Source: Acidilobus saccharovorans 345-15 | Lineage (GTDB): Archaea > Thermoproteota > Thermoprotei_A > Sulfolobales > Acidilobaceae | Assembly (NCBI RefSeq): GCF_000144915.1 | Contig: NC_014374.1 | Span: 62,001 to 126,000, forward strand | Direction of reading: 5' to 3' | DNA length: 64,000 bases | Program-made: the position numbers and the translations under genes | In this document: positions 1-64,000 of the stretch, piece by piece | Layout of the letters: every line of letters starts with the position of its first letter | Position numbering within the stretch: position 1 is the stretch's first letter | The notes under the pieces: generated by a model | The model's input: the letters and a program-made list of their open reading frames with translations, nothing else | Told to the model about the DNA's origin: nothing | Database searches by the model: none

Positions 1-10
1 GCTTATGCAC
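1..10 (-). CDS. Possible start of next gene in the Dpp operon (partial)
   Basis: The minus strand reads GTG CAT AAG at the very edge of the window, directly after the TAA stop of the upstream permease gene and preceded by a GGAAGG purine stretch. In Dpp/Opp operons the ATPase genes commonly follow the permeases, so this may be the start of DppD. Only three codons are visible, so identity is inference from context. Confidence 0.3.
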
Positions 11-1381
11 TTACCTTCCGCCGAACGAGGCCCTCTCTATCGCGAAGCCCACCACTACGAAGGGCAGGCTGACGAAGACTATCATAAGGCCTGGGAACAG
101 TATCCACCACCACCACCCGTTGAGCGCGGCGTTGGCGTCGTACGCGGCGTCAAGTATGCCTCCCCACGTCACTATGTTGGGCGGGGCTATGCCTATGAAG
201 GCGAGCGTCTCAACAAGCAGTATCGCCCCGGGTATCCCGAGCACGGTGTAGGCCACTATGAACGGCACCAGCCTGGGCAGGAAGTGCGTCAGGAACGTCC
301 TGTAGGAGGGTATGCCCATCAGCTTGTCAGCCTCGACGAACGAGTTTGTCTTTATGCTCTGGGCCGCGCTCCTGGCTATTATTGCGTAAAACGGCCAGCT
401 CAGGAAGGTTATCAGGAGGGCCTCCTCCATTATTGAGAGGCCCGACTTCAGCAGCAGCCCAAGGGCCACCAGGAACGGCAGGGCTGGCAGGGCCAGTATG
501 ACCGTGCTGAACCAGTTGAGCGCGGCGTCCGTCTTGCCGCCCAGGAAGCCCGCGTATCCACCTATGAAGGCGCCTATGAGCACCCCCAGCAGCGAGGTGA
601 CCACCCCTATCTCAAGCGCGTTGGGGAGCCCAAGCAGTATGCCAAGGAATATCGGCCTGCCGTAGATGTCTGTGCCCAGCGCCCCGTAGGCGTTCCCCAT
701 GACCCTCACCTGGGCGGCCTTGAACTTGGCGGGCCCGGCGGTCGCGATGAAGACATTCACCCTGTAGGTGCCCAGCTCCGTTGGGCCCACGGTCCTCCTG
801 GAGAGGTTGCTGAACAGGGCCGTTGCGAGGGCCTGCGTGGTCAGCACCGTGGGCACGGTGCCCGTCTTCTGGAGCAGGTAGGCCGAGAGAGGCTTGGCCA
901 GGGCGCTGAGGTCAAAGGAGTACGTCGTTCCCGTCACGGTCACTGTGGCATTGACAGTTGACCCTGAGGGCTTAACCCACTCCACCAGCATGTACTGCAT
1001 CGTTGCGTTGGAGGCGAAGTTGAATACCACGTCCGTTGGGACCTTTGAGTAGCGCCACTCAAAGATGTACGTGAGCTCATACACGTAGACGGTGCCGACG
1101 TGCTCATACACCTTCACGGAGTGGGGGTTCACGTACAGGGAGGGGGCGTAGCTGGAGGGGCTCAGCGCCGCCATCCAGGAAGGCGCCGCGACCGTTGGGT
1201 ATGCGCTCTCCCAGTACTGGAGGTTGTTTATGTAGTTGAAAGCCACGCTCTTGGGCCACGTGCTCACGTAGGCGGCGAGCCCAACAAACACAAATATTAT
1301 CACGAGCGCTGCCAGGGCGCTCTTACTCTTCAGCACGTACTTCAGGTAGAACGTAAAGCTGGATCCTGCCTCCTCCGACAT
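11..1381 (-). CDS. Dpp/Opp-type ABC transporter permease (DppC-like)
   Basis: Inner permease of a family-5 (peptide or oligosaccharide) ABC importer in the cytoplasmic membrane. One membrane segment lies near residues 17-37, followed by an extracellular insert to about residue 235, then five or so membrane segments. The conserved permease loop is seen around residues 345-375 (EADKLMGIPSYRTFLTHFLP, the usual contact site for the ATPase). At 456 aa it is longer than bacterial DppC (about 300 aa) because of the extracellular insert, which is common in archaeal members. It follows the DppB-like gene by 6 nt on the same strand, so they are cotranscribed. The substrate cannot be told from sequence; in archaea such systems carry peptides or oligosaccharides. 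Confidence 0.88.
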   Translation of the reverse strand: MSEEAGSSFTFYLKYVLKSKSALAALVIIFVFVGLAAYVSTWPKSVAFNYINNLQYWESAYPTVAAPSWMAALSPSSYAPSLYVNPHSVKVYEHVGTVYVYELTYIFEWRYSKVPTDVVFNFASNATMQYMLVEWVKPSGSTVNATVTVTGTTYSFDLSALAKPLSAYLLQKTGTVPTVLTTQALATALFSNLSRRTVGPTELGTYRVNVFIATAGPAKFKAAQVRVMGNAYGALGTDIYGRPIFLGILLGLPNALEIGVVTSLLGVLIGAFIGGYAGFLGGKTDAALNWFSTVILALPALPFLVALGLLLKSGLSIMEEALLITFLSWPFYAIIARSAAQSIKTNSFVEADKLMGIPSYRTFLTHFLPRLVPFIVAYTVLGIPGAILLVETLAFIGIAPPNIVTWGGILDAAYDANAALNGWWWWILFPGLMIVFVSLPFVVVGFAIERASFGGR

Positions 1382-1387
1382 TCAAAT

Positions 1388-2461
1388 TCACCCTTGGCTT
1401 GCCCTTATCCTCGGGTCCAGTATCCCCTTTATTATCTCGTTAAGGAACAACGCTATTACAAGCACAAGGGTCAGCACGTAAGTTATCGCCATAACGGTCG
1501 CCTCGTCCGACTCAAGCACGGCATAATACGTAAGCAGCCCTATGCCTGGCCACACGAACACTATCTCGGTGGTCAGGCCTCCGGCGAAGGAGCTCGCCAG
1601 CCACAGCATGGCCTGAGTCGCTATTGAGGGCGATGCCGTCTTAAGTATGTGGCCGAACACTATCCTCCTCTCTGGCAGCCCCCTGGCCTTAGCCGTGAGC
1701 ACGAAGTCCTCCTTGGTTGTTGCCAGGGTCAGGCTCCTGACCACGTAGGCGAAGCCTCCCACGTTAACTATGAAGAACGCCAGGAGCGGCAAGGTCATGT
1801 GGTCCAGGAGGCTCGCCACGTACTGAAGGGGCTCCCTGGAGAAGTTGAGCCCGGCGCTCACTATGCCCCCGGGCGGGAACCAGCGGAGACCGTAGGCCAG
1901 GCCCGCTATGAGCAGGAAGCCTATCCACCACGTGGGCAGGCTCTGGTGCACGACGGCTATCACGGGTATGGCCTTATCGTAGGCGGAGCCCTGGTACCTG
2001 GCCGCCAGCACTCCAAGGAGCGTTCCCACCGCAATTATTATTATTGTTCCAGTCGTGAACAGTATTATAGTCCTCGGCAGGGCTACGGCAATTATCTGGG
2101 CTATGTTATTAGATGACGTGTAGCCCGGGTAGCTTACGCCCGGAGGGGTGACGCCGAAGTGAAAGGTTATCAGGGCCTTCATCTGCAGGGCAAACCTGAC
2201 TATGAGGGGCTGGTTGAGCCCGTAGGCGGCCTCCAGGGACTTCTCGTAACTCTCGACTTCAAGGTTTACCTGGGTCAGGTTGAGGCTTCCCCTGGCGTGC
2301 CTTATGAGCTCCGTCTTCAGCTGGCTGGCCGAGTACTTCACGTAGTCGGCGTAAAGCTTCTGTATCACGGGGTAGGTGAAGACATAGAGTATAATCATGG
2401 CGGCAAAAAGTACAGTAATGTATATAATCGCAGTCTTAGCTAAAAAAGTCTTATAACCCAT
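1388..2461 (-). CDS. Dpp/Opp-type ABC transporter permease (DppB-like)
   Basis: Second permease of the same importer. There is an N-terminal membrane segment (about residues 10-30), an extracellular stretch to about residue 125, then five membrane segments. The ATPase-contact loop is visible near residues 250-275 (TKEDFVLTAKARGLPERRIV), close to the DppB consensus. The length of 357 aa is normal for DppB. The start is ATG. The gene lies 23 nt downstream of the binding-protein gene and 6 nt upstream of the DppC-like gene, the order expected for a binding protein-permease-permease operon. Confidence 0.88.
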   Translation of the reverse strand: MGYKTFLAKTAIIYITVLFAAMIILYVFTYPVIQKLYADYVKYSASQLKTELIRHARGSLNLTQVNLEVESYEKSLEAAYGLNQPLIVRFALQMKALITFHFGVTPPGVSYPGYTSSNNIAQIIAVALPRTIILFTTGTIIIIAVGTLLGVLAARYQGSAYDKAIPVIAVVHQSLPTWWIGFLLIAGLAYGLRWFPPGGIVSAGLNFSREPLQYVASLLDHMTLPLLAFFIVNVGGFAYVVRSLTLATTKEDFVLTAKARGLPERRIVFGHILKTASPSIATQAMLWLASSFAGGLTTEIVFVWPGIGLLTYYAVLESDEATVMAITYVLTLVLVIALFLNEIIKGILDPRIRASQG

Positions 2462-2484
2462 TAGTGGCTGTCACCCCTGGCCAT

Positions 2485-5214
2485 TCACTTTCTCCTGGCC
2501 AGGAGTGCCACGGCGGCTATTATAACTATTACAACGACGACTATTCCCACTATCAGTGTAGTCGAGATGGTCACAGGCTTAGGTGTCGTGGTAGTTACCG
2601 GCGTGGTTGAAGTTGTTGTGGTCGTCGTTGTTGTGGTCGTGCTTGTGGTGGCCACAGGCGTTGTTGTGGTCGTCGTTGTTGTGGTCGTGCTTGTGGTGGT
2701 TGTAGTGGTGGTCGTGGTGGTCACCATCGGAGTCACAGTTATGGGCACCTTCACTGGGTCAAGCAGTATGTTCGCAGGCGTGTAGGCCCACAGCACCAGG
2801 TAGTAGCTTCCAGGCGACAGGCTCGCGGGCACAGGTATGCTCACCGAGCCGTCAGCGCCGCTGGTCAGGTTCTCCTGCGCTACTACGGCGCCCTCAGGAG
2901 TCACGAACTGTGCTATCACGAACACGCCGCTCTGCGTTGTCGTGACGTTCGTCCCGTCAGGCGTGCCGTAGACTGTGGCGCTTATGCTGCCTCCGGCCGG
3001 CACCATGCCCAGCGGCGGCAGGGCCACGTGAACGGAGTACAGCACCGGGGTGCTGGTTAGTATGCTGGGCACTGGAACGTTGAAGTAGGGGTTCCTCACG
3101 AGCTTGGCGTACTGGCCGGGCTGGTAGGCCACCAGCATGTAGGGCCCTTCGCCTATGACTGCGTTGCCGTAGGTGTTGATGTAGTTTATGGCGTCAGTGT
3201 AGGCCTCATGTGCGAACGTCTCGTTAACGAGCTGGACGCCGCTCAGGCTCTGGACCTCGAGCAGGCCCTCTGGTATGTAGCCCGTGCTGTTGTAGAGCTG
3301 CATGGCCTTGAGCACGTTGCCCACGTCAGTTGGGTTCACTAGGCTGAGCCAGTCGACGTGCTCGCTGGTGGCAGCGCCCGTGCTCCACGCCGCCTCGCCG
3401 TGGGCCACCACGTATGCCATGGCTGCGTAGAGCGGCCAGGGCATCATTCCGCCTCCGGGCTCTGCGTAGCCGAGTATTATGAAGTCGCCCACGGTGCTCA
3501 GGGCGGCGTACTCAGGGTTGAACCACCACGCGGTGCTCCAGATCTCCAGCGAGGTGCTGTTCAGTATCTCAAATCCGACTATCTGCTGCAGCGACGGGCC
3601 GTAAACCGCGGCCGCCGTCGAGTCGTATATTGGGCTGTTGCTTGACAGGCTCACGTTGGCCGCTATCAGGTACTGCTCTATGAGGTCAGCAAGCGTTATC
3701 GGCTGGCCGTCAACGAACCTGTCGTTCTGCAGGAGCGGGGCGAAGTTAACTATTACAGCCACCTTGGCAGTTGTGTTCGGGGGCACGTGCTGCACCTTCA
3801 TGCTGGTGGCGTTGTACATGAGGGCCGACGTGGGCACGGTTATGTTGGCCACCGGGGACAGGGCCACGAGCTTGTAGGTGAAGCCAGCGGGCACAGGGAA
3901 GCCGTTGCCAGGTATGTAGTATATTATCGGCAGGAAGACGCTCGAGGCTGTGGCGACGCTGTAGGAGTCAGTGAAGCCGGCCACCGGGTTCATGCTTCCC
4001 ATGGCCAGGTGCCTCACACCTATGGTGAGGGTTCCTGTTGGGGTCCTGGCGTTCAGGAAGCTGAACGGGGTCACCAGGCCCTCTATGTAGTTGGGCACCA
4101 GCCCAGTCACCATGTTGCTGTTGACGAATATCGGTATCAGGCTCATGCCCAGGCCGATCCTTATGGCTGAGACTATGCCATAGTAGTTTATCGTGTTAAG
4201 CCACTCGTAGTACTGCTGCTCACTTGTGAACTCGCTGAGGGCGAGCCTGAGGCTCAGGTTGTCTATGATGTTGAGCTCCTGGGTCAGCTCAGGCTCCTGT
4301 ATGTTGGTCGTGTTGACCCCTAGGCCCCACGCCGTGCCGTAGGCGTCGCTTGCGGGCAGATTACCGAATGCAGCACCGTAGAGCGAGGCCGGCAGGCTCC
4401 AGTCGTAGAAGCCGTAGGTGCCGCCCCAGGCCTCTATGAGCACGTTCCAGGTGGTCTCGTTAGGCACCATGCTGTATATGTCTGTTATCTCCTTCTGCAG
4501 GTTGCCGTATATCGGCTGCACCTCGAAGCCCAGGCTCTTGAGCTGGTCTATAAGGAATGAGGCGTAGATGTACCTCACGGTGGTGTCACTCCTGACGAAG
4601 ACGTATATCACCACGGGCTGGCCGTTGGGGTAGTACCACTGGCCGTTTATGTACTTGTAGCCGTGGGCCGTGAGGGTCTTGTATATGGTCTCGTTCGCGT
4701 AGGACGGGTTGTAGGTTATGTTGGAGAACTTCGCGGTCACGTTTGAGGTGGTCAGCATCTCATACTCCCCACCGTACAGGGTCAGGGACGGTATCCCATA
4801 GCCGTAGAGGACGTCGTTGACAAAGTAGCTCCTGTCAACTATGTAGTTAATTGCGAACCTGACGCTCTGGTAGTAGAACGGGTTGAGGACCTCCTGCCCG
4901 CTGGGGTTCTGTATGTACTCAACCGGGTTCAGGAGCACGTCGTAGTAGGTTGAGGGCATCTCGTAGGCCACCGCCCCTGAGGGCAGCGTGCCCATCTTGT
5001 ATGGAGGTATTGCGTAGTCATAGAACGCTATGTAGCCGTGGTCAAAGTCGCCGACGCCTGCAGTGTCTGAGCCGGAGTAGCTCTTCAGTATTATTGTGGA
5101 GGCGGGCTGCCCTGACGTCTGGGCCCTCGCAGTGAAGGCGAGCGGGTTGAGCAGCACCAGGCTGAACACTACGAACAGGGAGGCTACAAGGACTAGCTTC
5201 AACGCGTGCCGCAT
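2485..5214 (-). CDS. Family-5 ABC substrate-binding protein, Thr-stalk and C-terminal membrane anchor
   Basis: Extracellular solute-binding protein for the adjacent permeases. A secretion signal occupies about residues 1-32 (hydrophobic core around LVLVASLFVVFSLVLL, ending ARA-QT). The body is an SBP_bac_5-type fold (for example SVRFAINYIVDRSYF). It ends in a Thr-rich stalk (about residues 830-882), a membrane segment and a positive RRK tail, so it is tethered by its C-terminus. The ATG at 5214 is preferred over an upstream in-frame start: the signal peptide begins there, and a TATA-like element at 5249-5257 would place transcription about 13 nt upstream. The length of 909 aa is typical for archaeal members. 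Many N-glycosylation sequons are present. The ligand is unknown. Confidence 0.87.
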   Translation of the reverse strand: MRHALKLVLVASLFVVFSLVLLNPLAFTARAQTSGQPASTIILKSYSGSDTAGVGDFDHGYIAFYDYAIPPYKMGTLPSGAVAYEMPSTYYDVLLNPVEYIQNPSGQEVLNPFYYQSVRFAINYIVDRSYFVNDVLYGYGIPSLTLYGGEYEMLTTSNVTAKFSNITYNPSYANETIYKTLTAHGYKYINGQWYYPNGQPVVIYVFVRSDTTVRYIYASFLIDQLKSLGFEVQPIYGNLQKEITDIYSMVPNETTWNVLIEAWGGTYGFYDWSLPASLYGAAFGNLPASDAYGTAWGLGVNTTNIQEPELTQELNIIDNLSLRLALSEFTSEQQYYEWLNTINYYGIVSAIRIGLGMSLIPIFVNSNMVTGLVPNYIEGLVTPFSFLNARTPTGTLTIGVRHLAMGSMNPVAGFTDSYSVATASSVFLPIIYYIPGNGFPVPAGFTYKLVALSPVANITVPTSALMYNATSMKVQHVPPNTTAKVAVIVNFAPLLQNDRFVDGQPITLADLIEQYLIAANVSLSSNSPIYDSTAAAVYGPSLQQIVGFEILNSTSLEIWSTAWWFNPEYAALSTVGDFIILGYAEPGGGMMPWPLYAAMAYVVAHGEAAWSTGAATSEHVDWLSLVNPTDVGNVLKAMQLYNSTGYIPEGLLEVQSLSGVQLVNETFAHEAYTDAINYINTYGNAVIGEGPYMLVAYQPGQYAKLVRNPYFNVPVPSILTSTPVLYSVHVALPPLGMVPAGGSISATVYGTPDGTNVTTTQSGVFVIAQFVTPEGAVVAQENLTSGADGSVSIPVPASLSPGSYYLVLWAYTPANILLDPVKVPITVTPMVTTTTTTTTTTSTTTTTTTTTTPVATTSTTTTTTTTTTSTTPVTTTTPKPVTISTTLIVGIVVVVIVIIAAVALLARRK
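2612..2699 (-). repeat. 40-bp perfect direct repeat in the Thr-stalk coding region
   Basis: Two identical 40-bp copies at 2612-2651 and 2660-2699 (48-bp period), each coding for a run of Thr residues. The repeat lies in a longer Thr-codon tract and could change length by slippage or recombination. Confidence 0.85.
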
Positions 5215-5248
5215 GCTACCACGCTGCCTTGTGGTATTACATTCAGAG

Positions 5249-5257
5249 AATTTATCT
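5249..5257 (-). promoter_or_regulatory. TATA box of the Dpp operon
   Basis: AGATAAATT on the minus strand, centred about 26 nt before a likely transcription start near 5227, giving a leader of about 13 nt before the ATG at 5214. Confidence 0.5.
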
Positions 5258-5413
5258 GTTGACTTTCGTAAGGCGGTGCCGCTACCTTTCAATATATGTT
5301 ATGATTACTTTACCTAAACATGATAAGCCTCACCCGTAGGGGCTTCCTTTAACACTGGCTCCGAGGACGGTTAGCGTTAAGAGCCCCTAGCCAGCTTAAA
5401 GCCGCGAAGGAGC

Positions 5414-6391
5414 TTGAGGGCGCTGATAATAGCGAGCGGCGGCGGCCACACCGGGCACGCCCTGGCCCTGGCGGAGAGGCTCGTGGACTCAGGGGCGATA
5501 GTTGACTTCGTTATACCGGAGGGCGACAGGTGGAGCGAGGAGCAGGTCTCCAGGCTGGGCAGGGTTGTCGCGAGGACGCCGAAGTTCCTTGACCCGGGCG
5601 AGGGGCTCGCAGAGGGGGTTCTGAGGCTCCCGGGGGCCCTGCTCAGGTCGCTTGCCAGGGTCCCCAGGGGCTACGACGTGGCCGTGGCTAGCGGGAGCAA
5701 CCACAGCATAGCCTCTGGCATAGCGGCGTGGCTCAAGGGGGCGAGGCTGGTCACAATAGAGGCCACTGAGAGGTTCGTGGAGCCGAGCAGGGCCGTCAGG
5801 GCCCTGTCCCCCATATCTAAGCTGGTAGCCCTTCAGTGGGAGGAGCAGAGGAGGTTCGCGCCCAAGGGGGTTGTAGTGGGCCCCCTGCTCGGGAAGCTCC
5901 ACTACAGGGTCAGGGACGAGGGCTATGTCCTTGTGACGGCCGGAAGCTACGGCTACAGGGCGCTCTTTGACGCTGCCGCCGCCTCAGGCATCAGGGACAG
6001 GCTGGTGCTGCAGACAGGCAGGGTGGACCCGGGGCCCTACGTCAGGGCGGGCCTCAGGGCCTTCAGCTTCAGCCCGGAGCTGGAGGACATGATAGCCGGG
6101 GCCAGCGTCGTTGTGACCCACTTCGGGAGGACCGCCGTGGAGGCCGCATGCAAGTACGGCAAGCCAACAGTCCTGGCCCCGAACACCGAGTGGGTGTGGA
6201 TGAGGAACCCGGTGAGGATGGTCGAGGCCAGCATGATGGCCAAGAGGATAGGCGCCGTCCTGCTGCCGCCAGACCAGGTGACCCCCGAGGGAGTAGAGAG
6301 GGCCGTGGAGGAGGCCATGAAGGCTAAGCCGGCCGCCTGCGACGACGGCTCGGTCAAACTGGCTCAGATAATAACCTCCTGGCGCAGGTAG
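5414..6391 (+). CDS. Alg14-Alg13-like fused GT-B glycosyltransferase (Agl24/MurG-like)
   Basis: Likely adds a GlcNAc to a membrane lipid-linked sugar from UDP-GlcNAc. The N-terminal half opens with a Gly-rich loop (IIASGGGHTGHALALAERL, residues 4-22) as in Alg14 and MurG. The C-terminal half carries an Alg13/MurG-like donor site (VTAGSYGYRALF near residue 178 and a segment around THFGRTAVEAACKYGKPTVL, residues 236-255). The total of 325 aa equals the sum of the two domains, in Alg14-Alg13 order. The archaeal family that makes the chitobiose core in Sulfolobus (Agl24) has this kind of architecture. The start is TTG, chosen because the Gly-rich strand begins at once after it. It sits 13 nt before the epimerase gene. 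No signal peptide is seen. Another EpsF-like or MurG-like acceptor remains possible. Confidence 0.68.
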   Translation: MRALIIASGGGHTGHALALAERLVDSGAIVDFVIPEGDRWSEEQVSRLGRVVARTPKFLDPGEGLAEGVLRLPGALLRSLARVPRGYDVAVASGSNHSIASGIAAWLKGARLVTIEATERFVEPSRAVRALSPISKLVALQWEEQRRFAPKGVVVGPLLGKLHYRVRDEGYVLVTAGSYGYRALFDAAAASGIRDRLVLQTGRVDPGPYVRAGLRAFSFSPELEDMIAGASVVVTHFGRTAVEAACKYGKPTVLAPNTEWVWMRNPVRMVEASMMAKRIGAVLLPPDQVTPEGVERAVEEAMKAKPAACDDGSVKLAQIITSWRR

Positions 6392-6404
6392 CCCGGGGGC
6401 GAGC

Positions 6405-7334
6405 TTGAAGTTCATAGTGACCGGGGGCGCCGGCTTCATAGGGAGCAACCTGTCCCGGCTCCTCCTCAGCGAGGGGCACGATGTAATAGTTGTTGACGAC
6501 CTGTCCTCGGGCGCCAGGGAAAACGTGCCCGCCGGCGCAAGGCTCGTCATAGGTGACGTCTCCGACAGGAGGGCCCTTGAGGGCGTGGAAGCCATGGCCA
6601 GGGGCGACGAGGTCGCCATAGTCCACCTGGCCGCGGTCTCGGGCGTCGTGGAGGCCAGGGAAGACCCCTCGAGGGCCGTGAGGGCCAACGTGCTCGGCAC
6701 CCAGGAGGTCCTCGACATGGCTAGGAGGCTCGACGCCTACGTAACTATCGCCAGCAGCGCCGCGGTCTACGGCGACGTCAGCGACGTCCCTGTTAAGGAG
6801 GACGCGCCGCTCAGGCCCACGAGCCTCTACGGCCTCACTAAGCTCTTTGACGAGCAGCTTGCTGAGCAGGCCTACAGGGACTACGGGCTGAGGTCCTCCT
6901 ACCTGAGGCTGTTCAACGTCTACGGCCCAGGGATGAGGAGGGGGCCGTATGCGAGCGTGATCTACAACTTCATGGAGGCCGCCATAAGGGGGCTCAGGCC
7001 GGTGATATACGGCGACGGCCTCAACACGAGGGACTTCGTCTACGTTGACGACGTCGCCAGGGCCTTCGTCGAGGCGGTCAGGAGGAGGGCCACGGGGCCC
7101 TTTAACGTGGGCACGGGCAGGGAGGTGAGCGTCCTGGACCTCCTCAGGCTCATATCTAAGGTGGCGGGCGTTGAGCTGAGGCCCGAGTTCAGGGAGCCGA
7201 GGCCGGGGGACATAAGGAGGAGCTGCGCCGACGTAAGCAGGGCCAGGGAGAGCCTTGGCTGGGAGCCCAGGGTGAGCCTCGAGGAGGGCCTCAGGCTGAC
7301 CTACAGCTACATGAGGGAGAGACTAAGACCTTGA
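6405..7334 (+). CDS. NAD-dependent nucleotide-sugar epimerase/dehydratase (GalE-like)
   Basis: Extended short-chain dehydrogenase acting on a UDP-sugar. The NAD-binding motif GGAGFIGSNLSRLL is at residues 7-20, the catalytic Ser region is IASSAAVYGD, and the Tyr-x3-Lys pair is in TSLYGLTKL (near residue 143). The C-terminal half has the usual nucleotide-sugar binding elements (RLFNVYGPG, YGDGLNTRDFVYVDD). The length of 309 aa is normal for archaeal GalE-like enzymes. TTG start. It forms an operon with the glycosyltransferase upstream and overlaps the convergent GT2 gene by 12 bp. UDP-glucose/galactose 4-epimerase is the simplest reading; UDP-GlcNAc 4-epimerase is equally possible. Confidence 0.85.
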   Translation: MKFIVTGGAGFIGSNLSRLLLSEGHDVIVVDDLSSGARENVPAGARLVIGDVSDRRALEGVEAMARGDEVAIVHLAAVSGVVEAREDPSRAVRANVLGTQEVLDMARRLDAYVTIASSAAVYGDVSDVPVKEDAPLRPTSLYGLTKLFDEQLAEQAYRDYGLRSSYLRLFNVYGPGMRRGPYASVIYNFMEAAIRGLRPVIYGDGLNTRDFVYVDDVARAFVEAVRRRATGPFNVGTGREVSVLDLLRLISKVAGVELRPEFREPRPGDIRRSCADVSRARESLGWEPRVSLEEGLRLTYSYMRERLRP

Positions 7335-8609
7335 GCCCCTCCACTCGTACCTCCTGAAGGCCATCTTTGGCAGGGCCACGAGGCCGGCGAGCAGGTAGAG
7401 GGCTATGGCCGCCGGCAGGGGCCTCACGGCCTTCCCAGCCTTGGCCACGGCGATTATGTAGTACGCCGCGCTCGGCACCAGCCACACTGCTGACCAGGCC
7501 AGGGTCCACGTCAGCAGCTCCGGGTGAAGCCTGGCGACGGCTAACATGCCCAGCCACGGAGTTATGAGGTAGCCCCAGGCCGGCATTATGAGAAACAGCA
7601 GCAGGGGCCACGTCCTCCTGACCCCCCTGAGGGCCGTGAAGGTGGCCAGCATCGACCCCCTGACCCACCTCTCCTTCTGCCTGATCACAGCCCTTATGGA
7701 GGTCAGGGGCTCCTCGACTACAGGGCTGCCGCTGAGGAACGCCACCTTCATGTCCCTGCTGAGCAGCTTAGCCGAGAGGTCCAGGTCCTCTGTGGGGGCC
7801 CAGGGAGTCCAGAGGCCCACCGCCTCCAGGTCCTCCCTCCTCACGAAGTAGCCGGAGCCCGTTATCCAGGCGGAGCCCGTGAAGCCCATCAGGGCCGGCG
7901 CCAGGAACTGGTTGTAGAGCCTCATCTCCGCCGCCTGGGCCCTCATGTGGGCCCCGGCGAAGGTCCTCCTGGCCTCAGGCGGCAGGGCCACCTCCCTGGG
8001 CAGCTGGGCCGCGGAGTAGCCTGACGCGAGTGCCGACACGGCCCTTGATATGGCGTCCGGGGGAGCGACGCCGTCGGCGTCAAGGACCCCTATTATGTCA
8101 CCCGTAGCCATGGACTCAGCCCTGTTGAGGGCCGCCGGCTTGCCCCTGGTCATCCCGTCGCCCAGGGAAAGCCTGACCCTGACGCCATCCACTGTCGCCT
8201 CGGAGCCGTTGACCTTCCTGAGGCCGAGGGCCCTCAGCACGCCGTCAACCGTTGGGTCGTCGGCCTCGGCCGCTATTATTATCTCATAGAGGCCCCTGGG
8301 GTAGTCCTGGTTAAGGAGCGACCTGACCGCCCTGAGGGCCCTCTCGCCCTCCCTGTAGGTGGGCACTATCACCGAGACCCTTGGGGTTGCAGGCAGGGGC
8401 TGCCTGGCCCCCTGCGCCCTGCCCCTGGGGAGGCCGTGAAGTATTATCACCAGCTCCACCACGAGGGCCACGCCAACAGTTATGGCGCTCCCGGCGGCGT
8501 AGGCCATCAGGGCCCTCGAAGTCGATATGCTGAGGTGCAGGCTCTGCAGGTACTGGTGGAACGTCGTTATAATCTGCTGGCTACTTAGCACATTCACGTT
8601 AACACTCAA
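7323..8609 (-). CDS. Membrane GT2 glycosyltransferase, processive type (QxxRW motif)
   Basis: Membrane-bound family-2 glycosyltransferase with an N-terminal membrane segment (about residues 28-52), a cytosolic GT-A domain (VSVIVPTYREGERALRAVRS, then IGVLDADG with the DxD-like metal site, then PTEDLDLS) and the QKERW (QxxRW) acceptor motif. At least two C-terminal membrane segments follow (about 345-420). This layout matches cellulose- or hyaluronan-synthase-like enzymes that make polysaccharide or transfer sugars to lipids. 428 aa, TTG start. It overlaps the convergent epimerase gene by 12 bp. It lies in a glycan cluster, so a role in surface polysaccharide or lipid glycosylation is likely. 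The sugar is unknown. Confidence 0.82.
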   Translation of the reverse strand: MSVNVNVLSSQQIITTFHQYLQSLHLSISTSRALMAYAAGSAITVGVALVVELVIILHGLPRGRAQGARQPLPATPRVSVIVPTYREGERALRAVRSLLNQDYPRGLYEIIIAAEADDPTVDGVLRALGLRKVNGSEATVDGVRVRLSLGDGMTRGKPAALNRAESMATGDIIGVLDADGVAPPDAISRAVSALASGYSAAQLPREVALPPEARRTFAGAHMRAQAAEMRLYNQFLAPALMGFTGSAWITGSGYFVRREDLEAVGLWTPWAPTEDLDLSAKLLSRDMKVAFLSGSPVVEEPLTSIRAVIRQKERWVRGSMLATFTALRGVRRTWPLLLFLIMPAWGYLITPWLGMLAVARLHPELLTWTLAWSAVWLVPSAAYYIIAVAKAGKAVRPLPAAIALYLLAGLVALPKMAFRRYEWRGSRS

Positions 8610-8665
8610 TGGAGCCCCCTTTCACCTTTAGCTCAGGGGGCTAGAACTTAAAAAAGGTTAGGGAC

Positions 8666-8926
8666 CTAGGCATTGGCCTGCTGGCCCTTCAGCTCGGCTA
8701 TCCTCCTGTCAACCTCCTTCAGCTGCCCGTCGGCCCACGACCTGAGGTCCTCCAGGTAGAGCCTGTAGGCCTCAAGGGCCCTGAGCTCTGAGTCCTTATC
8801 ATAGTAGCCGTAGTAGCCGTACCACGCCATGGCCCAGCCGGGCCTCTCCCACGGGGGCAGGTACGAGAAGGGCCCGTGGCCTGGCCAGGGCCCTCCGCCC
8901 CACCGCCCAAACCTCCACCAGCCCAT
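8666..8926 (-). CDS. Small Gly/Trp/Tyr-rich protein with C-terminal helix
   Basis: Unrecognised 86-aa protein. The N-terminal half is rich in Gly, Trp, Pro and Tyr (WWRFGRWGGGPWPGHGPF; later YYGYYDKD). The C-terminal half is a charged amphipathic helix (about residues 45-82) that could form a coiled coil. Overall it recalls the small DUF5320-like archaeal/bacterial proteins, but I cannot confirm this. The ATG at 8926 is preferred over the in-frame GTG at 8935 because GGTGAG lies 4 nt upstream of it. A TATA element at 8961-8970 would start transcription near 8940. A perfect 12-bp palindrome covers that point, so it may be controlled by a repressor. Confidence 0.55.
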   Translation of the reverse strand: MGWWRFGRWGGGPWPGHGPFSYLPPWERPGWAMAWYGYYGYYDKDSELRALEAYRLYLEDLRSWADGQLKEVDRRIAELKGQQANA

Positions 8927-8940
8927 ATCGCTCACCCAAC

Positions 8941-8952
8941 TCGAATATTCGA
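8941..8952. promoter_or_regulatory. 12-bp perfect palindrome at the predicted transcription start (operator candidate)
   Basis: TCGAATATTCGA is a perfect inverted repeat. It sits between the TATA element (8961-8970) and the start codon of the small Gly/Trp-rich gene, over the predicted transcription start, where archaeal repressors usually bind. Confidence 0.5.
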
Positions 8953-8960
8953 TACAAGCC

Positions 8961-8970
8961 TTATAAATCT
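8961..8970 (-). promoter_or_regulatory. TATA box of the small Gly/Trp-rich gene
   Basis: ATTTATAAGG on the minus strand, about 26 nt upstream of a predicted start near 8940. The leader would be about 14 nt and include the GGTGAG ribosome site. Confidence 0.55.
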
Positions 8971-9055
8971 TAATGCTGGCCCCAGCGGTCGCTGGGAAAA
9001 AATAAATAGATCCAATGCGAACTGTAAGCGTGAGCTGTATGCAACTTAAACCAAG

Positions 9056-9739
9056 GTGGTGCGCGTGCTCTCAAGGGTCAAGGTCTCCTTCGCGAGGGTC
9101 ACTGCCGATGACAGGGAGGCAGTGCTGTCCATATTGAGGGGTGCGCCCGAGCTGAGCCACGTCGACATAAACGCCACCTTCGACAGGTGGCTCAGGGAGG
9201 GCTACTTCATAAAGGCCGTTGACTCCGACAACAGGATCGTGGGCGTCCTTCACGCCAGGCAGCTCGAGGACGCCGTGTGGATGGAGGGCATCGGGGTGAG
9301 CAGCGACATAAGGAGGAAGGGCGTCGGGAGGCAGCTCGCGGCGTACGTTATGGAGCTCACGGGAGGCAAGGTGTTCAGGGTCATGGCGAGCGAGAGGAAT
9401 GTGCCGTCAAACGCCCTGGCCCTGTCGCTCGGGTTCAAGGAGGTGGACAGGGTGTACTTCAGCGACGGCGCAAGGGTCACGGCCCCGGAGCTGGCCAGGA
9501 GGCTCGGCCTCGACGAGGCCAAGGACGTCAGCCTGGAGGGGCCCGGCTACGTGGACTCCTGGACCTGGAGGCCCATTGAGTACTACAGGGGCAGGGTCTT
9601 CTCAAACGGCCAGGTCAAGGTACTTGACACGGACCCGCCGTTCTTCGTCGCCGGCGACGCCGACGGCTACATGAGGTTCTCAAGGCAGAGGGCCGCCTAC
9701 TCCGAGGCCTTCATAGTCTACGAGCTCAGGAGAGCCTGA
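9056..9739 (+). CDS. GNAT-family N-acetyltransferase
   Basis: Probable acetyl-CoA-dependent acetyltransferase. The GNAT fold is visible in the first 150 residues: strands carrying GVLHARQLEDAVWMEGIGV lead into the acetyl-CoA loop RRKGVGRQLA (R/Q-x-x-G-x-G/A motif, near residues 88-95), then SERNVPSNALALSLGF (motif B). The last 80 residues are an extra domain of unknown role, making it longer (227 aa) than a plain GNAT (about 150 aa). Several GTG codons are possible starts; the first (9056) gives the full first strand. It overlaps the convergent AglH-like gene by 14 bp. The substrate is unknown, and the neighbours do not settle it. Confidence 0.78.
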   Translation: MVRVLSRVKVSFARVTADDREAVLSILRGAPELSHVDINATFDRWLREGYFIKAVDSDNRIVGVLHARQLEDAVWMEGIGVSSDIRRKGVGRQLAAYVMELTGGKVFRVMASERNVPSNALALSLGFKEVDRVYFSDGARVTAPELARRLGLDEAKDVSLEGPGYVDSWTWRPIEYYRGRVFSNGQVKVLDTDPPFFVAGDADGYMRFSRQRAAYSEAFIVYELRRA

Positions 9740-10745
9740 GGAATATCAGCAGGGCAGCGGCGCCGACTACGGCCTGCAGCGCCATGAGGCCAACCGTGAC
9801 CCCCCTCTCAGTGGCCCTCCCCATCAGCCTCCTCTGAAGCCTTATCATGAGGTGCGTCAGGCTGTAGGACCTGTCGTAGGGGGGCTCAAGGGAGCCGTCA
9901 GGGCGCACCCTGCCGAAGTTCTCCTTGTAGACGCCGTGCATCAGCCCCCTTATGAAGAGCAGGAGCTCCGCGTAGTAGAGCATGTACATGAAGAGGCCGA
10001 AGGCCGCTATGTCGCCCAGGACCACTATGCCGGCGTAGTAGGCGCCTACAGCGTAAGTCATCGTGTTGCCCGGGAACACCTTGGCAGGGTACCAGTTGTA
10101 GAACAGGAAGCCCAGGAGGGCCGCCATCATTATTAGCGAGAGGTACGCAGTGAGCCAGAGGCCCTTGACTATGGAGAAGGCCGCCGTGAAGGCAAGCATT
10201 ACCACCCCCATGCCGGCCTCCAGGCCGTTGTAGCCGGCTATCATGTTGTAGGCGTTGGAGGCCCCCATGACGCCTACTGGAACCACGACGAGCGGGAACA
10301 GAAGCCCCAGGTAGAGCACGTGAAGTATCGGCACGTGAACTATGTAGGCGTTGTACTTGGCTATCATGAGCGGCAGGGCGGCGGGTATGGTTGACAGCAC
10401 CCTCACCGCGGGGGGTATGCCCTTCTTCCAGCCAAGTATGTCGTCCAGGAGCCCTATGAGCCCCGTGAGCATGAGGAGGGAGAGCATGGAGAACAGCGGC
10501 ACCGGGTTGTAGAGGGAGCCGTTGACGAAGGTGTTTATGGCCTCCATTACCAGGAGGCCGAGGGAGGCCCCCACTATGACCCAGAGCCCGCCCGCCTCGG
10601 CCACCTTCCTTCTGTCTGGCTTGTTCATGTCGGAGCCCACGAGCCCCCTTGAGCTGGCCACCGCTATCCACGATGGTTCTAAAGCCATCACTGAGCCCAT
10701 GGCGACGAGCGACGATATTACTGCGACCACTGCCTCCTGCAGCAA
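9726..10745 (-). CDS. aglH: AglH-like UDP-GlcNAc:polyprenyl-phosphate GlcNAc-1-phosphate transferase
   Basis: Polytopic member of the MraY/WecA/Alg7 family that starts a lipid-linked glycan by moving phospho-sugar to dolichyl phosphate. About ten membrane segments span 339 aa. Family landmarks: DMNKPDRRKVAEAGG (about residue 39; D-K-P with an E-A-G-G turn), GLLDDILGWKKGI (the DD metal-binding pair, near residue 98), SNAYNMIAGYNGLEAG (the N-x-x-N-x-x-D-like region with Asp replaced by Gly-Tyr-Asn as in Alg7/AglH), and FPGNTMTYAVGA. These favour the eukaryote-like GPT/AglH branch. It sits among glycosyltransferases, including the Alg14-Alg13-like enzyme that would act next. It overlaps the GNAT gene by 14 bp. 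Confidence 0.8.
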   Translation of the reverse strand: MLQEAVVAVISSLVAMGSVMALEPSWIAVASSRGLVGSDMNKPDRRKVAEAGGLWVIVGASLGLLVMEAINTFVNGSLYNPVPLFSMLSLLMLTGLIGLLDDILGWKKGIPPAVRVLSTIPAALPLMIAKYNAYIVHVPILHVLYLGLLFPLVVVPVGVMGASNAYNMIAGYNGLEAGMGVVMLAFTAAFSIVKGLWLTAYLSLIMMAALLGFLFYNWYPAKVFPGNTMTYAVGAYYAGIVVLGDIAAFGLFMYMLYYAELLLFIRGLMHGVYKENFGRVRPDGSLEPPYDRSYSLTHLMIRLQRRLMGRATERGVTVGLMALQAVVGAAALLIFLRLS

Positions 10746-10778
10746 GCCCCTCCCGAGGGCGTTGTCCTGGTCCTAGTT

Positions 10779-11723
10779 TTAAGCGTTGGAGCCGCAGGAG
10801 CCCAGGGGCACCCCTATCTCCCTGGCCCGCCTCAGCACCTTGCTAGGCAGGAGACCCACGTCGAAGCACGGCCTCCCCCTGGCGTCCTCCTCCATGATCC
10901 TGAGGCCCACCTCCCTGAGGTCGTCGGTGCCGTAGAGCCTCCTCGCCTCAGCCCTGACGGCCTCCATTGCCTTCCCAACCCCCTGGGTCGAGGCTATTGA
11001 GTAAAAGTCAGCTCTCGGCATGAGCCTCTTCACCGCCACCCTCTCGGGCCTCCTGACCCCCGTGAGGTGGAGCCCCATGGGGCTTGACGAGAGCCTCCTC
11101 CTGAAGTAGTAGGGCGGGGCGTAGAGGTACTCGAACCTCCCGTCCCACAGGTACCTGAGCCTCCTCGAGTAGGTGAAGGCCCAGTGCTCCTCGTGGAGCC
11201 TGTCAGCCCTGCACCTGTGGCTCAGGTCGCCGCAGAGCGTTATGAAGGGCCAGTAGAGGAGCACGTACCTGTCCCTCCCCTCGCCCTCCACGAAGTCCCT
11301 GAGGGCCCTGCCCAGGCCCTCGAAGGCTATGAAGTCTGAGTCCCAGACAAGTATGTACCTGTACCTGGACTCCCTGAGGGCCAGCTCCCTGGCCTCGGCG
11401 TAGCCCCTGGGAGGGTACTGCCTGACCACCCTCACGCCCAGCCTAGACCTGGCGTCCTCAAGCACCTGCTCCGTCTCGTCCCACGGGTCGGAGGAGTCCA
11501 CCACGAGCACCTCGTCAGCCACGGAGGCCGCGTCCTCAAGGGCCAGGGGGAGCCAGTCCGGGTCGTTGTAAACTATCACGGTGGCGCTTATGCCAAGGGG
11601 CCTGCCCTCCCTCGACGGGTCAACGAGCCTGAGGCCCCTCGCCACTGTGGCCATCGCGTTGTAGGCGGCCCACGTGAGCCTCCTTCCCATTATCCTCCTG
11701 GCGTACCTGAGCAGCGACGCCAA
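10779..11723 (-). CDS. GT2-type glycosyltransferase, soluble
   Basis: A GT-A fold is suggested by ISATVIVYNDPDWLPLALED (about residues 45-64), DEVLVVDSSDPWDET and LVWDSDF (near residue 130, the DxD metal site). No clear membrane segments; 314 aa. Residues after 150 contain many Arg, Tyr and aromatic positions typical of a membrane-surface enzyme. It lies upstream of and on the same strand as the AglH-like gene (33 nt gap), so it probably adds a sugar to the same lipid-linked glycan. The donor and acceptor sugars cannot be predicted. Confidence 0.72.
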   Translation of the reverse strand: MASLLRYARRIMGRRLTWAAYNAMATVARGLRLVDPSREGRPLGISATVIVYNDPDWLPLALEDAASVADEVLVVDSSDPWDETEQVLEDARSRLGVRVVRQYPPRGYAEARELALRESRYRYILVWDSDFIAFEGLGRALRDFVEGEGRDRYVLLYWPFITLCGDLSHRCRADRLHEEHWAFTYSRRLRYLWDGRFEYLYAPPYYFRRRLSSSPMGLHLTGVRRPERVAVKRLMPRADFYSIASTQGVGKAMEAVRAEARRLYGTDDLREVGLRIMEEDARGRPCFDVGLLPSKVLRRAREIGVPLGSCGSNA

Positions 11724-11794
11724 GGCCCCTCAGGGCCCTGCCGGGAGCACGGATTATTAACCGCAGCCGCGCCAGGCAGGGTGGGCCGAAGGGC

Positions 11795-12256
11795 TTGAAC
11801 TGGGACGACGTAGTTAAGGTCGTGCTCTCCATGCCCCCTCACAGGGACCTGGCGCTCCTCAAGTCCCAGCTGCCGAGCCCCAGGCTCTCCGGCTTCAGGA
11901 GGAGGTGGCTCTCGGAGCCGAGGGGCCAGAGGGCCGACTGGGAGAAGGTAATGCCTGACGGGAGGTCGGTGCACGTGAGGGAGTACAGGGACCACTACCT
12001 GGTGCACTGGGACATAGCCTCGCCCTCGAGGAGCGCCCTGAGGCACCTGGTCTACGACGCCCCGCACTGGCTGATAGTCGCTGTGGCGGCCGCCGTCACG
12101 GCGATATCCGTGCTCCTGGGCCCCGGCGCTAAGGTCGGGGCCGCCGGCGGCCTCATGGCTACTGGCAACATGCTGCTCGGGTATAGGAGGTCGCTTATAG
12201 CCCCGGCCGAGCCCCTCAGGCTCCAGGGCCAGCTTGAGGGCGTGCTTACCACTTGA
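11795..12256 (+). CDS. Unknown protein with a C-terminal membrane hairpin
   Basis: I do not recognise this 153-aa protein. Residues 1-90 are soluble and basic. Residues about 91-127 (HWLIVAVAAAVTAISVLLG and a following Gly/Ala-rich stretch) could form two membrane segments, with a short tail at the end. The start is TTG at 11795. Its stop overlaps the next gene by 23 bp, which supports translation of both as a unit with the NifX-like and SfsA genes. No catalytic motif is seen. Confidence 0.55.
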   Translation: MNWDDVVKVVLSMPPHRDLALLKSQLPSPRLSGFRRRWLSEPRGQRADWEKVMPDGRSVHVREYRDHYLVHWDIASPSRSALRHLVYDAPHWLIVAVAAAVTAISVLLGPGAKVGAAGGLMATGNMLLGYRRSLIAPAEPLRLQGQLEGVLTT

Positions 12257-12599
12257 CGAGGGCGGAAGGGTCGCGGTGTCCTCCAGGGCAAAGTACATGG
12301 CCTTAGGTGTCCTGGACGGCACCTCTGTTGCCGTGGAGAAGGTCGTGGAGAACCCGGCCTTAAACGCCAGGGAGAGGAGGCCAACCTTCATAAGGGCCTG
12401 CAGGGAGGCCGGGGCCCAGGTGGTCATAGCGGCCCACGGCTCCTACTGCATACCCTCGGCCCTGGAGGCCAGGAGGGGGAGGCTGAGGCTGCTGGTCGGC
12501 GAGGGGAGGCCGGAGGACCTGAGGCTCAGGGAGGCCGGCGCCTGGGAGTTCATATACTCCAGCCTGTTAGCAACCTTCGAGAGGGCGAAGGGTCATTAG
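12234..12599 (+). CDS. NifX/dinitrogenase-cofactor-domain-like small protein
   Basis: The 121-aa sequence fits the RNase H-like fold of the DiNase_FeMo-Co family: a first strand VAVSSRAKYMALGVLDG (about residues 13-29), then VVEKVVENP-type and AGAQVVIAAHGSYC segments. The family binds iron-sulfur or metal clusters, but there are no nitrogenase genes here, so the role is open. The proposed TTG start (12234) overlaps the previous gene by 23 bp; a GTG at 12276 would delete the first strand. The final residues are atypical for the family. It is followed 10 nt later by sfsA. Confidence 0.42.
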   Translation: MRACLPLDEGGRVAVSSRAKYMALGVLDGTSVAVEKVVENPALNARERRPTFIRACREAGAQVVIAAHGSYCIPSALEARRGRLRLLVGEGRPEDLRLREAGAWEFIYSSLLATFERAKGH

Positions 12600-12609
12600 G
12601 CCGGGCGAC

Positions 12610-13290
12610 GTGGCCTACACCTTTGAGGGCCCCCTGAGGGAGGCCAGGGTGAGGGGGAGGCCCAACAGGTTCCTCGTTATACTTGATGACGGCACTGAAT
12701 GCCACCTCCACGACCCAGGGAGGCTGAGGGAGCTCATATACCCCGGCAACAGGGTCCTCGTGAGGCCCACCAGGGGGCTGAGGACGTCCTGCTCAGTGAC
12801 GGCAGCGTGGTCAAACGGCAGGTGGGTGGTGGTCGACAGCAGGATCCACAACAGGGTCGCCTCCCTCTTCCTGCCCCCTGAGGCCACGCCGGAGGTCAGG
12901 GTCGGGGACAGCAGGCTGGACTTCAAGTATGACGACACCTACGTCGAGGTGAAGGGCTGCACCCTGGTAGTTGGCGGGGTCGCGCTCTTCCCCGACGCGC
13001 CCACCGAGAGGGGCAGGAGGCACGCAGAGGAGCTGGCTAGGCTGAGGGAGGAGGGCCACGGGGCCACGATGATGTTCCTCATAATGAGGGACGACGCCCT
13101 CTGCGTGTCCCCCAACTGGTCAACGGACCCAGCGTTCTCCTCGCAGTTCGTCAAAATGGTTGAGGCGGGGGCTAGGGTGGAGGCCCACAAGTTCAGGCTT
13201 GAGGGGAACAGGCTGATATACGTCGGCGACGTGCCCCTCTGCGACGGCGTCCTCAGCGGGATGCCAAGAGCTCCTCCAGCAGCCCCCTGA
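12610..13290 (+). CDS. sfsA: SfsA family protein (sugar fermentation stimulation protein homolog)
   Basis: A nucleic-acid-binding OB-like N-terminus (RFLVILDDGTECHLHDPGRL, residues 21-40) is followed by a nuclease-like core: DSRIHNRV, then DFKYDDTYVEVKGCTL with the D-x(n)-E-x-K catalytic-like arrangement, then FPDAPTERGRRHAEEL. These segments are diagnostic of SfsA. The length of 226 aa is standard. The biochemical role is unsettled in the family; a nuclease is suspected. GTG start at 12610. It overlaps the convergent phosphoesterase gene by 38 bp. Confidence 0.9.
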   Translation: MAYTFEGPLREARVRGRPNRFLVILDDGTECHLHDPGRLRELIYPGNRVLVRPTRGLRTSCSVTAAWSNGRWVVVDSRIHNRVASLFLPPEATPEVRVGDSRLDFKYDDTYVEVKGCTLVVGGVALFPDAPTERGRRHAEELARLREEGHGATMMFLIMRDDALCVSPNWSTDPAFSSQFVKMVEAGARVEAHKFRLEGNRLIYVGDVPLCDGVLSGMPRAPPAAP

Positions 13291-14602
13291 CCCTGGTTAT
13301 GTCTATTACGCCCATGTCGCCCCTGCTGACCGTGCCCTCCGGGTCGTACACCGAGAGCACCCCGAGCCAGTCGTGCATGGAGTCGTCAGGCCCCTTGTCG
13401 TTCCTGTCCGTGTAGTTTGAGGGCCACCCGACGGTGCCTATGGGCCTCCAGTTGAGGTCGTCTAGGTAAACGGTGAGGTCCGGGGCGTCGCCCTTGGCAA
13501 CAGGGTATATCTCCTGCGGCTCGTAGGCCTCGTTCCTCCAGGCCTCCCCGTTAGGCCCCCTTATCTTCATGATGGCCCCCTTCACCTCCCTGACCAGGTC
13601 CTCCAGCTCCTCCCTGCCAACTATGCCGTGGGGCTCCCTGCCCCTCACGTTGAAGAAGAAGCGGGAGTAGTAGCCTCCCCATGCCCAGACCCTGGTGTGG
13701 TCCCAGTCTATAATGTCTGGCGTCAGGTCCGTGCCGGGGGACCTCGGCCTCTCCTTAAGCTTCAGGTAGCCCTCCTGCTCGAGCCACTGGTTTATTGCGA
13801 AGGCCCCGTGCATCGACTTTGTGCCGTGGTCGCTGACTATCACTATTATCGAGTCCCTGAGGGGACCCCTGGCCATCTCCTCAAGCCATGAGTCGACCCT
13901 GCTGTAGACCTCCGGTATCACCCTGCTGTAGACCTCGTGGTAGGTGTACCTTGGGTGCCTCTCGTCGAAGTACTTCCAGAAGGCGTGGTGGGCCCTGTCT
14001 ATGCCTATCTCCACGTATATGAAGGCGTCCCAGGCCTTGCCCTCGGCCAGGTACTTCACTATCCTGCCGTGGTTCTCAACCATCGCCAGCAGGTCCCTCC
14101 TGGCGGCGTCCCTGTCCTCGGTCCTGTAGACGATGTCGAACAGCGGGTCGCCCACGCTGGACTGGAGCTCCTGCCTGAGCCAGGGCGGCCACGTGTAGGG
14201 CTTCTGCGGGCCCGGCGTGTTGAAGTCGGTCACCATGAAGCCGTTGAGCGGCCTGGGAGGGTACGTCGGGGGGACCCCGAAGAGCCCGAACCTGAGTCCC
14301 CTCCTGCCCAGGTCGTCCCATATGGCAGGCTCCCTCACGTCCTGCGACGTGACCACGTAGGAGTCAAAGGTCCCCGGCCTCCTGTGCCTGAAGCCGTAGA
14401 TTCCCAGCTCGCCCGGGCTCCTCCCCGTGAACATGACCATCCAGGCGGGCACGGTTATGGGAGGGTGGCAGGTCCTCATGAGGTACCTGGCGGAGTCCTC
14501 GACGAGCCCCCTTATGAACTTGAAGCCCCCGCCGTCGTGGCCCTCGTAGAGGACATATGGCGGCAGCGAGTCAAGGCCCAGGACGAACAGCCTCCTGGCC
14601 AA
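13253..14602 (-). CDS. Alkaline-phosphatase-superfamily phosphodiesterase/phosphatase
   Basis: Metal-dependent enzyme of the type I phosphodiesterase/nucleotide pyrophosphatase group. Landmarks: VLGLDSLPP (first metal Asp, residue 10), the nucleophile region PPITVPAWMVMFTGRSPGE (about residues 48-66), DRAHHAFW and IVSDHGTKSMHG (late metal-binding His/Asp). Length 449 aa, TTG start, no signal peptide. It has the same layout as the gene at 37771-39237, so the window holds two paralogs. The physiological substrate is unknown; a nucleotide-sugar or phospholipid role is compatible with the glycan neighbours but not shown. Confidence 0.82.
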   Translation of the reverse strand: MARRLFVLGLDSLPPYVLYEGHDGGGFKFIRGLVEDSARYLMRTCHPPITVPAWMVMFTGRSPGELGIYGFRHRRPGTFDSYVVTSQDVREPAIWDDLGRRGLRFGLFGVPPTYPPRPLNGFMVTDFNTPGPQKPYTWPPWLRQELQSSVGDPLFDIVYRTEDRDAARRDLLAMVENHGRIVKYLAEGKAWDAFIYVEIGIDRAHHAFWKYFDERHPRYTYHEVYSRVIPEVYSRVDSWLEEMARGPLRDSIIVIVSDHGTKSMHGAFAINQWLEQEGYLKLKERPRSPGTDLTPDIIDWDHTRVWAWGGYYSRFFFNVRGREPHGIVGREELEDLVREVKGAIMKIRGPNGEAWRNEAYEPQEIYPVAKGDAPDLTVYLDDLNWRPIGTVGWPSNYTDRNDKGPDDSMHDWLGVLSVYDPEGTVSRGDMGVIDITRVRGLLEELLASR

Positions 14603-14662
14603 AGCGCCTCACGGGTTGCCTTGATGCCTGGAGGGTTAAATAAGTGGAGCCCTGCCAGGCGA

Positions 14663-14713
14663 CGGGAAGAAGAAAATTAAATAAAAATATAAAAATAATA
14701 AAAAGAAAAAGTT
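14663..14713 (-). terminator. T-rich terminator after the S-layer-like gene
   Basis: On the minus strand this 51-nt stretch downstream of the gene is dominated by runs of T, the usual intrinsic termination signal in Crenarchaeota. The unusually long tract suits a highly expressed transcript. Confidence 0.7.
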
Positions 14714-14729
14714 GGTTAAGTTAGGGCCC

Positions 14730-17700
14730 TCAGAACTTGGCGAAGGCCACGTATGCTATCAGGGCCAGGGCTATTATGGCGACTATCAGCGCGCCGAGGC
14801 TGTAGGTCGCGGCCGAGGCCGCCGTTGAGGCCGCGCTGTGGGCCTCACTCTCAGCGCCTGAGGCCGTGCTGCTGAGAGAGCTGAGCGTTGAGCTCATGCT
14901 TGTGACAGTGCTGCTTATTGAGCTTACTGTGCTGCTCACGCTGTTAAGGGTTGAGCTCATGCTTGTCACGGTTGAGCTTATGGAGCTGACAGTGCTGCTC
15001 ATTGAGCTTACTGTGCTGCTGAGCGAGCTGAGGCTCGAGGCCACGCTGCTTATCGTTGAGGCGGCAGAGCTCACTGTGCTGTTGACGCTCTGCAGCGACG
15101 AGTATATGCCGCTGAGGTCGCTGGCCACGGTGTTAACGGTGCCCTTTATGGACTCCACGTTGCTTGCTATGGCGCCCAGCTGGCCTCCCAGGTTAGTTAT
15201 GTCGGTCTCCAGCGTGTTGAGCGAGGCGTTCACCGCGCTGAAGTTGCCAGCTATGTAGCCGCTCAGCGTGGACTCAGCGGTGCCTATCTCTGATGAGAGC
15301 ATTGAGGCCTCGGAGGCTATGGTTGAGTTGAGGCTCGAGACCTTGGTTGAGAGGCCGCTGAGCATTGAGGCCATGGAGGCGTAGTCCTTGGCTATCGTGG
15401 CGTTGAGGCCTGAGACCTGGGTTGAGAGGCCGCTCAGCTGCGATGAGAGGCCCGCGTACTCGCTCCTGACCGTTGAGTTGAGTCCCTGCAGCAGCGAGCC
15501 TATCTGGCTCTCGAACTTGTTGAGGGCAGCCTGTATAGCGGTTGTGTTGACCTGCACTACGCCAGTCGCCGCGGCCGCCTCGCCCGTGAACTGCTCGCCA
15601 GTGAATATGTACGTGGCAGTCTGCGTCACGGTCACAGCCAGGGTCCCTCCGGTCACGTTGCTCGGCAGTACTATGAAGTACACGTAGTAGCCCGGTATCG
15701 TGGTCACGTACATTATGTCTGAGGACGGCAGCTGCTCCACGCCGGTCGGCGTGCTTATGTATGCAGCAATGACAGGCTTCGAGAGCACGAAGAAGTCGGA
15801 GGTGTAGGTCACCGGCAGGCCGAGCACCGGCACCTCGGTGGGCACCAGCACCTCAACCGGGGAGCCGCTGGCCGAGGCAGGCGCCACTACCTGCACCTGC
15901 ACTGGGTACGCTGGCAGGGTCTGCACGAAGTAGAGCGTCACCTCGCCCGGCGCTATGGTCCTGGTCACTGTGACCGGCGGTATGGCTGTCTGCGGCACGT
16001 ATGGTCCAGTTATGCTCTCGCTTATCGTGTTGTAGCCTGGGCAGAGCTGCAGCGTCACGCCAGCCTGCAGGGTTGAGCCCACGCCAGTGAGCTGCAAGTT
16101 GAACAGGGTGCCGTTGATTATGTAGCCTATGGGTACCTGCACTAACGCCAGGCCGCACAGAGTGGTTACATTTATGTACACGGGCAGTGAGTACGGGTTC
16201 TTCAGCGTCTGCGTGGTGTTGTAGCTTATCGGCGAGCCGAAGATGTACTCGGTGAACGGCGTGCCTACAAGGGTCAGCAGGTAGCCTGGGCTCGTGAGCA
16301 GAGGCGACAGCTTGACTATCACGCTTCCGTTGTAGTGCGTGAAGTTGGTCAGCAGGTAGCCTATCGAATACTGCCCAACGAGTATGTCAGCGGCCCTCGC
16401 CACGAAGACGCCGGTGTAGCTCGGGGTTGAGCCCGCCTGCACTGAGGCGTTGTATATGCTTATGTTGTACGCGTAGTCGTAGGCGTTAGGTATGTACGCC
16501 GCGGTTCCCGGCAGGTTCGGCACTGGCACGTTGTAGAACACTCCGTAGCCTCCGGCGTACCAGGTGCCGCTGAACGCCTTGTCGTCGAACGGGGTTACCT
16601 GGGATATGTTCACTCCTGCGAAGTAGTACTCCGACAGCGACGGCGAGGACATGTTGAACTGCAGGACCACGGTGCCGTACTTGCCTGTGCTCACGTTGGC
16701 AGTGAAGCCTGCGCCTGCGACCACTACTGTGCTTATCTCGCCCTCCGAGGCGGGTATGAGCGGCGCGGTCATGTTAGTTATGTACTGGGTTGCCTCGTAT
16801 GGGTACTTCAGCAGGAAGCTCGGCAGCATCACCTGGCCGAGCAGCCCGGTGACTATGGGCGTTGGGCCGAAGACCTCAGGCGTCGGGTTGACGTATACTA
16901 TGGCGTTGCCGGAGTGCTCGCTTATGGGCACCGTGAAGCCGCTGGCGTTCGTGGTCAGGGACGTGTAGGTCGGGTTCGCCACGGTTACAGGGTAGGTGCC
17001 TGGGGCCTTTGAGAACACATTGAGGTAGAGGCTGCCGCTCACAGGCACCTGGCTTATGTAGGCGAAGTCGCCGTACGTGTCAGCTGCCACCAGGGAGCTG
17101 CTGAGCGGCGCCAGCGTTGAGGAGTACGTCGAGTACGTCATGACTGGGTACTCGGCCGGCGCCAGGGACGTGGTGAAGCCGAAGCCCCTCACGAGCAGGT
17201 AGTTGCCGAGCAGCAGGTAGTTGCCAGTGGCGGTGGTATTGAAGTAGAACATGCCGTACCTGTTGCTGGTGAAGACCTGGTAGAACGGGTACACCGGGAC
17301 GCCTGCTTTATTGTACCAGAGCGTGTCGTTGGCTATGAAGTTGTACGGGCTTATGGTCCCTGACACCACTATCGGCGAGTAGTGCAGCTCGTACTCGAGG
17401 CCCAGGTAGGAGAGCGGGTAGTAGGGCGCGTTGGGTATGAGGCCATAGAATGACCCGGAGCCGCTTAGCGGCGACACTATGTACGTGAACGAGTAGTTGG
17501 CGAAGGTTAAGCCAAGGGACTCAACGAAGTAGCCGCTTGAGGTGTAGAAGCTCTCTGAGTTCTCCTCGGCCGGGTAGAGGTACGGGCTGGTCGGCAGGAG
17601 CGTGTCGTTGCCTATGGCCGCCACCGCGGCGAAAGTGGTGTCCTCAGGCACGTCGTAGATTTCGAAGGTAAGCATGTCGCCTGGGTTGAGCTGGCCTGTT

Positions 17701-18884
17701 GGACCGGCAACGCCTGGGCTCTCTGAGACTACCTCAAAGCTCGGGAATATGTTCAGGGTCCCGTAGGTCGTGTTTGGCGTGAAGAGGCCGTAGGGCCTGA
17801 AGGTCGACGGGCTCACGCCGTAGTTCGTGAGGCTGTAGTTCACTGGGCTGAAGGTCACGCTGCCAGTGCCGTAGGTGTAGGTGCCGCTGGGCTCAAGCTT
17901 CACGTACGCGGTGCTGCTCGTCCCGATGGTTATCGATGTCGCGCTGCTAATTACGTTGAGCTGGAAGGCGCTCATGTTGAAGTAGCTTGTCATAGCGCCC
18001 GACTTGAGGTGGACGGCGTTTGTGAGGGCCGGCAGTATTATGCTACCCGAGAGGAGGGTGCCGGATATGCCCAGCGAGGGCGGGGTCGCGCTGGAGTTTA
18101 GACTGACTGAGCTGAAGACGTCTGACGATGTGGTTGGGTAGTTACCCCCTATCAGGAGAGACCCGGTCGTCACGCTGAAGTTCGAGAAGGAGCCATATAG
18201 GTCGTAGTCCATTTTGTTGCTCACTACGTCGCTTATTATGCCTGAGGCGAACTGGTTGGCGCCAGTGACGTTGAGGAAGGCCTTGTTGGCCGTTGTCACC
18301 TGGGCTATTGGCACGTAGCTCAGGTTGTTCATCGGCTTAATTGTGACTTTTATCATTGGCTTTATGGTCAGGTTGAATGGCCCAGCCGCTATCGCTGGCG
18401 CTGAGCCTCCATACTGCACGGGCGCGGCCGTCGAGTACTTAAGGTAGACGAGGGCCCATCCCTGGGTGATCAGGTCTTTGAGCACCGTGGTTTCCTTAGT
18501 TGCCCCTGCGGAGAGGGCGTCCTCTGAGGAGCCGTTGGTGCTCAGGCTCCAGAGGAAGTTGTACACGTCACCGGCTGATATGGTAATGTTGCCTATCACT
18601 GCCGTCACGTTGCTGGTCGAGAAGGCGGGAGTTATAGCGACGTCGCCGTAGTAGACGTTTGGCAAGCCGTTGGCGGAGAGGTATATGTGGGCCTCAGCTC
18701 CCTCGTAAGCTGGCGACAGGTTGAAGGCGAACTCGACCATGCCGTTGACGCTGACCTCCTTGGTGAATACCTTGCCAGTTCCTGGCTGCAGCGAGTAGGC
18801 CTTGGCTGCCGCCGCCCCCAGCAGGGGGGCGAGCAGCACCAGGGCCAGGACTACCGCTGCTAGGGCCTTATACGATCTCAACAT
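14730..18884 (-). CDS. S-layer-like surface protein with coiled-coil stalk and C-terminal membrane anchor
   Basis: 1384-aa secreted protein. Signal peptide about residues 1-27 (VVLALVLLAPLLGAAAAKA). Residues about 30-1110 are beta-rich, Thr/Ser/Tyr/Gly-rich with many N-glycosylation sequons and few Cys. Residues about 1115-1345 switch to an alpha-helical stretch with repeats such as SSLSSTVSSMSSTVSSISS, a long coiled coil. Residues about 1358-1381 form one membrane segment with a short tail. In Sulfolobales, two proteins (SlaA canopy and SlaB stalk) share these jobs; here canopy-like and stalk-like parts are in one chain. No homology to SlaA/SlaB can be claimed from reading alone. Starts with ATG and an AGGTGAG site 2 nt upstream; TATA at 18926-18934. 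Confidence 0.72.
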   Translation of the reverse strand: MLRSYKALAAVVLALVLLAPLLGAAAAKAYSLQPGTGKVFTKEVSVNGMVEFAFNLSPAYEGAEAHIYLSANGLPNVYYGDVAITPAFSTSNVTAVIGNITISAGDVYNFLWSLSTNGSSEDALSAGATKETTVLKDLITQGWALVYLKYSTAAPVQYGGSAPAIAAGPFNLTIKPMIKVTIKPMNNLSYVPIAQVTTANKAFLNVTGANQFASGIISDVVSNKMDYDLYGSFSNFSVTTGSLLIGGNYPTTSSDVFSSVSLNSSATPPSLGISGTLLSGSIILPALTNAVHLKSGAMTSYFNMSAFQLNVISSATSITIGTSSTAYVKLEPSGTYTYGTGSVTFSPVNYSLTNYGVSPSTFRPYGLFTPNTTYGTLNIFPSFEVVSESPGVAGPTGQLNPGDMLTFEIYDVPEDTTFAAVAAIGNDTLLPTSPYLYPAEENSESFYTSSGYFVESLGLTFANYSFTYIVSPLSGSGSFYGLIPNAPYYPLSYLGLEYELHYSPIVVSGTISPYNFIANDTLWYNKAGVPVYPFYQVFTSNRYGMFYFNTTATGNYLLLGNYLLVRGFGFTTSLAPAEYPVMTYSTYSSTLAPLSSSLVAADTYGDFAYISQVPVSGSLYLNVFSKAPGTYPVTVANPTYTSLTTNASGFTVPISEHSGNAIVYVNPTPEVFGPTPIVTGLLGQVMLPSFLLKYPYEATQYITNMTAPLIPASEGEISTVVVAGAGFTANVSTGKYGTVVLQFNMSSPSLSEYYFAGVNISQVTPFDDKAFSGTWYAGGYGVFYNVPVPNLPGTAAYIPNAYDYAYNISIYNASVQAGSTPSYTGVFVARAADILVGQYSIGYLLTNFTHYNGSVIVKLSPLLTSPGYLLTLVGTPFTEYIFGSPISYNTTQTLKNPYSLPVYINVTTLCGLALVQVPIGYIINGTLFNLQLTGVGSTLQAGVTLQLCPGYNTISESITGPYVPQTAIPPVTVTRTIAPGEVTLYFVQTLPAYPVQVQVVAPASASGSPVEVLVPTEVPVLGLPVTYTSDFFVLSKPVIAAYISTPTGVEQLPSSDIMYVTTIPGYYVYFIVLPSNVTGGTLAVTVTQTATYIFTGEQFTGEAAAATGVVQVNTTAIQAALNKFESQIGSLLQGLNSTVRSEYAGLSSQLSGLSTQVSGLNATIAKDYASMASMLSGLSTKVSSLNSTIASEASMLSSEIGTAESTLSGYIAGNFSAVNASLNTLETDITNLGGQLGAIASNVESIKGTVNTVASDLSGIYSSLQSVNSTVSSAASTISSVASSLSSLSSTVSSMSSTVSSISSTVTSMSSTLNSVSSTVSSISSTVTSMSSTLSSLSSTASGAESEAHSAASTAASAATYSLGALIVAIIALALIAYVAFAKF
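14866..15080 (-). repeat. Degenerate tandem repeats encoding the Ser/Thr coiled coil
   Basis: Segments such as TTGAGCTCATGCTTGT (14889 and 14951) and ATTGAGCTTACTGTGCTGCT (about 14917 and 15000) recur. They code for the SSTVSS-type helical repeats of the S-layer-like protein. Confidence 0.65.
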
Positions 18885-18925
18885 GGCTCACCTATGCTTG
18901 GCCAGACTACTTGGTCTCCATTGAG

Positions 18926-18934
18926 GTATTTAAG
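18926..18934 (-). promoter_or_regulatory. TATA box of the S-layer-like gene
   Basis: CTTAAATAC on the minus strand places transcription near 18904, about 20 nt upstream of the ATG, with an AGGTGAG ribosome site in the leader. Confidence 0.6.
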
Positions 18935-19010
18935 AAGTAACACCCGGGTATGCGGCACATAGAATCCCACCTGTGGGATAGGGGTTATGCGCCCGCCCTG
19001 GAGAGGGACT

Positions 19011-21842
19011 TCAGCCCTCGGGGGCCACCAGGTAGATAATACCGAGCCTCCCCTCGGCCCTCACTTCAACGCTGCCCTCAAGGGGCCGCGGCGAGAGCCC
19101 CAGGTACATGTTGCCCCCCGCCTTGAAGGCGACCAGGTAGGCGGTGCCGTTAACCTCAGCGCATGAGATGACCGTAACGTTGAGCTGGGTCACGTTAACC
19201 TCCACGAAGGCCCCCTCCAGGGCCAGGGCAGCCCACGCTATAAGCTTGGCCGGGGCCTCAAAGGCAGTAACCTCGCCGCCGGCCTCGCTGGCCACCTCCA
19301 TTGCCCTGAGCGAGTAGTTGTAGGCCCCTAAAGCGTAGGCGGACCCCTGGCCCCCCTCAAGGAGCTCCGCCTCGGCCCTTTCTAGCAGGCCCACCGCCTG
19401 GCCCAGGTAGGCGTAGGCCTGCACGGAGGCCCCTCCGGCGGCCGCGTCCTCCTGGGCCTCGGAGTAGAGCTCCCCCATCCTCAGGGAGGCCATCATCAGG
19501 GAGCCGCTCAGGTTGCTTACGAGCGGGGCCAGCGACGAGATGAGCTCGACGGGCCCGCCGCCTGTTACCCCCTGGGTGAGGGCCTCGGCCCTTGAGGCGT
19601 AGGCTTCAGCCTCGCTGTAGTTCCCCTCTGCGGCGTAGCCCGCCGCCTCGGAGTCAAGGTAAAGGGCCCCGCCCAGGTCCCTCCAGTCAGCTGAAGCCTG
19701 GGAGGCCCACGAGCCCACCTGGCTCACCTGGTCAAGGGCCTCGGCCTGGAGCCCCCGCAGGGGCGCGCTGGCGTTTACTATTGCCTCCACGTCCCTCGAG
19801 GCCGCCAGGAGCGTCGCGTTGAGCCACGGCAGGTTGGGCGTCCCCCTCACGGCGGCTGAGTAGTTGCCTATCCCCGCCGCCTTGGCCGCGGAGGCGTTGG
19901 CCAGGATTAAGGCGCCGCTGTAGTTGCCCAGGTATGCCTGCCCCAGGGCCTCCCCGAGCAGAAGGGATGACCATGCAGCGTAGCTCAGCTCGCCGAGGTC
20001 AGCGACGGCCTGGGAGAGCTGCTGGGCCAGGCTGGGGTCCTTTGAGTAGGCCACGTCCTTCAAGCCGACAACGTAAGGGGCCGCCTCCCAGAGGTAGCCA
20101 GTAGCGTTGGCCAGGGCGCCGCCCGCCTGGGGGCCCGTGACGTTGAAGGCCTCGGCGTCCATGAGCAGCGACATGGAGAGCAGCATGGTGGCGTTAGCGG
20201 CCTCCTTAAGGTAGGGGACGTACTTCGACGGCGGGGTCGGGTACTGGTTCACGGCGTAGTTTATGTAGCCGTCGAGCGAGGCTATGGCAGCGCTGACGTT
20301 TCCCAGCAGCTCCCTCACGGGGGCGCTGACGTATATGTAGTAAGTCGTGGCGTCCTGGAGGGCCTCATCCGCGAGCTGCTGGGAGGCCGAGGAGTACTCA
20401 AGGGTCAGGCCGTCGTTGCCGCCTATGTAAGCCGTTATGGCCAGGGACGTGTTCCCAAGGGCCTCGTAGTCGAGCATGGCCAGCTCTGAGGCCTGGGCGC
20501 GGGAGGCCCTGGCTATGGAGGCCGAGAGGCTCAGGTTCGCCCCGCTCCCGTTAACTACGGCCACGAGCTCGCCCAGGGCGGAGGCCAGGGACTCAAGCGA
20601 GGCCGTCGCGCTCCTGACGTAGGGGCCCTGGGGGGAGGCGTTGACGTAGTTGATTAGCTTAAGGGCGCTGGAGAGCGCTGCGTTGCTGAAAGCTGGCGTC
20701 GCCCCAGTTGACATCCTGCCCAGGGCCTGCTCTACGAGCAGGTAGGTCTGGTTCAGGTAGCCCATGGCCTGGCTCAGGTTCTCATAGGCGGCCTGGAGGC
20801 CTAGGCTCACGTTGACGCCCGGGAGCCGCTGGGCCACAGCAACGATGTCAGCCAGGGCCCGGCTTATGTTGCCCTCCAGCTGCCCAGGCCTGAGGCTCGG
20901 GGCGCTGCAGTTCCCGGGCTCCCTCAGCAGGTACTCCTCCTCGAGGGCCCCCTGCAGGCACGAGAGGGCCGAGGAGGCGTTTGAGAGCTCCTTCATTATG
21001 ACCGCGTACGTGGAGTTCAGGGCGCTGGTCTCGTTGGCGGCCCTGGCCAGGAGCCCCTCGGCGAGGCTTAAGTTGGCTGAGACCTGGGCGGCCACCCGCT
21101 CCCTGAAGCTCATGTTGAGGAGCGGCTGCAGCTGCTGGGCGCTCCTGTTTATGAGGGCCAGCAGCGAGTAGAGCTCGACCAGCTGCCCCGGCGACGTGAC
21201 GTTGGCGCTTGACACGAGCAGGTAGAGCTCCTCAGCCTCGCTGTACATGTTTGCCCTGGCCTCGCCGCTTGCCGTGGCGTTCAGTTCCAGCACGTCGCGC
21301 TGGGCCAGGGAGAGAAGCTGGGCCAGCCCCTCCGACAGGCCAGACGATGACATGGCCGCCGAGTACCCGCTGGCAAGCCCAAGGCCCCTGAGGCTCACGC
21401 CCAGGGAGCCGCTGTAGTTGCCCTGGGACAGCAGCGCGTAGGCCTTGGCAGCGTAGGACTCCAGCGCAGAAGAGTACGTGGAGTTGAAGCGGAGCGAGGA
21501 GGCAAGGTACTCCAGCACCGCCAGGTATCCCGCGGCCTCCGCCCAGGGGGCGGGCCTCGGGGACTGGGCCCTGAGGTACAGGTATGAGGCCTCCATCACG
21601 CGCAGGCTCAGCTCCTCCGCGCCGGTGTAGTTGCCCTCGGCGTACAGCTGGAGGGCCCTGGAGAGCGTGGCGTTGAGGGAGCTCACGTTAGCCCCGTAGG
21701 CCCTCAGCACTGAGAGGTCGGTCGAGGCTGCGCTCAGCTGAGGGGGCGGCGAGGAGGCCGGGAGCGACAGGGGGACTGCTGCCAACAAGATGAGCAGGAG
21801 CAGTGAAGCCGCGAGCAGCTGCCTGGGCCTCAAGCGGTTCAC
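19011..21842 (-). CDS. Large secreted helical protein with TPR-like EGNYSEA repeats
   Basis: I do not recognise this 943-aa protein. It has an N-terminal signal sequence (LLAASLLLLILLAAVPLSL, about residues 9-27). The body is almost entirely alpha-helical, rich in Ala, Leu, Ser and Tyr, with repeating elements such as YAEGNYTGAEELSLR, LSQGNYSGSL, YLGNYSGALILANAS and YAAEGNYSEAEAYASRAEAL, which resemble TPR helices. Many N-x-S/T sequons point to glycosylation. The last 60 residues look beta-rich, and no C-terminal membrane segment is visible. The GTG start overlaps the stop of the small Thr-stalk gene (GTGA), so the two are translationally coupled. A surface partner held by that anchored protein is an attractive inference. 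Confidence 0.65.
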   Translation of the reverse strand: MNRLRPRQLLAASLLLLILLAAVPLSLPASSPPPQLSAASTDLSVLRAYGANVSSLNATLSRALQLYAEGNYTGAEELSLRVMEASYLYLRAQSPRPAPWAEAAGYLAVLEYLASSLRFNSTYSSALESYAAKAYALLSQGNYSGSLGVSLRGLGLASGYSAAMSSSGLSEGLAQLLSLAQRDVLELNATASGEARANMYSEAEELYLLVSSANVTSPGQLVELYSLLALINRSAQQLQPLLNMSFRERVAAQVSANLSLAEGLLARAANETSALNSTYAVIMKELSNASSALSCLQGALEEEYLLREPGNCSAPSLRPGQLEGNISRALADIVAVAQRLPGVNVSLGLQAAYENLSQAMGYLNQTYLLVEQALGRMSTGATPAFSNAALSSALKLINYVNASPQGPYVRSATASLESLASALGELVAVVNGSGANLSLSASIARASRAQASELAMLDYEALGNTSLAITAYIGGNDGLTLEYSSASQQLADEALQDATTYYIYVSAPVRELLGNVSAAIASLDGYINYAVNQYPTPPSKYVPYLKEAANATMLLSMSLLMDAEAFNVTGPQAGGALANATGYLWEAAPYVVGLKDVAYSKDPSLAQQLSQAVADLGELSYAAWSSLLLGEALGQAYLGNYSGALILANASAAKAAGIGNYSAAVRGTPNLPWLNATLLAASRDVEAIVNASAPLRGLQAEALDQVSQVGSWASQASADWRDLGGALYLDSEAAGYAAEGNYSEAEAYASRAEALTQGVTGGGPVELISSLAPLVSNLSGSLMMASLRMGELYSEAQEDAAAGGASVQAYAYLGQAVGLLERAEAELLEGGQGSAYALGAYNYSLRAMEVASEAGGEVTAFEAPAKLIAWAALALEGAFVEVNVTQLNVTVISCAEVNGTAYLVAFKAGGNMYLGLSPRPLEGSVEVRAEGRLGIIYLVAPEG

Positions 21843-22587
21843 CTCCTGGTCACGGCCACGGAGACGGCTATGGCCAAAGCCACCAGGACCACCACTATTG
21901 TGACGTACCTGAAGACGTCCGACGTGGGCTTCGGCGTCGTCGTGGTTGTCGGAGTGGTAGTGGTTGTCGTGGGGCTGGTCGTCGTTGATGTAGTGGCTGT
22001 AGTAGTTGTAGACGTGGTTGTGGTTACGGGCTTAGTCGAGGTTGTCGTGGTGGTAGTGGTTGTTGTGATCGTGGTTGTCGTGCTAGTCGTTGTCGTGGTA
22101 GTTGTAGTCGTAGTCGTTGATGTGGTCGTCACGGGCTGCGGGGTCACGTAGAGCGTGAGGTTGCCCGGCCCGGCCAGCAGGGTCGTCACGTTTACCAGGG
22201 TCGCGTTGGCGCCTGAGTAGTAGACCAGCACGCTGCCGTTGGCCACGCTCACGTAGGTCCTGTAGGGGAGGTACATCCAGTAGGCGGCCACCGCCCCCTG
22301 GACTGAGCGGGGGGCAGGTAGACGCTCACGTTAACCGTGCCTGGGCTGAGCACCGAGACCTGCAGGGTGCCGTTTGAGTACTCAGCGTAGAGGCTCCCGA
22401 CTCCCTGCTCATAGGCCGCATACGAGTAGGGCTCAGCGCACAGCGGCAGCTTAAGGAGCTGCGGGGCGGAGGTCACGTTGAAGCTCAACGCCTCCACCGC
22501 GCCGACGTAGCTCACTTCAACCTGGGCGTGGACTACGGGCAGGAGGACAGCCGCGATGACTATCAGCAGGACCGCCCACCTAATCAT
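21839..22587 (-). pseudogene. Thr-stalk membrane-anchored surface protein, reading frame broken
   Basis: Two overlapping frames together make one sensible 249-aa protein. The first (22587 to 22249) has a signal peptide (AVLLIVIAAVLLPVVHAQ) and a beta-rich domain. The second (22291 to 21839) continues the domain, then a Thr-rich stalk (nt about 21930-22135), a membrane segment (YVTIVVVLVALAIAVSVAV) and an RR tail. The break falls next to homopolymers G6 (22309-22314) and C5 (22294-22298). Adding one base there restores a smooth join with sequence of the type LPPRSVQGAVAAYWMYLPY. It may be a sequencing error, a recent mutation or programmed frameshifting. It lies immediately upstream of the 943-aa gene, overlapping it by 4 nt. 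Confidence 0.75.
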
Positions 22588-22635
22588 CGCTTAAGCCCGG
22601 GGGAGCTGGGCCGGGGCGACTATTATTTCTAAAGG

Positions 22636-23748
22636 TTATCCGGCGAAGGTTAACGGGTCTTGCCTGAGGAGCTCCCTGAGCACCACCGTGGCGTACATGC
22701 CCCTGCCCAGCGAGAACTCAAGCCACTCGCCCGAGAGGCCCAGCCCCCTGACCTCCATGAAGGAGTCCCTCACCATGTCCCTGGCCCTTATGCTGAGCTC
22801 GCTGGAGGCCAGCTCACTGACCCCCTCCTCATTCATAACATCCCTGCAGGCCCCCTCGGCCCTTGAGGCGCTGGAGGGCACCACTATCCTCTCCGGCACC
22901 TCGTTGGCCTCAAGGTACCTTGAGAGGCACAGGTTAAACAGGTAGGACTGGTATGCCTCAACGAAGAAGCTGAGGGGCATGGGGTACCTCCTCATCGCCC
23001 TGGCGGGGTCCCCGCTCCTGAGCAGCTCCCTGAGCACCCTGGCCTCGGGCCAGAGGCTGCGAGGGGCGGCCTCCAGGGCCTCCCTGTACATGCCCCTGTC
23101 GTAGAGCTCCCTGAACTCCCTCCAGGCCTCGGGCTCGCCGCTGAAGGGCCTCCCGAGGAGGAGGTCCAGGGCCTCCCTCAGGTTCCCCCTGACTATGGCC
23201 CTGCCCACCGTGTGGCTGTTGGGCCTCACGAGGCCAAACCGCTGGTAGCCGAAGTAAGCGGGAAGCCTCTTAGCTGAGGCCAGGGCCGAGACCCTCCTGG
23301 CCAGCTCGTCGAGCCTCTGGGTGACCACCCTTATTGAGAACCTGTTGCCCGTGTGCTCAACCCTCCTGTCGTGGTCCCCCAGGTACCTGACCTCGACGCC
23401 GCCCCGCCTGGCCTCCCTGACCCTCGGGCTGCCCCCAACCGTGTAGACCAGCTGGCATGTAACCGCGTTGGAGTCCTTGATGCCAATCACGTGGGGCCTG
23501 GAGCCCAGGAGCCTTGAGGCGAGCCTCATTGCTGTGGAGTGGTCAACCCCAACCTTGGTCAGAAGGTAAACGTGCATGTTGCCCGAGCCGCTGGGCCTGA
23601 ACTCCGTGCACGGCGCCCCGGCCACCTCCTCGACAACCCTGAAGCCGTCGGGCCTCGGCACCTGGGCCCCCAGCGGGCCCCAGTCGAAGTCAAGGTAGTA
23701 GTAAGGCATTCCCAGCATGACGTCAATGTAGTATGGGCTCCTCCTCAT
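22636..23748 (-). CDS. truD: tRNA pseudouridine synthase D (TruD)
   Basis: Isomerises uridine 13 in the D-loop of tRNA. The TruD catalytic block is intact: GIKDSNAVTCQLV (about residues 95-107) carries the conserved K-D-x-x-A-x-T-x-Q with the catalytic Asp. Another signature is NRFSIRVVTQRL, and the later QRFGLVRPNSHTVGRAIVRG region follows the family pattern with its insert and the FQRFG-like segment changed to YQRFG. Length 370 aa, ATG start. It stands alone on the minus strand between the surface operon and a divergent glycosyltransferase. Confidence 0.9.
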   Translation of the reverse strand: MRRSPYYIDVMLGMPYYYLDFDWGPLGAQVPRPDGFRVVEEVAGAPCTEFRPSGSGNMHVYLLTKVGVDHSTAMRLASRLLGSRPHVIGIKDSNAVTCQLVYTVGGSPRVREARRGGVEVRYLGDHDRRVEHTGNRFSIRVVTQRLDELARRVSALASAKRLPAYFGYQRFGLVRPNSHTVGRAIVRGNLREALDLLLGRPFSGEPEAWREFRELYDRGMYREALEAAPRSLWPEARVLRELLRSGDPARAMRRYPMPLSFFVEAYQSYLFNLCLSRYLEANEVPERIVVPSSASRAEGACRDVMNEEGVSELASSELSIRARDMVRDSFMEVRGLGLSGEWLEFSLGRGMYATVVLRELLRQDPLTFAG

Positions 23749-23814
23749 GCCCTATCATGTGAGGCGTAGGGGCCAGGCCTTTAAGCTCGGAGCGCATCAA
23801 GGCCTGGGAGAGCC

Positions 23815-24906
23815 ATGTACGTCGCCGCCCTGCTGCTTGCAACGGGCGTTGCCCTGCTCCTCTGGCACGCGGCCTCGGCGCTGGCATACTATGCCTTAAT
23901 GTTAAGGAGGTCGAGGGCCTACAGGCCGCCGAAGGGCGCCTTCAGCGGCACGGTCACGGTTGTCATACCAACCTACAACGAGTCCAAGATAATAAGGGGG
24001 AAGCTCGACAACGTGGCGTCGCAGTGGGACCCCTCGAGGCTTGAGATAATAGTCGTTGACTCCAGCACGGACGGCACCGCTGACGAGGTCGAGAGGTGGT
24101 CCAGGGGGAGGGGGCTCCCAGTCAAGGTGCTTAGGGAGGCCTCCAGGTCGGGCAAGCACGCCGCCGAGAACTGGGCCCTCAGGGAGGCCAGGGGCGACGT
24201 CGTCGTCTTTACTGACGCTGACTGTGAGTGGTCCCCCGGCTCGCTTCGCTCGGCCCTCTCATCACTTGCCGCCCCAGGCGTCGGCCTCGTGACCTGCATA
24301 AAGGAGCCCCCGAGGGGGGTTGAGGGCACCTACAGGTCCCTCTACAACGTGCTCAGGCTTGGGGAGAGCCAGGCGCACAGCACCCCCATAGCCCACGGCG
24401 AGCTCCTCGCCGTGAGGAGGGACCTAGCAACTAAGCTTGGAGGCCTCAGGCCCGGCGCTGACGACAGCGACCTGGCGCACAGGGTCGCGATGGAGGGCCT
24501 CAGGTCAATAGCGCTGCCCGACGCCGTCTGCAGGGAGTACGTGCCCGGCAGGGGCTACTTCAGGTGGAAGCTCAGGAGGGCCCAGCACCTGGTCGAGCAC
24601 ATGGCCAGGGCCTCCAGGGACCTGCCGAGGGCCCCCAAGGGCTACAGGGCCGTCCTGGCGTGGGAGTCGTTCCTTCACCTCGTGAACCCCTGGCTGGCCC
24701 TGGCGTCGCTCGCGTCGCTGGTGGCTTCAGCCGCGCTGGGCTCGCTGCCGGCGGCCGTGGTCCTGGCGCTGATAGCCGCCTCCATGACTTTAGGCATGGC
24801 CAGGACCTGGGCCCTGGAGCAGCTGTTCCTGGTGACGGCCATGGTAAAGAACCTCAGGGGAAGGGAGTACGTCTGGGAGAAGGTGGAGAAGCCCGTCAGC
24901 CCCTGA
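23815..24906 (+). CDS. Membrane GT2 glycosyltransferase
   Basis: One membrane segment at the N-terminus (about residues 4-27), then a GT-A domain: TVTVVIPTYNESKIIRGKLD, IIVVDSSTDGTADE and VVVFTDADCEWSPGSL (DxD-type metal site near residue 130). Later DDSDLAHRVAMEG and RRAQHLVEH (a weak counterpart of QxxRW) are seen. One or two C-terminal membrane segments at about 290-335. 363 aa, ATG start. It overlaps the convergent APC permease by 11 bp. Like the enzyme at 7323-8609, it probably builds or decorates a surface glycan, and the sugar is unknown. Confidence 0.8.
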   Translation: MYVAALLLATGVALLLWHAASALAYYALMLRRSRAYRPPKGAFSGTVTVVIPTYNESKIIRGKLDNVASQWDPSRLEIIVVDSSTDGTADEVERWSRGRGLPVKVLREASRSGKHAAENWALREARGDVVVFTDADCEWSPGSLRSALSSLAAPGVGLVTCIKEPPRGVEGTYRSLYNVLRLGESQAHSTPIAHGELLAVRRDLATKLGGLRPGADDSDLAHRVAMEGLRSIALPDAVCREYVPGRGYFRWKLRRAQHLVEHMARASRDLPRAPKGYRAVLAWESFLHLVNPWLALASLASLVASAALGSLPAAVVLALIAASMTLGMARTWALEQLFLVTAMVKNLRGREYVWEKVEKPVSP

Positions 24907-26266
24907 GCCTCCTCACGACCAGGGCTATCGCCGCTGCCAGGTAGGCCGCCATGGCAGGCACGGCGTAGAGCACAGGAACGTTGAGGCCGACCAGGCTGAA
25001 GTATATTATCACCAGCGATATTGCTGTCCCTATAGCCGGCAGCAGGTGGTGGCTCAGGGCAGTGGCAAGTCCCCTGAGCCTCTCCCTTACGGCCACCCTG
25101 GAGAGCGAGATGTTAACGGCCACGTGATAGGCAAGGTTGAGGACGCTCATCACGGTTATCCAGAAGAGGATTCCATAGAGCAGCCCGCGGACCACGCCGT
25201 AGAGCTCGACCATGACAGCCTCCGTCAGGAGGGACATGACCACGGCCACCGCGAAGGTGGTTATGCACGCGCTCGAGGGGGAGCCGTACCTCTCATGGAC
25301 TCTGCATAGGTACCTGGGCAGCAGGCCGTCCCTGGCCAGGGAGAACATGGTCCTCTCGGCGGAGCTGCCGAACACCAGGACTCCAGTGAAGTAGCCGGAA
25401 ATGGCTATGGCGAGCACCAGGGCTGAGTACGCCCTCCCAGTGTACCTTGAGAACACGGCCACCGCTGGAAGGAAGAGCGACCTGAGGCCCTGAACCCCCG
25501 AGGGCGGCACCGAGACCACCAGGGAGTACTCGACGAACGTGTAGAAGGCAGCCATCATTATTATGGCCGCAACTATGGCCTTCCTTATGGTCTCCCTCGG
25601 CGCCCTGGCCTCCTCGCCGAAGTTAACTATCGTTGAGTACCCTATGTACGCCGTGTAGGGCCCCGTGAGCACTGCCAGGAAGAAGCCGGCCGGCCCGACG
25701 CTTGGCATCGTGAAGGGCTCGAGGCTCAGGTACCTGCTCCTCAGGACTATGACTACGCTTCCAGCGAGTATCGCCGCTATCTGGGCGGCCCCGCTTATCA
25801 TTGCGACCCTGGCGGAGAGCCTCACGCCGAGGTAGCTCACGGCAAACATGAAGGCCTGCGTCAGGAGGCCCAGGGCCACGAGAAGCGACAGGGGCACCGC
25901 TATATTATAGAGGGCCCTGAGGGCCACGTCAAGGATCCAGGCGAGCGCTATGGGAGTTATTATAATTGGCGACAGCTGGGCCAGGAGCTGGGCCATTCCT
26001 ATGACGCCCGCCACCCTCCTGCCCCATGCGGCCTCGACGAACTTGTAGAAGCCGCCGGCGCTGGAGACCCTAGAGCTGAACTGGTATATGGAGTTCACGT
26101 TGGTGAAGACGAGCAGGGCCCCCAGCAGGAACGCTAAGGGCGCCGCCGCCCCAGCGTAGGCTATGGCGTTCCTGGAGACCACAAGGTATATGGAGCCTGG
26201 AAGTATGGCGCACACGCTCAGAAAGGCCAGCTGCAGGAACCCCACGGAGTTGCTCCTGAGGCTCAT
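24896..26266 (-). CDS. APC-superfamily amino acid permease
   Basis: Secondary transporter of 456 aa with about 12 membrane segments. The first helix has the interrupted pattern of APC carriers (AILPGSIYLVVSRN, near residues 20-33), and there is an amphipathic region around GEEARAPRETIRKAI (residues 215-229), the conserved loop preceding helix 7. Substrate is probably an amino acid or amine, not predictable. ATG start. It lies convergent to the GT2 gene (11-bp overlap). A second, larger APC permease is at 46947-48800. Confidence 0.82.
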   Translation of the reverse strand: MSLRSNSVGFLQLAFLSVCAILPGSIYLVVSRNAIAYAGAAAPLAFLLGALLVFTNVNSIYQFSSRVSSAGGFYKFVEAAWGRRVAGVIGMAQLLAQLSPIIITPIALAWILDVALRALYNIAVPLSLLVALGLLTQAFMFAVSYLGVRLSARVAMISGAAQIAAILAGSVVIVLRSRYLSLEPFTMPSVGPAGFFLAVLTGPYTAYIGYSTIVNFGEEARAPRETIRKAIVAAIIMMAAFYTFVEYSLVVSVPPSGVQGLRSLFLPAVAVFSRYTGRAYSALVLAIAISGYFTGVLVFGSSAERTMFSLARDGLLPRYLCRVHERYGSPSSACITTFAVAVVMSLLTEAVMVELYGVVRGLLYGILFWITVMSVLNLAYHVAVNISLSRVAVRERLRGLATALSHHLLPAIGTAISLVIIYFSLVGLNVPVLYAVPAMAAYLAAAIALVVRRLRG

Positions 26267-26347
26267 GGTTATCTCTTGCTAGAGAAACCCCCTGGGGGTT
26301 TAAATGTGTAAGTTATAACGTCCGTCGCCGAGGCAGGGACCTCAACC

Positions 26348-26356
26348 CTTAAATAA
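26348..26356 (+). promoter_or_regulatory. TATA box of the DPM1-like gene
   Basis: CTTAAATAA would place transcription near 26378, about 23 nt before the ATG at 26401. This argues against the in-frame upstream ATG at 26368, which would lie before the transcript start. Confidence 0.5.
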
Positions 26357-26400
26357 GCCCTCCCACCATGGTTTCTGGGGCTCACCTTTGGGGTAAAAAC

Positions 26401-27312
26401 ATGAACTTAGACGACGTGACAGCCATAGTGCCCGCCTTTAACGAGTCTGAGGGAATAGGGCCCACGGTACAGGAGCTCATAGACGTCGGCATACAGCCGT
26501 ACAACATAATTGTGGTCGACGGCGGCAGCACCGATGGGACACCTGAAATAGCGTCAAAGCTTGGGGTGAGGGTGGTCAGGCAGAGGGGCAGGGGCAAGGC
26601 AGACGCCATAAGGTGCGGCCTTAAGCACGCCAGGACCCCTCTCATACTTGTTATAGATGCTGACCACACGTATCCGGCTAAGTACGTGCCACTTATGGTA
26701 AATGCGCTCAAGGAGGGGGGCTACGACGAGGTTATAGGCGTGAGGCCCGGCAGCTCGCAGCCCCTCGTCTACAGGGTCGGCAACGCGCTGCTCACGTGGC
26801 TCTTCGACTCCATGTTTGGGGTCAGGCTCAGGGACGTGCTCAGCGGCCTCTACCTGGTGAGGAGGGAGGCCATAGCCGACGCCAACTTTGAGATGGGCGG
26901 CTTCAGCGTGGAGAGCGAGATAGCGGCCCACATAGTCTCAACCGGGGGCTCCGTGGGCGAGGTGGACATAGAGTACAGGAAGAGGCTGGGGAGGAAGAAG
27001 CTGAGGCCCTGGCACGGCCTCAGCATAGCCCTTGACATGGTCAGGCTCTCATGGAGGTACAACCCGACTAGCACGCTCTTCCTTGCAGGTGCGCTCCTCA
27101 TGGTGCCCGGCCTGCTGGTGGGCGGCATGACGGCCTACCAGTTCTACTTCATGCACGTTGACCACTTTGTCAACGCCATAATGGCCCTTGTGGTCACGGC
27201 AACTGGCTTCAACAGCCTGCTCCTCGGCATACTGAGCATGTACCTGAAGAGGATGGAGTACAGGCTGCTGAAGCACATGAGGTCCATGAAGAGGGGGCAG
27301 AGCTCTGGCTAG
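26401..27312 (+). CDS. GT2 glycosyltransferase, dolichol-phosphate mannosyltransferase-like, with C-terminal membrane pair
   Basis: Transfers a sugar from a nucleotide donor to polyprenyl phosphate or a lipid-linked glycan. The GT-A core is complete: TAIVPAFNESEGIGPTVQEL, IIVVDGGSTDGTPEIA, and LVIDADHTYP (DxD). RPGSSQPLVYRVGN, SGLYLVRREA and SVESEIAAH match DPM1-type enzymes. Residues about 220-285 form two membrane segments. 303 aa from the ATG at 26401, chosen because it begins just before the first strand and because the TATA box at 26348-26356 predicts a transcript start near 26378. A role in N-glycan or surface glycan assembly is inferred. Confidence 0.82.
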   Translation: MNLDDVTAIVPAFNESEGIGPTVQELIDVGIQPYNIIVVDGGSTDGTPEIASKLGVRVVRQRGRGKADAIRCGLKHARTPLILVIDADHTYPAKYVPLMVNALKEGGYDEVIGVRPGSSQPLVYRVGNALLTWLFDSMFGVRLRDVLSGLYLVRREAIADANFEMGGFSVESEIAAHIVSTGGSVGEVDIEYRKRLGRKKLRPWHGLSIALDMVRLSWRYNPTSTLFLAGALLMVPGLLVGGMTAYQFYFMHVDHFVNAIMALVVTATGFNSLLLGILSMYLKRMEYRLLKHMRSMKRGQSSG

Positions 27313-27322
27313 GACTACCTAA

Positions 27323-28468
27323 CTACATAATAATAGTTGTTAGCCTCCTGTAGGTGAAGAGCACCTGGCACCCCGAGGCCCTCAGCAGAGAAACCTCGCG
27401 GTCGTGCCTCTCCTTCATGAGGTAAGCCTCCTCCAGGGAGGGGGCCCTGAGCCAGGGCCTGGTGGGCTGCACAACGGTGCACCCCGGAGGCAGGAGCGAG
27501 GGCAGGGGGCTGAGGAGCTGGGTCACAGCTATTACCTTGCCCTCGGGGACTCCCTCGGAGAGCCTGAGCCTGCCGGGGTAATCATCTAGGACCCTGAAGG
27601 CCTCCGGGTAGTGCCTCCCCAGCCTTTCAAGCAGCGCCCTGGCCAGGCCATCAATGCCGTTAACTCTGGCCAGTCTCTCGCCGTCATATATGTAAGGCGT
27701 CACGCTGAGGCTCCCCGAGAGGCCAAGGGCTATGGAGAGCGAGGCAGCCGCCAGCTCGTCAGCCGACTCAGGGTCGGTCGCTGTCAGGTCAACCACGAGC
27801 GACACCTCCCTTGAGCCCTGGGGGTAGAACCTCTTTACCATGAGTTCTCCCCTCCTGGCCGTGGCCCTCCAGTCTATCACCTCGGCCGGCTCGCCGGGCT
27901 GCAGCCTCTCGGTCCACGCGTAGTCCTCGCCCCTAGGCAGCGTGTAGGGGGCCTCGAAAGCCGTAGTCCCCTGGCCTCCCATTGCCCCTGCCCCGGCCAG
28001 GGCCGCGACCGCCAGCGGCAGGAACCTGGGGCTCGCCGACGCCCTGACGGGCGGCCTCACGGGGTCCTCCCAGGAGGCCTCGAAGAGGCCAAGGGGGGAC
28101 CTCAGCGTGAACCTGACAAAGGAGAGGAGATAGCTGCCAGCGTGGGGGCAGCTGAGCCTAAGCAGGGAGCCGCCCTCGCCCGCCTCAAGCCCGGCCACCA
28201 GCTGATCCTTGACTAGGTTGCCCCTGAGCCTTCCGTGCGACAAGGCTACTGTGGCCCCGGAGCCCGCGGAGCACGCCACCTCGCCCTGCGAGGGCCTGAG
28301 GGTCGTGGGCCTTGACGACGCCACGAGGACTGCCAGGTCCGCAAGGGACGCCAGGGCCAGGAGGACCCCCAAGGCGACGAGTAAGTAGGCCCCCACGGCA
28401 ATGCCTATAACCAACAGGGAGGCCGAGAGGGCCAGGACGCCGGCTCCCCTTGAGGTGGCCCCTATCAA
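27323..28468 (-). CDS. DUF58 protein (partner of MoxR ATPase)
   Basis: The first 50 residues form two membrane segments. The soluble part carries the DUF58 signature EDYAWTERLQPGEPAEVIDW followed by RATARRGELMVKRF, then a von Willebrand A-like region with VVDLTATDPESADEL. The MIDAS-like motif is not complete in this copy. DUF58 proteins almost always pair with MoxR-type AAA ATPases, and here the gene starts 2 nt after the MoxR stop with a GAGGGGCTGA ribosome site. The pair probably acts in envelope assembly or protein/complex maturation, but the target is not known. TTG start. Confidence 0.85.
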   Translation of the reverse strand: MIGATSRGAGVLALSASLLVIGIAVGAYLLVALGVLLALASLADLAVLVASSRPTTLRPSQGEVACSAGSGATVALSHGRLRGNLVKDQLVAGLEAGEGGSLLRLSCPHAGSYLLSFVRFTLRSPLGLFEASWEDPVRPPVRASASPRFLPLAVAALAGAGAMGGQGTTAFEAPYTLPRGEDYAWTERLQPGEPAEVIDWRATARRGELMVKRFYPQGSREVSLVVDLTATDPESADELAAASLSIALGLSGSLSVTPYIYDGERLARVNGIDGLARALLERLGRHYPEAFRVLDDYPGRLRLSEGVPEGKVIAVTQLLSPLPSLLPPGCTVVQPTRPWLRAPSLEEAYLMKERHDREVSLLRASGCQVLFTYRRLTTIIM

Positions 28469-28470
28469 CT

Positions 28471-29394
28471 TCAGCCCCTCGGCACGGGCACCCTCTCAAG
28501 GACTGACCTTATGAGTGAGTCCGGGGAGAGCCCCTCGCTGACAGCCACCCTGTGCCTCAGCACCGGGAGGGCCACAGCCTTAACGTCGTCTGGGGTCACG
28601 AAGTCCCTGCCCTCCATGAGGGCCTTAGCCCTTGACATGCGGTAGAGCCAGAGGGACGCCCTGACGCTCAGGGGCTCCGCCAGGTTCGACCTCCTGAGCT
28701 CGTCTATGATGTTAACCATGTACTCGGCCACCGAGTCGTCAACCCTGATACGTTTGACCGCCTCCTGAGCCTCCACCATGTCCTTAAGGCTGGCCACGGC
28801 CTTTATCTGGGGCGACATAAGCTCGTCTGCCATCCTTATGATCTTCAGCTCCTCCTCCTTCCGCGGAGCCCCCACCTCAACCTTGGCCGCAAACCTGTCC
28901 ACCTGGGTTGCCGTGAGCGGGAAGACGCCTCCCGTGTCCCTGGGGACCTGGGTGGCTATCACCAGGAAGGGCCTCGGAAGCTGGTGCGTGTTGACGTCAA
29001 CCGTAACCTGGCCCTCGGCCATGGCCTCGAGCAGGGCGCTCTGGGTCCTCGGGGTCGCCCTGTTGAGCTCGTCAACGAGGACCACGTTAGCAAATATGGG
29101 GCCCGGCCTGAACCTGAACTCCCCCTTGGCCTGGTCCCACACCATTGCCCCTATCACGTCGGAGGGCAGCAGGTCGGAGGTCATCTGGACCCTCTTGAAC
29201 TGTCCCCCCATTGCCTGGGCCAGGAGCTTGGCCAGCGTCGTCTTGCCCACCCCTGGGGGGCCCTCAAGGAGCACGTGCCCCTCGGCCAGTATGGCTGCCA
29301 GGGCGGTGTCGAGGGCCTCGTCGTTGCCCGCGTAGTAGGTCCTCACGGCGGACCTTATGGCGCTTACCACGTCCCTTGCCCTGCCTAAGTCCAA
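28471..29394 (-). CDS. MoxR-family AAA+ ATPase
   Basis: Chaperone-like ATPase of 307 aa. Walker A is [17 protein letters not shown] (about residues 38-54), Walker [16 protein letters not shown] (near residues 99-113), then sensor 1 VIATQVPRD and the MoxR-specific [17 protein letters not shown], with the AAA lid ([28 protein letters not shown]) at the C-terminus. Family members remodel or mature metalloproteins and other complexes together with vWA partners. TTG start with GAGGGGGGTAGG upstream. A TATA-like element on the minus strand near 29421-29433 supports a short leader. First gene of the MoxR-DUF58 operon. Confidence 0.92.
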
Positions 29395-29445
29395 GGCCTA
29401 CCCCCCTCTTGGTCAGGGCCTTGAGTTAAAATTCTGAGCTGCCCT

Positions 29446-29456
29446 AACGCTTTAAA
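29446..29456 (+). promoter_or_regulatory. TATA box of tRNA-Trp
   Basis: GCTTTAAATTT is centred about 26 nt upstream of a likely transcript start near 29478, a few nt before the tRNA. Confidence 0.5.
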
Positions 29457-29483
29457 TTTTCGGAGGACAAGGACCTCAGTGGC

Positions 29484-29561
29484 GGGCCCGTAGCTCAGCC
29501 AGGTTAGAGCGGCGGGCTCCAGACCCGTAGGTCGGGGGTTCGAGTCCCTCCGGGCCCACCA
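29484..29561 (+). tRNA. tRNA-Trp(CCA), intron-less
   Basis: A full cloverleaf can be drawn: acceptor GGGCCCG pairs with CGGGCCC, D-arm GCTC/GAGC, anticodon arm GCGGG-CTCCAGA-CCCGT, T-arm GGGGG-TTCGAGT-CCCTC, discriminator A, and encoded CCA. The anticodon is CCA (Trp). There is no intron in the anticodon loop, although archaeal tRNA-Trp genes often carry one. Confidence 0.95.
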
Positions 29562-29582
29562 CATGGGGCCTCGGGCCCCGGA

Positions 29583-30206
29583 TCACTTTGACTTGTTCCT
29601 CTCCCTCACGCAGCGGCCCAGCCCCTTAGCTATCTGAAGGAGTATCCAGAGCGAGGTCCCAACGTCGGGGTCCCTGAGCCTGTAGCCCATGCCGAGGGCC
29701 CCATATCTGCGCTCCTCCGTTATGTCAACCCTTCCGAGGGCCGTCACGGCACAGGATGTGAGGTCCTGCACCGAGTTCTGGGCCAGGGCTATGTCATCAG
29801 GTGGGACCCTGGAGACGCCATAGCTAACAGAGGCCAGCAGAGCCATGAGCCTCATCAACGCCGGGTCGGTGGCGGCTGAGAGGAACGAGTCCTCTGCCTT
29901 GTCCGCAAGGTAGGAGATCATGCCCAGCAGGCCGCTCCTCTTCAGCTTTACTATGGCGTCGAGGAGCTCCACCACGGCAACGGTTCCGACGTCAACGGGT
30001 GGGGGAGGCGGAAGTATCACAGGCTGCGGCGCCTGGGGCTTGGCCGCCTGCTGGGCCGCTGGGGCGGGAGGCTTGGCTGCCCCTGGGGCTGGCTTGGCGG
30101 CCTGGGGCGCCGCAGCTGCCTGGGGCCTTGCCTGCGACTGCGCTGCAGGCTTCTGAGCCGCCTGAGGCGTGGCCTTGTCCTGTGGACCCTGCTGGGACAA
30201 GCGCAC
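29583..30206 (-). CDS. Pro/Ala/Gln-rich protein with DUF1641-like helical domain
   Basis: Residues 1-65 are a low-complexity linker rich in Ala, Pro, Gln and Lys (AAPQAAKPAPGAAKPPAPAA). Residues about 70-200 form a helical domain: VVELLDAIVKLKRSGLLGMI and ADKAEDSFLSAATDPALMRL resemble DUF1641, a domain of unknown role seen near formate dehydrogenases in archaea. Identification by eye is tentative. 207 aa. The GTG start at 30206 is preferred because GGTGA lies just upstream; a TTG two codons later is possible. No partner gene is recognisable nearby. Confidence 0.6.
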   Translation of the reverse strand: MRLSQQGPQDKATPQAAQKPAAQSQARPQAAAAPQAAKPAPGAAKPPAPAAQQAAKPQAPQPVILPPPPPVDVGTVAVVELLDAIVKLKRSGLLGMISYLADKAEDSFLSAATDPALMRLMALLASVSYGVSRVPPDDIALAQNSVQDLTSCAVTALGRVDITEERRYGALGMGYRLRDPDVGTSLWILLQIAKGLGRCVRERNKSK

Positions 30207-30290
30207 GTCACCTGGCCCCTCAGGTCATGTTTTAGAATTTATGCTTTCACAGACCGCTTAAATGGTGCGGCAATTATATAACTGCTAAGG

Positions 30291-33071
30291 CTAGCCCTTG
30301 ACCCACCAGAAGTACGCGTAGTCGTCAATGCCTCCCCACATGGGGTTCTCCTGCCACGATATCATGCCCATGTAGCCGTGCATGTACGGCTTCGTAACCA
30401 TCAGCGCGTTCTGGTATATCGTGTAGACGTACATGTAGAGGCTCATCGCCTCCTGCTCGGCCTGCCTGTAGAGCTCATACGCCCCCGTGTAGTTGCCAGC
30501 TATATCATAGTAGTTCGCAACACCTATGGTGTTGTTCATGTTAATGTACTCCACCGCCTCCTGCCAGAGCCACCTGCCTATCTCAGGCTCGACGCTCGGG
30601 CTCAGTCCCGGGTAGCTTACCCTTGACTGATTGAAGTACGCGCTGAGGTTCTCAAGGTAGGTCGCGTTCCAGCCGTCCGGCAGGGCGTAGTCCCCGGCCT
30701 CCAGGTACATGCCGTTCATGAAGTCGTCAGCCATTGGGTAGTCGGCGCTCCAGTACCAGTAATATATAGGCAGGCCGTTCTGCCCTGGAACCTGGTATGC
30801 CTCGATCACCGCCTGGGGCAGGTACATTGGCACAGCGTTTATGTTCGGGTCTATGTTGTGGAGGGCCGCGGCCCACATCTGGGCGGCGGTGTAGTCGGTG
30901 GTGTCGCCGCTTGATATCACGATGGGGAAGTAGACGCTCACGTTGTAGAACCCGCTCTCCTCCAGCAGCTGCTTAGCGTATGTGAGGTTGAAGGTGGGGC
31001 AGCCCGTGAGCTCAGAGGGGGGTATGTAAATGTCAAGCCCTGGGACCAGGGCTCCGCAGTAAAGGCTGCCGAAGTTGAAGTGATACTTCACGTTGCCGAC
31101 TATGTCGTCTATGTACTCGGTGTAGTTGAAGGCGTAGGCGAAGGCCTCCCTGACGAGCGGGTTGGCGAAGTACCAGCCCGGTATGTGGTAGGCCGGGTTG
31201 AGCTGGGAGAGCAGGGACTCGTTGACCTGAAGGTTGAAGGCGAAGAACCACTCAAGCAGCGAGGGCGAGAAGGAGTAGATGACCGCCTTGCCCTGGGACT
31301 CAAGCTGAAGCAGCCTCGGTATGTAGCTTGTCGGCAGGTTCGTCACTATGTCGGCCTGGCCTGAGGCGAACAGCTCGTAAGCTGTCGTCGGGTCCTTGAC
31401 CCACTCTATGATAACGGTGTCGTTGGGCCTCGGGAAGTAAGTTATGTTCGTGGGCCAGTACGGGTTAGGCTTGAGAACCACGCTCTGGCCCGGAGTGTAA
31501 ACGGCTATGTAGTACGGCCCGGTGAACCCAGCGCTTGGGCCCGAGGGCCACTGGACCGCCGTGTTGTAGCTCCCCTCGCTGCAGGTCTGCTCGTAGCTGT
31601 AGAAGGCCTCCGCCAGCTGGGTGAGGTTGTGGTCGTAGAGCCCAGTGAAGTTTATGCCGTCCCCCACCTCCTCAAGCCACTTGGCGTCAAGGATCGAGCC
31701 GCCCTGCGGGTCTGCAAGCGCGTCAAAGAACGCCACGGGGCCCACGGGCCTCACCAGGTGGAACGTCACGGTGTCGGTGGCGTTGTCGTAGGTTATGGCG
31801 TTCACGATCTCCTCCGCGCCCTGAGTGTCGTTGGGGGAGGTCACAACGAAGGTGAACGGCGTGTAGTTGGGTATGAGGTACTGGGTGAGTATCCAGCCTG
31901 GCGTGCCGGGAGTGCCGCCGGCGCAGAGCATGTCCCTTATGACGCTGTACCACACGTCATAGGCGGTTATCGGGTCGCCGTTGGCGGCCCTGAGGCCTGG
32001 CCTGACCTTGAAAACGTAAACAGTGTAGTTCGGCGATATGGCCCCGTAGAGGTGCCTGGCGGTCACGTTTGACCAGTTGCCCACGGTAGGTATGTACTCA
32101 GCAGCCATGGGTATGAACTTGGTAGTGTTAGCCCCAAAGTACTCTACGAGCGTTGAATAGACGTTAAGGAGCACCTCAAAGCCTATGTTGCCGTAGTCTA
32201 TGTCTGGGTCGAAGCTGAAGGGACCTCCTGGCACGTTCTTAGCTACGACTATTGTTCCAGGGTTCGGAAGGTCGACGTCAAGCTTAAACATGGAGAACCT
32301 CAGGCCCCTGGACTCGACAGCCACGGTCTGCGTGTAGCTGTAGTTGAAGGTCTGGCCGCTTGACACGTTGAGCGTCTCTATGGTCAGCGTCAGCGGGTAG
32401 AGGCCGGGCTCGCTGAAGCTGACGTTCACCGGGTCCTCGGAGGGCCTCAGGTAAGTGTAGTTGCCGGTATCCAGGTACGCCGTGTAGTTCCTTGGGCTCA
32501 CCTCTATTGTCGTGCCGTTGCCGAGGCTGAGGAAGTATTTGTATATGGTCATGTTCTGCCCCGAGGGCGGCTGAAGGTAGCCTATGAAGACACTGACCCT
32601 CTGCCCAACATCAAAGACTGGGGTGCCGTTTAAGCCGCTCACCGCAATTACCGGCACGCTGACCTCCTGGGACAGCCGCCCGCTGACGTTGGGGGTCACC
32701 AGGACCTCTATGAGTTCCTGCGACGTGGAGGCCACGACCCTGCCCCCCTTCATGAGCGCGTAGTATATCAGGTACCTGCCGGGCCACCTGTAGCTTACGG
32801 TCAGGTAGTCGCCCCTGACCGTGACGCTGGAGCCGTTGCCCAGGAACACCTCAGCCGAGTAGCCCGCCGGCGACGGTATGTAGAGGCTGAGCTGCTGGCC
32901 CGCCACCGCTGAGTAGGTGCTGGGGGCCGGCGGGGAGAGCTGCAGGACCGTGCGACTTCCCTGGGACCTTGTATGTTGGACGTAGGAGGCCGCCAGGGCA
33001 GCTACAACCACTAGTATGACAACGATTGCAAGGACCTTAAGGCGCACGCCGCTCCTATATCCAGCTTCCAC
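30291..33071 (-). CDS. Orphan family-5 ABC substrate-binding protein, N-terminally anchored
   Basis: 926-aa extracellular binding protein. A membrane anchor occupies residues about 11-29 (LKVLAIVVILVVVAALAAS) with no clear cleavage site, so it is held by its N-terminus. A beta-rich N-terminal region (about 40-260) precedes the SBP_bac_5 core, which shows LRAANGDPITAYDVWYSVIR, NPYWPTN and VREAFAYAFNYTEYIDDIVG. No Dpp-type permease adjoins it: the neighbouring importer (33157-37647) is of the sugar type with its own binding protein. GTG start close to a TATA element (33102-33111), giving a nearly leaderless transcript. Many sequons. It may feed the permeases at 11-2461 or others outside the window. 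Confidence 0.85.
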   Translation of the reverse strand: MEAGYRSGVRLKVLAIVVILVVVAALAASYVQHTRSQGSRTVLQLSPPAPSTYSAVAGQQLSLYIPSPAGYSAEVFLGNGSSVTVRGDYLTVSYRWPGRYLIYYALMKGGRVVASTSQELIEVLVTPNVSGRLSQEVSVPVIAVSGLNGTPVFDVGQRVSVFIGYLQPPSGQNMTIYKYFLSLGNGTTIEVSPRNYTAYLDTGNYTYLRPSEDPVNVSFSEPGLYPLTLTIETLNVSSGQTFNYSYTQTVAVESRGLRFSMFKLDVDLPNPGTIVVAKNVPGGPFSFDPDIDYGNIGFEVLLNVYSTLVEYFGANTTKFIPMAAEYIPTVGNWSNVTARHLYGAISPNYTVYVFKVRPGLRAANGDPITAYDVWYSVIRDMLCAGGTPGTPGWILTQYLIPNYTPFTFVVTSPNDTQGAEEIVNAITYDNATDTVTFHLVRPVGPVAFFDALADPQGGSILDAKWLEEVGDGINFTGLYDHNLTQLAEAFYSYEQTCSEGSYNTAVQWPSGPSAGFTGPYYIAVYTPGQSVVLKPNPYWPTNITYFPRPNDTVIIEWVKDPTTAYELFASGQADIVTNLPTSYIPRLLQLESQGKAVIYSFSPSLLEWFFAFNLQVNESLLSQLNPAYHIPGWYFANPLVREAFAYAFNYTEYIDDIVGNVKYHFNFGSLYCGALVPGLDIYIPPSELTGCPTFNLTYAKQLLEESGFYNVSVYFPIVISSGDTTDYTAAQMWAAALHNIDPNINAVPMYLPQAVIEAYQVPGQNGLPIYYWYWSADYPMADDFMNGMYLEAGDYALPDGWNATYLENLSAYFNQSRVSYPGLSPSVEPEIGRWLWQEAVEYINMNNTIGVANYYDIAGNYTGAYELYRQAEQEAMSLYMYVYTIYQNALMVTKPYMHGYMGMISWQENPMWGGIDDYAYFWWVKG

Positions 33072-33101
33072 CTCGGGTCTCGGGGGGTTAATGGAGCCCC
33101 C

Positions 33102-33111
33102 CTATTTAAGC
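33102..33111 (-). promoter_or_regulatory. TATA box of the orphan binding protein
   Basis: GCTTAAATAG on the minus strand, about 26 nt before a transcript start near 33080 and a GTG start at 33071. Confidence 0.55.
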
Positions 33112-33156
33112 GTTACAATGAGAAGGCCAGGGCAACAGCTTATTAGTTCTGGAAAG

Positions 33157-34245
33157 TCACCGCCTCTGCTCTAAGTTATTGCCCGTGCTGGGGTCGTAAA
33201 GCGAGACCGCCTCGGCGGGCACGCTGAAGCTGACCCTGTCCCCCCTGTTAACCGTTGAGAGCGACGGGTAGACGACCCTCAGCAGCTGCCCATCGCCCAT
33301 GTCAAGGTGTATTACGGTGTAGGCTCCAACCCTCTCCACCATGGATACGGTGCCTGAGAGCTCCCCCTCGCCGACCCTTATGTCCTCCGGCCTGAAGCCA
33401 AATATGACCTCCTGGCCCTCCTTGACGAGCTTCCTGTACTCCTCGGGCACGGGGACCCTAAGCTTGCCCTTCTTGGCAACTATGTAGTTGCCTGACACGA
33501 CCCCGTCGAACAGGTTCATGGGCGGGTTGCCCACGAACGACGCCACCCAGGCGTTCTTCGGCCTCCTGTAGACCTCCATTGGGTCCCCGAAGTCCTGTAT
33601 TACCCCGTCGTGGAGGACCGCCAGCTTGGTCGCCAGGGACAGGGCCTCCACCTGGTCGTGCGTCACGTAAACTATGGTTGTGCCGAGCTGCCTGTGGAGC
33701 TGCTTGAGCTCCTCCCTGGCGAATACCCTGACCTGGGCGTCGAGGTTCGCCATGGGCTCGTCCATGAGAAGTATGTCGGCCCCCTTGACCAGGGCCTTGG
33801 CTATGGCGACCCTCTGCTTCTGCCCCCCGCTGAGCTCCGAGGGCTTCTTCTGAAGGATGTCGCTTATCCTTAGCATCTCCGCGACCCTCCTGACCTCGCG
33901 GTCTATCTCGTCCTTGGGCCTGTGGGCCAGCCTCAGAGGGAAGGCTATGTTGTCGTACACGTTCATGAACGGGTAGATGGCGTAGCTCTGGAAGACCATG
34001 GCCACCCTCCTGTCCTTGGGCGGCATGTCGTCGACTAGCTCACCCCTCAAGTACACGTGCCCCTTGTCCTGCCTCAGGAGGCCGGCTATGATTCTCAGCA
34101 GCGTCGTCTTGCCCTCCCCTGAGGGGCCCAGCACCACGACCAGCTCGCCCTTGTCGACGTTCATGTTGAGGCCCCTGAGGGGGGTCGCGGTGACGTTCTT
34201 GGTCCTGTAGGTCTTCCACACGTCCTCAAGCCTTATGTACTCCAT
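33157..34245 (-). CDS. Sugar-type ABC transporter ATPase (MalK/GlcV-like)
   Basis: Energy-coupling ATPase of a carbohydrate importer. Walker A GPSGEGKTTLLR (near residue 39), Q-loop VFQSYAIYPF, signature LSGGQKQRVAIAKAL, Walker B ILLMDEPMANLDAQ, switch His in VTHDQVEA. The C-terminal 130 residues form the OB-type regulatory domain of the MalK class (GFRPEDIRVGEGEL). 362 aa from the ATG at 34245, chosen over an upstream in-frame start at 34287 because AGGTGGGG precedes it and the protein then begins at the family start (MEYIRLEDVWKTY). Last gene of the operon. Confidence 0.92.
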   Translation of the reverse strand: MEYIRLEDVWKTYRTKNVTATPLRGLNMNVDKGELVVVLGPSGEGKTTLLRIIAGLLRQDKGHVYLRGELVDDMPPKDRRVAMVFQSYAIYPFMNVYDNIAFPLRLAHRPKDEIDREVRRVAEMLRISDILQKKPSELSGGQKQRVAIAKALVKGADILLMDEPMANLDAQVRVFAREELKQLHRQLGTTIVYVTHDQVEALSLATKLAVLHDGVIQDFGDPMEVYRRPKNAWVASFVGNPPMNLFDGVVSGNYIVAKKGKLRVPVPEEYRKLVKEGQEVIFGFRPEDIRVGEGELSGTVSMVERVGAYTVIHLDMGDGQLLRVVYPSLSTVNRGDRVSFSVPAEAVSLYDPSTGNNLEQRR

Positions 34246-34283
34246 GTCAACCCCACCTGAGCTTAGCATGCCTGCATTTAAAA

Positions 34284-35183
34284 TCACTTTATGCCGGCCA
34301 GGCTGCTGTAGGCCTTGGTCATCATCCTCTGCGACACCAGGAACAGGGCCATGAGCGGTATTCCCATCAGCACGGCCCCTGCCGCGAATATGTTATAGTT
34401 AGGCGCGGAGGCCGGGTTGTAGAGGCCGGCCAGGTAGTAGAGGCCTAACATGGCGGTCCACATCTTGGGGTTTATGCCTATGAAGGCGTAGGCCGTCGCG
34501 TAGTCCATGTAGGCCCCGAGGAAGCCAAGGAGCGCCGTTAGCGCCACCACGGGCATCGCCAGCCTGAACACTATCCTTATGAAGGCCCCGAACCTCGAGA
34601 GGCCGTCGACCATTGCAGACTCCTCGTAGTCGGGCGGTATTGAGTCTATGGCCAGCTTGGCCAGGAAGGCGGCGAAGACCGCCGTGCCCGGGGTGTAGGC
34701 CAGCACGAGGCCGACGTAGTTAAGCAGATGAAGCCTGGCGAACAGGAGGAAGAGCGGCACGGTGGTCGCAGTCACCGGCAGGAAGGTTATTATGTAGGTG
34801 AACATGGCCAGCGTCTTCTTGGCAGGCATGTCAAGCCTGGAGAGCCCGTAGCCCGCCACCATGGCCAACACTATTGAGAGCAGGGAGGTGGCAGCCGCCA
34901 GCTCTATGCTGTGCATGACCCACAGCGGGAAGTTGGGGGCCTTTATGGTTGGCAGGAAGCGGCCAAGGAGCAGCTGCCTGTAGGCCGCGAGCGTCACATG
35001 GCTGGGTATGAGATCCCTCGCGGAGAAGGCGAAGAGCTTAGTGACGTTGCTGAACGAGATAAGTATTATATAATAGATGGGCAGAATGGACCAGGCGGCC
35101 ATCACTATCAGCACTAAGTACGACACTGTAAGCCTTAGCGCTTTCAGCGCCTTAGCGCGGCTCCTGGAGCTCAAGCGCCTCAC
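34284..35183 (-). CDS. Sugar ABC transporter permease (MalG-like)
   Basis: 299 aa, six membrane segments. It carries the permease loop region DYEESAMVDGLSRFGAFIRI (about residues 206-225), which is the E-A-A-x-x-D-G-A-x-x-x-x-x-F motif of MalG-type subunits. GTG at 35183 is abutted by GGAGGGGG; a TTG nine bases later has better spacing and may be the true start. It lies 7 nt downstream of the partner permease. Confidence 0.9.
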   Translation of the reverse strand: MRRLSSRSRAKALKALRLTVSYLVLIVMAAWSILPIYYIILISFSNVTKLFAFSARDLIPSHVTLAAYRQLLLGRFLPTIKAPNFPLWVMHSIELAAATSLLSIVLAMVAGYGLSRLDMPAKKTLAMFTYIITFLPVTATTVPLFLLFARLHLLNYVGLVLAYTPGTAVFAAFLAKLAIDSIPPDYEESAMVDGLSRFGAFIRIVFRLAMPVVALTALLGFLGAYMDYATAYAFIGINPKMWTAMLGLYYLAGLYNPASAPNYNIFAAGAVLMGIPLMALFLVSQRMMTKAYSSLAGIK

Positions 35184-35190
35184 CCCCTCC

Positions 35191-36075
35191 TCACGTTATG
35201 CCCTCCAGGACCCCCGTGTACTTCATAACCACTATAGCTAGCACGATGGTTATCAGCGTTGATATTATTGAGAGGGCAGCAGCCATGGCGTAGTTGTTGT
35301 AGGCAAAGGCCTGCTGGTACGCGTAAACTATGTAGGTCTCAGTGGAAATTCCAGGCCCGCCGCCCGTCAGCACATATATTGGGTAGAAGTTGTTCCAGGT
35401 GAACACGAAGCTCGTTATTGCCACGAAGGCTATGGTCTTCCTGAGGGACGGCACCGTTATCTTAAGGAACTTAGTCAGGGCCCCAGCCCCGTCGACGTCC
35501 GCCAGCTCGTAGAGCTCAGTAGGTATGCTCTGCAGCCCCGAGTAGAAGACCGTCATGTAATAGGGAAAGCTAAGCCAGAGGTTAGTTATTATGAGCTCCG
35601 CCCAGGCGCCCGGCACTGAAGACAGAGAGTTTATGGGGGGCAGGTGGAGCAGGGGGAGCAGGTACCTGTTCATGAACCCATATGGGTACACCCACATGCC
35701 CTGCCACACCAGCAGCGATATGAAGCCGGGGAAGGCCCACGGGAGTATCAGTATTGCATAGAAAAACGACTTCCCTTTGAGGTCCCTCTGGTTTAATATG
35801 AGGGCCAGCGCGAAGCCGAGGGCCATCATTGGGACGAGGCTCCCAACGGTCCAGATGACTGTGTTTATCAGCAGCGTTGAGATGTAGTGCAGCTTTATCG
35901 CTAAGACGTAGTTGAGCAGCCCCACGAACTTGTAGCTGTAGAAGTGAAGCAGGCTCATGTCGGTCATTGATATGTAAACAGAGTATAGGAGCGGGTACAG
36001 GAACAGGAACAGCACTGCGGCCAGGAGAGGTAAAAAATATAGTAGACCTTCAAGCTTAGGTGAAACTTTTGGCAT
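35191..36075 (-). CDS. Sugar ABC transporter permease (MalF-like)
   Basis: 294 aa with six membrane segments. The ATPase-contact loop reads ELYELADVDGAGALTKFLKI (about residues 196-215), which is the MalF-type E-A-A motif region. ATG start; the purine-rich GGCGGGGAG just upstream is a likely ribosome site. It lies 12 nt after the binding-protein gene, in an operon of binding protein, permease, permease, ATPase. The GlcS-T-U-V glucose transporter of Sulfolobus has the same gene set, but the substrate here is not known. Confidence 0.9.
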   Translation of the reverse strand: MPKVSPKLEGLLYFLPLLAAVLFLFLYPLLYSVYISMTDMSLLHFYSYKFVGLLNYVLAIKLHYISTLLINTVIWTVGSLVPMMALGFALALILNQRDLKGKSFFYAILILPWAFPGFISLLVWQGMWVYPYGFMNRYLLPLLHLPPINSLSSVPGAWAELIITNLWLSFPYYMTVFYSGLQSIPTELYELADVDGAGALTKFLKITVPSLRKTIAFVAITSFVFTWNNFYPIYVLTGGGPGISTETYIVYAYQQAFAYNNYAMAAALSIISTLITIVLAIVVMKYTGVLEGIT

Positions 36076-36087
36076 CAGCTCCCCGCC

Positions 36088-37647
36088 TCAGTACCTGCTG
36101 GCGGGGAGCTCGGGCGCCGTTAAAACTTCGCTTGGAGGCAGCTGGGCAGGGCTCAGCAGCCCGGCGCTCTGCAGCGAGCTCACGAAGGCCTGTTCCATGC
36201 CCTGCGCGGCCTGCTGGGCGTTTATCTTACCGGCGAAGAACTCGCTGGCATACTGGTGGAACGAGTTCCAGTAGTAAGCCATCTGCGGCACGTTCGGGAA
36301 CTTCTGGCCGTGCTGGCTCTGCTCAAGTATTCCCTTTATCACCTGGTGCAGGCAGGCCAGGGTCTGGTTGCTGGTCGGCGCGCTCAGGTTCTGCAGGGCC
36401 GCCTGGTAGGCGCTGTTAAGCGCAGGTATGTCACCGGCGTACTCGAAGAGGCCGTACTCGTTGCTGTAGTTAGTCATGAACTCTATGAAGAGCAGGGCGG
36501 CGTGCAGCGTGGCGTTCCACTGGCTCGCCGGCACGCCGTTGGCCTGCGGCGTGGTTATTGACCAGCCGGTGCTGCCTATGAACGGCTCAGCGTAGAGGCC
36601 CGTCTGGCTCACCACGGGCAGCGGGGCAGCGCCGAGGTCGCAGCCGAGGGCCTGGAAGTAGGGCTTAAGGTCCCACGGGCCGTCGAATATTATCGCCGCC
36701 TTGTTCTCCATGAAGAGCTGTCCCTCGGCGCCTCCAGCCCCAGTGCTCGGGGCCAGGTAGTTTATCTTGAGGTTGTACGTCAGGTTGTACCAGAAGTTGA
36801 GGGCGTTGACCATTGCAGTTGAGTTGAGGGCTGGCACCACCTTGCCGTTCTGGGTCACAAATATCTGCCCGCCGAAGCCCGCGAACCAGGCCGCGAACCT
36901 GTAGCCGTACTCGTCGCTGGCGCCGTAGGCTATGCCCCAGACCCCGCTCTTGTTCACCTGCTCGGCTATCTGTATCAGCTGGTCAGTGGTGTTGGGCGGC
37001 TCGGGCACGTACTTCTTGTTGTAGAACATGACTATGTAGTTTATGTTGTCAGGGAGCCCGTAAACAGAGCCGTTGAGGGTCCAGTCCTCAATGGCGGTTG
37101 GGTTGAACCTCTGGAAGTAGCTCTGCGGCAAGTACTGGGAGAGGTTTACCAGTATCCCGGCCGCGAACAGGGCGCCGGCTGAGTCGCTGGTGTCCCTTAT
37201 AATTATAGGCGCGTCGTGGGCCTGTGCCTCGGAGGTGTATGGGCTTGTCCCTACGCCGGCCCCGTACTCGACCTCAACGTGTATCCACGGGTACTCCTGC
37301 TCAAAGGCTGCCAGGGACTTGTTGAACGCTATGTTCTCGCTGGTGCTGTAGGAGTCTGCAACCGTAAGCGTGACCACCTGTGTCGTTGTGGTGGGCGGAG
37401 GGGTCGTGGTTGTAGTTGTGGTCGTAAATGTCGTAGTTGTGGTCGTCGTAGTTGTAGATGAAGTGGTCGTAGAGGTCGTGCTGGTTGTGGTGGTCGTGGG
37501 CGTTGTGGTTGTGACGTGGTGCCTCGTCGAGACGTACGCGAGGTAGCCTCCGACGGCCACGATAACTATTACAACTATTATAATAGCCGCCAGAGCCGCT
37601 GTAGATATGGACCTCCTACTCCTTGACCTCACTCTATGCACCCCCAA
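36088..37647 (-). CDS. Family-1 extracellular sugar-binding protein, N-terminal anchor and Thr stalk
   Basis: 519 aa. A membrane segment at about residues 17-38 (AALAAIIIVVIVIVAVGGY) is followed by a Thr-rich stalk (about 46-92) and a periplasmic-binding-protein type 2 fold: FEQEYPWIHVEVEYG, GLPDNINYIVMFYNKKY, AAIIFDGPWDL. Topology is the mirror image of the Dpp-type protein at 2485-5214, where stalk and anchor are C-terminal. It binds a sugar for the MalFG-like permeases just downstream. The start is uncertain: TTG at 37647 or GTG at 37641. T-rich TATA elements at 37661-37676 put the transcript start at 37640-37645, consistent with leaderless translation. Confidence 0.88.
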   Translation of the reverse strand: MGVHRVRSRSRRSISTAALAAIIIVVIVIVAVGGYLAYVSTRHHVTTTTPTTTTTSTTSTTTSSTTTTTTTTTFTTTTTTTTPPPTTTTQVVTLTVADSYSTSENIAFNKSLAAFEQEYPWIHVEVEYGAGVGTSPYTSEAQAHDAPIIIRDTSDSAGALFAAGILVNLSQYLPQSYFQRFNPTAIEDWTLNGSVYGLPDNINYIVMFYNKKYVPEPPNTTDQLIQIAEQVNKSGVWGIAYGASDEYGYRFAAWFAGFGGQIFVTQNGKVVPALNSTAMVNALNFWYNLTYNLKINYLAPSTGAGGAEGQLFMENKAAIIFDGPWDLKPYFQALGCDLGAAPLPVVSQTGLYAEPFIGSTGWSITTPQANGVPASQWNATLHAALLFIEFMTNYSNEYGLFEYAGDIPALNSAYQAALQNLSAPTSNQTLACLHQVIKGILEQSQHGQKFPNVPQMAYYWNSFHQYASEFFAGKINAQQAAQGMEQAFVSSLQSAGLLSPAQLPPSEVLTAPELPASRY

Positions 37648-37660
37648 AACTGTGCTGCAG

Positions 37661-37676
37661 TAAATAATATTTTTAA
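37661..37676 (-). promoter_or_regulatory. TATA region of the sugar ABC operon
   Basis: TTAAAAATATTATTTA on the minus strand, with two overlapping TATA frames predicting transcript starts at 37640-37645, right at the start codon. Confidence 0.55.
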
Positions 37677-37770
37677 TGCGATATAAATGCCTTTATGAAG
37701 TTATGAACAAGTATATGTACCATACACTGTGTGCAACTATACTCCCACAGCCTGTTAAGCCTTCCTTCTC

Positions 37771-39237
37771 TCATCCCAGCTGGCCAGCACGACCCCTGAG
37801 TCTCGCCTTCAGCCTGACGGCCGCGTCATAGGGGTACTCGCCGGCGCTCGCCCCCACGAGGCTCCTGCCGTCAGCCCCCCTGGGAACCTTGAGGCCCAGC
37901 AGGGAGAGCAGCGTGGGCGCAACGTCGTAAACCTCCGCGGCTTCAGCCCTCACCTCGGCGCCCTTCACGAGCAGGACGCCGTACACCTCGTGGTCGGGCA
38001 TCATGTCGTGCCTGAGGGCCGCCAGGGACCTGCTTGAGACCACGTGGTACCTGGACTCGTCCACGGACTCGACGAAGAGGCTCGGGTAGGGGGGCATGTA
38101 GGCCCCCCTGAACCTCTCCTCAAGCCTTGAAACCCTGAGGTACCTTGAGGCGGGGGAGCCCTCTATTGCCCTGAGGCCCCTCTCCCTGGAGGCCTCGTCC
38201 CTGAAGTAGAGTATCCTGTCTATTGAGAGGCCCCCCGCGTCGTAGGTGAACGGCTGCCTGGCCAGCTCGCTCTCGCCCGGGGACTCGTGGGTGGCCGCCA
38301 CGGCTATGTTTGCCAGCTCCCCGCCCAGCCTGCCCCTTAGCCTTGCCAGCGGCCCCCTCCTGGAGAGCTCCCTGGGCGAGACCGAGGGGGGAAGCGCCCT
38401 TGAGATGACGTCGGCGGCCGTCACAAGGTAAAGGGCCAGCCTGCCCCTGAGGCCCCTCGGCACGCCGACGCCGAACTCCCTCATCAGGGGCGCGAGCGCA
38501 TTGACGCAGGTCCTGTGCACCCCGGCGCCGTGGTCTGAGACCAGCACGAATGCCTTGGACCTCCTCATGAGCTCGCCGGCGAGCTCGTCTATGGCCTCCC
38601 ACACCTCGGCGGACCTCGGCCCAACGGAGAGCACCTCCCTGTGGTCCCTGTGGAAGGCCTGGTCCGGGTAGGGGAGAACCACGAAGTAAGCGTCCGCGTC
38701 AACCTCTGAGAGGAGCTCAAGGGTCCCCTCGACCAGCCTCCTGGTCCTCTCGTAAGGGTCAGGCATGTCGCTGAACGTTATGAAGTGCCTGCCCAGCCTG
38801 CCTGCCAGGTCCCTGGGGCTGTAGTCAACCCTGGGCGCCAGGAAGGTGTCCCCGACCACGGTCATCCTGTCAAGGCAGCAGAGGCCGTCGAGGGGCCAGG
38901 TCAGGGGGTAGTTGACCACGGCCACGTCAAGCCCCATCAGGGCAGCGTCCTCGAAGACCCTGGGGAACATGACGTCCAATGACGTGTAGGGCCTTGAGAG
39001 GTGCTCGCCCTTTGGCCCCCTGTAGTACTTCGTGAAGCCCCAGACCCCGTGCTTGGCAGGGTTTACTCCAGTGGCGATGCTCGTCCACGCGGTGGGCGTT
39101 ATCGGGGGCATTGAGTGGAGGGGCACGGGCCTGCCATTCCTCACTGCGTCGCCTATGTTCTTCAGCTTCAGCCTCTCGACAGCCCTTGAGAGCAGGGCTG
39201 GCGACAGGGCGTCAAGGCCCAGCAGCGAGAGCTTCAA
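37771..39237 (-). CDS. Alkaline-phosphatase-superfamily phosphodiesterase (second paralog)
   Basis: 488-aa relative of the protein at 13253-14602. The first metal Asp is in LLGLDALSP (residue 8), the nucleophile region is PPITPTAWTSIATGVNPAKH (near 44-63), and the later metal motif is LVSDHGAGVH. No signal peptide and no membrane segment are seen. The central region (about 240-400) is more diverged than in the first copy. TTG start at 39237. It is alone in its transcription unit. Substrate unknown; the family includes nucleotide and sugar-lipid phosphodiesterases. Confidence 0.8.
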   Translation of the reverse strand: MKLSLLGLDALSPALLSRAVERLKLKNIGDAVRNGRPVPLHSMPPITPTAWTSIATGVNPAKHGVWGFTKYYRGPKGEHLSRPYTSLDVMFPRVFEDAALMGLDVAVVNYPLTWPLDGLCCLDRMTVVGDTFLAPRVDYSPRDLAGRLGRHFITFSDMPDPYERTRRLVEGTLELLSEVDADAYFVVLPYPDQAFHRDHREVLSVGPRSAEVWEAIDELAGELMRRSKAFVLVSDHGAGVHRTCVNALAPLMREFGVGVPRGLRGRLALYLVTAADVISRALPPSVSPRELSRRGPLARLRGRLGGELANIAVAATHESPGESELARQPFTYDAGGLSIDRILYFRDEASRERGLRAIEGSPASRYLRVSRLEERFRGAYMPPYPSLFVESVDESRYHVVSSRSLAALRHDMMPDHEVYGVLLVKGAEVRAEAAEVYDVAPTLLSLLGLKVPRGADGRSLVGASAGEYPYDAAVRLKARLRGRAGQLG

Positions 39238-39316
39238 GCCAGGTACCGGGTTTTGTTGGCACGGCTGAGTTTTAAGGAATCGCTTTTCATTAAGGTTGAC
39301 ACAACAATGCTAAGGT

Positions 39317-39442
39317 TTATGCGCCCTCGGCAAAGGCGCTGGAGAGGTACCAGTCGAGCTTCGCCTCGTCCTCGGCGGACACCTCGAACTTCACCCTCCT
39401 CTCCCTCGCGCTCACCTCAACCTTTCCCGCTTCCACGCTCAC
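39317..39442 (-). CDS. Tiny protein (39-41 aa), Glu/Lys-rich
   Basis: A short frame reads M(S)VEAGKVEVSARERRVKF, then EVSAEDEAKLDWYLSSAF and EGA before a TAA. A strong site, GGTGAAAGGAG, stands immediately before the first GTG (39442) and 7 nt before the second GTG (39436), so the latter may be the true start. A minus-strand TATA-like element (CCCCTTTAAT, about 39481-39490) predicts a transcript start near 39460. The 331-nt gap between neighbours otherwise holds nothing. The composition suggests a small soluble strand-helix protein. Function is unknown. Confidence 0.5.
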   Translation of the reverse strand: MSVEAGKVEVSARERRVKFEVSAEDEAKLDWYLSSAFAEGA

Positions 39443-39568
39443 TCCTTTCACCCGTTGTAAGAGTATGGGTGACGGAACCTATTAAAGGGGTGTCCTAAGC
39501 TCCTTTCGGCAGCTGTCTAGCAGGGGAGAAATTAACTTTGGGCGGGCCCCACGGGGCCTGGGAATGCC

Positions 39569-40537
39569 TTGGAGGTCCAGAGGCTGAAGGTGGCGATACC
39601 AATTAAGGCCCTCGGCCACGTGAACTCCTACGTAATAGCTGACTATGACGGCTTCAGCCTCGTCGACCCGGGCATGTACTGGGCCAACAGCTTTGACGGC
39701 CTGGCCAGGGAGCTGAGGGGCGCCGGGTTAAGCCTGAGGCAACTGAAGTCAATAATTGTGACCCACTTTCACGTTGACCACGCCACGGCGGCCCCCGTGC
39801 TGGCCAACTTGACCGGGGCCGAGGTCTACATGGGGGCAGCTGACCTCGAGGTGGTGAGGAGGGGGTTCAGGGACTACTTTGAGGGGGTGCTGGAGACCTA
39901 CAGGCACTACGGCGTCCCGGAGGCCGAGGTCAATGCTATGAGGGAGGTGCACCCGGTGCCGAGGCTTGGGGACGTGTATGATGAGCTCGCAGACGCCGCC
40001 AGGCCCCTGAGGGAGGGGGACTCGCTGGATGCCTATGGCGGGATGATGAAGGTTGTGGAGCTGCCGGGCCACACGCCGGGGCACATAGCCCTGGTGGGCG
40101 ACAGGGTTGCCATTGTCGGGGACGTGGTGCTGGACAGGATAACGCCCCACGTCATACTGGACACCCCGCGGGCCTCGAGGGACCCCCTGGGCGACTACAT
40201 GAGGACGCTCGAGAGGGTCAAGTCAATGAACGTCAGCACTGCCATGCCAGGCCACGGGGAGGCCATAGGCGCCCTGGCCAGGAGGGCTGATGAAATAATG
40301 GAGCACCACCGCGCCAGGCTTAACGAGGTGAGGTCCCTCCTCTCGGCCCCGGCCACGCTCTATGACGTGGCCAGGCGAATGAACTGGAGGACCTCGGCCA
40401 GCTCGTGGGACCAGATGAGCCCCTACGAGAGGTACTTCGCCATAGGCGAGGCCCTGGCCCACCTGAGGCACCTTGAGGTCATAGGAGAGGTTGAGGAGGT
40501 CAGCCGGGAGGGCCAGGTGCTCTTTAAGTTAGCCTAG
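39569..40537 (+). CDS. MBL-fold metallo-hydrolase (LACTB2-like) with C-terminal winged-helix-like domain
   Basis: Zinc-dependent hydrolase. Motif 2 is intact as THFHVDHAT (residues 63-71), with later LPGHTPGHIALVGD and MPGHGEAI carrying the other metal ligands. A Tyr/Asp-rich start fits the MBL fold, and the last 80 residues (TLYDVARRMNWRTS and beyond) form a small helical domain seen in LACTB2-type enzymes. 322 aa, TTG start. It overlaps the convergent Sir2 gene by 9 bp. Substrate unknown; glyoxalase II or nuclease-like activities are alternatives. Confidence 0.82.
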   Translation: MEVQRLKVAIPIKALGHVNSYVIADYDGFSLVDPGMYWANSFDGLARELRGAGLSLRQLKSIIVTHFHVDHATAAPVLANLTGAEVYMGAADLEVVRRGFRDYFEGVLETYRHYGVPEAEVNAMREVHPVPRLGDVYDELADAARPLREGDSLDAYGGMMKVVELPGHTPGHIALVGDRVAIVGDVVLDRITPHVILDTPRASRDPLGDYMRTLERVKSMNVSTAMPGHGEAIGALARRADEIMEHHRARLNEVRSLLSAPATLYDVARRMNWRTSASSWDQMSPYERYFAIGEALAHLRHLEVIGEVEEVSREGQVLFKLA

Positions 40538-41323
40538 GCCCGCCGCGGCCCTGCAGCCGCTGCCCTTAGCCATCATGTCCTCAGCGATCGCGCAGACCAT
40601 TGGCATGAACTTCTCGACCGGGGCGTCGACCCTCAAGTCAGCCATGTCGTCAAGCGCTGTCTCCCCGACGTTTACTATGGCCAGCTTCGCCCCCCTCGCC
40701 TTAGCCATTATGGGGAGCTGGTTGGCTGGGCTCACGGCAAGGCTCGAGCCCACAACTATGAAGAGGTCCGAGGACTCGGCGAGGGAGAACGCCTCCTCGA
40801 GGGCGTCAGGTGGCAGGGGCTCGCCGAAGTAGACCACGTCAGGCTTCAGGAGCCCCCCGCACACAGGGCAGGTGGGGAGCCTCCCCTCCTTGACGGCCTT
40901 AAATGCCTCCTCTATGTCATATTTCCTCCCGCACTCAGTGCACACGGCCCTCGAGGCGTTGCCGTGGAGCTCTATCACCCTCCTGCTCCCGGCCGCCTGG
41001 TGGAGCCCATCGATGTTCTGCGTTATGACGGCCTTCACGAGCCCCAGCTCCTCCAGCCTGGCTATGGCCACGTGCGCTGGGTTTGGCCTGACCCCCCTGA
41101 GCTGCCCGAACCTCTCCATGAAGAGCCTCCACGAGCCCAGGGGGTCCTGGTAGAAGTAGGATATCTCAAAGAATGACGGGTCCAGCCTCCTCCACAGGCC
41201 GCTTGGGCCCCTGAAGTCAGGTATGCCGCTTGCGGTGCTGACGCCGGCGCCCGTTAGGATAACGGCGTTCTTAGCTGCCAGAAGCATCTCCGCCAGCCTC
41301 CTGGCCTCGGCCTCCAGGGACAT
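40529..41323 (-). CDS. Sir2 family NAD-dependent protein deacylase
   Basis: Removes acyl groups from protein lysines using NAD; in Sulfolobus the homolog acts on Alba. Landmarks: GAGVSTASGIPDFRG (about residues 22-36), TQNIDGLH with the catalytic His shortly after (ELHGN), a four-Cys zinc site (C-x2-C ... C-x2-C, in CTECGRKY and TCPVCGG) and GSSLAVSPANQLP. 264 aa. The ATG at 41323 is preferred over a GTG three codons upstream because the GGTGAGTGGGGAG site fits it and a TATA element at 41359-41366 (minus strand) predicts a 13-nt leader. It overlaps the convergent MBL gene by 9 bp. Confidence 0.92.
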   Translation of the reverse strand: MSLEAEARRLAEMLLAAKNAVILTGAGVSTASGIPDFRGPSGLWRRLDPSFFEISYFYQDPLGSWRLFMERFGQLRGVRPNPAHVAIARLEELGLVKAVITQNIDGLHQAAGSRRVIELHGNASRAVCTECGRKYDIEEAFKAVKEGRLPTCPVCGGLLKPDVVYFGEPLPPDALEEAFSLAESSDLFIVVGSSLAVSPANQLPIMAKARGAKLAIVNVGETALDDMADLRVDAPVEKFMPMVCAIAEDMMAKGSGCRAAAGLG

Positions 41324-41383
41324 GCTCCCCACTCACCTCAAAGCGATAAGCCCGACAGCTATAAAGCGAGGGCCGCTCGGAAC

Positions 41384-41393
41384 GGATAAAAGC
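41384..41393 (+). promoter_or_regulatory. TATA box of the DRG/Obg-type GTPase gene
   Basis: GGATAAAAGC predicts a transcript start near 41414, leaving a leader of about 13 nt to the proposed ATC start at 41427. It forms a divergent promoter region with the Sir2 TATA at 41359-41366. Confidence 0.5.
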
Positions 41394-41426
41394 ATTTCAA
41401 GGAGCTGAAGACCCTGGGGGCCAGCC

Positions 41427-42581
41427 ATCGTAACCAACCTGCCCGCTGAGGCCATAGCTAAGCTTAACAGGTACAGCGAGGCCAGGACTACGGAGGAGAA
41501 GATCAAAGCCCTTGAGGACTTCCTGAGCTCCGTGCCCAAGCACAAGGGCACCGAGAAGCTGAGGCTGTGGGCAACCAGGAGGCTGGCCGAGCTCAGGGAG
41601 GAGTCCGAGAGGGAGAGGCAGAGGAGGTCGGGCGGCTCAAGGCCCGGCATGTTCGTTGAGAAGGCCGGGGCGGGCCAGGTGGTGCTGCTTGGCCCCCCCA
41701 ACTCTGGCAAGAGCTCCATAGTGGCCAGGCTGACGAACGCCAAGGTGACAGTGAGCCCAATACCTTACACCACGCAGCTCCCGGTGCCGGGCATGATGAC
41801 CTACCTTGACGTAAAGCTGCAGCTTGTCGACACGCCGCCGCTCCTTAACCCGGACGGGAGCGTCAACTCCAGGGTCGTGGCCCTGGCCAGGAACGCCGAC
41901 GTCATAGCCGTCGTCATTGGGCTCGACTCCCCTGAGCCAACCAAGGACCTGACGGCCAGCCTCGAGGCCATCGAGGACAGGGGCATAGCCTACTCCCTGG
42001 AGAAGGGCTTCGTCAAGGTTGAGAGGAGGACCCAGGGAGGGCTTACCTTCATCTATAGGGGCACCCCCAAGTTCACCGAGGAGGAGGCGAGGAGGCTGCT
42101 CAACAGCTACAGGGTCTACAACGCCGTCGTTGAGGTCTACGGCCCCGCCACGCTTGACGACCTTGAGGAGGCCATATTCAGCTTCAAGGTCTACAAGCCC
42201 ACCTTCGTGATATTCAACAAGGCAGACCTACCCGCCTCCGAGTCGAGGGCCAGGGAGGCGGCGAGGCTGCTGCCGAGGGACGTGCCCTGGATACTTGCAT
42301 CTGCCGAGACCGGCGTGGGGCTGAGCAGCGTGGGGCCCGTGGCCTATAGGCTGCTCAACGTGAAGAGGATCTACACCAAGAAGCCTGGCCAGCCGCCCAG
42401 CCCTGAGCCCCTGATAGTTAAGGCTGACGCCACCGTCAGGGAGATAGCTGAGAAGATAAGCCCGTCGCTGGCCACCAGCATGAGGTACGCCAGGATATGG
42501 GGCAAGGGGGCCAAGTACGAGGGCCAGAGGGTGGGGCCCGACTACGTGCCTCAGGACGGCGACATCATAGAGATAAGGTGA
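41427..42581 (+). CDS. DRG/Obg-family GTPase with TGS domain; apparent non-standard start
   Basis: Translation-associated GTPase: G1 LGPPNSGKSSIVARL, switch region PYTTQLPVPGMM, G3 QLVDTPPLL, G4 FNKADLPA and a C-terminal TGS domain (VRPVADATVREIAEKISPSLA-type region ending DIIEIR). The conserved N-terminal helical region (for example ALEDFLSSVPKHKGTEKLR) begins well before the first GTG at 41532. In frame upstream, between the stop at 41406 and that GTG, there is no ATG, GTG or TTG. The best candidate is an ATC at 41427, where family members begin their chain and which fits the promoter. About 384 aa from there. An odd case, so the exact start is uncertain. Confidence 0.82.
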   Translation: MVTNLPAEAIAKLNRYSEARTTEEKIKALEDFLSSVPKHKGTEKLRLWATRRLAELREESERERQRRSGGSRPGMFVEKAGAGQVVLLGPPNSGKSSIVARLTNAKVTVSPIPYTTQLPVPGMMTYLDVKLQLVDTPPLLNPDGSVNSRVVALARNADVIAVVIGLDSPEPTKDLTASLEAIEDRGIAYSLEKGFVKVERRTQGGLTFIYRGTPKFTEEEARRLLNSYRVYNAVVEVYGPATLDDLEEAIFSFKVYKPTFVIFNKADLPASESRAREAARLLPRDVPWILASAETGVGLSSVGPVAYRLLNVKRIYTKKPGQPPSPEPLIVKADATVREIAEKISPSLATSMRYARIWGKGAKYEGQRVGPDYVPQDGDIIEIR

Positions 42582-43466
42582 TCACTCGGCGAGGCCCTCG
42601 GCCTCCTGCTCAAGTATGCTCGGGCATATGAGCTTCATTGACGCGCTCAGCAGCGCGTCGGCCAGCGGCACCACTACCGCTGCGGCGCCACCCTCGTGGA
42701 GTGCCATGTCCCTCAGCTCCGAGGCAATCATGGCCGCGTTAAGCAGCCTCCTGCCGCTGGCGCTTGCAAGGCCTCCCAGGAACTCGCCCACTGCCTCCTT
42801 CAGCTTGTTGAGCAGGTCAGCCCTGCCCTTCAGCACAACCGAGGAGTCGGCCACCATAGAGGGGAGGGCCAGGAGCACCCCGTAGGCCATGGGGTCCACG
42901 ATGTCTGAGCCCTTAGAGCTGCTCCTGAGGGAGGACTCTATGAGCTCCAGGGCCTGCCCCTCAAGCCTCCTTATCTCGGCCTCCTCGGCCCCGGAGGCCG
43001 CGGCCTCGAGCAGTTGCTGGAGCGAGCTGCTGGCCTCCTTTATGAGTCTGGCAGCGTCGAGGTTCAGGGAGGGGGCCAGGGTCACTATCAGCCTGTCCGT
43101 GCCCCTCTCCACGGAGGCCACCTTCTTGCTGGCGTTGAGCTCGGCCATGAGCCTCTTGACGTCGGCCTCCCCTAGGCCCTTGATAAGTATCTCCACCTTG
43201 TCGTAGCCGTGCACAAAGGCGCAGTTAACTATTGCCTCAACGCCGGCCATCCTGGCTATCCCATTATACCTTATGGCAACCGTGCCGGCCCTGTCCTCTG
43301 CCCTCTGGTCCCTGGGCTGCACAAGCAGCTTGCCGCCGCTCTCGATCACCTCTATCTCGTCGCCCACCTTTATCCCTAGCCTCCTGGCCCACTGCTTCGG
43401 CAGCGTTATTATCAGGCTTGACCCTCCGAGCCTCTGGACCTTCCTTGTGGTCGCGGTTTCACTCAA
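42582..43466 (-). CDS. AbrB-PhoU regulator (phosphate uptake regulator family)
   Basis: The N-terminal SpoVT/AbrB swapped-hairpin DNA-binding domain (residues 7-52: RKVQRLGGSSLIITLPKQWA and GIKVGDEIEVI) is followed by a PhoU-like helical body with a repeated helical-bundle pattern (SMVADSSVVLKGRADLLNKL and AAMIASELRDMALHEGG). 294 aa. Archaeal genomes often carry such fusions, which may regulate phosphate uptake genes; no Pst genes adjoin here. TTG start at 43466. Its stop abuts the stop of the convergent GTPase gene with no gap. Confidence 0.85.
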   Translation of the reverse strand: MSETATTRKVQRLGGSSLIITLPKQWARRLGIKVGDEIEVIESGGKLLVQPRDQRAEDRAGTVAIRYNGIARMAGVEAIVNCAFVHGYDKVEILIKGLGEADVKRLMAELNASKKVASVERGTDRLIVTLAPSLNLDAARLIKEASSSLQQLLEAAASGAEEAEIRRLEGQALELIESSLRSSSKGSDIVDPMAYGVLLALPSMVADSSVVLKGRADLLNKLKEAVGEFLGGLASASGRRLLNAAMIASELRDMALHEGGAAAVVVPLADALLSASMKLICPSILEQEAEGLAE

Positions 43467-43596
43467 GCTTCCCGCACCCGACTCTACAGGTATATGGCCG
43501 TATATATAACTTTAACGCCGTTAAAGAAAATTAGATGTTATTCTAAAAAGAAAATCATCTAAGTTGGGTACTTTTTATGGGAGGAGAGCTCAATTT

Positions 43597-43606
43597 ACTT
43601 ATATTT
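43597..43606 (+). promoter_or_regulatory. TATA box of the porGDAB operon
   Basis: ACTTATATTT predicts a transcript start near 43627, about 22 nt upstream of the porG ATG. Confidence 0.5.
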
Positions 43607-43649
43607 GCGGCTTCTCACAGAACTGCAGGTGAGGCGCTCAAAGTTGGTT

Positions 43650-44207
43650 ATGCTAGAGATCAGGTGGCACGGCAGGGGAGGACAGGGAGCTGTAACGGCG
43701 AGCGAGGTCATAGCGTCGGCGTCAATCATTGAGGGCAAGTACGCGCTGGCGTTCCCTGAGTTCGGCGCTGAGAGGAGAGGGGCGCCCGTGAGGGCCTACA
43801 CCAGGGTAACTGACAGCCCCCTCATACCCAGGACCCCCATAGAGCACCCTGACGTGGTGGTCGTGCTCGACAGGAGCCTGCTCAAGCCCTCCTACATAGA
43901 GGGCCTGAAGGACGGGGGCATCCTGGTGGCCAACAGCCCCCTCAAGCCGGACGAGCTCCTCCAGAAGCTCGGCTTCGCCAACAGGTACAGGGCCGCAACG
44001 GTCGACGCTACATCGGTGGCCATGAAGTGGCTGAAGGCCAACATAGTTAACACGGCAATACTGGGGGCGCTGGTCAAGTCAACGGAGATAGTAAAGTTAG
44101 ACACCGTGTTAGACGTAATAAGGTCCAGGTTCCATGGTAAGATTGCGGAGGCGAACGTGATGGCAGTCAAGGAGGCCTACGACCTGACCCAGCTCTCGTG
44201 GAGGTGA
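43650..44207 (+). CDS. porG: 2-oxoacid:ferredoxin oxidoreductase, gamma subunit (PorG)
   Basis: Structural subunit of the four-part pyruvate/2-oxoacid oxidoreductase. The Gly-rich motif IRWHGRGGQGAVTASEV begins right after the start and is diagnostic of the gamma subunit; FPEFGAERRGAPVRAYTRV follows. 185 aa. ATG at 43650 is preferred over in-frame upstream starts because the family begins there and the TATA at 43597 predicts a 22-nt leader with GGTGAG in it. First gene of porGDAB. Confidence 0.9.
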   Translation: MLEIRWHGRGGQGAVTASEVIASASIIEGKYALAFPEFGAERRGAPVRAYTRVTDSPLIPRTPIEHPDVVVVLDRSLLKPSYIEGLKDGGILVANSPLKPDELLQKLGFANRYRAATVDATSVAMKWLKANIVNTAILGALVKSTEIVKLDTVLDVIRSRFHGKIAEANVMAVKEAYDLTQLSWR

Positions 44208-44212
44208 GCAGG

Positions 44213-44536
44213 ATGTCCGTGAGGTTGCCAGGCTGGAAGGAGATGGCGATCGGCGGCATAATAGTGAACCCTGGGAACAGCCTCGAGTACAAGACGGGCG
44301 ACTGGAAGGTCCTCATGCCCGTGATAGACCAGGACAAGTGCATAAGGTGCAGGATCTGCTGGTACGTCTGCCCCGACAACGCCATAAAGGAGCTCGACAA
44401 GCCCCACACAACTAAGGCCAAGAGGGTCTACAAGATAAGCTATGACGTTGACTATGACTACTGCAAGGGGTGCGGCATGTGCGCCCAGGAGTGCCCAGTT
44501 AAGGCGATCGACATGGTTCCTGTGGAGGTGAGCTGA
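44213..44536 (+). CDS. porD: 2-oxoacid:ferredoxin oxidoreductase, delta subunit (PorD, 2x[4Fe-4S])
   Basis: Ferredoxin-like electron carrier subunit of 107 aa. Two Cys-x2-Cys-x2-Cys-x3-Cys-Pro motifs, CIRCRICWYVCP and CKGCGMCAQECP, bind two [4Fe-4S] clusters. ATG at 44213 is chosen because GGAGGTGA (44200-44207) sits 5 nt upstream, overlapping the porG stop. Electrons pass from the catalytic alpha/beta pair through it to ferredoxin. Confidence 0.95.
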   Translation: MSVRLPGWKEMAIGGIIVNPGNSLEYKTGDWKVLMPVIDQDKCIRCRICWYVCPDNAIKELDKPHTTKAKRVYKISYDVDYDYCKGCGMCAQECPVKAIDMVPVEVS

Positions 44537-44537
44537 G

Positions 44538-45731
44538 GTGCAGGCACAGGTCCAGTACAAGAGGCCCATACCCCTGAGCACTAACTACGCGGTGGCCCAC
44601 GCGGCCAAGGACTTAGACGTTGACGTCATAGCGGCCTACCCTATAACCCCGCAGACCACGGTGGTCGAGAAGCTCTCAGAGTTCGTCGCCAACGGCGAGC
44701 TTGACGCTGAGTTCATACACGTGGAAAGCGAGCACAGCGCCCTTAGCGCCACCCTGGCCGCCTCGCTGGCGGGCGCGAGGGCCTTCACCGCCACGGCCAG
44801 CCAGGGACTGGCATTCATGCACGAGATGCTTCACGTGGCCTCTGGCCTGAGGGCCCCCATAGTCATGAGCGTAGCCATGAGGGCCCTCAGCGCACCGATA
44901 AGCATATGGAACGACCAGACGGACCTGTTCAACGCGAGGGACGCCGGCTGGATAATCTACTTCGTCCACACTGCCCAGGAGGCCTACGACACCATAATAC
45001 AGGCCTACAGGCTCGCCGAGGACAGGGACGTGCTGCTGCCCGTCATGGTGGGCTATGACGGCTACGTCATGAGCCACACCACAGAGCCCGTGGTGGTCGA
45101 GGACAGGGAGTCCGTGCTCAAGTTCGCGCCCAAGAGGCCCTACCCGTACAGGCTTGACCCGGACCACCCGGTGACCATAGGACCCATAGTGCCGCCTGAG
45201 TACTACTATGAGATAAAGTACCAGCAGGTCAAGGCCATGGAGGGGGTGCCGGAGAAGGCTGAGGAGATAGACAGGGAGTTCGGCAAGACCTTCGGCAGGA
45301 GCTACGGCATCATGGAGTGCTACATGTGCGACGGAGCTGAGGCGCTAATAGTTGCTAACGCCAGCTACGCCGCCACCATGAAGAGCGTGCTGCCGGACGC
45401 CTGGAAGCAGGGACTCAAGGTAGGCCTGCTGAGGCTCAGGCTCTACAGGCCGTTCCCAGTCAAGCACTTCGTCAACTACACGTCCAACGTGAAGAGCGTG
45501 CTTGTAATAGACAGGGCCATAAGCTACGGCGCGCCCTACCAGGGGCCTCTGGCCAACGAGATAGCCGGCCTCAAGGTCAGGGAGGACCTCGGCTTCAACC
45601 TGACCAGCGTCGTGGCAGGCATAGGGCAGAGGGCCATGGAGAACGAGGACTTCTTGGCTATTGCTCGCCTGGCCTGGGAGGCCAGGACGAGGAAGTACCC
45701 TGAGACCATATTCTATGGGGTGAGGGAGTGA
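44538..45731 (+). CDS. porA: 2-oxoacid:ferredoxin oxidoreductase, alpha subunit (PorA)
   Basis: 397 aa, binds part of the CoA/thiamine diphosphate active site with PorB. Segments typical of the alpha subunit: AAYPITPQTTVVEKL, FIHVESEHSALSATLAASLAGARAF (residues about 58-82, including the conserved Glu) and TASQGLAFMHEMLH. GTG start at 44538, one nt after the porD stop, with GGAGGTGA upstream. Stop overlaps the GTG/ATG of porB. Confidence 0.93.
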   Translation: MQAQVQYKRPIPLSTNYAVAHAAKDLDVDVIAAYPITPQTTVVEKLSEFVANGELDAEFIHVESEHSALSATLAASLAGARAFTATASQGLAFMHEMLHVASGLRAPIVMSVAMRALSAPISIWNDQTDLFNARDAGWIIYFVHTAQEAYDTIIQAYRLAEDRDVLLPVMVGYDGYVMSHTTEPVVVEDRESVLKFAPKRPYPYRLDPDHPVTIGPIVPPEYYYEIKYQQVKAMEGVPEKAEEIDREFGKTFGRSYGIMECYMCDGAEALIVANASYAATMKSVLPDAWKQGLKVGLLRLRLYRPFPVKHFVNYTSNVKSVLVIDRAISYGAPYQGPLANEIAGLKVREDLGFNLTSVVAGIGQRAMENEDFLAIARLAWEARTRKYPETIFYGVRE

Positions 45732-46705
45732 TGGCGGAGCAGGCTAAGAAGCTTCCCAGGATAAAGAGCCTGTTCGACCTGCCCAGGGACGAGTACTTCC
45801 TGAGCGGTCACGGCCTCTGCGCAGGGTGCACGGCTGGCACGATAATGAGGATGCTGACCAAGGTGGCGGGCAAGGACGCAATAATAGTGAACGCCACCGG
45901 CTGCGTCGAGGTCTCAACGACCAGGTACCCGTACTCCAACTGGTTGGTGCCGTGGTTCCACTCCGCCTTCGAGAACGCGGGCGCCAGCGCTGGAGGAATA
46001 GCCAGGGCCATCGAGGTGATGAAGAGGAAGGGCATGATACCCAAGGACAAGCAGGTCAAGGTGATAGCGGTCGGCGGCGACGGCGGCACCGTTGACATAG
46101 GCCTGCAGAGCCTGAGCGGCATGCTGGAGAGGAGGGACCCAGTAATGTACGTGCTCTACGACAACGAGGCCTACATGAACACCGGCATACAGAGGAGCGG
46201 CGCGACGCCGTTCCACGCGTGGACTACAACGACGCCTGCAGGCAAGGTGTGGAGGGGCGAGTGGAGGACCAAGAAGGACATAGCTATGATAGTCGCCGCC
46301 CACAGGATACCCTACGTGGCTACTGCCAACCCTGCCTACCCGCAGGACATGATAAACAAGTTCATAAGGGGCCTGGAGGTCCTCGACGAGGGACCGTCGT
46401 TCATACACGTGCTGATGGCATGCACAACAGGCTGGAGGTTCGACCCCGCCCTCGGAATAACCATATCAAGGCTTGCCACTGAAACCGGCGTGTTCCCGCT
46501 CTATGAGATTGACCACGGCAACTTCAGGGTCACGTTCCCGATAGCCAAGAGGAAGCCGGTGTCGGAGTACCTTAAGCTGCAGGGCAGGTTCGCCCACCTG
46601 ACGCCCGCCGAGATAGAGGAGGTACAGAAGCTCGTTGATGAGAGGGTGGCCGAGATAAACAAGCTGGCCGGAAAGGAGGTAATAGGTCCAGTAGTTAAGT
46701 CCTGA
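45731..46705 (+). CDS. porB: 2-oxoacid:ferredoxin oxidoreductase, beta subunit (PorB, TPP-binding)
   Basis: Thiamine-diphosphate-binding subunit of 324 aa. SGHGLCAGCTAG near residue 25 carries the Cys pair of the [4Fe-4S] cluster. GGDGGTVDIGLQSLSG (about residue 117) leads into the Mg/TPP motif that ends with YDNEAYMNTG, so both GDG and N are present. ATG at 45731 follows GGGGTGAGG; a GTG three bases earlier overlaps the porA stop and may serve instead. Last gene of the operon; T-runs at 46727-46750 look like a terminator. Confidence 0.94.
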   Translation: MAEQAKKLPRIKSLFDLPRDEYFLSGHGLCAGCTAGTIMRMLTKVAGKDAIIVNATGCVEVSTTRYPYSNWLVPWFHSAFENAGASAGGIARAIEVMKRKGMIPKDKQVKVIAVGGDGGTVDIGLQSLSGMLERRDPVMYVLYDNEAYMNTGIQRSGATPFHAWTTTTPAGKVWRGEWRTKKDIAMIVAAHRIPYVATANPAYPQDMINKFIRGLEVLDEGPSFIHVLMACTTGWRFDPALGITISRLATETGVFPLYEIDHGNFRVTFPIAKRKPVSEYLKLQGRFAHLTPAEIEEVQKLVDERVAEINKLAGKEVIGPVVKS

Positions 46706-46726
46706 TAGCCTTCAGTTCCCTTTTAA

Positions 46727-46750
46727 CTTACCCGTAACATTGTTTTTGTT
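46727..46750 (+). terminator. T-rich terminator after porGDAB
   Basis: CTTTTAACTT and TTGTTTTTGTTAATT downstream of the porB stop fit a crenarchaeal poly-T terminator. No stable hairpin is needed. Confidence 0.5.
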
Positions 46751-46789
46751 AATTGTATACAGTAACGGCCAGGCCACTCAGTAGGAAAG

Positions 46790-46798
46790 CTTAAATAT
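46790..46798 (+). promoter_or_regulatory. TATA box of the candidate structured RNA
   Basis: CTTAAATAT predicts a transcript start at about 46821, which would begin the RNA inside the hairpin region described in the next entry. Confidence 0.45.
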
Positions 46799-46812
46799 CC
46801 TTTCCTGTGGCC

Positions 46813-46900
46813 AAGCCTCAGGCGACCCACCTTTGTGGTGGAGGCTCATAGGCCCGTCATCGGGCCTGGAGGAATCTCAGGCTTAACTTCATGGCTTTTT
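46813..46900 (+). ncRNA. Candidate structured RNA between porB and an APC permease
   Basis: Three stems can be drawn: an outer pair AAGCCT (46813-46818) with AGGCTT (46879-46884), and two inner hairpins, CCACC-TTTGT-GGTGG (46827-46841) and AGGCCCG-TCAT-CGGGCCT (46850-46867). A T-run (46896-46900) follows. A TATA box lies upstream and the downstream permease has its own TATA-like element (46911-46919). This may be an independent small RNA or a leader element of the permease gene. No known riboswitch class was recognised. Confidence 0.42.
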
Positions 46901-46946
46901 GGTAGTGCTCATTATAGTTCCTTTATGAAGCGCGGGGTGAGGCCGC

Positions 46947-48800
46947 TTGGCTGACCGCGGCATTATAGAGGAGGACAGGAAGCTCAGCCGCTCCCTGGGC
47001 CTCTGGCACTACGTGGCAATAAACATAGGCGCAATAATAGGCTCCGGCTGGCTCCTCGCGCCCCTTGGAGCTTCCGCCTTCAACGGGCCCCTCTCGGTGG
47101 CCTCGTGGGTGGTGGCGGCCGCCCTCGTGGCCTTCATGGCAATTGCCTACGCCTACCTGGCCTCGGCGGCGCCAAGGACCGGTGCCGTGGTCAGGTACCC
47201 GCAGATGGCCCACGGGGACCTCGTGGGGTTCTCTACAGGCGCGCTCTACCTGCTCTCAATATCGTCGCTGCTTCCAGCTGAGGCGGTGGCAACGGTCTAC
47301 TACGCAAGCTATTACGTGCCAGGGCTCGTCAAGAGCGCCACGGTGCTCGGGCAGCAGCTGACGGTGCTGACCCCCAAGGGGCTCCTCCTGGCGCTGGCGA
47401 TAGTGATTGTAATCTTCGTCATTAACTACTTCGGGGTTTCGCTCGTGGGCAACGTGAGCCTCGCCCTGATGGTCTGGAAAATAGCGGTCCCCCTGACAGT
47501 GATAGCCGCCCTGCTGGCCCTCGCCTTTAACCCGCACAACTTCGCCCTTGCCGTTAGCACCCAGGCCTCCGGCGAGGGGCTCTCGAGCGCAGCAGCCATA
47601 TTTGCAGCCATACCAGTAACAGGCATAGCTTACGCCCTGCTGGGCTTCAGGCAGGCGGTTGAGTACAGCGGCGAGGGCAGGAAGGCCTCCAGCGACGTCC
47701 CTAAGGCGGTCATACTCTCGGTGGCGTTAACGGCGATCATATTCATACTGCTTCAGGTGGCCTTCATAGGGGGCCTCAGGTGGTCTAGCATAGAGGTTAA
47801 CGAGACCGTCAGGCTCAGCAACGGAACCGTAGTGAGGCGCCTCGAGCCCGTGACCCCGGGCAACTGGAGCGCCCTGGCCGTGTCAAACATAGCCGCGGCC
47901 CCGCTGGCCAGCGAGCTGGCCATTGTGGGCCTCGGGGTGCTCAGCATAGTCATGATAATAGACGCCTGGGTCTCGCCCCTGGGCAACGCAGTAGTGCAGA
48001 TGGGCAACCTGGGCAGGATAGTCTACGGCATGGCAGCCAACGGGCACCTGCCCCGCAGGCTGAGCGGCCTCAACAGGTACGCAGTGCCTGGCCTTGGACT
48101 TATAGTGGCCCTAGCGCTTGGCCTCATCTTCCTTCTGCCCTTCCCAAGCTGGTACGCTATAGGAAGCTACGCCGTGCTCACGACCCTGCTGACCTATGTG
48201 ACTGGAGGGACAGCCCTAGGCGCCTTCACGGCCAGGAGCAGGTCAGTTAAGCTGCTTATGGCGGGCGCGCTGGGCGCCGTAGGGGCCTCGCTGATAGCCT
48301 ACTGGGCCGGCATGATACCCATGATACCGGTGTTCATAACGTTCATATCAGCCCTGGCGGCGTTCATGATAATAAGGGCCTTCTCTTCGCGCACCTCAAT
48401 GTTAGCGGTGGCCCTGCCCTACGCGGCCGCCGTAGCGTTCTCAGACTACATACTTGCGGTCAAGGTGTTCTACCCGCTAAGCTCAGGGATAAGCGTCCCT
48501 GAGCAGGCGGTGGTGCGCTACCTGGCCCTTGCCATGCTGCTCTCCGTGCTTTCCACCGCGGCCGCGCTGGCCGCCGGCTACCTCATTGACAGGGGCCTCA
48601 GGCCCTCAATCAGGGGCGGCGCGTGGTACGTGGGGCTTGTGACGTCAATAATGCTGGTTGACATACTAGGCCCCTACGGCCTCTCCTCGGTGTACGGGGG
48701 CGACCCGCCCATACCGTTCCCCTTCGACCTCGTTGCCGTGGCGGCGGTGACGCTGGTCGCCTACTTCGTCTCAGTGCTGACCGCGCCCAAGGAGTCCTAG
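46947..48800 (+). CDS. APC-superfamily permease, large
   Basis: 617-aa transporter with about 14 membrane segments. The first helix has the APC pattern INIGAIIGSGWLLAPLGASA (about residues 25-44), and VEYSGEGRKASSDVPKAVI (about 235-253) is the conserved pre-helix 7 loop. A Ser/Asn-rich extracellular loop (about 280-310) is likely glycosylated. Substrate is an amino acid or amine by family; unknown here. TTG start; the preceding GGGTGAGG may be its ribosome site. It lies after the candidate structured RNA. Confidence 0.82.
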   Translation: MADRGIIEEDRKLSRSLGLWHYVAINIGAIIGSGWLLAPLGASAFNGPLSVASWVVAAALVAFMAIAYAYLASAAPRTGAVVRYPQMAHGDLVGFSTGALYLLSISSLLPAEAVATVYYASYYVPGLVKSATVLGQQLTVLTPKGLLLALAIVIVIFVINYFGVSLVGNVSLALMVWKIAVPLTVIAALLALAFNPHNFALAVSTQASGEGLSSAAAIFAAIPVTGIAYALLGFRQAVEYSGEGRKASSDVPKAVILSVALTAIIFILLQVAFIGGLRWSSIEVNETVRLSNGTVVRRLEPVTPGNWSALAVSNIAAAPLASELAIVGLGVLSIVMIIDAWVSPLGNAVVQMGNLGRIVYGMAANGHLPRRLSGLNRYAVPGLGLIVALALGLIFLLPFPSWYAIGSYAVLTTLLTYVTGGTALGAFTARSRSVKLLMAGALGAVGASLIAYWAGMIPMIPVFITFISALAAFMIIRAFSSRTSMLAVALPYAAAVAFSDYILAVKVFYPLSSGISVPEQAVVRYLALAMLLSVLSTAAALAAGYLIDRGLRPSIRGGAWYVGLVTSIMLVDILGPYGLSSVYGGDPPIPFPFDLVAVAAVTLVAYFVSVLTAPKES

Positions 48801-48853
48801 CCAACATTGACCCTTATCGGTAGAACCTCCTCCGCCTTTTCTTCAGAAGCAAC

Positions 48854-48959
48854 TGGTGGGCCCGGGGGGATTTGAACCCCCGACCACAGGGACCCGAGTC
48901 GGGCGCCAAGTCCTCGGCATTGGCGTACCCCGCATCCTGCCAGACTGGACTACGGGCCC
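48854..48959 (-). tRNA. tRNA-Pro(CGG) with a 29-nt intron
   Basis: On the minus strand: acceptor GGGCCCG/CGGGCCC, D-arm, T-arm GGGGG-TTCAAAT-CCCCC, discriminator A and encoded CCA. The anticodon arm is interrupted; removing 48898-48926 gives CGGGG-TTCGGGT-CCCTG, anticodon CGG (Pro). Acceptor and loop match archaeal tRNA-Pro. A TATA (about 48982-48993, minus strand) sits 26 nt upstream of a start near 48962. Confidence 0.92.
48898..48926 (-). other. tRNA-Pro intron at position 32/33 (bulge-helix-bulge)
   Basis: The intron starts at the A of GTA and ends at the C of ACT. Exon-intron pairing CGGG/CCCG forms a 4-bp central helix flanked by 3-nt bulges GTA and ACT. CGCCAA/TTGGCG closes the intron hairpin. 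Cleavage between the second and third bulge bases yields the TTCGGGT loop. The site is between positions 32 and 33, not the usual 37/38. Confidence 0.8.
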
Positions 48960-49030
48960 ACCAAGGGAAAAGACGGGGACAAGATATATAAGCTTGAAAC
49001 CGGCGCCGGCCAACTAACTACGCCGTGAGG

Positions 49031-50527
49031 TCAGCCCCCCTGGACCAGCTTAGCGCTTACCATGGGGAACGGCAGGACCTCCTTTATGCTGCTCACGCCT
49101 GTGAACATCATGACGAGCCTGTCGATGCCCACGCCCAGGCCGCCGGTGGGGGGCATGCCGTAGCTGAGGGCCCTGACGAAGTCGACGTCGTAGGGGTGCG
49201 CCTCCAGGTCGCCCCTCTTCCTCATCTCCTGCTCCTCCTTGAAGAGCCTGTCCTGGAGCACGGGGTCATTTAGCTCCGTGTAGGCGTTTGCCAGCTCCAC
49301 GCCAGCCACGTAGAGCTCGAACCTCTCGACGAGCCCCGGTTTCGACCTGTGGGGCTTGCAGAGCGGGGTGGTCTCAATGGGGTAGTCCAGCACGAACGTG
49401 GGCTGTATAAGCTTGGGCGTGACTAGCTTGTCGAACAGCTTCTCTACCATAAGGCCCCTTGAGTACACCCCTCCCCTGGGCACCAGGCCCATCTGGTCGA
49501 GCATCCTCTTCATCTCGTCGTCGCTCACCTCCTCTATGTTCTTGCCCAGAGCCTCCGAGAGGAGGTCGAACATTGTCTCCCTCCTGAACCTCTGGCCCAC
49601 GTCTACCTCGGCCACGCTGCCGTCAGGCATGGGTATCCTCAGCTGGGTGGTCCCGAGCACCTTGGCTGCCACCGTCCTTATCATGTCCTCGGTCAGGTCC
49701 ATTATGTCGTTGTAGTCTGCGTAGGCCCAGTACAGCTCCATCATGGTGAACTCCGGGTTGTGGGTGACGTCTATGTCCTCGTTCCTGAACACCTTCCCTA
49801 TCTCAAAGACCTTGTCAAAGCCTCCCACTATGAACCTCTTGAGGTAGAGCTCCAGCGATATCCTGAGGTACCAGTCCTCGTCAAGGGCGTTCACGTGGGT
49901 CATGAAGGGCTTAGCCAGGGCGCCGCCGTAGACCGGCTGGAGCACGGGCGTCTCGACCTCAACGAAGCCCTTGGAGTAGAGGTACTGCCTGATCTCCTTA
50001 ATCGTGTTAAACCTCACCTCCATGGCCCTCCTGGCCTGGTCGTTGTAAAGGAAGTCAACGTACCTGTGGGCGTACCTGAACTCCGGGCTCAGCTTGGTCC
50101 AGTCAGGCGGCTCTATCAGCGCCTTGGCCAGCAGCTGGTAGTCCTTAACCAGGAGCGACAGCTCCCCCTTCATGGTGTAGAAGAGGTCCCCCCTGACCCC
50201 AATTATGTCGCCCCTTCCCACATAATAGAGGAACTCCTTGTACCTGTCCCCGAGCTCGTTAACTCTCAGGTAAAGCTGCAGCCTCTCGCCCTCGTCAAAG
50301 ATGTCAACGAAGGACGCCTTGCCGTGCCTCCTTATGTTGGCCACCCTCCCAGCTGTTGAGATGTCCCTGAGGAAGGGCTCGTGAGGCCTGTCGCCCCTTG
50401 AGGCCGCCAGGTCCTTTATCTGCCTGATGGTGTGCGTTATGGGGTACTTGTGAGGGTAGGGGTTGACCCCCTTGGACCTCAGCTCCTCGAGCAGCTTGAG
50501 CCTCTCCTTGTCCCACTCCACGCTCAC
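49031..50527 (-). CDS. lysS: Lysyl-tRNA synthetase, class II
   Basis: 498 aa. The N-terminal anticodon-binding OB domain (about residues 50-150: [20 protein letters not shown]) precedes the class II catalytic core. Motif 1-like [14 protein letters not shown], motif 2 [20 protein letters not shown] (about 242-261) and motif 3 [15 protein letters not shown] (near the C-terminus) are all present. Many archaea have the class I enzyme; Crenarchaeota such as Sulfolobus use class II. GTG start at 50527; a second GTG six bases later is possible. Confidence 0.95.
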
Positions 50528-50556
50528 GCTTGAGTGCCCCTGAAGCTATACTTTGG

Positions 50557-51123
50557 CTAACTTTTAAGCGTGAGGCCCCTGCTGAGCTCCCTGAGCCACT
50601 CCCTAATCTCAACAAATGCCACGTCAATGAGTGGGCCCAGGGCCCTTGAGCCGCAGGCCTTGGCCGCCTCCTCGGCCTCGCTGACTATCTTGCCCGGGAG
50701 GAGCGCGAGGGGGGCTATGCAGTCCGCGCAGCCGTCATTAACCACGGTCAGCCCGCTGAGCGTTATCATAGCCGCTATCCTTCCCACGTCGTCGAGCTGG
50801 TCCTCAAGGAACCTCTTGGCCGGCCAGAAGTAGAGCCTGACGCTGGAGCACCCGGCCTCCCTGGCGGCCCTGGCTATCGCTGACGCGGTCAGCTCGGGCG
50901 GTATCGTGCCCCTCCACGAGGCCCCTGACCTCGCGGCGACCTCCATGACCTCCCTTGAGTGCCCTCCCCTCATTGGCATCAGGAGGACCACGTTGTCATC
51001 AGCTGACGGACTTATTGACGCGGCCTCCGAGACCTTGACGAGGAGGGCGCCCTCTACCTGCCTGACCATCTCTACCAGTTTTGAATTGTCGCCTCCAGGA
51101 TCATGATAGACTACATAGAGCAA
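50557..51123 (-). CDS. CbiX-like chelatase candidate
   Basis: 188 aa; the beta-alpha pattern starts VVYHDPGGDNSKLVEMVRQV, and residues 49-60 read VLLMPMRGGHSR, where CbiX/SirB chelatases have a metal-binding His near a P-x(4-6)-G-G-H pattern. A second element, YFWPAKRFLEDQ, follows. The usual first His (HGS) is replaced by YHD. The gene is divergent from hemA-hemB, so a sirohydrochlorin ferrochelatase for the siroheme route is a reasonable but unproved reading. TTG start at 51123. A TATA element (about 51148-51160, minus strand) would give a nearly leaderless message. Identification is low confidence. Confidence 0.42.
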   Translation of the reverse strand: MLYVVYHDPGGDNSKLVEMVRQVEGALLVKVSEAASISPSADDNVVLLMPMRGGHSREVMEVAARSGASWRGTIPPELTASAIARAAREAGCSSVRLYFWPAKRFLEDQLDDVGRIAAMITLSGLTVVNDGCADCIAPLALLPGKIVSEAEEAAKACGSRALGPLIDVAFVEIREWLRELSRGLTLKS

Positions 51124-51174
51124 AGCAGGTCAGTCTTTTCAGCTGCAGTATATGTTTAAAATAGACGTGTATAT

Positions 51175-51190
51175 ACTAGTTTAGTCTAGT
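51175..51190. promoter_or_regulatory. Inverted repeat in the hemA promoter region
   Basis: ACTAG-TTTAGT-CTAGT lies immediately downstream of a candidate TATA box (51169-51177), between the hemA and CbiX-like genes. It could be an operator. Short repeats of this size can arise by chance. Confidence 0.3.
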
Positions 51191-51241
51191 TGGGCCGCAG
51201 GCATATGCAAGGCCCTTATTGGGACCTGCCCATAGGAACCC

Positions 51242-52471
51242 TTGGCGTCGCTCTTGGAGGACCAGGAGAGCCTAGACATAAGCTCGCTGGAGATGTACGG
51301 GGTCACATTCAGGGACTCGTGCTTCCTCAGCATCTCCTCGCACGCCGGAAGGCTTGTAGAAAGGGCCTACCAGGAGCTGCTGCCCCTGTCCCGCGGCGTC
51401 GTGGTGCTCTCCACGTGCAACCGCTTTGAGGTGTACCTGGACTCGCCCGCCCACGACAGGGCTGACAGCGCAATTAGCGAGATGCTCGGGTGCCACGTCC
51501 ACCTGACAGGAGTTGACGCGGCCAGGCACCTCCTCCGCGTTGCCTCAGGCCTCGAGTCCGCAATACTTGGCGAGGACGAGGTGCTTGGCCAGGTCAGGGA
51601 CGCCTGGGTGTACTCCAGGAGGGCCGGGTACAGCAGCGAGCTCCTGGACACGGTGTTCCACAGCGCTATCTCAGCCGGCGCCAGGGTGAGGAGCTCCACT
51701 AACATATCAAGGGGCGTCCTCGGGTACCCGAGGGCGGCGGTTGAGGTGGCCGCGGCCAGGCTGGGAGGGCTTGACGGCAGGAGGGTTGCAGTGGTCGGCG
51801 CTGGCATGGCAGCGGGCGAGATGCTTCAGCAGGTCTGCTCTAAGTGGAGGCCCTCCTCCCTGGTTATAGCCGACAGGAGCCCTGAGAAGGCCAGGGCCCT
51901 GGGAAGCCTCTGCCAGCAGGCCAAAGTTGAGACAGCCACCCTTCAGCAGCTGCCCTCGCTGGCCCCCTTTGACGTGATGCTCGTGGCCATAAAGGGCGGC
52001 ATGAGGCCTGAGCTTGAGGTGGCGGCGAGGAGGTCAGGCCTCGTCGTGGACATCTCGACTCCTCCGGCGTCGCCCCTCTTCCACGTGGGCATCGATGAAA
52101 TCAAGGAGTTTGTAAACGCGAACCTCTCCGCGAGGCTCTCGGAGGTCTCCAGGGCCGAGAGCATTATAGAGGAGGAGCTTGAGAGCCTTCAGCAGATGAT
52201 ACTCAGGAAGGCCGTGGACAGGGCAATTTCTTCAATAATGAGGGTCATAAGCGTCATAGTTGACGAGGAGGCTAAGCTGACGGCTAAGAACATAGCTGGG
52301 GGCCAGGACCCCTACCAGGCGGTCTTAACGGCGCTGAACAGCACCGTGAAGAAGACCATGTTCCCAATATTCTCATACCTAAGGGAGAGCCCGGAGTCCA
52401 GGGCGGAGCTAGCTAAAGAGCTTATGAACAGGTACAACTCTATGATAGGCCTGAGGGGAAGGAGACCTTGA
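51242..52471 (+). CDS. hemA: Glutamyl-tRNA reductase
   Basis: Reduces Glu-tRNA to glutamate-1-semialdehyde, the first step of tetrapyrrole synthesis. STCNRFEVYL (near residue 57) carries the catalytic Cys, ESAILGEDEVLGQVRDAW (about 103-120) is the family signature, and VAVVGAGMAAGEML is the NADPH loop. A dimerisation helix closes the protein. 409 aa, TTG start. A GTATATACT element (51169-51177) may be the TATA box, with an inverted repeat at 51175-51190. The stop overlaps the hemB start by 4 nt (TTGA). Confidence 0.94.
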   Translation: MASLLEDQESLDISSLEMYGVTFRDSCFLSISSHAGRLVERAYQELLPLSRGVVVLSTCNRFEVYLDSPAHDRADSAISEMLGCHVHLTGVDAARHLLRVASGLESAILGEDEVLGQVRDAWVYSRRAGYSSELLDTVFHSAISAGARVRSSTNISRGVLGYPRAAVEVAAARLGGLDGRRVAVVGAGMAAGEMLQQVCSKWRPSSLVIADRSPEKARALGSLCQQAKVETATLQQLPSLAPFDVMLVAIKGGMRPELEVAARRSGLVVDISTPPASPLFHVGIDEIKEFVNANLSARLSEVSRAESIIEEELESLQQMILRKAVDRAISSIMRVISVIVDEEAKLTAKNIAGGQDPYQAVLTALNSTVKKTMFPIFSYLRESPESRAELAKELMNRYNSMIGLRGRRP

Positions 52472-53484
52472 CCGGCTTCCCAAGGATAAGGCCGAGGAGG
52501 CTGAGGTCCTCCAGCGCCCTCAGGTCGCTAATAGCTGAGGTTGACCTCTCGCCCTCTAGGTTCATAATGCCGCTCTTCGTGGACGAGAACCTGAAGTCGC
52601 CGATTCCAACGCCCGGCCTTGAAGGCTACACCACGTACCCGCCTGACTCAAAAGAACTCATAAACCTGGTCAATGCCGCCATGGAGGTCGGCGTAAAGTC
52701 GTTCCTGATCTTCGGGGTCCCGTCCACCAAGGACGAGGTGGGCTCAAGGGCCTTCGCTGAGGATGGCCCTGTGCAGAGGGCCCTAAGGACCATAAGGTCC
52801 GAGGTGGGCTGGGAGCCCGTGCTCATGACGGACCTCTGCATATGCGAGTACACCTCGCACGGGCACTGCGGAATCCCAGTGAACTCGAGGAGGGGCACAG
52901 TAATTGACAATGACTCAACCCTTAAGGTCTACCAGAAGATAGCCGTGTCGCAGGCGCAGGCAGGGGCTGACTTCATAGCCCCCTCAGGCATGATGGACGG
53001 CCAGGTCAGGGCCATAAGGGAGGCCCTTGACACCGCGGGCTTCACTGACGTGGGCATAATGGCCTACTCGGCCAAGTACGCGAGCTCCATGTACGGCCCC
53101 TTCAGGGAGGCCGTGGACTCGGCCCCGAGGTTCGGCGACAGGAAGAGCTACCAGATGGACCCGCGCAACGCCAGGGAGGCCATAAAGGAGGTCAGGCTGG
53201 ACCTTGAGGAGGGGGCCGACATAGTTATGGTCAAGCCGGCCCTCATGTACCTCGACGTCATAAGCCTCGTCAAGAGGACCTACCCAGACGTGCCCCTGGC
53301 GGCGTATAACGTCAGCGGCGAGTACGCCATGATAAAGGCGGCTGCGAGGCAGGGCCTCATAGACGGCGTTGCTGCCATGATGGAGGCGCTCTACGCCATA
53401 AGGAGGGCGGGGGCCGACATGATAATAACTTACTTCGCCCTTGACGCCGCCAGGGCCATAGCCTCTGGCAAGTCCCCCTTCTGA
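52468..53484 (+). CDS. hemB: Delta-aminolevulinic acid dehydratase (porphobilinogen synthase)
   Basis: Joins two aminolevulinates into porphobilinogen. The Cys-rich zinc site TDLCICEYTSHGHC (about residue 117) is present, as in zinc-dependent forms. The active-site Lys pair is in AYSAKYASSMYGPF and VKPALMYLDV. 338 aa, TTG start overlapping the hemA stop. A convergent MFS gene begins at the next base after its stop. Confidence 0.95.
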   Translation: MTGFPRIRPRRLRSSSALRSLIAEVDLSPSRFIMPLFVDENLKSPIPTPGLEGYTTYPPDSKELINLVNAAMEVGVKSFLIFGVPSTKDEVGSRAFAEDGPVQRALRTIRSEVGWEPVLMTDLCICEYTSHGHCGIPVNSRRGTVIDNDSTLKVYQKIAVSQAQAGADFIAPSGMMDGQVRAIREALDTAGFTDVGIMAYSAKYASSMYGPFREAVDSAPRFGDRKSYQMDPRNAREAIKEVRLDLEEGADIVMVKPALMYLDVISLVKRTYPDVPLAAYNVSGEYAMIKAAARQGLIDGVAAMMEALYAIRRAGADMIITYFALDAARAIASGKSPF

Positions 53485-54594
53485 TCACCTCACGTTCCTG
53501 AACAGCACGTAAAAGGCCGCCGTCGCAGCGCTGTAAAGCGCTGCAGTTATGAAGAACGGCAGCGTCAGGTTTCCCACAGAGTATATGTAGCCGGTAAGCC
53601 ATGGACCCATGGACCTCGGAAGCCCATCTATCAGGTTGATCAGGCTCGAGCCCCTGGCCCTCTCCTCCTCCGGAACCATGGTGACCACGAGCGACATGAA
53701 GAGGGGGTTAGCCATGTTCATAGCGGCGTTGCGGGCCACAAATATTGCCGCGGCCTCGTAGAGGGAGCTCGAGAAGGGCAGGGCTATCAGGAGCGCTATT
53801 CCTATGGCGTGAGTTAAAACTATGGCCCTCACCCTGCCCATGGTCTTGGCCAGGGCGGGGGCCCCTATTGACGCTAGGGCCAGCGTCGCGTCGGCCATCA
53901 TGTAGACGGGGGAGAGCGTTGCAGCCGTGGCGTGAAACCTTAGGTTAAACCAGAGGGACATGAGGGGGAGTATGAGGCCCGCCCCAAGCCCTATCAGGGC
54001 GTCCGTTGAGAGCCTGGCTATGTTCCTTATTGAGCCGAGCCTGAGGGTGATCCTGCCCGTGCCCCTGTAGCCCTCCCTCACCGGGGCCACCAGCGCGGCC
54101 GTTGCCATCACAGTTAGCGAGTCCGCGAGCATAGTGTTCCTGAGGCCGACGGCCCAAGGCATGGAGGCCCCCACGATAGCGAAGGCCGTTGACAGTGACG
54201 ACAGCAGGCTCATGTTTCTGTCTATATCCCTTGACTTCTCTGCCATGAGGGCCTGAAGGGAGCCTCCCCCGAGGCCAAAGATGAGGAGGGCGGCCGCCGG
54301 CACGCCAAGGAACAGCAGAAGGTATGCGGCAGCCGACACGAGCCTCCCAACTATGAAGAACCTCTTCCTGCCGTAGGCGTCCGCCAGGGCGGACACCAGG
54401 AGGCCCGTCGTGGAGCCCACCAGGACGTAGCCACCGACCAGGAGGCCCACCTGAAACGAGTCAAGCCCGAGCGACTTCAGGTAGAGGGGGAGGGCCAGCG
54501 TCGTTGACCCAAATATTATGCCCGAGAGTGAGCCGGTGAGCACCAGGAGCAGCTCCTCGTGCGTGAGCCTTGGCAGGCGCAGGCGCAATCCCAC
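53485..54594 (-). CDS. Major facilitator superfamily transporter
   Basis: 369-aa protein with about twelve membrane segments. The motif between helices 2 and 3 reads GLLVSALADAYGRKRFFIVG (near residue 60), a standard MFS signature. Substrate unknown; it is convergent to hemB, but nothing ties it to heme. GTG start. Its start lies 34 nt from the end of the GlmU-like gene, with no sign of cotranscription. Confidence 0.8.
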   Translation of the reverse strand: MGLRLRLPRLTHEELLLVLTGSLSGIIFGSTTLALPLYLKSLGLDSFQVGLLVGGYVLVGSTTGLLVSALADAYGRKRFFIVGRLVSAAAYLLLFLGVPAAALLIFGLGGGSLQALMAEKSRDIDRNMSLLSSLSTAFAIVGASMPWAVGLRNTMLADSLTVMATAALVAPVREGYRGTGRITLRLGSIRNIARLSTDALIGLGAGLILPLMSLWFNLRFHATAATLSPVYMMADATLALASIGAPALAKTMGRVRAIVLTHAIGIALLIALPFSSSLYEAAAIFVARNAAMNMANPLFMSLVVTMVPEEERARGSSLINLIDGLPRSMGPWLTGYIYSVGNLTLPFFITAALYSAATAAFYVLFRNVR

Positions 54595-54627
54595 TGCCTG
54601 GGCCTTGAGTAGGAATTTAGCCTTAGC

Positions 54628-55791
54628 TCAGGGCAGCACCGCCCCCTTGCCGCTGACGGTACAGCACTGGACCTCGTGGCCTGGCGACACTACTGCGCCC
54701 AGCTTGACCTTCTCGCCCAGGTACTCTGCGAGCCACCTGAGCCTCTCCGGCAGCCTCTCAGGGTAGCCGTCGACCAGGTGGGCCCCAGGGCCTACCACCG
54801 CGCCCTCGCCGACCACGGAGCCCCTGACCTCGGACAGGGCCCCTACCCTCACGCCGACGCCAACATAGCTCCTGTCAACAATGGCGTTCTCTTCTATCAC
54901 CGAGCCCTGCTCTATAGAGGAGAAGCCCTCCACCACGGCGCCGCTCATGACCCTCACGTCCCTGCCTATGTAGGCGGGCCCCTTCACCACTGCCCCGTCC
55001 TCTATCACGGCGCCCTCGTCAACTATCACGTTATCGCCCACTACGGCCGACCTTGAAACCCTGGCGCCTCTGGCTATCCTGGTCCCAGCGCCGTCGAGCA
55101 GCATGTTTATAGCCTCAAGTATGTCCCAGGGGTAGCCTATCTCAACCCACCTGCCGGGCCACTGGACCCCTCCCAGCACGCCCTGCTTTGCCATGGACTT
55201 CATGGACTCAGCGAAGGGCCTCCTTGAAGCTTCCTCCAGCTCCTCCACGCCGCTGACCATGACGCCGCCGAAGACGTATCCCCTCCCCATGCCCCACCTG
55301 TTGGCCTCCTGCGACTCCCACATGAAGTCCCTCACGGCGCCCCTGTAGTCAACTGTCACGAAGCCGTAGGTCTCTAGCCCCGTGGCAGCCGAGGCCAGCG
55401 CAAGGACTACCGGGAAGCCGCTGGTCTGGTAATACTCCACCGCGAGCTTTGCTATGGTGTTTGGGCTCGCCAGGAAGCCGGTGTAGACGACTATGGCCTC
55501 CCTCTCCTTTGAGGAGACCGCCTCCTCGTAGGCAGTCCTCAGGGCCCCCTGAATGTCAAGGCCCCTCTGCTCAACTACCCTGACGCCCTCGCGGCCCGCG
55601 GAGGCCATGCCAGAGAAGCCCTGGGTTGCAATTATTACAACGTCGTCTACGCCCGCCTCCCTCAGCATGTCTAGGCTGTAGTCTATCAGCTGCCTCCCCA
55701 GCAGCTGCATGAAGGGCTTCGGAGTCCTGGAAGTTAAGGGCAGGAGCCTCTTGCCGTAGCCCCCGGCTAGGACAAACCCTATCATGGCCAT
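54628..55791 (-). CDS. Nucleotide-sugar pyrophosphorylase with left-handed beta-helix (GlmU-like)
   Basis: Makes UDP-GlcNAc or a related nucleotide sugar. The N-terminal Rossmann-like transferase starts with FVLAGGYGKRLLPLTSRTPK (residues 6-25, the G-x-G-x-R-x(4)-T-x(2)-P-K loop). The C-terminal third shows hexapeptide-repeat helix residues (ARVSRSAVVGDNVIVDEGAV, VIEENAIVDRS). The domain pair resembles the bifunctional archaeal GlmU of Sulfolobus. 387 aa from the ATG at 55791, which overlaps the glmS stop (TGATG) with GGTGGAG upstream. It is translationally coupled to glmS. Confidence 0.8.
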   Translation of the reverse strand: MAMIGFVLAGGYGKRLLPLTSRTPKPFMQLLGRQLIDYSLDMLREAGVDDVVIIATQGFSGMASAGREGVRVVEQRGLDIQGALRTAYEEAVSSKEREAIVVYTGFLASPNTIAKLAVEYYQTSGFPVVLALASAATGLETYGFVTVDYRGAVRDFMWESQEANRWGMGRGYVFGGVMVSGVEELEEASRRPFAESMKSMAKQGVLGGVQWPGRWVEIGYPWDILEAINMLLDGAGTRIARGARVSRSAVVGDNVIVDEGAVIEDGAVVKGPAYIGRDVRVMSGAVVEGFSSIEQGSVIEENAIVDRSYVGVGVRVGALSEVRGSVVGEGAVVGPGAHLVDGYPERLPERLRWLAEYLGEKVKLGAVVSPGHEVQCCTVSGKGAVLP

Positions 55792-57635
55792 CACTCCACC
55801 GTGACGGTCTTGGCCAGGTTCCTCGGCTTGTCAGGGTTGTAGCCCCTGCTGACCGCTACCCTGTAGGAGAGCAGCTGGAACAGCGGGGTCAGTATGAAGG
55901 GCTCCAGCTCCAGCACCCCAGACGATGGAGGCATGTCAATCCTAGTTATGGACTCGCGCCCCTCGAGCTCAAGTCCAAGGTCCGCCGGCTTCACGACGTA
56001 GACCCTCGCCCCCCTGGCCGCCATCTCAACGGCGTTGCCCGCCACCTCCCTGGCGTCTGAGGTGGCAACTATGAATACGGGGAAGCCCCTCTCCACCAAG
56101 GCTATGGGGCCGTGCTTGCTCTCGCCCGCCGGGTAGGCCTCGGCGTGCACGTAGGCTATCTCCTTTACCTTGAGCGCGCCCTCCCTGGCTATGGCGGCCC
56201 CGAGCCCCCTGCCCAGTATGTAGGCGCTCCCCGAGAGCCCCTTGGAGAGGGCCGTGGCGACGGGGTCTGAGGCCTCGAGCGTGTTAGCCAAGACCTGCGG
56301 CACCTCCCTGAGGGCCCTGAGCAGCTCGTTAGCCTCGGAGGGCCTGAGCCTCCCCGAGGCCTCCCCGGCCCTTATTGAGAGGAGCTCGAGTAACATCACC
56401 TGCGACAGGAACGTCTTGGTGGCCGCTACGCCTATCTCCGGGCCAGCCCTGGTGTAGAGCCTGAGCTGGGACTCCCTGTCAAGGGCGCTGCCGAGCACGT
56501 TGGTCACGCCAACCACCGCGGCCCCCCTCTCCTTGGCCTTCCTCACCGCCTCAAGAGTGTCGTAAGTCTCGCCGCTCTGGCTCACGGCTATGACCAGGTC
56601 CCCGCCGTCTATGCTGTCAACCAGGTAGGGCAGCTCTGAGGAGATTATGGTGTGGGCCAGAATTCCAGCCCTCCTTGCCAGCAGGGAGGAGAACACGAGC
56701 CCTGCGTGATAGCTCGTCCCGGCGGCAACCACTATCACCTTGTTGGCGCTCAATATGGCGGAGCTCACCCTCCCGAGCGCTGGGTCCTCAACGTTCCCCT
56801 CGTAGGTGTCCCTGACGGCCTGGGGCTGCTCGTAAATCTCCTTTATCATGAAGTGCGGATACCCTCCCTTGCTGGCCGCCTCAGGGCTTATGTCAACGTG
56901 TCTAACCCTTGACCTTACCTCCTCGTCGCTGAGCCTCTCGTAGCCTGAAGGCGTTAGCCTGTAGATGACGACCTCCCTCGGCGTGACGTAGCCGAACTCG
57001 CCGTCCTCGAGGAAGACTATGTCCCTGGTGATGTCCAGCAGCGCAGGCACGTCGCTTGCCACGGCCTTCACCTTATCGCCCACCCCCACCAAGAGGGGGC
57101 TCCTGTTCTTGGCGAAGTAGACCCTGTCGGGCTCCCTTGAGTTCACTATGGCAAAGGCGTAGGTGCCCTCAACCCTGCTCAGGGCCTGGGCCAGCGCTGA
57201 GACGAAGTCCTTGCCCTCCTTCACCCCCTCCTCTATAAGGTGCGCCACCAGCTCCGTGTCGGTGTCGCTCCTTATCCTGTGCCCCCTCGCCAGGAGCTCC
57301 TCCTTGAGGGAGGCGTAGTTCCTTATGACGCCGTTGTGAACTATCGCTATAGTTCCTGTGCAGTCAGTGTGGGGGTGAGCGTTGACGTCGTTTGGCGGTC
57401 CATGGGTTGCCCACCTCGTGTGGCCTATGCCCGTGAGCCCCCTCATCTCATCAAGGGAGAGCCTCCTCCTAACGACCTCCAGCTCGCCGGCCCCCTTCCT
57501 CACGGCCAGTTCGTTGTTGCCGACAACCGCTATGCCGACGCTGTCGTAGCCCCTGTACTCAAGCCTCTGGAGGCCCCTTATTATGAGAGGCACGACATCA
57601 GAGCAGTTGGCCGTGGCGCCTATTATGCCGCACAA
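55791..57635 (-). CDS. glmS: Glutamine:fructose-6-phosphate aminotransferase (glucosamine-6-P synthase)
   Basis: Forms glucosamine-6-phosphate for UDP-GlcNAc. The N-terminal glutaminase has the nucleophile Cys2 (CGIIGATANC), followed by GHTRWATHGPPND. Two SIS domains carry VVAAGTSYHAGLVFSSLL and AVSQSGETYDTLEAV (about 345-360), and the C-terminus has the VAVSRGYNPDKPRNLAKTVTVE signature, given here in parts: RGYNPDKPRNLAKTVT. 614 aa. The start is TTG at 57635. It heads an operon with the GlmU-like gene and supplies the UDP-GlcNAc used by the glycan genes. Confidence 0.95.
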   Translation of the reverse strand: MCGIIGATANCSDVVPLIIRGLQRLEYRGYDSVGIAVVGNNELAVRKGAGELEVVRRRLSLDEMRGLTGIGHTRWATHGPPNDVNAHPHTDCTGTIAIVHNGVIRNYASLKEELLARGHRIRSDTDTELVAHLIEEGVKEGKDFVSALAQALSRVEGTYAFAIVNSREPDRVYFAKNRSPLLVGVGDKVKAVASDVPALLDITRDIVFLEDGEFGYVTPREVVIYRLTPSGYERLSDEEVRSRVRHVDISPEAASKGGYPHFMIKEIYEQPQAVRDTYEGNVEDPALGRVSSAILSANKVIVVAAGTSYHAGLVFSSLLARRAGILAHTIISSELPYLVDSIDGGDLVIAVSQSGETYDTLEAVRKAKERGAAVVGVTNVLGSALDRESQLRLYTRAGPEIGVAATKTFLSQVMLLELLSIRAGEASGRLRPSEANELLRALREVPQVLANTLEASDPVATALSKGLSGSAYILGRGLGAAIAREGALKVKEIAYVHAEAYPAGESKHGPIALVERGFPVFIVATSDAREVAGNAVEMAARGARVYVVKPADLGLELEGRESITRIDMPPSSGVLELEPFILTPLFQLLSYRVAVSRGYNPDKPRNLAKTVTVE

Positions 57636-57698
57636 GGGCTAGCCCTGCTCCTTAAAAATGACGTGGACTAATAAGTTCTCCTCCTCTGCGAGGACCGC

Positions 57699-57705
57699 AT
57701 ATAAA
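57699..57705 (+). promoter_or_regulatory. TATA box near a candidate small RNA
   Basis: ATATAAA with a predicted transcript start near 57728, exactly before a box C-like sequence. No gene start lies within 100 nt downstream, so it may drive a non-coding RNA. Confidence 0.4.
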
Positions 57706-57726
57706 CGCTGGGGTCACTGGACCGTT

Positions 57727-57778
57727 GGGATGAGGACACCACGGGGCTGAGCTGGGCGATGATGTAACCTGTCTCAGC
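57727..57778 (+). ncRNA. Candidate C/D-box-like small RNA
   Basis: Box C-like ATGAGGA (57730-57736, one mismatch to RTGATGA), 10-nt spacer CACCACGGGG, box D' CTGA (57747-57750), spacer, and box C'-like ATGATGT (57759-57765). The terminal box D is a poor CTCA (57773-57776). The predicted transcript start coincides with the first box. Incomplete boxes make this a weak candidate. Confidence 0.3.
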
Positions 57779-57840
57779 CGACCTCCGAGAAGCTCAACTG
57801 GCTAACAGTTAAAGCCCTCCCAGGGCCTACAGTTTAAAAG

Positions 57841-58356
57841 GTGTGCACCTGGTTGGCTAAGGAATACGTGCTCCGTGAAGGAGCCCAGTTCCGGCTCTTC
57901 AGTGAGGCCTTTAAGGAGGGTGAAGTCATACCCGTCAAGTACACCTGTGACGGTGAGGATATAAGCCCGCCGCTCAGCTGGTCCTCGCCGCCGCAGGGCA
58001 CCAAAAGCCTTGCCCTAATAATGTATGACCCGGACGCCCCCGCCAACACCTTCATACACTGGGTCATCTACAACATGCCTCCAACGCTGGCAAGGCTGGA
58101 GGAGGGCGTAGGCTCAAGCGGCGCGAGGGAGATCCCAGGGGTGGGGGTCCAGGGCCTTAACGACTTTGGCGACGTGGGCTACGGCGGCCCATGCCCTCCC
58201 AGGGGGCACGGGCCTCACAGGTATTACTTCGCCCTCCACGCGCTGTCGGCGCAGCTCACGTTAAGATCGCCTGTGACCGCGTCGTCCCTTCTGAACGCCA
58301 TGAGGGGCAAGGTGCTCGGCTACTCCCTGCTCATGGGCAGGTACTCGAGGCAGTGA
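57841..58356 (+). CDS. PEBP/YbhB-family protein
   Basis: Phosphatidylethanolamine-binding-protein fold of unknown role. Landmarks: IPVKYTCDGEDISPPLSW, the ligand-site MYDPDAPANTFIHWVIYN (about residues 60-77) and GGPCPPRGHGPHRYYFALHA. 171 aa from the GTG at 57841. A TATA-like TTTAAAA (57833-57839) lies so close that the true start may be the in-frame GTG at 57868, which would remove the first nine residues; a weaker TATA near 57807-57815 would instead suit 57841. No operon partner. Confidence 0.85.
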   Translation: MCTWLAKEYVLREGAQFRLFSEAFKEGEVIPVKYTCDGEDISPPLSWSSPPQGTKSLALIMYDPDAPANTFIHWVIYNMPPTLARLEEGVGSSGAREIPGVGVQGLNDFGDVGYGGPCPPRGHGPHRYYFALHALSAQLTLRSPVTASSLLNAMRGKVLGYSLLMGRYSRQ

Positions 58357-58409
58357 GCCTTGAAGGCTTACTTTTCTGTCAAGAAACTTATTAAGCTCTC
58401 TCAAGCTTA

Positions 58410-58418
58410 CTTAAAATT
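58410..58418 (+). promoter_or_regulatory. TATA box of the TFE-beta-SRP19 genes
   Basis: CTTAAAATT predicts a transcript start near 58440, with an 18-nt leader holding GGTGA before the ATG. Confidence 0.5.
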
Positions 58419-58457
58419 AGTGGACTTCACCGAACAGCTACTAACAGGGTGATAGCT

Positions 58458-58865
58458 ATGTCTGACAAGGAGAACGGCGACCTAGAGGAGAGGGCCATTG
58501 ACATACTACGTCAGTACAAGGACGGCGTCCTTCAGAGCGAGCTCTGGAAGACCCTGGGCATTTCAAGCAGGGAGGGCTCAAGGCTCGTCCTGAGGCTTAT
58601 TCGCAGGGGTGTCGTGAGGCGCGAGGAGGTCACTGTAAACGGCAGGAGGACGTACAAGCTTTACGCCGTGAAGGCCGGCGCCCCAACGTTCTCAATAAAG
58701 GTTGACGTGAGCAGCATCCTAGACATACCCTGCGCCGCGTGCCCTCGCCTCAGCGAGTGCGGCGCTGGGGGCTACTACGACCCGTCCACGTGTCCCCTCC
58801 TCGAGGCCTGGCTTAAGAAGGAGATAGCAAAGCTCAGGGTCCAGAGGGTCCAGACGGCCAGCTGA
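58458..58865 (+). CDS. tfeB: Transcription factor TFE-beta-like protein with iron-sulfur cluster
   Basis: A winged-helix domain (residues about 10-75: LEERAIDILRQYKDGVLQSE and SSREGSRLVLRLIRRGVVRR) is followed by a Cys cluster, PCAACPRLSECGAGGYYDPS then TC (C-x2-C-x5-C-x10-C). This pairing matches the archaeal TFE-beta subunit (RPC34/39-like), which in Sulfolobus binds a [4Fe-4S] cluster and teams with TFE-alpha at promoters. 135 aa from the ATG at 58458, with GGTGA 5 nt upstream. SRP19 follows closely. Confidence 0.78.
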   Translation: MSDKENGDLEERAIDILRQYKDGVLQSELWKTLGISSREGSRLVLRLIRRGVVRREEVTVNGRRTYKLYAVKAGAPTFSIKVDVSSILDIPCAACPRLSECGAGGYYDPSTCPLLEAWLKKEIAKLRVQRVQTAS

Positions 58866-58876
58866 CGGTGCGACTC

Positions 58877-59167
58877 ATGCCAAAGGAGGACTTCGAGGGA
58901 AAGATGGTAATATGGCCCGTGTTCCTTGACTGCAACTACCCCAGGTCGCTGGGCAGGAGGCTGTCGCTCGACGCCTGCGTCAAGTCCCCCAGCGTGCAGG
59001 AGATCGTTAAGGCCGCGAGGGACCTGGGCCTCAACCCGGCCTTTGACGAGGCCAGCTACCCCAGGCTGTGGTATGAGATCAGGGGAAGGGTCATAGTTGA
59101 CAAGAAAATGGGGAGGCAGGAGACCCTCAAAGCCATAGCGTCGAGGATTAAGTCCATGAGGTCCTGA
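58877..59167 (+). CDS. srp19: Signal recognition particle 19 kDa protein
   Basis: Binds the 7S RNA and promotes SRP54 assembly. MVIWPVFLDCNYPRSLGRRL (about residues 10-29) is a diagnostic segment, with AARDLGLNPAFDEASYPRLW and GRVIVDKKMGRQETL later. 96 aa, typical. ATG at 58877; a GTG three codons upstream is possible. It lies 11 nt after the TFE-beta-like gene, so probably cotranscribed. Confidence 0.95.
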   Translation: MPKEDFEGKMVIWPVFLDCNYPRSLGRRLSLDACVKSPSVQEIVKAARDLGLNPAFDEASYPRLWYEIRGRVIVDKKMGRQETLKAIASRIKSMRS

Positions 59168-59232
59168 GGTCCTTGCGTGCATATACTAATTATCAATAGC
59201 CTATACGCATCCGCAGCCGTGGGACTCGACGC

Positions 59233-60396
59233 TTGAGCAGGAGGGGCAGGTGGCCGTTCGAGGAGAAGCCTCTGCTGGTCTTCTGGGAGACCACCAAGGC
59301 TTGCCCTCTGGCGTGCATACACTGCAGGGCAGAGGCCATAACTAGGCCCCTGCCGGGCGAGCTGAGCCACGCAGAGGGCCTTGAGCTCGTAAGGCAGGTG
59401 GCGGAGTTTGGAAGGCCCTACCCAATACTTGTGTTCACCGGGGGCGACCCGCTCTCAAGGGAGGACATATGGGAGCTCGTGGACGAGGCCCATAGCCTTG
59501 GGGTACCGGTTGCCATGGCTCCCAGCCCTTCAAGGGCGCTGCTAGATAACCTGGACAGGATAGCCAGCGGCAAGGTGTCGGCAGTCTCAATAAGCATAGA
59601 CCACCCGAGCCCGGAGGTCCACGACAAGGTCAGGCGCTACCAGGGCTCGTGGGAGGCCGGCGTGACCGCTATAAGGGAGCTCATAAGGAGGGGCGTCAAG
59701 GTTCAGGTCAACACGGCAGTCATGAGGTCCACGGTTGACGGGCTGCCGGGCATGGTAAAGCTCCTTAAGGACCTCGGGGTTGACGTCTGGGAGGTCTTCT
59801 ACCTGGTGCCGGTTGGCAGGGCTGAGGCCAGGGAGGACCTGACGCCGCAGGAGTGGGAGGACGTGAGCGCGTTCCTCTACGAGGCCAGCAGGTACGGCAT
59901 AAACGTCAGGACGTCCGAGGGGCCCATGTTTAGGAGGGTCTCGCTGCTCCTTAACTACGCCCGCTCAAGGAACCTGGAGCCCTCGAAGCTCGTCAAGCTT
60001 GGCGACCTCTACCTGAGGCTGACCGGTCAGCTCAGGGCCCTCCTCGGCGAGCCCGGCGAGGAGGCCAGGTTTGAGACCTCCGGCACGAGGGACGGCAAGG
60101 GCATAGCGTTCATCTCACATGACGGCATGGTTTACCCCAGCGGCTTCCTGCCGGTGCCCGTTGGCAACGTTAGAAGGGAGAGGCTTGTTGACATATACAG
60201 GCGCTCAAGGCTGATGGTCAGCCTCAGGGAGGCCTCGTTCAGGGGAAGGTGCGGCTCTTGTGAGTTCAAGGAGATATGTGGGGGCAGCAGGGCCAGGGCC
60301 TTCGCCTACAGCGGCGACCCGCTCGGCGAGGACCCCGCCTGCCCCTACGTGCCCGGGAGCCTTGGGGTTAACGTCAAGGAGGTGATGGCGCCTTGA
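59233..60396 (+). CDS. ahbD: Heme synthase of the siroheme route (AhbD), radical SAM
   Basis: Proposed to oxidatively decarboxylate iron-coproporphyrin III to heme. The radical-SAM Cys triad is ACPLACIHC (C-x3-C-x2-C, about residues 23-30), followed by FTGGDPLSRED. A SPASM-like C-terminus carries GRCGSCEFKEICGGSRARAF with several Cys for extra [4Fe-4S] clusters. GTRDGKGIAFISHDGMVYPS is highly characteristic. 387 aa, TTG start. A GCATATACTA element near 59178 may be the TATA box. The stop overlaps the next start by 4 nt. Confidence 0.85.
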   Translation: MSRRGRWPFEEKPLLVFWETTKACPLACIHCRAEAITRPLPGELSHAEGLELVRQVAEFGRPYPILVFTGGDPLSREDIWELVDEAHSLGVPVAMAPSPSRALLDNLDRIASGKVSAVSISIDHPSPEVHDKVRRYQGSWEAGVTAIRELIRRGVKVQVNTAVMRSTVDGLPGMVKLLKDLGVDVWEVFYLVPVGRAEAREDLTPQEWEDVSAFLYEASRYGINVRTSEGPMFRRVSLLLNYARSRNLEPSKLVKLGDLYLRLTGQLRALLGEPGEEARFETSGTRDGKGIAFISHDGMVYPSGFLPVPVGNVRRERLVDIYRRSRLMVSLREASFRGRCGSCEFKEICGGSRARAFAYSGDPLGEDPACPYVPGSLGVNVKEVMAP

Positions 60397-61364
60397 GCGG
60401 CCTCACGGACCTCCAGGTTAAGGCCTTAATGGAGCTCGAGTATAACTTCCCCCTGACCTCAGCGGACCCCTACGCCGACGTGGCGTCATCGCTTGGGGTC
60501 GACGAGGGAACCCTACTTCAGGAGCTCAGGCTGCTGAGGTCCAGGGGGGTCCTGAAGAGGGTCGGCTTCTACTACAACTTCAGGTCGCAGGGCAAGGACG
60601 CCGCGCTGGTAGCGCTGAGTGCCGAGGACGTGGACGCCGTAGCCAAGGCCACGGCGGTCGACCCCCTGGTCACCCACTCGTACCTAAGGGATGACCCGGA
60701 CTACAACGTGTGGATAGTGGTGAAGCGCGACAACATGGACGAGATAATTAAGGCCGCGGAGGAGCTGGCGCGGGTGGGCAGGGCCTCGAGACACGTAGTC
60801 CTGACCTCGGTGAGGACCTACAAGCTCAGCGTCAAGTACGACCTGGTGAGGGGAGTCTCGAGGGCCGGCAGGTACGCGGTCGTGCCTCCCAGGGCCCCAA
60901 GGCCTGAGGCGCTGGGCGTCTCGCCCAAGCTCCCTGAGGCCTTGAGGTCGCTCCCGCTCGAGCCGAGGCCCTACTCGGCGGCGGCCAAGCTCAGCGGGCT
61001 CAGCGAGGAGGAAGTTGTAAGGCTGATCCCGAGGCTGCTTGAGGCAGGGGTCCTCCTGGACCCAGGGGCAGCTGTCGACGGCGAGTCCCTCGGCTTCAAG
61101 GAGAACGGCATGGTAGTCATGGAGCCCTCGGGCTCGCCGGAGGAGCTCTGCGAGGCGGCGGCCAGGAGCGAGTACTCAACGCACGTGGTGCTGAGGTCGT
61201 CGATACCTGAGGGGGCCTGGAGGTACCCCTGCTACGCCATGATCCACGCGGTCAGGAGGGACCTGGTGGAGGAGGTGGCCAGGATAATAGCCAGGGACGC
61301 CGGGGCTAAGTCGTACAGGATAATCTACAGCCTAAGGGACCTGAAGCCGGGTGTGGTAAGGTGA
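60393..61364 (+). CDS. ahbAB: Siroheme decarboxylase, fused AhbA-AhbB-type protein
   Basis: Removes two acetate carboxyls from siroheme to give 12,18-didecarboxysiroheme. In other organisms this is a two-subunit AhbA/AhbB enzyme of Lrp/AsnC-like folds. Here 323 aa hold two such units: residues about 1-150 (YNFPLTSADPYADVASSLGV, then VTHSYLRDDPDYNVWIVVKR) and about 170-323 (LSGLSEEEVVRLIPRL, STHVVLRSSIPEGAW, YPCYAMIHAVRRD). The two halves differ, so this is a fusion rather than a duplication. TTG start overlapping ahbD; its stop overlaps the ahbC start. Confidence 0.85.
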   Translation: MSGLTDLQVKALMELEYNFPLTSADPYADVASSLGVDEGTLLQELRLLRSRGVLKRVGFYYNFRSQGKDAALVALSAEDVDAVAKATAVDPLVTHSYLRDDPDYNVWIVVKRDNMDEIIKAAEELARVGRASRHVVLTSVRTYKLSVKYDLVRGVSRAGRYAVVPPRAPRPEALGVSPKLPEALRSLPLEPRPYSAAAKLSGLSEEEVVRLIPRLLEAGVLLDPGAAVDGESLGFKENGMVVMEPSGSPEELCEAAARSEYSTHVVLRSSIPEGAWRYPCYAMIHAVRRDLVEEVARIIARDAGAKSYRIIYSLRDLKPGVVR

Positions 61365-62533
61365 TACCCGTAAGCGTCATGGTCGCTGGGAAGGGGACCG
61401 TCTCAACCAAGATTAAGGGCCACTACGGCAAGGGCTCGCCCTCGAGGTTCAGCGAGGAGCTCAGGCCCGTGGTCTTCTGGAACATAACTTACGCCTGCAA
61501 CCTGAGGTGCGAGCACTGCTACATAGACGCCGGCCCGACGCCGAGGCAGGACGAGCTCGGCAGGGGGAGGCTCCTCGAGGTGGCCGAGGAGATGGCCGAG
61601 TTGGGCATACCCCTGGTCATCTTCAGCGGAGGGGAGCCGCTGCTGAAGCCGGAGTTCTGGGACGTGGCCAGGCTGCTGTCAGAGAGGGGGAGGCCCAAGA
61701 TGGCCCTGAGCTCCAACGGCACCCTGATAACCAGGGAGGTAGCCAGGAGGCTCAAGGAGCTCAACTTCAGCTACGTGGGGGTGTCCCTCGACAGCCTCAG
61801 GCCCGACGCCCACGACAAGTTCAGGGGGGTCCAGGGGGCCTTCAACATGACCGTGAGGGGGATCCATAACGCTGTAGAGGAGGGCCTTGACGTCGGCATA
61901 AGGACCACCGTCACCAGGTGGAACTACTCAGAGGCGCCCAAGGTAGTTGACCTCGCGGCCCAGCTGAGGGCCAGCAGGGTGAGCTACTACCTCCTTGACT
62001 CCATAGGCAGGGCCAGGAACATAGTGTCGGAGCTGCCGAGCCCGCAGCAGGTCAAGGAGTTCGTTGACGCCATAGTTGACAAGGCCAAGGAGTACGCCGG
62101 CAAGGTGGAGGTGGAGCTGGTCAGGGCTAACTTCGCGGGAATTTACATAGCCGACCTCCTGGCCAAGGATGGGAACGAGTTCATGGACTACCTGAAGCTC
62201 ATAAGTGCGCAGGGGGACTGCGGGAGGAAGACCATAAGCATATACCCGGACGGCACGGTCAGGCCGTGCCAGTTCATAGACGAATACGTCATAGGGGACC
62301 TGAGGAGGCAGAGCCTCAGGGAGATACTGAGCTATAACAACCCGGAGCTGGTCAAGTTCATAAAGCTCTACGAGAACCTCAGGGGGCCCAGGTGCGGCCC
62401 CTGCCCCTTCAAGCTGGTATGCGGGGGCGGGAGCAGGGGGAGAGCTGAGGCAGCGAGCGGCGACTTCTGGGGCGACGACCCCCTCTGCTTCATAGACCCA
62501 CTGGACGTGTGGCGCAGGAGGGGCCAGGGTTGA
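61361..62533 (+). CDS. ahbC: 12,18-didecarboxysiroheme deacetylase (AhbC), radical SAM
   Basis: Removes acetate side chains to yield iron-coproporphyrin III. Radical-SAM triad YACNLRCEHCYIDA (C-x3-C-x2-C, about residues 45-55), FSGGEPLLKPEF, then a SPASM-type C-terminus with RCGPCPFKLVCGGGS. 390 aa. The GTG at 61361 is chosen because the conserved N-terminal stretch (MIPVSVMVAGKG) begins there; an ATG six codons later is a fall-back. Between ahbAB and sirC with overlaps at both ends. Confidence 0.87.
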   Translation: MIPVSVMVAGKGTVSTKIKGHYGKGSPSRFSEELRPVVFWNITYACNLRCEHCYIDAGPTPRQDELGRGRLLEVAEEMAELGIPLVIFSGGEPLLKPEFWDVARLLSERGRPKMALSSNGTLITREVARRLKELNFSYVGVSLDSLRPDAHDKFRGVQGAFNMTVRGIHNAVEEGLDVGIRTTVTRWNYSEAPKVVDLAAQLRASRVSYYLLDSIGRARNIVSELPSPQQVKEFVDAIVDKAKEYAGKVEVELVRANFAGIYIADLLAKDGNEFMDYLKLISAQGDCGRKTISIYPDGTVRPCQFIDEYVIGDLRRQSLREILSYNNPELVKFIKLYENLRGPRCGPCPFKLVCGGGSRGRAEAASGDFWGDDPLCFIDPLDVWRRRGQG

Positions 62534-63201
62534 CCTTCATACCCCTCTTCATAGACGTCAGCGGCCTCAGGGTAGTGGTCTTTGGCGGGGGCTCCGTGGG
62601 GACCAGGAGGGCCCTGGAGTTCTCGTCAGCGGGGGCCAAGGTAACGGTCGTCGCCTCCCAGTTCTCCCATGAGCTTGAGGTTGCCGCCAAGGCAGGCCAG
62701 GTGGAGCTCGTTAAGGCTGAGGTGAGGCCCGGCGACAACGTGGACAGGTTCATAAGGGGGGCCCACATAGTAGTTATAGCCACCTCCGACATGGAGCTCA
62801 ACGACTACCTTGCCTCAAGGGCGCTAAGCCTTGGAGTCCTCGTGAACAACGCGACTGAGGCGAGGAGGGGAAACGTGGTCTACCCGTTCACGGCCGAGCC
62901 CATAGAGGGCCTCAAGGTTGCCGTCACCTCCCTGGGGCTCTCTGGGGTCGCGGCCAGGAGGGCCAGGGACAGGATAGTTGAGTGCCTCAGCTCTGACAGG
63001 TACCTCAGGACGCTCCTCTCCGTTATGAGCAAGTTTAAGGAGGAGCTCAAGGAGTCAGTAAGCGACCCCAAGGTCAGGGTGCCGCTCTACTTCAAGGTGT
63101 CCGAGGACGAGGTGTTCAACAGGCTCGTGGAGCAGGGGGACGAGGACGGCGCCCTCAGGAGGGCCCTCGAGATAGCCCGCGCGTCGCTTAACAGAGCTTA
63201 G
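62530..63201 (+). CDS. sirC: Precorrin-2 dehydrogenase (siroheme-synthase N-domain, SirC)
   Basis: Oxidises precorrin-2 to sirohydrochlorin. The NAD-binding loop VVVFGGGSVGTRRALEF (about residues 13-29), then NNATEARRGNVVYPF and SLGLSGVAARRARDRI, match Met8p/CysG N-terminal enzymes. 223 aa. TTG at 62530 is preferred over the GTG at 62509 because it overlaps the ahbC stop (TTGA) and gives the family start. No C-terminal methyltransferase, so precorrin-2 must come from elsewhere. It ends 4 bp inside the convergent small gene. Confidence 0.88.
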   Translation: MTFIPLFIDVSGLRVVVFGGGSVGTRRALEFSSAGAKVTVVASQFSHELEVAAKAGQVELVKAEVRPGDNVDRFIRGAHIVVIATSDMELNDYLASRALSLGVLVNNATEARRGNVVYPFTAEPIEGLKVAVTSLGLSGVAARRARDRIVECLSSDRYLRTLLSVMSKFKEELKESVSDPKVRVPLYFKVSEDEVFNRLVEQGDEDGALRRALEIARASLNRA

Positions 63202-63518
63202 CCTACCCCCCCCCCCCCGATAAGGCTCTGAAAGGGCCCTGGGTTCCCCTCCTTCAGGGCCTCTAGCGCCTTCTCTATGTCAACTACCGAGAAGCTGCCG
63301 AGGGACCTTATGGCGATCCTTATCATGGTCCTTGCCATGCTCTCCGGCACCACCTGCAGCATCTCCCTGTAGGTGCCAACGGGGTCCTCCACCAGGGACT
63401 CCGCAAAGGAGCGACCGTGCGTCATATAAAAGTGGCTGTCCAGGTTAACCACCATACCCAGGGCCACCTTCCTGAGCGCTGCATCTATCAGCTTAACGGC
63501 CTGCTCCTTTGAGACCAA
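63198..63518 (-). CDS. Small helical protein with a C13-coded Gly tail
   Basis: 106 aa, mostly helical (AVKLIDAALRKVALGMVVNL, PESMARTMIRIAIRSL), with a resemblance to short archaeal NitrOD5-type output domains. This is not certain. The last residues, IGGGGVG, are encoded across a run of 13 C bases (63206-63218), so its length could vary by slippage and may shift the frame of the last residues. It converges on sirC with a 4-bp overlap. Function unknown. Confidence 0.5.
   Translation of the reverse strand: MVSKEQAVKLIDAALRKVALGMVVNLDSHFYMTHGRSFAESLVEDPVGTYREMLQVVPESMARTMIRIAIRSLGSFSVVDIEKALEALKEGNPGPFQSLIGGGGVG
63206..63218 (+). repeat. C13 homopolymer
   Basis: Thirteen consecutive C bases within the 3' end of the small gene and beside the sirC stop. 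Such tracts are prone to length change and to sequencing error. Confidence 0.9.
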
Positions 63519-63681
63519 GGCGACCGACCACGAAGCCTACAGTATATTTTATGAAGCCACTGAATATATTAGTTCTCAGACGTGGGCCGCATAGCGTTAC
63601 CCTGCAACAACCATGAAGTGTTGGTATTACTCTTCGGACCTGGAATATTAGGATAGAGAACCCAGCTGGAGCCCAGCGATG

Positions 63682-63759
63682 TGGCGGACCCGGGGGGATT
63701 TGAACCCCCGACCACCGGCTTAGGAGGCCGGCGCTCTGTCCTGGCTGAGCTACGGGTCC
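63682..63759 (-). tRNA. tRNA-Arg(CCT)
   Basis: The minus strand folds as acceptor GGACCCG/CGGGTCC, D-arm GCTC/GAGC, anticodon arm CCGGC-CTCCTAA-GCCGG, T-arm GGGGG-TTCAAAT-CCCCC, discriminator G and encoded CCA. Anticodon CCT decodes AGG, the dominant Arg codon of the window. No intron. A TATA-like element on the minus strand lies near 63792-63800. Confidence 0.94.
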
Positions 63760-63850
63760 ACCGGCCTCCTCGCAGAGGGGTAGCCCACCACCTTATTTTA
63801 ACTTTACTGGATCCTTGGAACCAAGGAGCCGCCTGGAGTTGCCTTGCAGC

Positions 63851-64000
63851 TCAGCTCTCGCTCACCTGGTCCCTCCTCAGCACCCCAGTTAGGCAGTGCA
63901 CCCCTCCGCCTCCCTTGAGAACCTCGTCAATCTTGACCTCTATCACATCAACGCCCTCTGACTCCAGGGCCTTCCTGACGGGGTCGCACCCAGAGCCCAT
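63851..64000 (-). CDS. Amidinotransferase/arginine-deiminase-like protein, C-terminal part (cut by window edge)
   Basis: The last 49 codons are visible. GGGGVHCLTGVLRRDQ contains the Cys nucleophile region of the amidinotransferase/dimethylarginine hydrolase family (G-G-x-H-C), near the C-terminus as expected, with EVKIDEVLKG upstream. The rest lies beyond 64000. The visible ATG at 64000 is inside the gene, not its start. It is likely a hydrolase or transferase acting on arginine derivatives; the exact member cannot be told. Confidence 0.6.
   Translation of the reverse strand: MGSGCDPVRKALESEGVDVIEVKIDEVLKGGGGVHCLTGVLRRDQVSES

Follow-up and report, generated by a model that had tools for sequence, protein, structure and literature searches.

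In most S-layers, or in many archaeal ones, a single protein carries both lattice and anchor segments, and Sulfolobus is the exception (PMC12175726, PMC8559796, PMC6911244). As a general pattern, the body of such proteins evolves fast and the anchor slowly (PMC8559796). A coiled-coil precedent encoded by a single gene is tetrabrachion of Staphylothermus marinus, in which one gene product supplies both the outer body and the long stalk, a coiled coil, as two chains (PMC5744192). In Sulfolobaceae the parts are divided between SlaA (NF041073), a large, secreted, sequon-rich protein presumed to be part of the lattice and itself without stalk or anchor, and SlaB (8qox chain B; NF040788), in which beta domains precede the stalk (PMC6911244) and the coiled coil is trimeric (PMC10903991). 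The two genes are adjacent there (L044:2646-6419 and 6482-7912; L053:2547-6629 and 6667-7917).

In this study, we relate a gene of Acidilobus saccharovorans 345-15, a thermophilic and acidophilic archaeon, to these systems. The window, that is, the whole stretch of 64,000 nucleotides that was analysed, corresponds to bases 62001-126000 of the closed genome of 1,496,453 bases (G000). A preliminary description of this DNA had placed the gene and read its anatomy correctly, as a body, a Ser/Thr-rich coiled-coil stalk and one terminal membrane helix in a single chain (Table 1), and had presented a one-protein S-layer as an unusual design. The latter view is not supported, since reviews give a single protein for most S-layers, tetrabrachion provides a precedent, and further single-chain proteins are found in related families. 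The single-chain plan is already known; the body family is new, and the protein is unusual only by comparison with the two-protein S-layers of other members of its order.

Table 1. Features of the gene and its surroundings; positions are counted from the first letter of the window.
Feature	Position	Strand	Evidence
Phosphodiesterase/pyrophosphatase-family gene, downstream neighbour	13253..14602	-	Pfam PF01663, 8.3e-42
T-rich tract, probable transcription terminator	14654..14725	-	35 T in 50 nt
Probable S-layer protein gene, 1384 aa, ATG start	14730..18884	-	ORF with full-length orthologs L041:7520-11644 and L043:7826-12463
C-terminal membrane helix (residues 1363-1381)	14742..14798	-	mean hydropathy 2.82
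Coiled-coil stalk (residues 1111-1345), regular heptads from 1213	14850..15554	-	period 3.50 peak; SlaB stalk match
Sequon-rich body (residues 26-1110), inferred lattice part	15555..18809	-	sequon excess
Predicted membrane-proximal beta domain (~residues 995-1092)	15609..15902	-	AlphaFold block, pLDDT 70-83
Signal peptide (~residues 1-25)	18810..18884	-	hydrophobic segment 7-25, mean hydropathy 2.62
Shine-Dalgarno-like AGGTGA	18888..18893	-	read directly
TATA-like box TTAAATAC	18926..18933	-	conserved upstream of orthologs in L041, L043, L045
Palindrome TCCCACNNGTGGGA, upstream of promoter, probable regulator site	18965..18978	.	intact in G000 and G054, altered in G037

The gene very likely encodes the main S-layer glycoprotein of Acidilobus, a single chain that supplies lattice, stalk and membrane anchor alike; this reading draws on the anatomy of the protein, the match of its stalk to SlaB, its orthologs, the lack of a rival by homology, a survey of a 34% sample of the genome and the signs of expression. 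The signal peptide segment (residues 7-25) and the C-terminal segment (1363-1381) are its only strongly hydrophobic helices. Its 36 sequons are divided into 29 in the body and 7 in the stalk; the count for body residues 31-1110 compares with 12.1 ± 3.0 in shuffled versions, and that for the stalk is near chance (5.2). Lysine and arginine are scarce in the protein (2.5%), which may make it hard to see in tryptic digests. A Pfam search found no domains outside the coiled coil. The stalk itself drew matches in Pfam and NCBIfam (baculovirus PEP, DUF1664, SMC, MCE and others), which we rejected as generic coiled-coil matches.

Serine and threonine make up 40% of stalk residues 1111-1350. Spectral analysis of residues 1213-1345 gave a peak at a period of 3.50 with a power of 40.8, a value reached in none of 1000 shuffles, and a power of 1.9 at the 11/3 period. 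The heptad core positions read FLILVVLLVILVVVLVVL and VLLIIVIVAVLMIMVIML across 18 unbroken heptads, and both are hydrophobic (one Ala) throughout. Periodicity is less regular in residues 1111-1212 (peak 3.60), and none was found in the body by the same analysis. Judged by this pattern, the stalk is a true coiled coil of the heptad type. Among solved structures, the best match was to S. acidocaldarius SlaB (8qox_B), whose stalk and membrane end aligned with residues 1250-1376 (E = 1.9e-7).

With SlaB the protein shares its Ser/Thr-rich heptad coiled coil and, after it, a single membrane helix at the C terminus. In contrast to SlaB, its body is more than three times longer (about 1085 residues, compared with about 300), no SlaA partner gene was found, and the two or three SlaB-type beta-sandwich domains that stand before the coiled coil are not matched by sequence. 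As a large, secreted and sequon-rich protein it also resembles SlaA, which has no sequence match in the Acidilobus genome. In tetrabrachion, four chains are reported to form a right-handed coiled coil with an 11-residue repeat, whereas the Acidilobus repeat is of 7 residues. Tetrabrachion carries a stalk-bound protease of the subtilisin family, and the Acidilobus genome has a gene for a membrane-anchored protease from the same broad superfamily, although not adjacent to the gene considered here. Unlike haloarchaeal-type S-layer glycoproteins, the protein has no PGF motif (archaeosortase processing) in its C-terminal region, and ends in LGALIVAIIALALIAYVAFAKF. Single-chain membrane-anchored archaeal S-layer proteins have in common with it a signal peptide, a large body predicted to be glycosylated (here from the sequon excess) and a C-terminal anchor, all on one chain. 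Surface proteins of related families (L048, L049, L050, L078, L083, L084) likewise combine a signal peptide, a large body, a heptad-like coiled coil and one C-terminal helix in one chain, but their bodies are unrelated in sequence to the Acidilobus body. At L048, L050, L078, L082 and L084, the coiled-coil protein adjoins a large secreted S8 protease; these large, helix-less neighbours had been considered as SlaA-like partners and were rejected on the basis of Pfam matches for two of them and their mutual homology.

A search for SlaA and SlaB homologs elsewhere in the genome, as the preliminary description had suggested, found no separate S-layer gene pair by homology. The NCBIfam SlaA model NF041073 had no match in the genome and did match S. 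acidocaldarius as positive control; SlaA and SlaB-body queries from L044 gave no match in the closed genome. A further profile, built from SlaA-like proteins of four other families, had no match in the genome or the genus and one marginal match only (E = 0.008) in the Acidilobus family. The SlaB model NF040788 matches the genome through coiled coils only, with its best place at the present gene (model positions 308-411), and this coiled-coil part of the model also matches all 14 control genomes. Neither the model positions before 300, which form the beta-domain part, nor the SlaB body query matched the gene.

The survey of large secreted proteins sampled 511 kb with 419 ORFs (34% of the genome), and homology searches alone covered the remaining two thirds. 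Within this sample the 1384-residue protein is the longest secreted sequon-rich protein and has the highest Ser+Thr content and the lowest charge of the sequon-rich set. Of the other secreted sequon-rich proteins of at least 860 residues in the sample, three are solute-binding proteins, and the rest are a protease, a GH57 glycosidase, a PEGA-domain protein and the helical neighbour at 19011-21842, which has no known domain; no second large secreted, sequon-rich, lattice-like protein was seen there. An unrelated lattice protein without known relatives could be encoded in the remaining two thirds. Were this so, the 1384-residue protein might be a long counterpart of SlaB that supplies stalk and anchor only, with a canopy made by a separate lattice protein encoded elsewhere. 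Its stalk and membrane end do resemble those of SlaB, which too has beta domains ahead of its stalk (PMC6911244), and the survey reached 34% of the genome; nevertheless, a body of about 1085 residues against about 300, the failure of several different queries to detect a SlaA-type gene, and the arrangement of split pairs elsewhere as adjacent genes, where the neighbours here are a phosphodiesterase and a helical protein, make such a division of labour distinctly unlikely.

The main S-layer protein as we read it would owe its lattice to the body, for which structure prediction gave poor models. AlphaFold reached a mean pLDDT of 30.6 for residues 26-1225 from a four-sequence alignment, and 44.4 for residues 858-1130, in which the only fairly confident block (about 995-1092, pLDDT 70-83) consists mostly of strands. 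Foldseek returned no significant match for this block (best E = 0.016), and many of the weak matches were beta-sandwich surface proteins. It is plausible from composition and from this one all-beta block of about 100 residues in a low-confidence model that the body is beta-rich, and, the models being poor, the block could still have the SlaB beta-sandwich fold.

In such an S-layer, the chain would be exported by Sec and N-glycosylated, and its single C-terminal helix would remain in the membrane and anchor it. The heptad coiled coil would join chains, probably three by analogy to SlaB, into a stalk at most about 35 nm long (at 0.15 nm per residue). The bodies would touch sideways to form the lattice, and the stalk length would fix how far this lattice stands from the membrane. 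A single chain would thereby do the job that SlaA and SlaB share in Sulfolobaceae. Because the AlphaFold models of the body are poor, we infer the lattice, the trimerisation and the beta-rich body rather than read them from structure. A variant of this arrangement, not exclusive of it, is that the chain is cut after export into lattice and stalk chains that stay together, in which case anchoring by the same chain would hold for the gene and not for the mature protein. Tetrabrachion, with two chains from one gene product (PMC5744192), sets the example, and a protease encoded in the Acidilobus genome (L039:5899-9792) has both a membrane anchor and a coiled coil of its own. However, no recognisable cleavage site was found in the chain, and the protease gene lies far off, at about 640 kb on the chromosome; we therefore hold this kind of processing to be unlikely. 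An ortholog of the protease (L042:2905-6924) carries a Pro-kumamolisin domain.

The protease is another stalked, membrane-anchored surface protein of the genome, so a coiled coil with a membrane helix is not by itself proof of an S-layer. Full-length orthologs are present in two further Acidilobus-type genomes, with identities of 58-59% (L041) and 54-55% (L043); the latter has a frame shift just ahead of the membrane helix, which is encoded in another frame. When the body was compared with 229 genomes of the class, nothing else convincing was found beyond fragments in one more genome of the genus. The sister genus (G046, L045) has a protein of 1273 residues that occupies the same position and is flanked by the same phosphodiesterase-family gene. 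Identity reaches 44% over its stalk and anchor, and its body matches a three-sequence profile with E = 3.7e-7, 200 shuffled versions all scoring below -6 bits. By these comparisons it is an ortholog with a conserved anchor and a barely recognisable body, and the membrane-helix end LGALIVA...AYxAFAK is kept in the Acidilobus-type genomes and the sister genus. As far as these alignments tell, change is fast in the body and slow in the anchor, the pattern published for S-layer proteins in general.

The gene and its phosphodiesterase neighbour are adjacent in all eight genomes examined (G000, G054, G037, G147, G046, G075, G143, G162); in four of these (G147, G075, G143, G162) the presumed S-layer gene is cut off by the end of the draft contig. 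A minor stalked adhesin or receptor-like surface protein, outside the S-layer, would fit the fact that other surface proteins of the genome (L039) share the stalked anchor, but is highly improbable in view of the constant position in these eight genomes of the genus and sister genus, the signs of expression and the fast evolution of the body.

The division of parts between SlaA and SlaB, to which the preliminary description referred, is real in Sulfolobaceae (L044, L053) and also in several other families of the order. In those families, SlaB-like proteins found with the SlaB model (L117-L121) adjoin large secreted proteins without a membrane anchor. These five large proteins are homologous to one another, and their profile has strong members in families f2, f3, f4, f5, f7 and f8, together with a weak member (E = 2e-6) in a Sulfolobaceae genome (G022), where it adjoins the true SlaB. 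On the strength of these searches, split pairs occur commonly across the order, with none found in the Acidilobus genome. With adjacent SlaA-like and SlaB-like genes widespread, and the Acidilobus family lacking the pair and having one self-anchored chain with a body unrelated in sequence to either part, the order may have switched between split and single-chain S-layer plans, an idea that we hold tentatively although it has nearly as much in its favour as against it. If true, such switching would offer, within a single order, a natural experiment on the causes of S-layer splitting and merging. The occurrence of SlaA-like and SlaB-like pairs beyond Sulfolobaceae, with none in the Acidilobus family, allows the two plans to be compared inside one order.

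For Acidilobus itself, a likely S-layer protein can now be named, and one member of the genus hosts Nanoarchaeota symbionts attached to its surface (PMC4935971). In relatives, the anchor end, the palindromic promoter and the neighbouring phosphodiesterase gene may serve as a marker locus for fast-evolving S-layer genes.

The signals that flank the gene are in line with its reading as the main S-layer gene. The ribosome site of the preliminary description was recovered as the AGGTGA of Table 1, and the very long T tract that it noted is the richest of the window: no other stretch, on either strand of the 64 kb, has at least 30 T per 50 nt. Among 66 genes, this one shows the third-largest departure from the expected effective codon number, and C-ending two-fold codons reach 0.96 in the gene versus 0.87 in the pooled genes, with nine other genes higher. 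This codon bias agrees with high expression without being proof of it. Taken together, promoter, T tract and codon bias fit a highly expressed and individually regulated gene, which does not imply a given amount of protein. All four orthologous loci have the TTAAATAC box; the palindrome TCCCACNNGTGGGA is intact at L041, altered at L043 and at most half visible at L045. A 25-nt pattern around it, which recurs nowhere else in G000 or G054 within 3 mismatches, occurs once in each of these genomes, both times at the probable S-layer gene.

Upstream of the S-layer gene lie the gene of a 943-aa protein and, beyond it, two overlapping frames (table). The 943-aa product carries a signal peptide and 37 sequons, with neither membrane anchor nor Pfam match, and its counterpart in another genome of the genus (locus L041:11768-14434) likewise lies beside the S-layer gene; because this neighbourhood is kept, the protein is possibly S-layer associated. 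The two overlapping frames look like a single Thr-rich, membrane-anchored protein split by a frameshift near a five-G run, and their counterpart (L041:14610-15431) is a single open frame of 273 aa. In eight genomes, the gene directly downstream of the S-layer gene is one of the phosphodiesterase family, for which a role in modifying S-layer glycan or lipid is conceivable. The promoter palindrome is conserved, with a single copy in each of two genomes of the genus, and is probably the site of a dedicated regulator.

Coordinates of the features discussed, in the window or in extracted loci (L)
Feature	Location	Strand	Remark
943-aa protein gene	window 19011-21842	-	upstream of S-layer gene
Two overlapping frames	window 21839-22587	-	112 + 150 aa
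PF01663 phosphodiesterase-family gene	window 13253-14602	-	directly after S-layer gene
S-layer promoter palindrome	window 18965-18989
Stalked protease gene	L039:5899-9792 (G000:C1:639.9-643.8 kb, own genome)		1297 aa
Stalked protease ortholog	L042:2905-6924		Pro-kumamolisin domain
SlaA-like/SlaB-like neighbouring gene pairs, non-Sulfolobaceae	L117:3881-9171
	L118:3205-8788
	L119:4407-9157
	L120:7078-12672
	L121:7845-12052
Family 5 solute-binding proteins	window 30291-33071	-
	L115:9741-12326

Elsewhere in the genome, a product with 40 sequons, a subtilase-superfamily match, a coiled coil and a C-terminal membrane helix is predicted to be a protease carried on its own stalk. At five other loci (L048, L050, L078, L082, L084), single-chain coiled-coil surface proteins adjoin large secreted S8 proteases (1298-1409 aa), an arrangement that recalls STABLE protease and tetrabrachion.

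The large, SlaA-like partners of the five pairs are mutually homologous, occur widely in the taxonomic families f2-f5, f7 and f8 of the order, and are weakly linked to one Sulfolobaceae SlaA (E 2e-6). According to PMC5744192, SlaA homologs were not known outside Sulfolobales; such pairs beyond Sulfolobaceae may be new relative to that statement, but the order used here is the wider GTDB one.

Draft contigs of four related genomes (L071, L072, L073, L094) break off within the S-layer gene, which suggests population-level variation or assembly-breaking repeats. Both solute-binding proteins have an additional PKD-like part at the N-terminus and about 30 sequons each.

Follow-up and report, generated by a model that had tools for sequence, protein, structure and literature searches.

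The stretch between porB and the gene for an APC amino-acid permease in Acidilobus saccharovorans 345-15 is probably the promoter and 5' leader of the permease mRNA, with a short upstream ORF that would be translated and coupled to the permease, a reading to which we give a probability of about 0.55. Established from the letters themselves are a conserved block, a possible second hairpin, the reading frames and a short overlap between the upstream ORF and the permease. The window, which is the whole 64,000-nucleotide stretch of DNA that was analysed, is part of a single contig of 1,496,453 bases, and the features that concern us are as follows.

45728-46705, porB, end of the pyruvate:ferredoxin oxidoreductase gene pair, upstream of the studied stretch
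46790-46797, + strand, TATA-like box CTTAAATA
46813-46818 with 46879-46884, outer pairing of AAGCCT with AGGCTT
46820-46843, + strand, conserved block with the core GACCCACCTTTGTGG at 46824-46838
46827-46841, + strand, hairpin 1 (CCACC-TTTGT-GGTGG), within the block and surrounding the start codons
46835-46954, + strand, upstream ORF of 39 codons from GTG, stop TGA at 46952-46954
46849-46868, + strand, hairpin 2, inside the upstream ORF, in the same place with different letters in three lineages
46896-46900, T-run
46934-46942, + strand, putative Shine-Dalgarno site GGGGTGAGG of the permease, common to the relative G002
46947-48800, + strand, APC amino-acid permease of 617 aa with a TTG start (PF13520, PF00324), overlapping the upstream ORF by 8 nt

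All the elements that the initial annotation had named within 46790-46900, a TATA box, an outer pairing, two hairpins and a T-run, were located in the sequence. From the features above we infer a transcription start, translation, a restart and possibly regulation. Transcription would begin near 46820 and ribosomes would initiate at the block's GTG, some 15 nt into the RNA, they would then read the upstream ORF through hairpin 2, terminate at the TGA within the 8-nt overlap and restart at the permease TTG, thereby tying permease synthesis to translation of the short ORF. The hairpins at the beginning of the short ORF may set the frequency of initiation, and in two relatives (G001 and G003) the ORF would have become fused to the permease. 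If this is true, 46790-46837 is where the promoter and the first start codon of the permease should be placed; if the leader-ORF reading is wrong the stretch would be an ordinary promoter and leader.

The conserved block

The comparison was made among four genomes of the genus, G000 (the window), G001, G002 and G003, which stand for three independent lineages only, G001 and G003 being counted as one. The core GACCCACCTTTGTGG is unchanged in all four, between porB and the same APC permease, and the block site is always ahead of the orthologous permease. A 21-nt pattern of the block, allowing up to 3 mismatches, has one copy in each of the four genomes (with 2 mismatches in G002) and is found in 0 of 56 others, and when the 261-nt region was compared with 40 genomes the sole matches were of 27-28 nt, in G003 and G001. 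Between lineages 37-47% of the letters agree from the porB stop up to the block and 38-65% from there to the permease; only G001 and G003 have flanks that resemble each other, at 87% upstream of the block and 96% downstream of it. In pairwise comparison the porB fourfold sites agree at 44-51%, and they are the same in all four genomes at 32 of 136. As the core of the block is identical in the four genomes while its flanks and the porB fourfold sites diverge, it is evidently under selection. It is not the best-conserved stretch of the window and other upstream regions score higher; in an ungapped-score comparison the rows that outscored it numbered 8 of 24 for G003, 6 of 12 for G002 and 4 of 22 for G001, a few of these rows being a single region scored twice, once from each side, or genes that were probably missed. 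An earlier background comparison that mixed in false ORFs was not used.

In the genome contig collection the block pattern was found in one record, Acidilobaceae archaeon UBA162, and a search of that collection for the permease gave no match. Among 214 genomes of the order the 15-mer, at 1 mismatch, has matches in 11, of which 4 are the genus; the 7 matches outside it (one exact, in G187) were dismissed as chance because a reversed control pattern gives more, about 27. The permease itself shows at most 38% identity outside the genus across 40 relatives, paralogues inside the genus being 33-39% identical, and because the outside permeases are thus no closer than in-genus paralogues the leader comparison was confined to the genus. 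Among the matches listed from literature naming Acidilobus and related topics, in which subscription journals are mostly uncovered, none was on this locus.

An invariant block is accounted for equally well by a DNA operator at a single site, which is the main rival to the leader reading, albeit a doubtful one. The near-palindrome CCACC-N5-GGTGG at the transcription start would be bound by a regulator of the permease, with the RNA hairpin a by-product. It is the sequence including the loop, rather than the pairing, that is conserved, the block lies at the predicted transcription start and hairpin 1 is weak at 80 C, all of which would suit a protein-binding site. However, the inverted repeat is kept in three of the four genomes and is one position off in G002, where one arm has changed without compensation, and a single copy per genome in all four, at up to 3 mismatches of 21, does not make a regulon, although a regulator with a single target remains compatible with it. 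An operator would also leave hairpin 2 and the frames unexplained.

Several other features of the region were observed in passing. The divergent promoter region of the oxidoreductase operon (43467-43604, with a palindrome at 43510-43526) carries CTTTAACGCCGTTAAAG, which is likely to be an operator and at 1 mismatch is present in all four genomes of the genus, some 3.3 kb before the permease block; G001 has two extra sites and G003 one. The divergent intergenic region at 8936-9055 has a stretch, ACTCGAATATTCGATACAAGCCT, that is conserved in G001 and G003 and is possibly an operator. Long ungapped matches to relatives at 41333-41531 and 57636-57840, outside the ORF set used, are probably missed short genes or wrong starts. 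On the - strand 48857-48959 is probably an intron-containing tRNA gene, with an Rfam tRNA match of 49.4 bits over 103 nt that was unreported by ARAGORN with its bacterial setting. Between G001 and G003, fourfold identity is 0.38-0.43 in the upstream part of porB, 0.68 at the porB end and 0.73-0.87 in the permease, the counts for other pairs being spoiled by indels and left out; because of this jump at the porB-permease junction it looks as if the permease segment may have been exchanged between the two lineages.

Predicted promoter, upstream ORF and permease frame

The TATA-like box at 46790-46797 has a score of 6.9, reached by 0.075% of window positions, and a box lies ahead of the block in all four genomes, the other scores being 8.3, 7.6 and a weak 2.8 in G002. 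From the position of the box, and what we take to be the usual spacing, the transcription start is predicted at about 46820. Among 130 upstream regions of these genomes, a set that omits the permease of the window and may include that of the relatives, 44 have a TTTAAA-like motif whose end is 25-33 nt ahead of the start codon, and in 12 this spacing is 34-40 nt. The block GTG lies 34 nt from the motif in the window, and the spacing grows to 36 nt in G001 and G003 and to 39 nt in G002, values at the limit of what is usual. From the same motif to the permease TTG it is 146 nt, and this difference counts, together with the invariant block and the open frames, as support for the leader reading.

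Two further sites could alter the picture. A stronger TATA-like site at 46720 (score 9.2), with similar sites in G001 and G003, makes a longer transcript possible. The permease had also been thought to have a TATA box of its own, and CATTATAGTTCC at 46910 is a candidate for it, with a score of 5.5 (reached by 0.2% of window positions) and at 25 nt before the TTG, which is a usual distance, but no matching box was found at the same place in the three relatives. An internal promoter at 46910 is therefore possible in the window, without a counterpart in those genomes.

The block includes TTTGTGGTG, with GTG GTG, and what follows it differs between the lineages. In G002 the upstream ORF is of 48 codons and has the same 8-nt overlap, with ATG in place of TTG, thus overlapping co-directed frames are found in the window and in G002, with fusion taking their place in the other two genomes. 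In G003 the frame opened by GTG GTG enters the permease without a stop and runs to 634 codons. A G-run of G001 carries an additional base and the GTG frame there stops after 8 codons, so that the permease of G001 must start at the TTG of the block, from which the frame is open for 635 codons. In both of these genomes the permease frame stays open as far as its normal end, and the block has the sole in-frame ATG, GTG or TTG upstream of LSRSLG.

The distance from the start to the Shine-Dalgarno-like site (G000, G002) or to the permease (G003) is 90, 117 and 114 nt, each divisible by three. In these three genomes only the ORF frame is free of stops, and an open frame arises by shuffling with a chance of 0.25, 0.32 and 0.36. 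The peptide is not conserved, the predicted products being alike at their ends only, therefore translation itself, not the peptide, would be what matters. This limited likeness is counted against the leader reading, as are the broken GTG frame of G001, the rival sites at 46720 and 46910, the long spacing between motif and GTG, the weakness of hairpin 1 at 80 C, the absence of one or other hairpin from the best folds of G002 and G003 and the small number of independent lineages. Pairing of the block with the Shine-Dalgarno-like site of the permease, as a switch, was considered and rejected, as 158 of 500 shuffles were as good.

Hairpins, outer stem and T-run

The fold of 46790-46900 is -40 kcal/mol on the + strand (z -2.2, with 7 of 200 shuffles as good) and -41.2 kcal/mol on the - strand (z -3.3, 1 of 200). 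Folding was also carried out at 80 C, presumably close to the temperature at which the organism grows. Hairpin 1 in the window goes from -7.3 kcal/mol at 37 C to about 0 at 80 C, and alone at 80 C it ranges from -1.9 to +2.8 kcal/mol across the genomes. The value of +2.8 is that of G002, where one pair is broken without compensation and hairpin 1 is missing from the best fold of the longer leader. Covariation cannot test hairpin 1 because its letters hardly vary.

Hairpin 2 can form 7-8 nt downstream of hairpin 1 in all four genomes, its first base being 25-26 nt beyond that of the 15-mer. It has 6 to 8 pairs, keeps -2.1 to -7.1 kcal/mol at 80 C and has no letters common across the genomes. 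Stems as good were found in 0.7% (G000), 0.6% (G001), 1.0% (G002) and 10.4% (G003) of 1000 shuffles, it is absent from the best fold of G003, and 39 of 1066 tiles of the window carry a stem like it with 6 G-C pairs. Covariation of the stems in relatives had been put forward as a check, and hairpin 2 shows signs of it: seven of its eight pairs form in all four genomes and the eighth in three, with two or three pair types at seven. The counting used an alignment made by hand and fixed on the stem, which favours pairing (MAFFT misaligned the hairpin).

The same cannot be said of the outer stem, for which the best pairing between the flanks was equalled or beaten by 644, 547, 1789 and 140 of 2000 shuffles in G000, G001, G002 and G003. 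The folds of G003 and that of one G001 fragment do have the hairpins closed by an outer stem, but with other arms. At chance level in four genomes, the outer stem and with it the three-way junction that the initial annotation thought near were rejected; the four genomes share no junction sequence except the block and a few bases. That the outer stem would be partly transcribed holds, its 5' arm being upstream of the predicted start. Of the proposed self-contained structured unit, the hairpin 1 block and the possible hairpin 2 are kept in all four genomes, whereas the outer stem is at chance level and a counterpart to the T-run, sought in the three relatives, was not found. A scan of the stretch against Rfam (release 15) gave no family match at the gathering score, and at E up to 10 only three matches, all far below the cut-off.

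It had also been suggested that the stretch could be a small RNA or a metabolite-sensing leader. A separate small RNA would run from about 46820, or from an upstream start near 46750, to the T-run near 46900, and the strong site at 46720, the possible permease box at 46910 and a fold better than shuffles would all allow for this. Yet the T-run and the internal box are missing from the three relatives, the outer stem does no better than shuffles, and in G001 and G003 the region is an open frame joined to the permease, all of which makes such an RNA improbable. A riboswitch for the permease is, if anything, harder still to credit. The position before a transporter and a conserved leader with two hairpins are what one might expect, but there is no Rfam match, no conserved junction beyond hairpin 1 and no covarying closing stem, and the element was found in one genus only. 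Because the block holds the start codons of a frame that reaches the permease, and the outer stem and T-run fail in the relatives, the idea of a conserved, partly structured permease leader stands, whereas a separate small RNA or an aptamer is unsupported and either is unlikely.

A more specific form of the leader reading is that of a genus-specific crenarchaeal switch, in which the invariant start hairpin and the covarying, heat-stable hairpin 2 gate a short ORF that reopens the permease start, the ORF having been added to the N-terminus of the transporter in two species, where the start hairpin would now drive the transporter directly. This we hold tentatively, and would sooner bet against it. 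If true, the locus would be a small case of translational control in a crenarchaeon, with a leader ORF absorbed into the main protein in two relatives.

Comparison with known systems

The arrangement is like that of archaeal and bacterial gene pairs that overlap and are coupled by termination-reinitiation, with co-directed frames and a short overlap, here of 8 nt (PMC10666635; PMC6728339). Among 2,661,236 prokaryotic gene pairs, 8 nt ranks third in frequency as an overlap length and falls within the range from which restart is predicted, and gaps of about 20 nt nearly abolish restart (PMC10666635). Those tests were made in Haloferax volcanii and E. coli, outside the group of this organism (PMC10666635). 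Unlike the known pairs, the upstream frame here is an ORF of 39-48 codons without a conserved peptide, and its coupling is proposed. A small ORF before a transporter is also found in the Mg2+ transporter system of Salmonella, where the ORF affects translation from a structured start region (PMC8092293). Salmonella belongs to another domain of life, and the likeness drawn here is one of arrangement.
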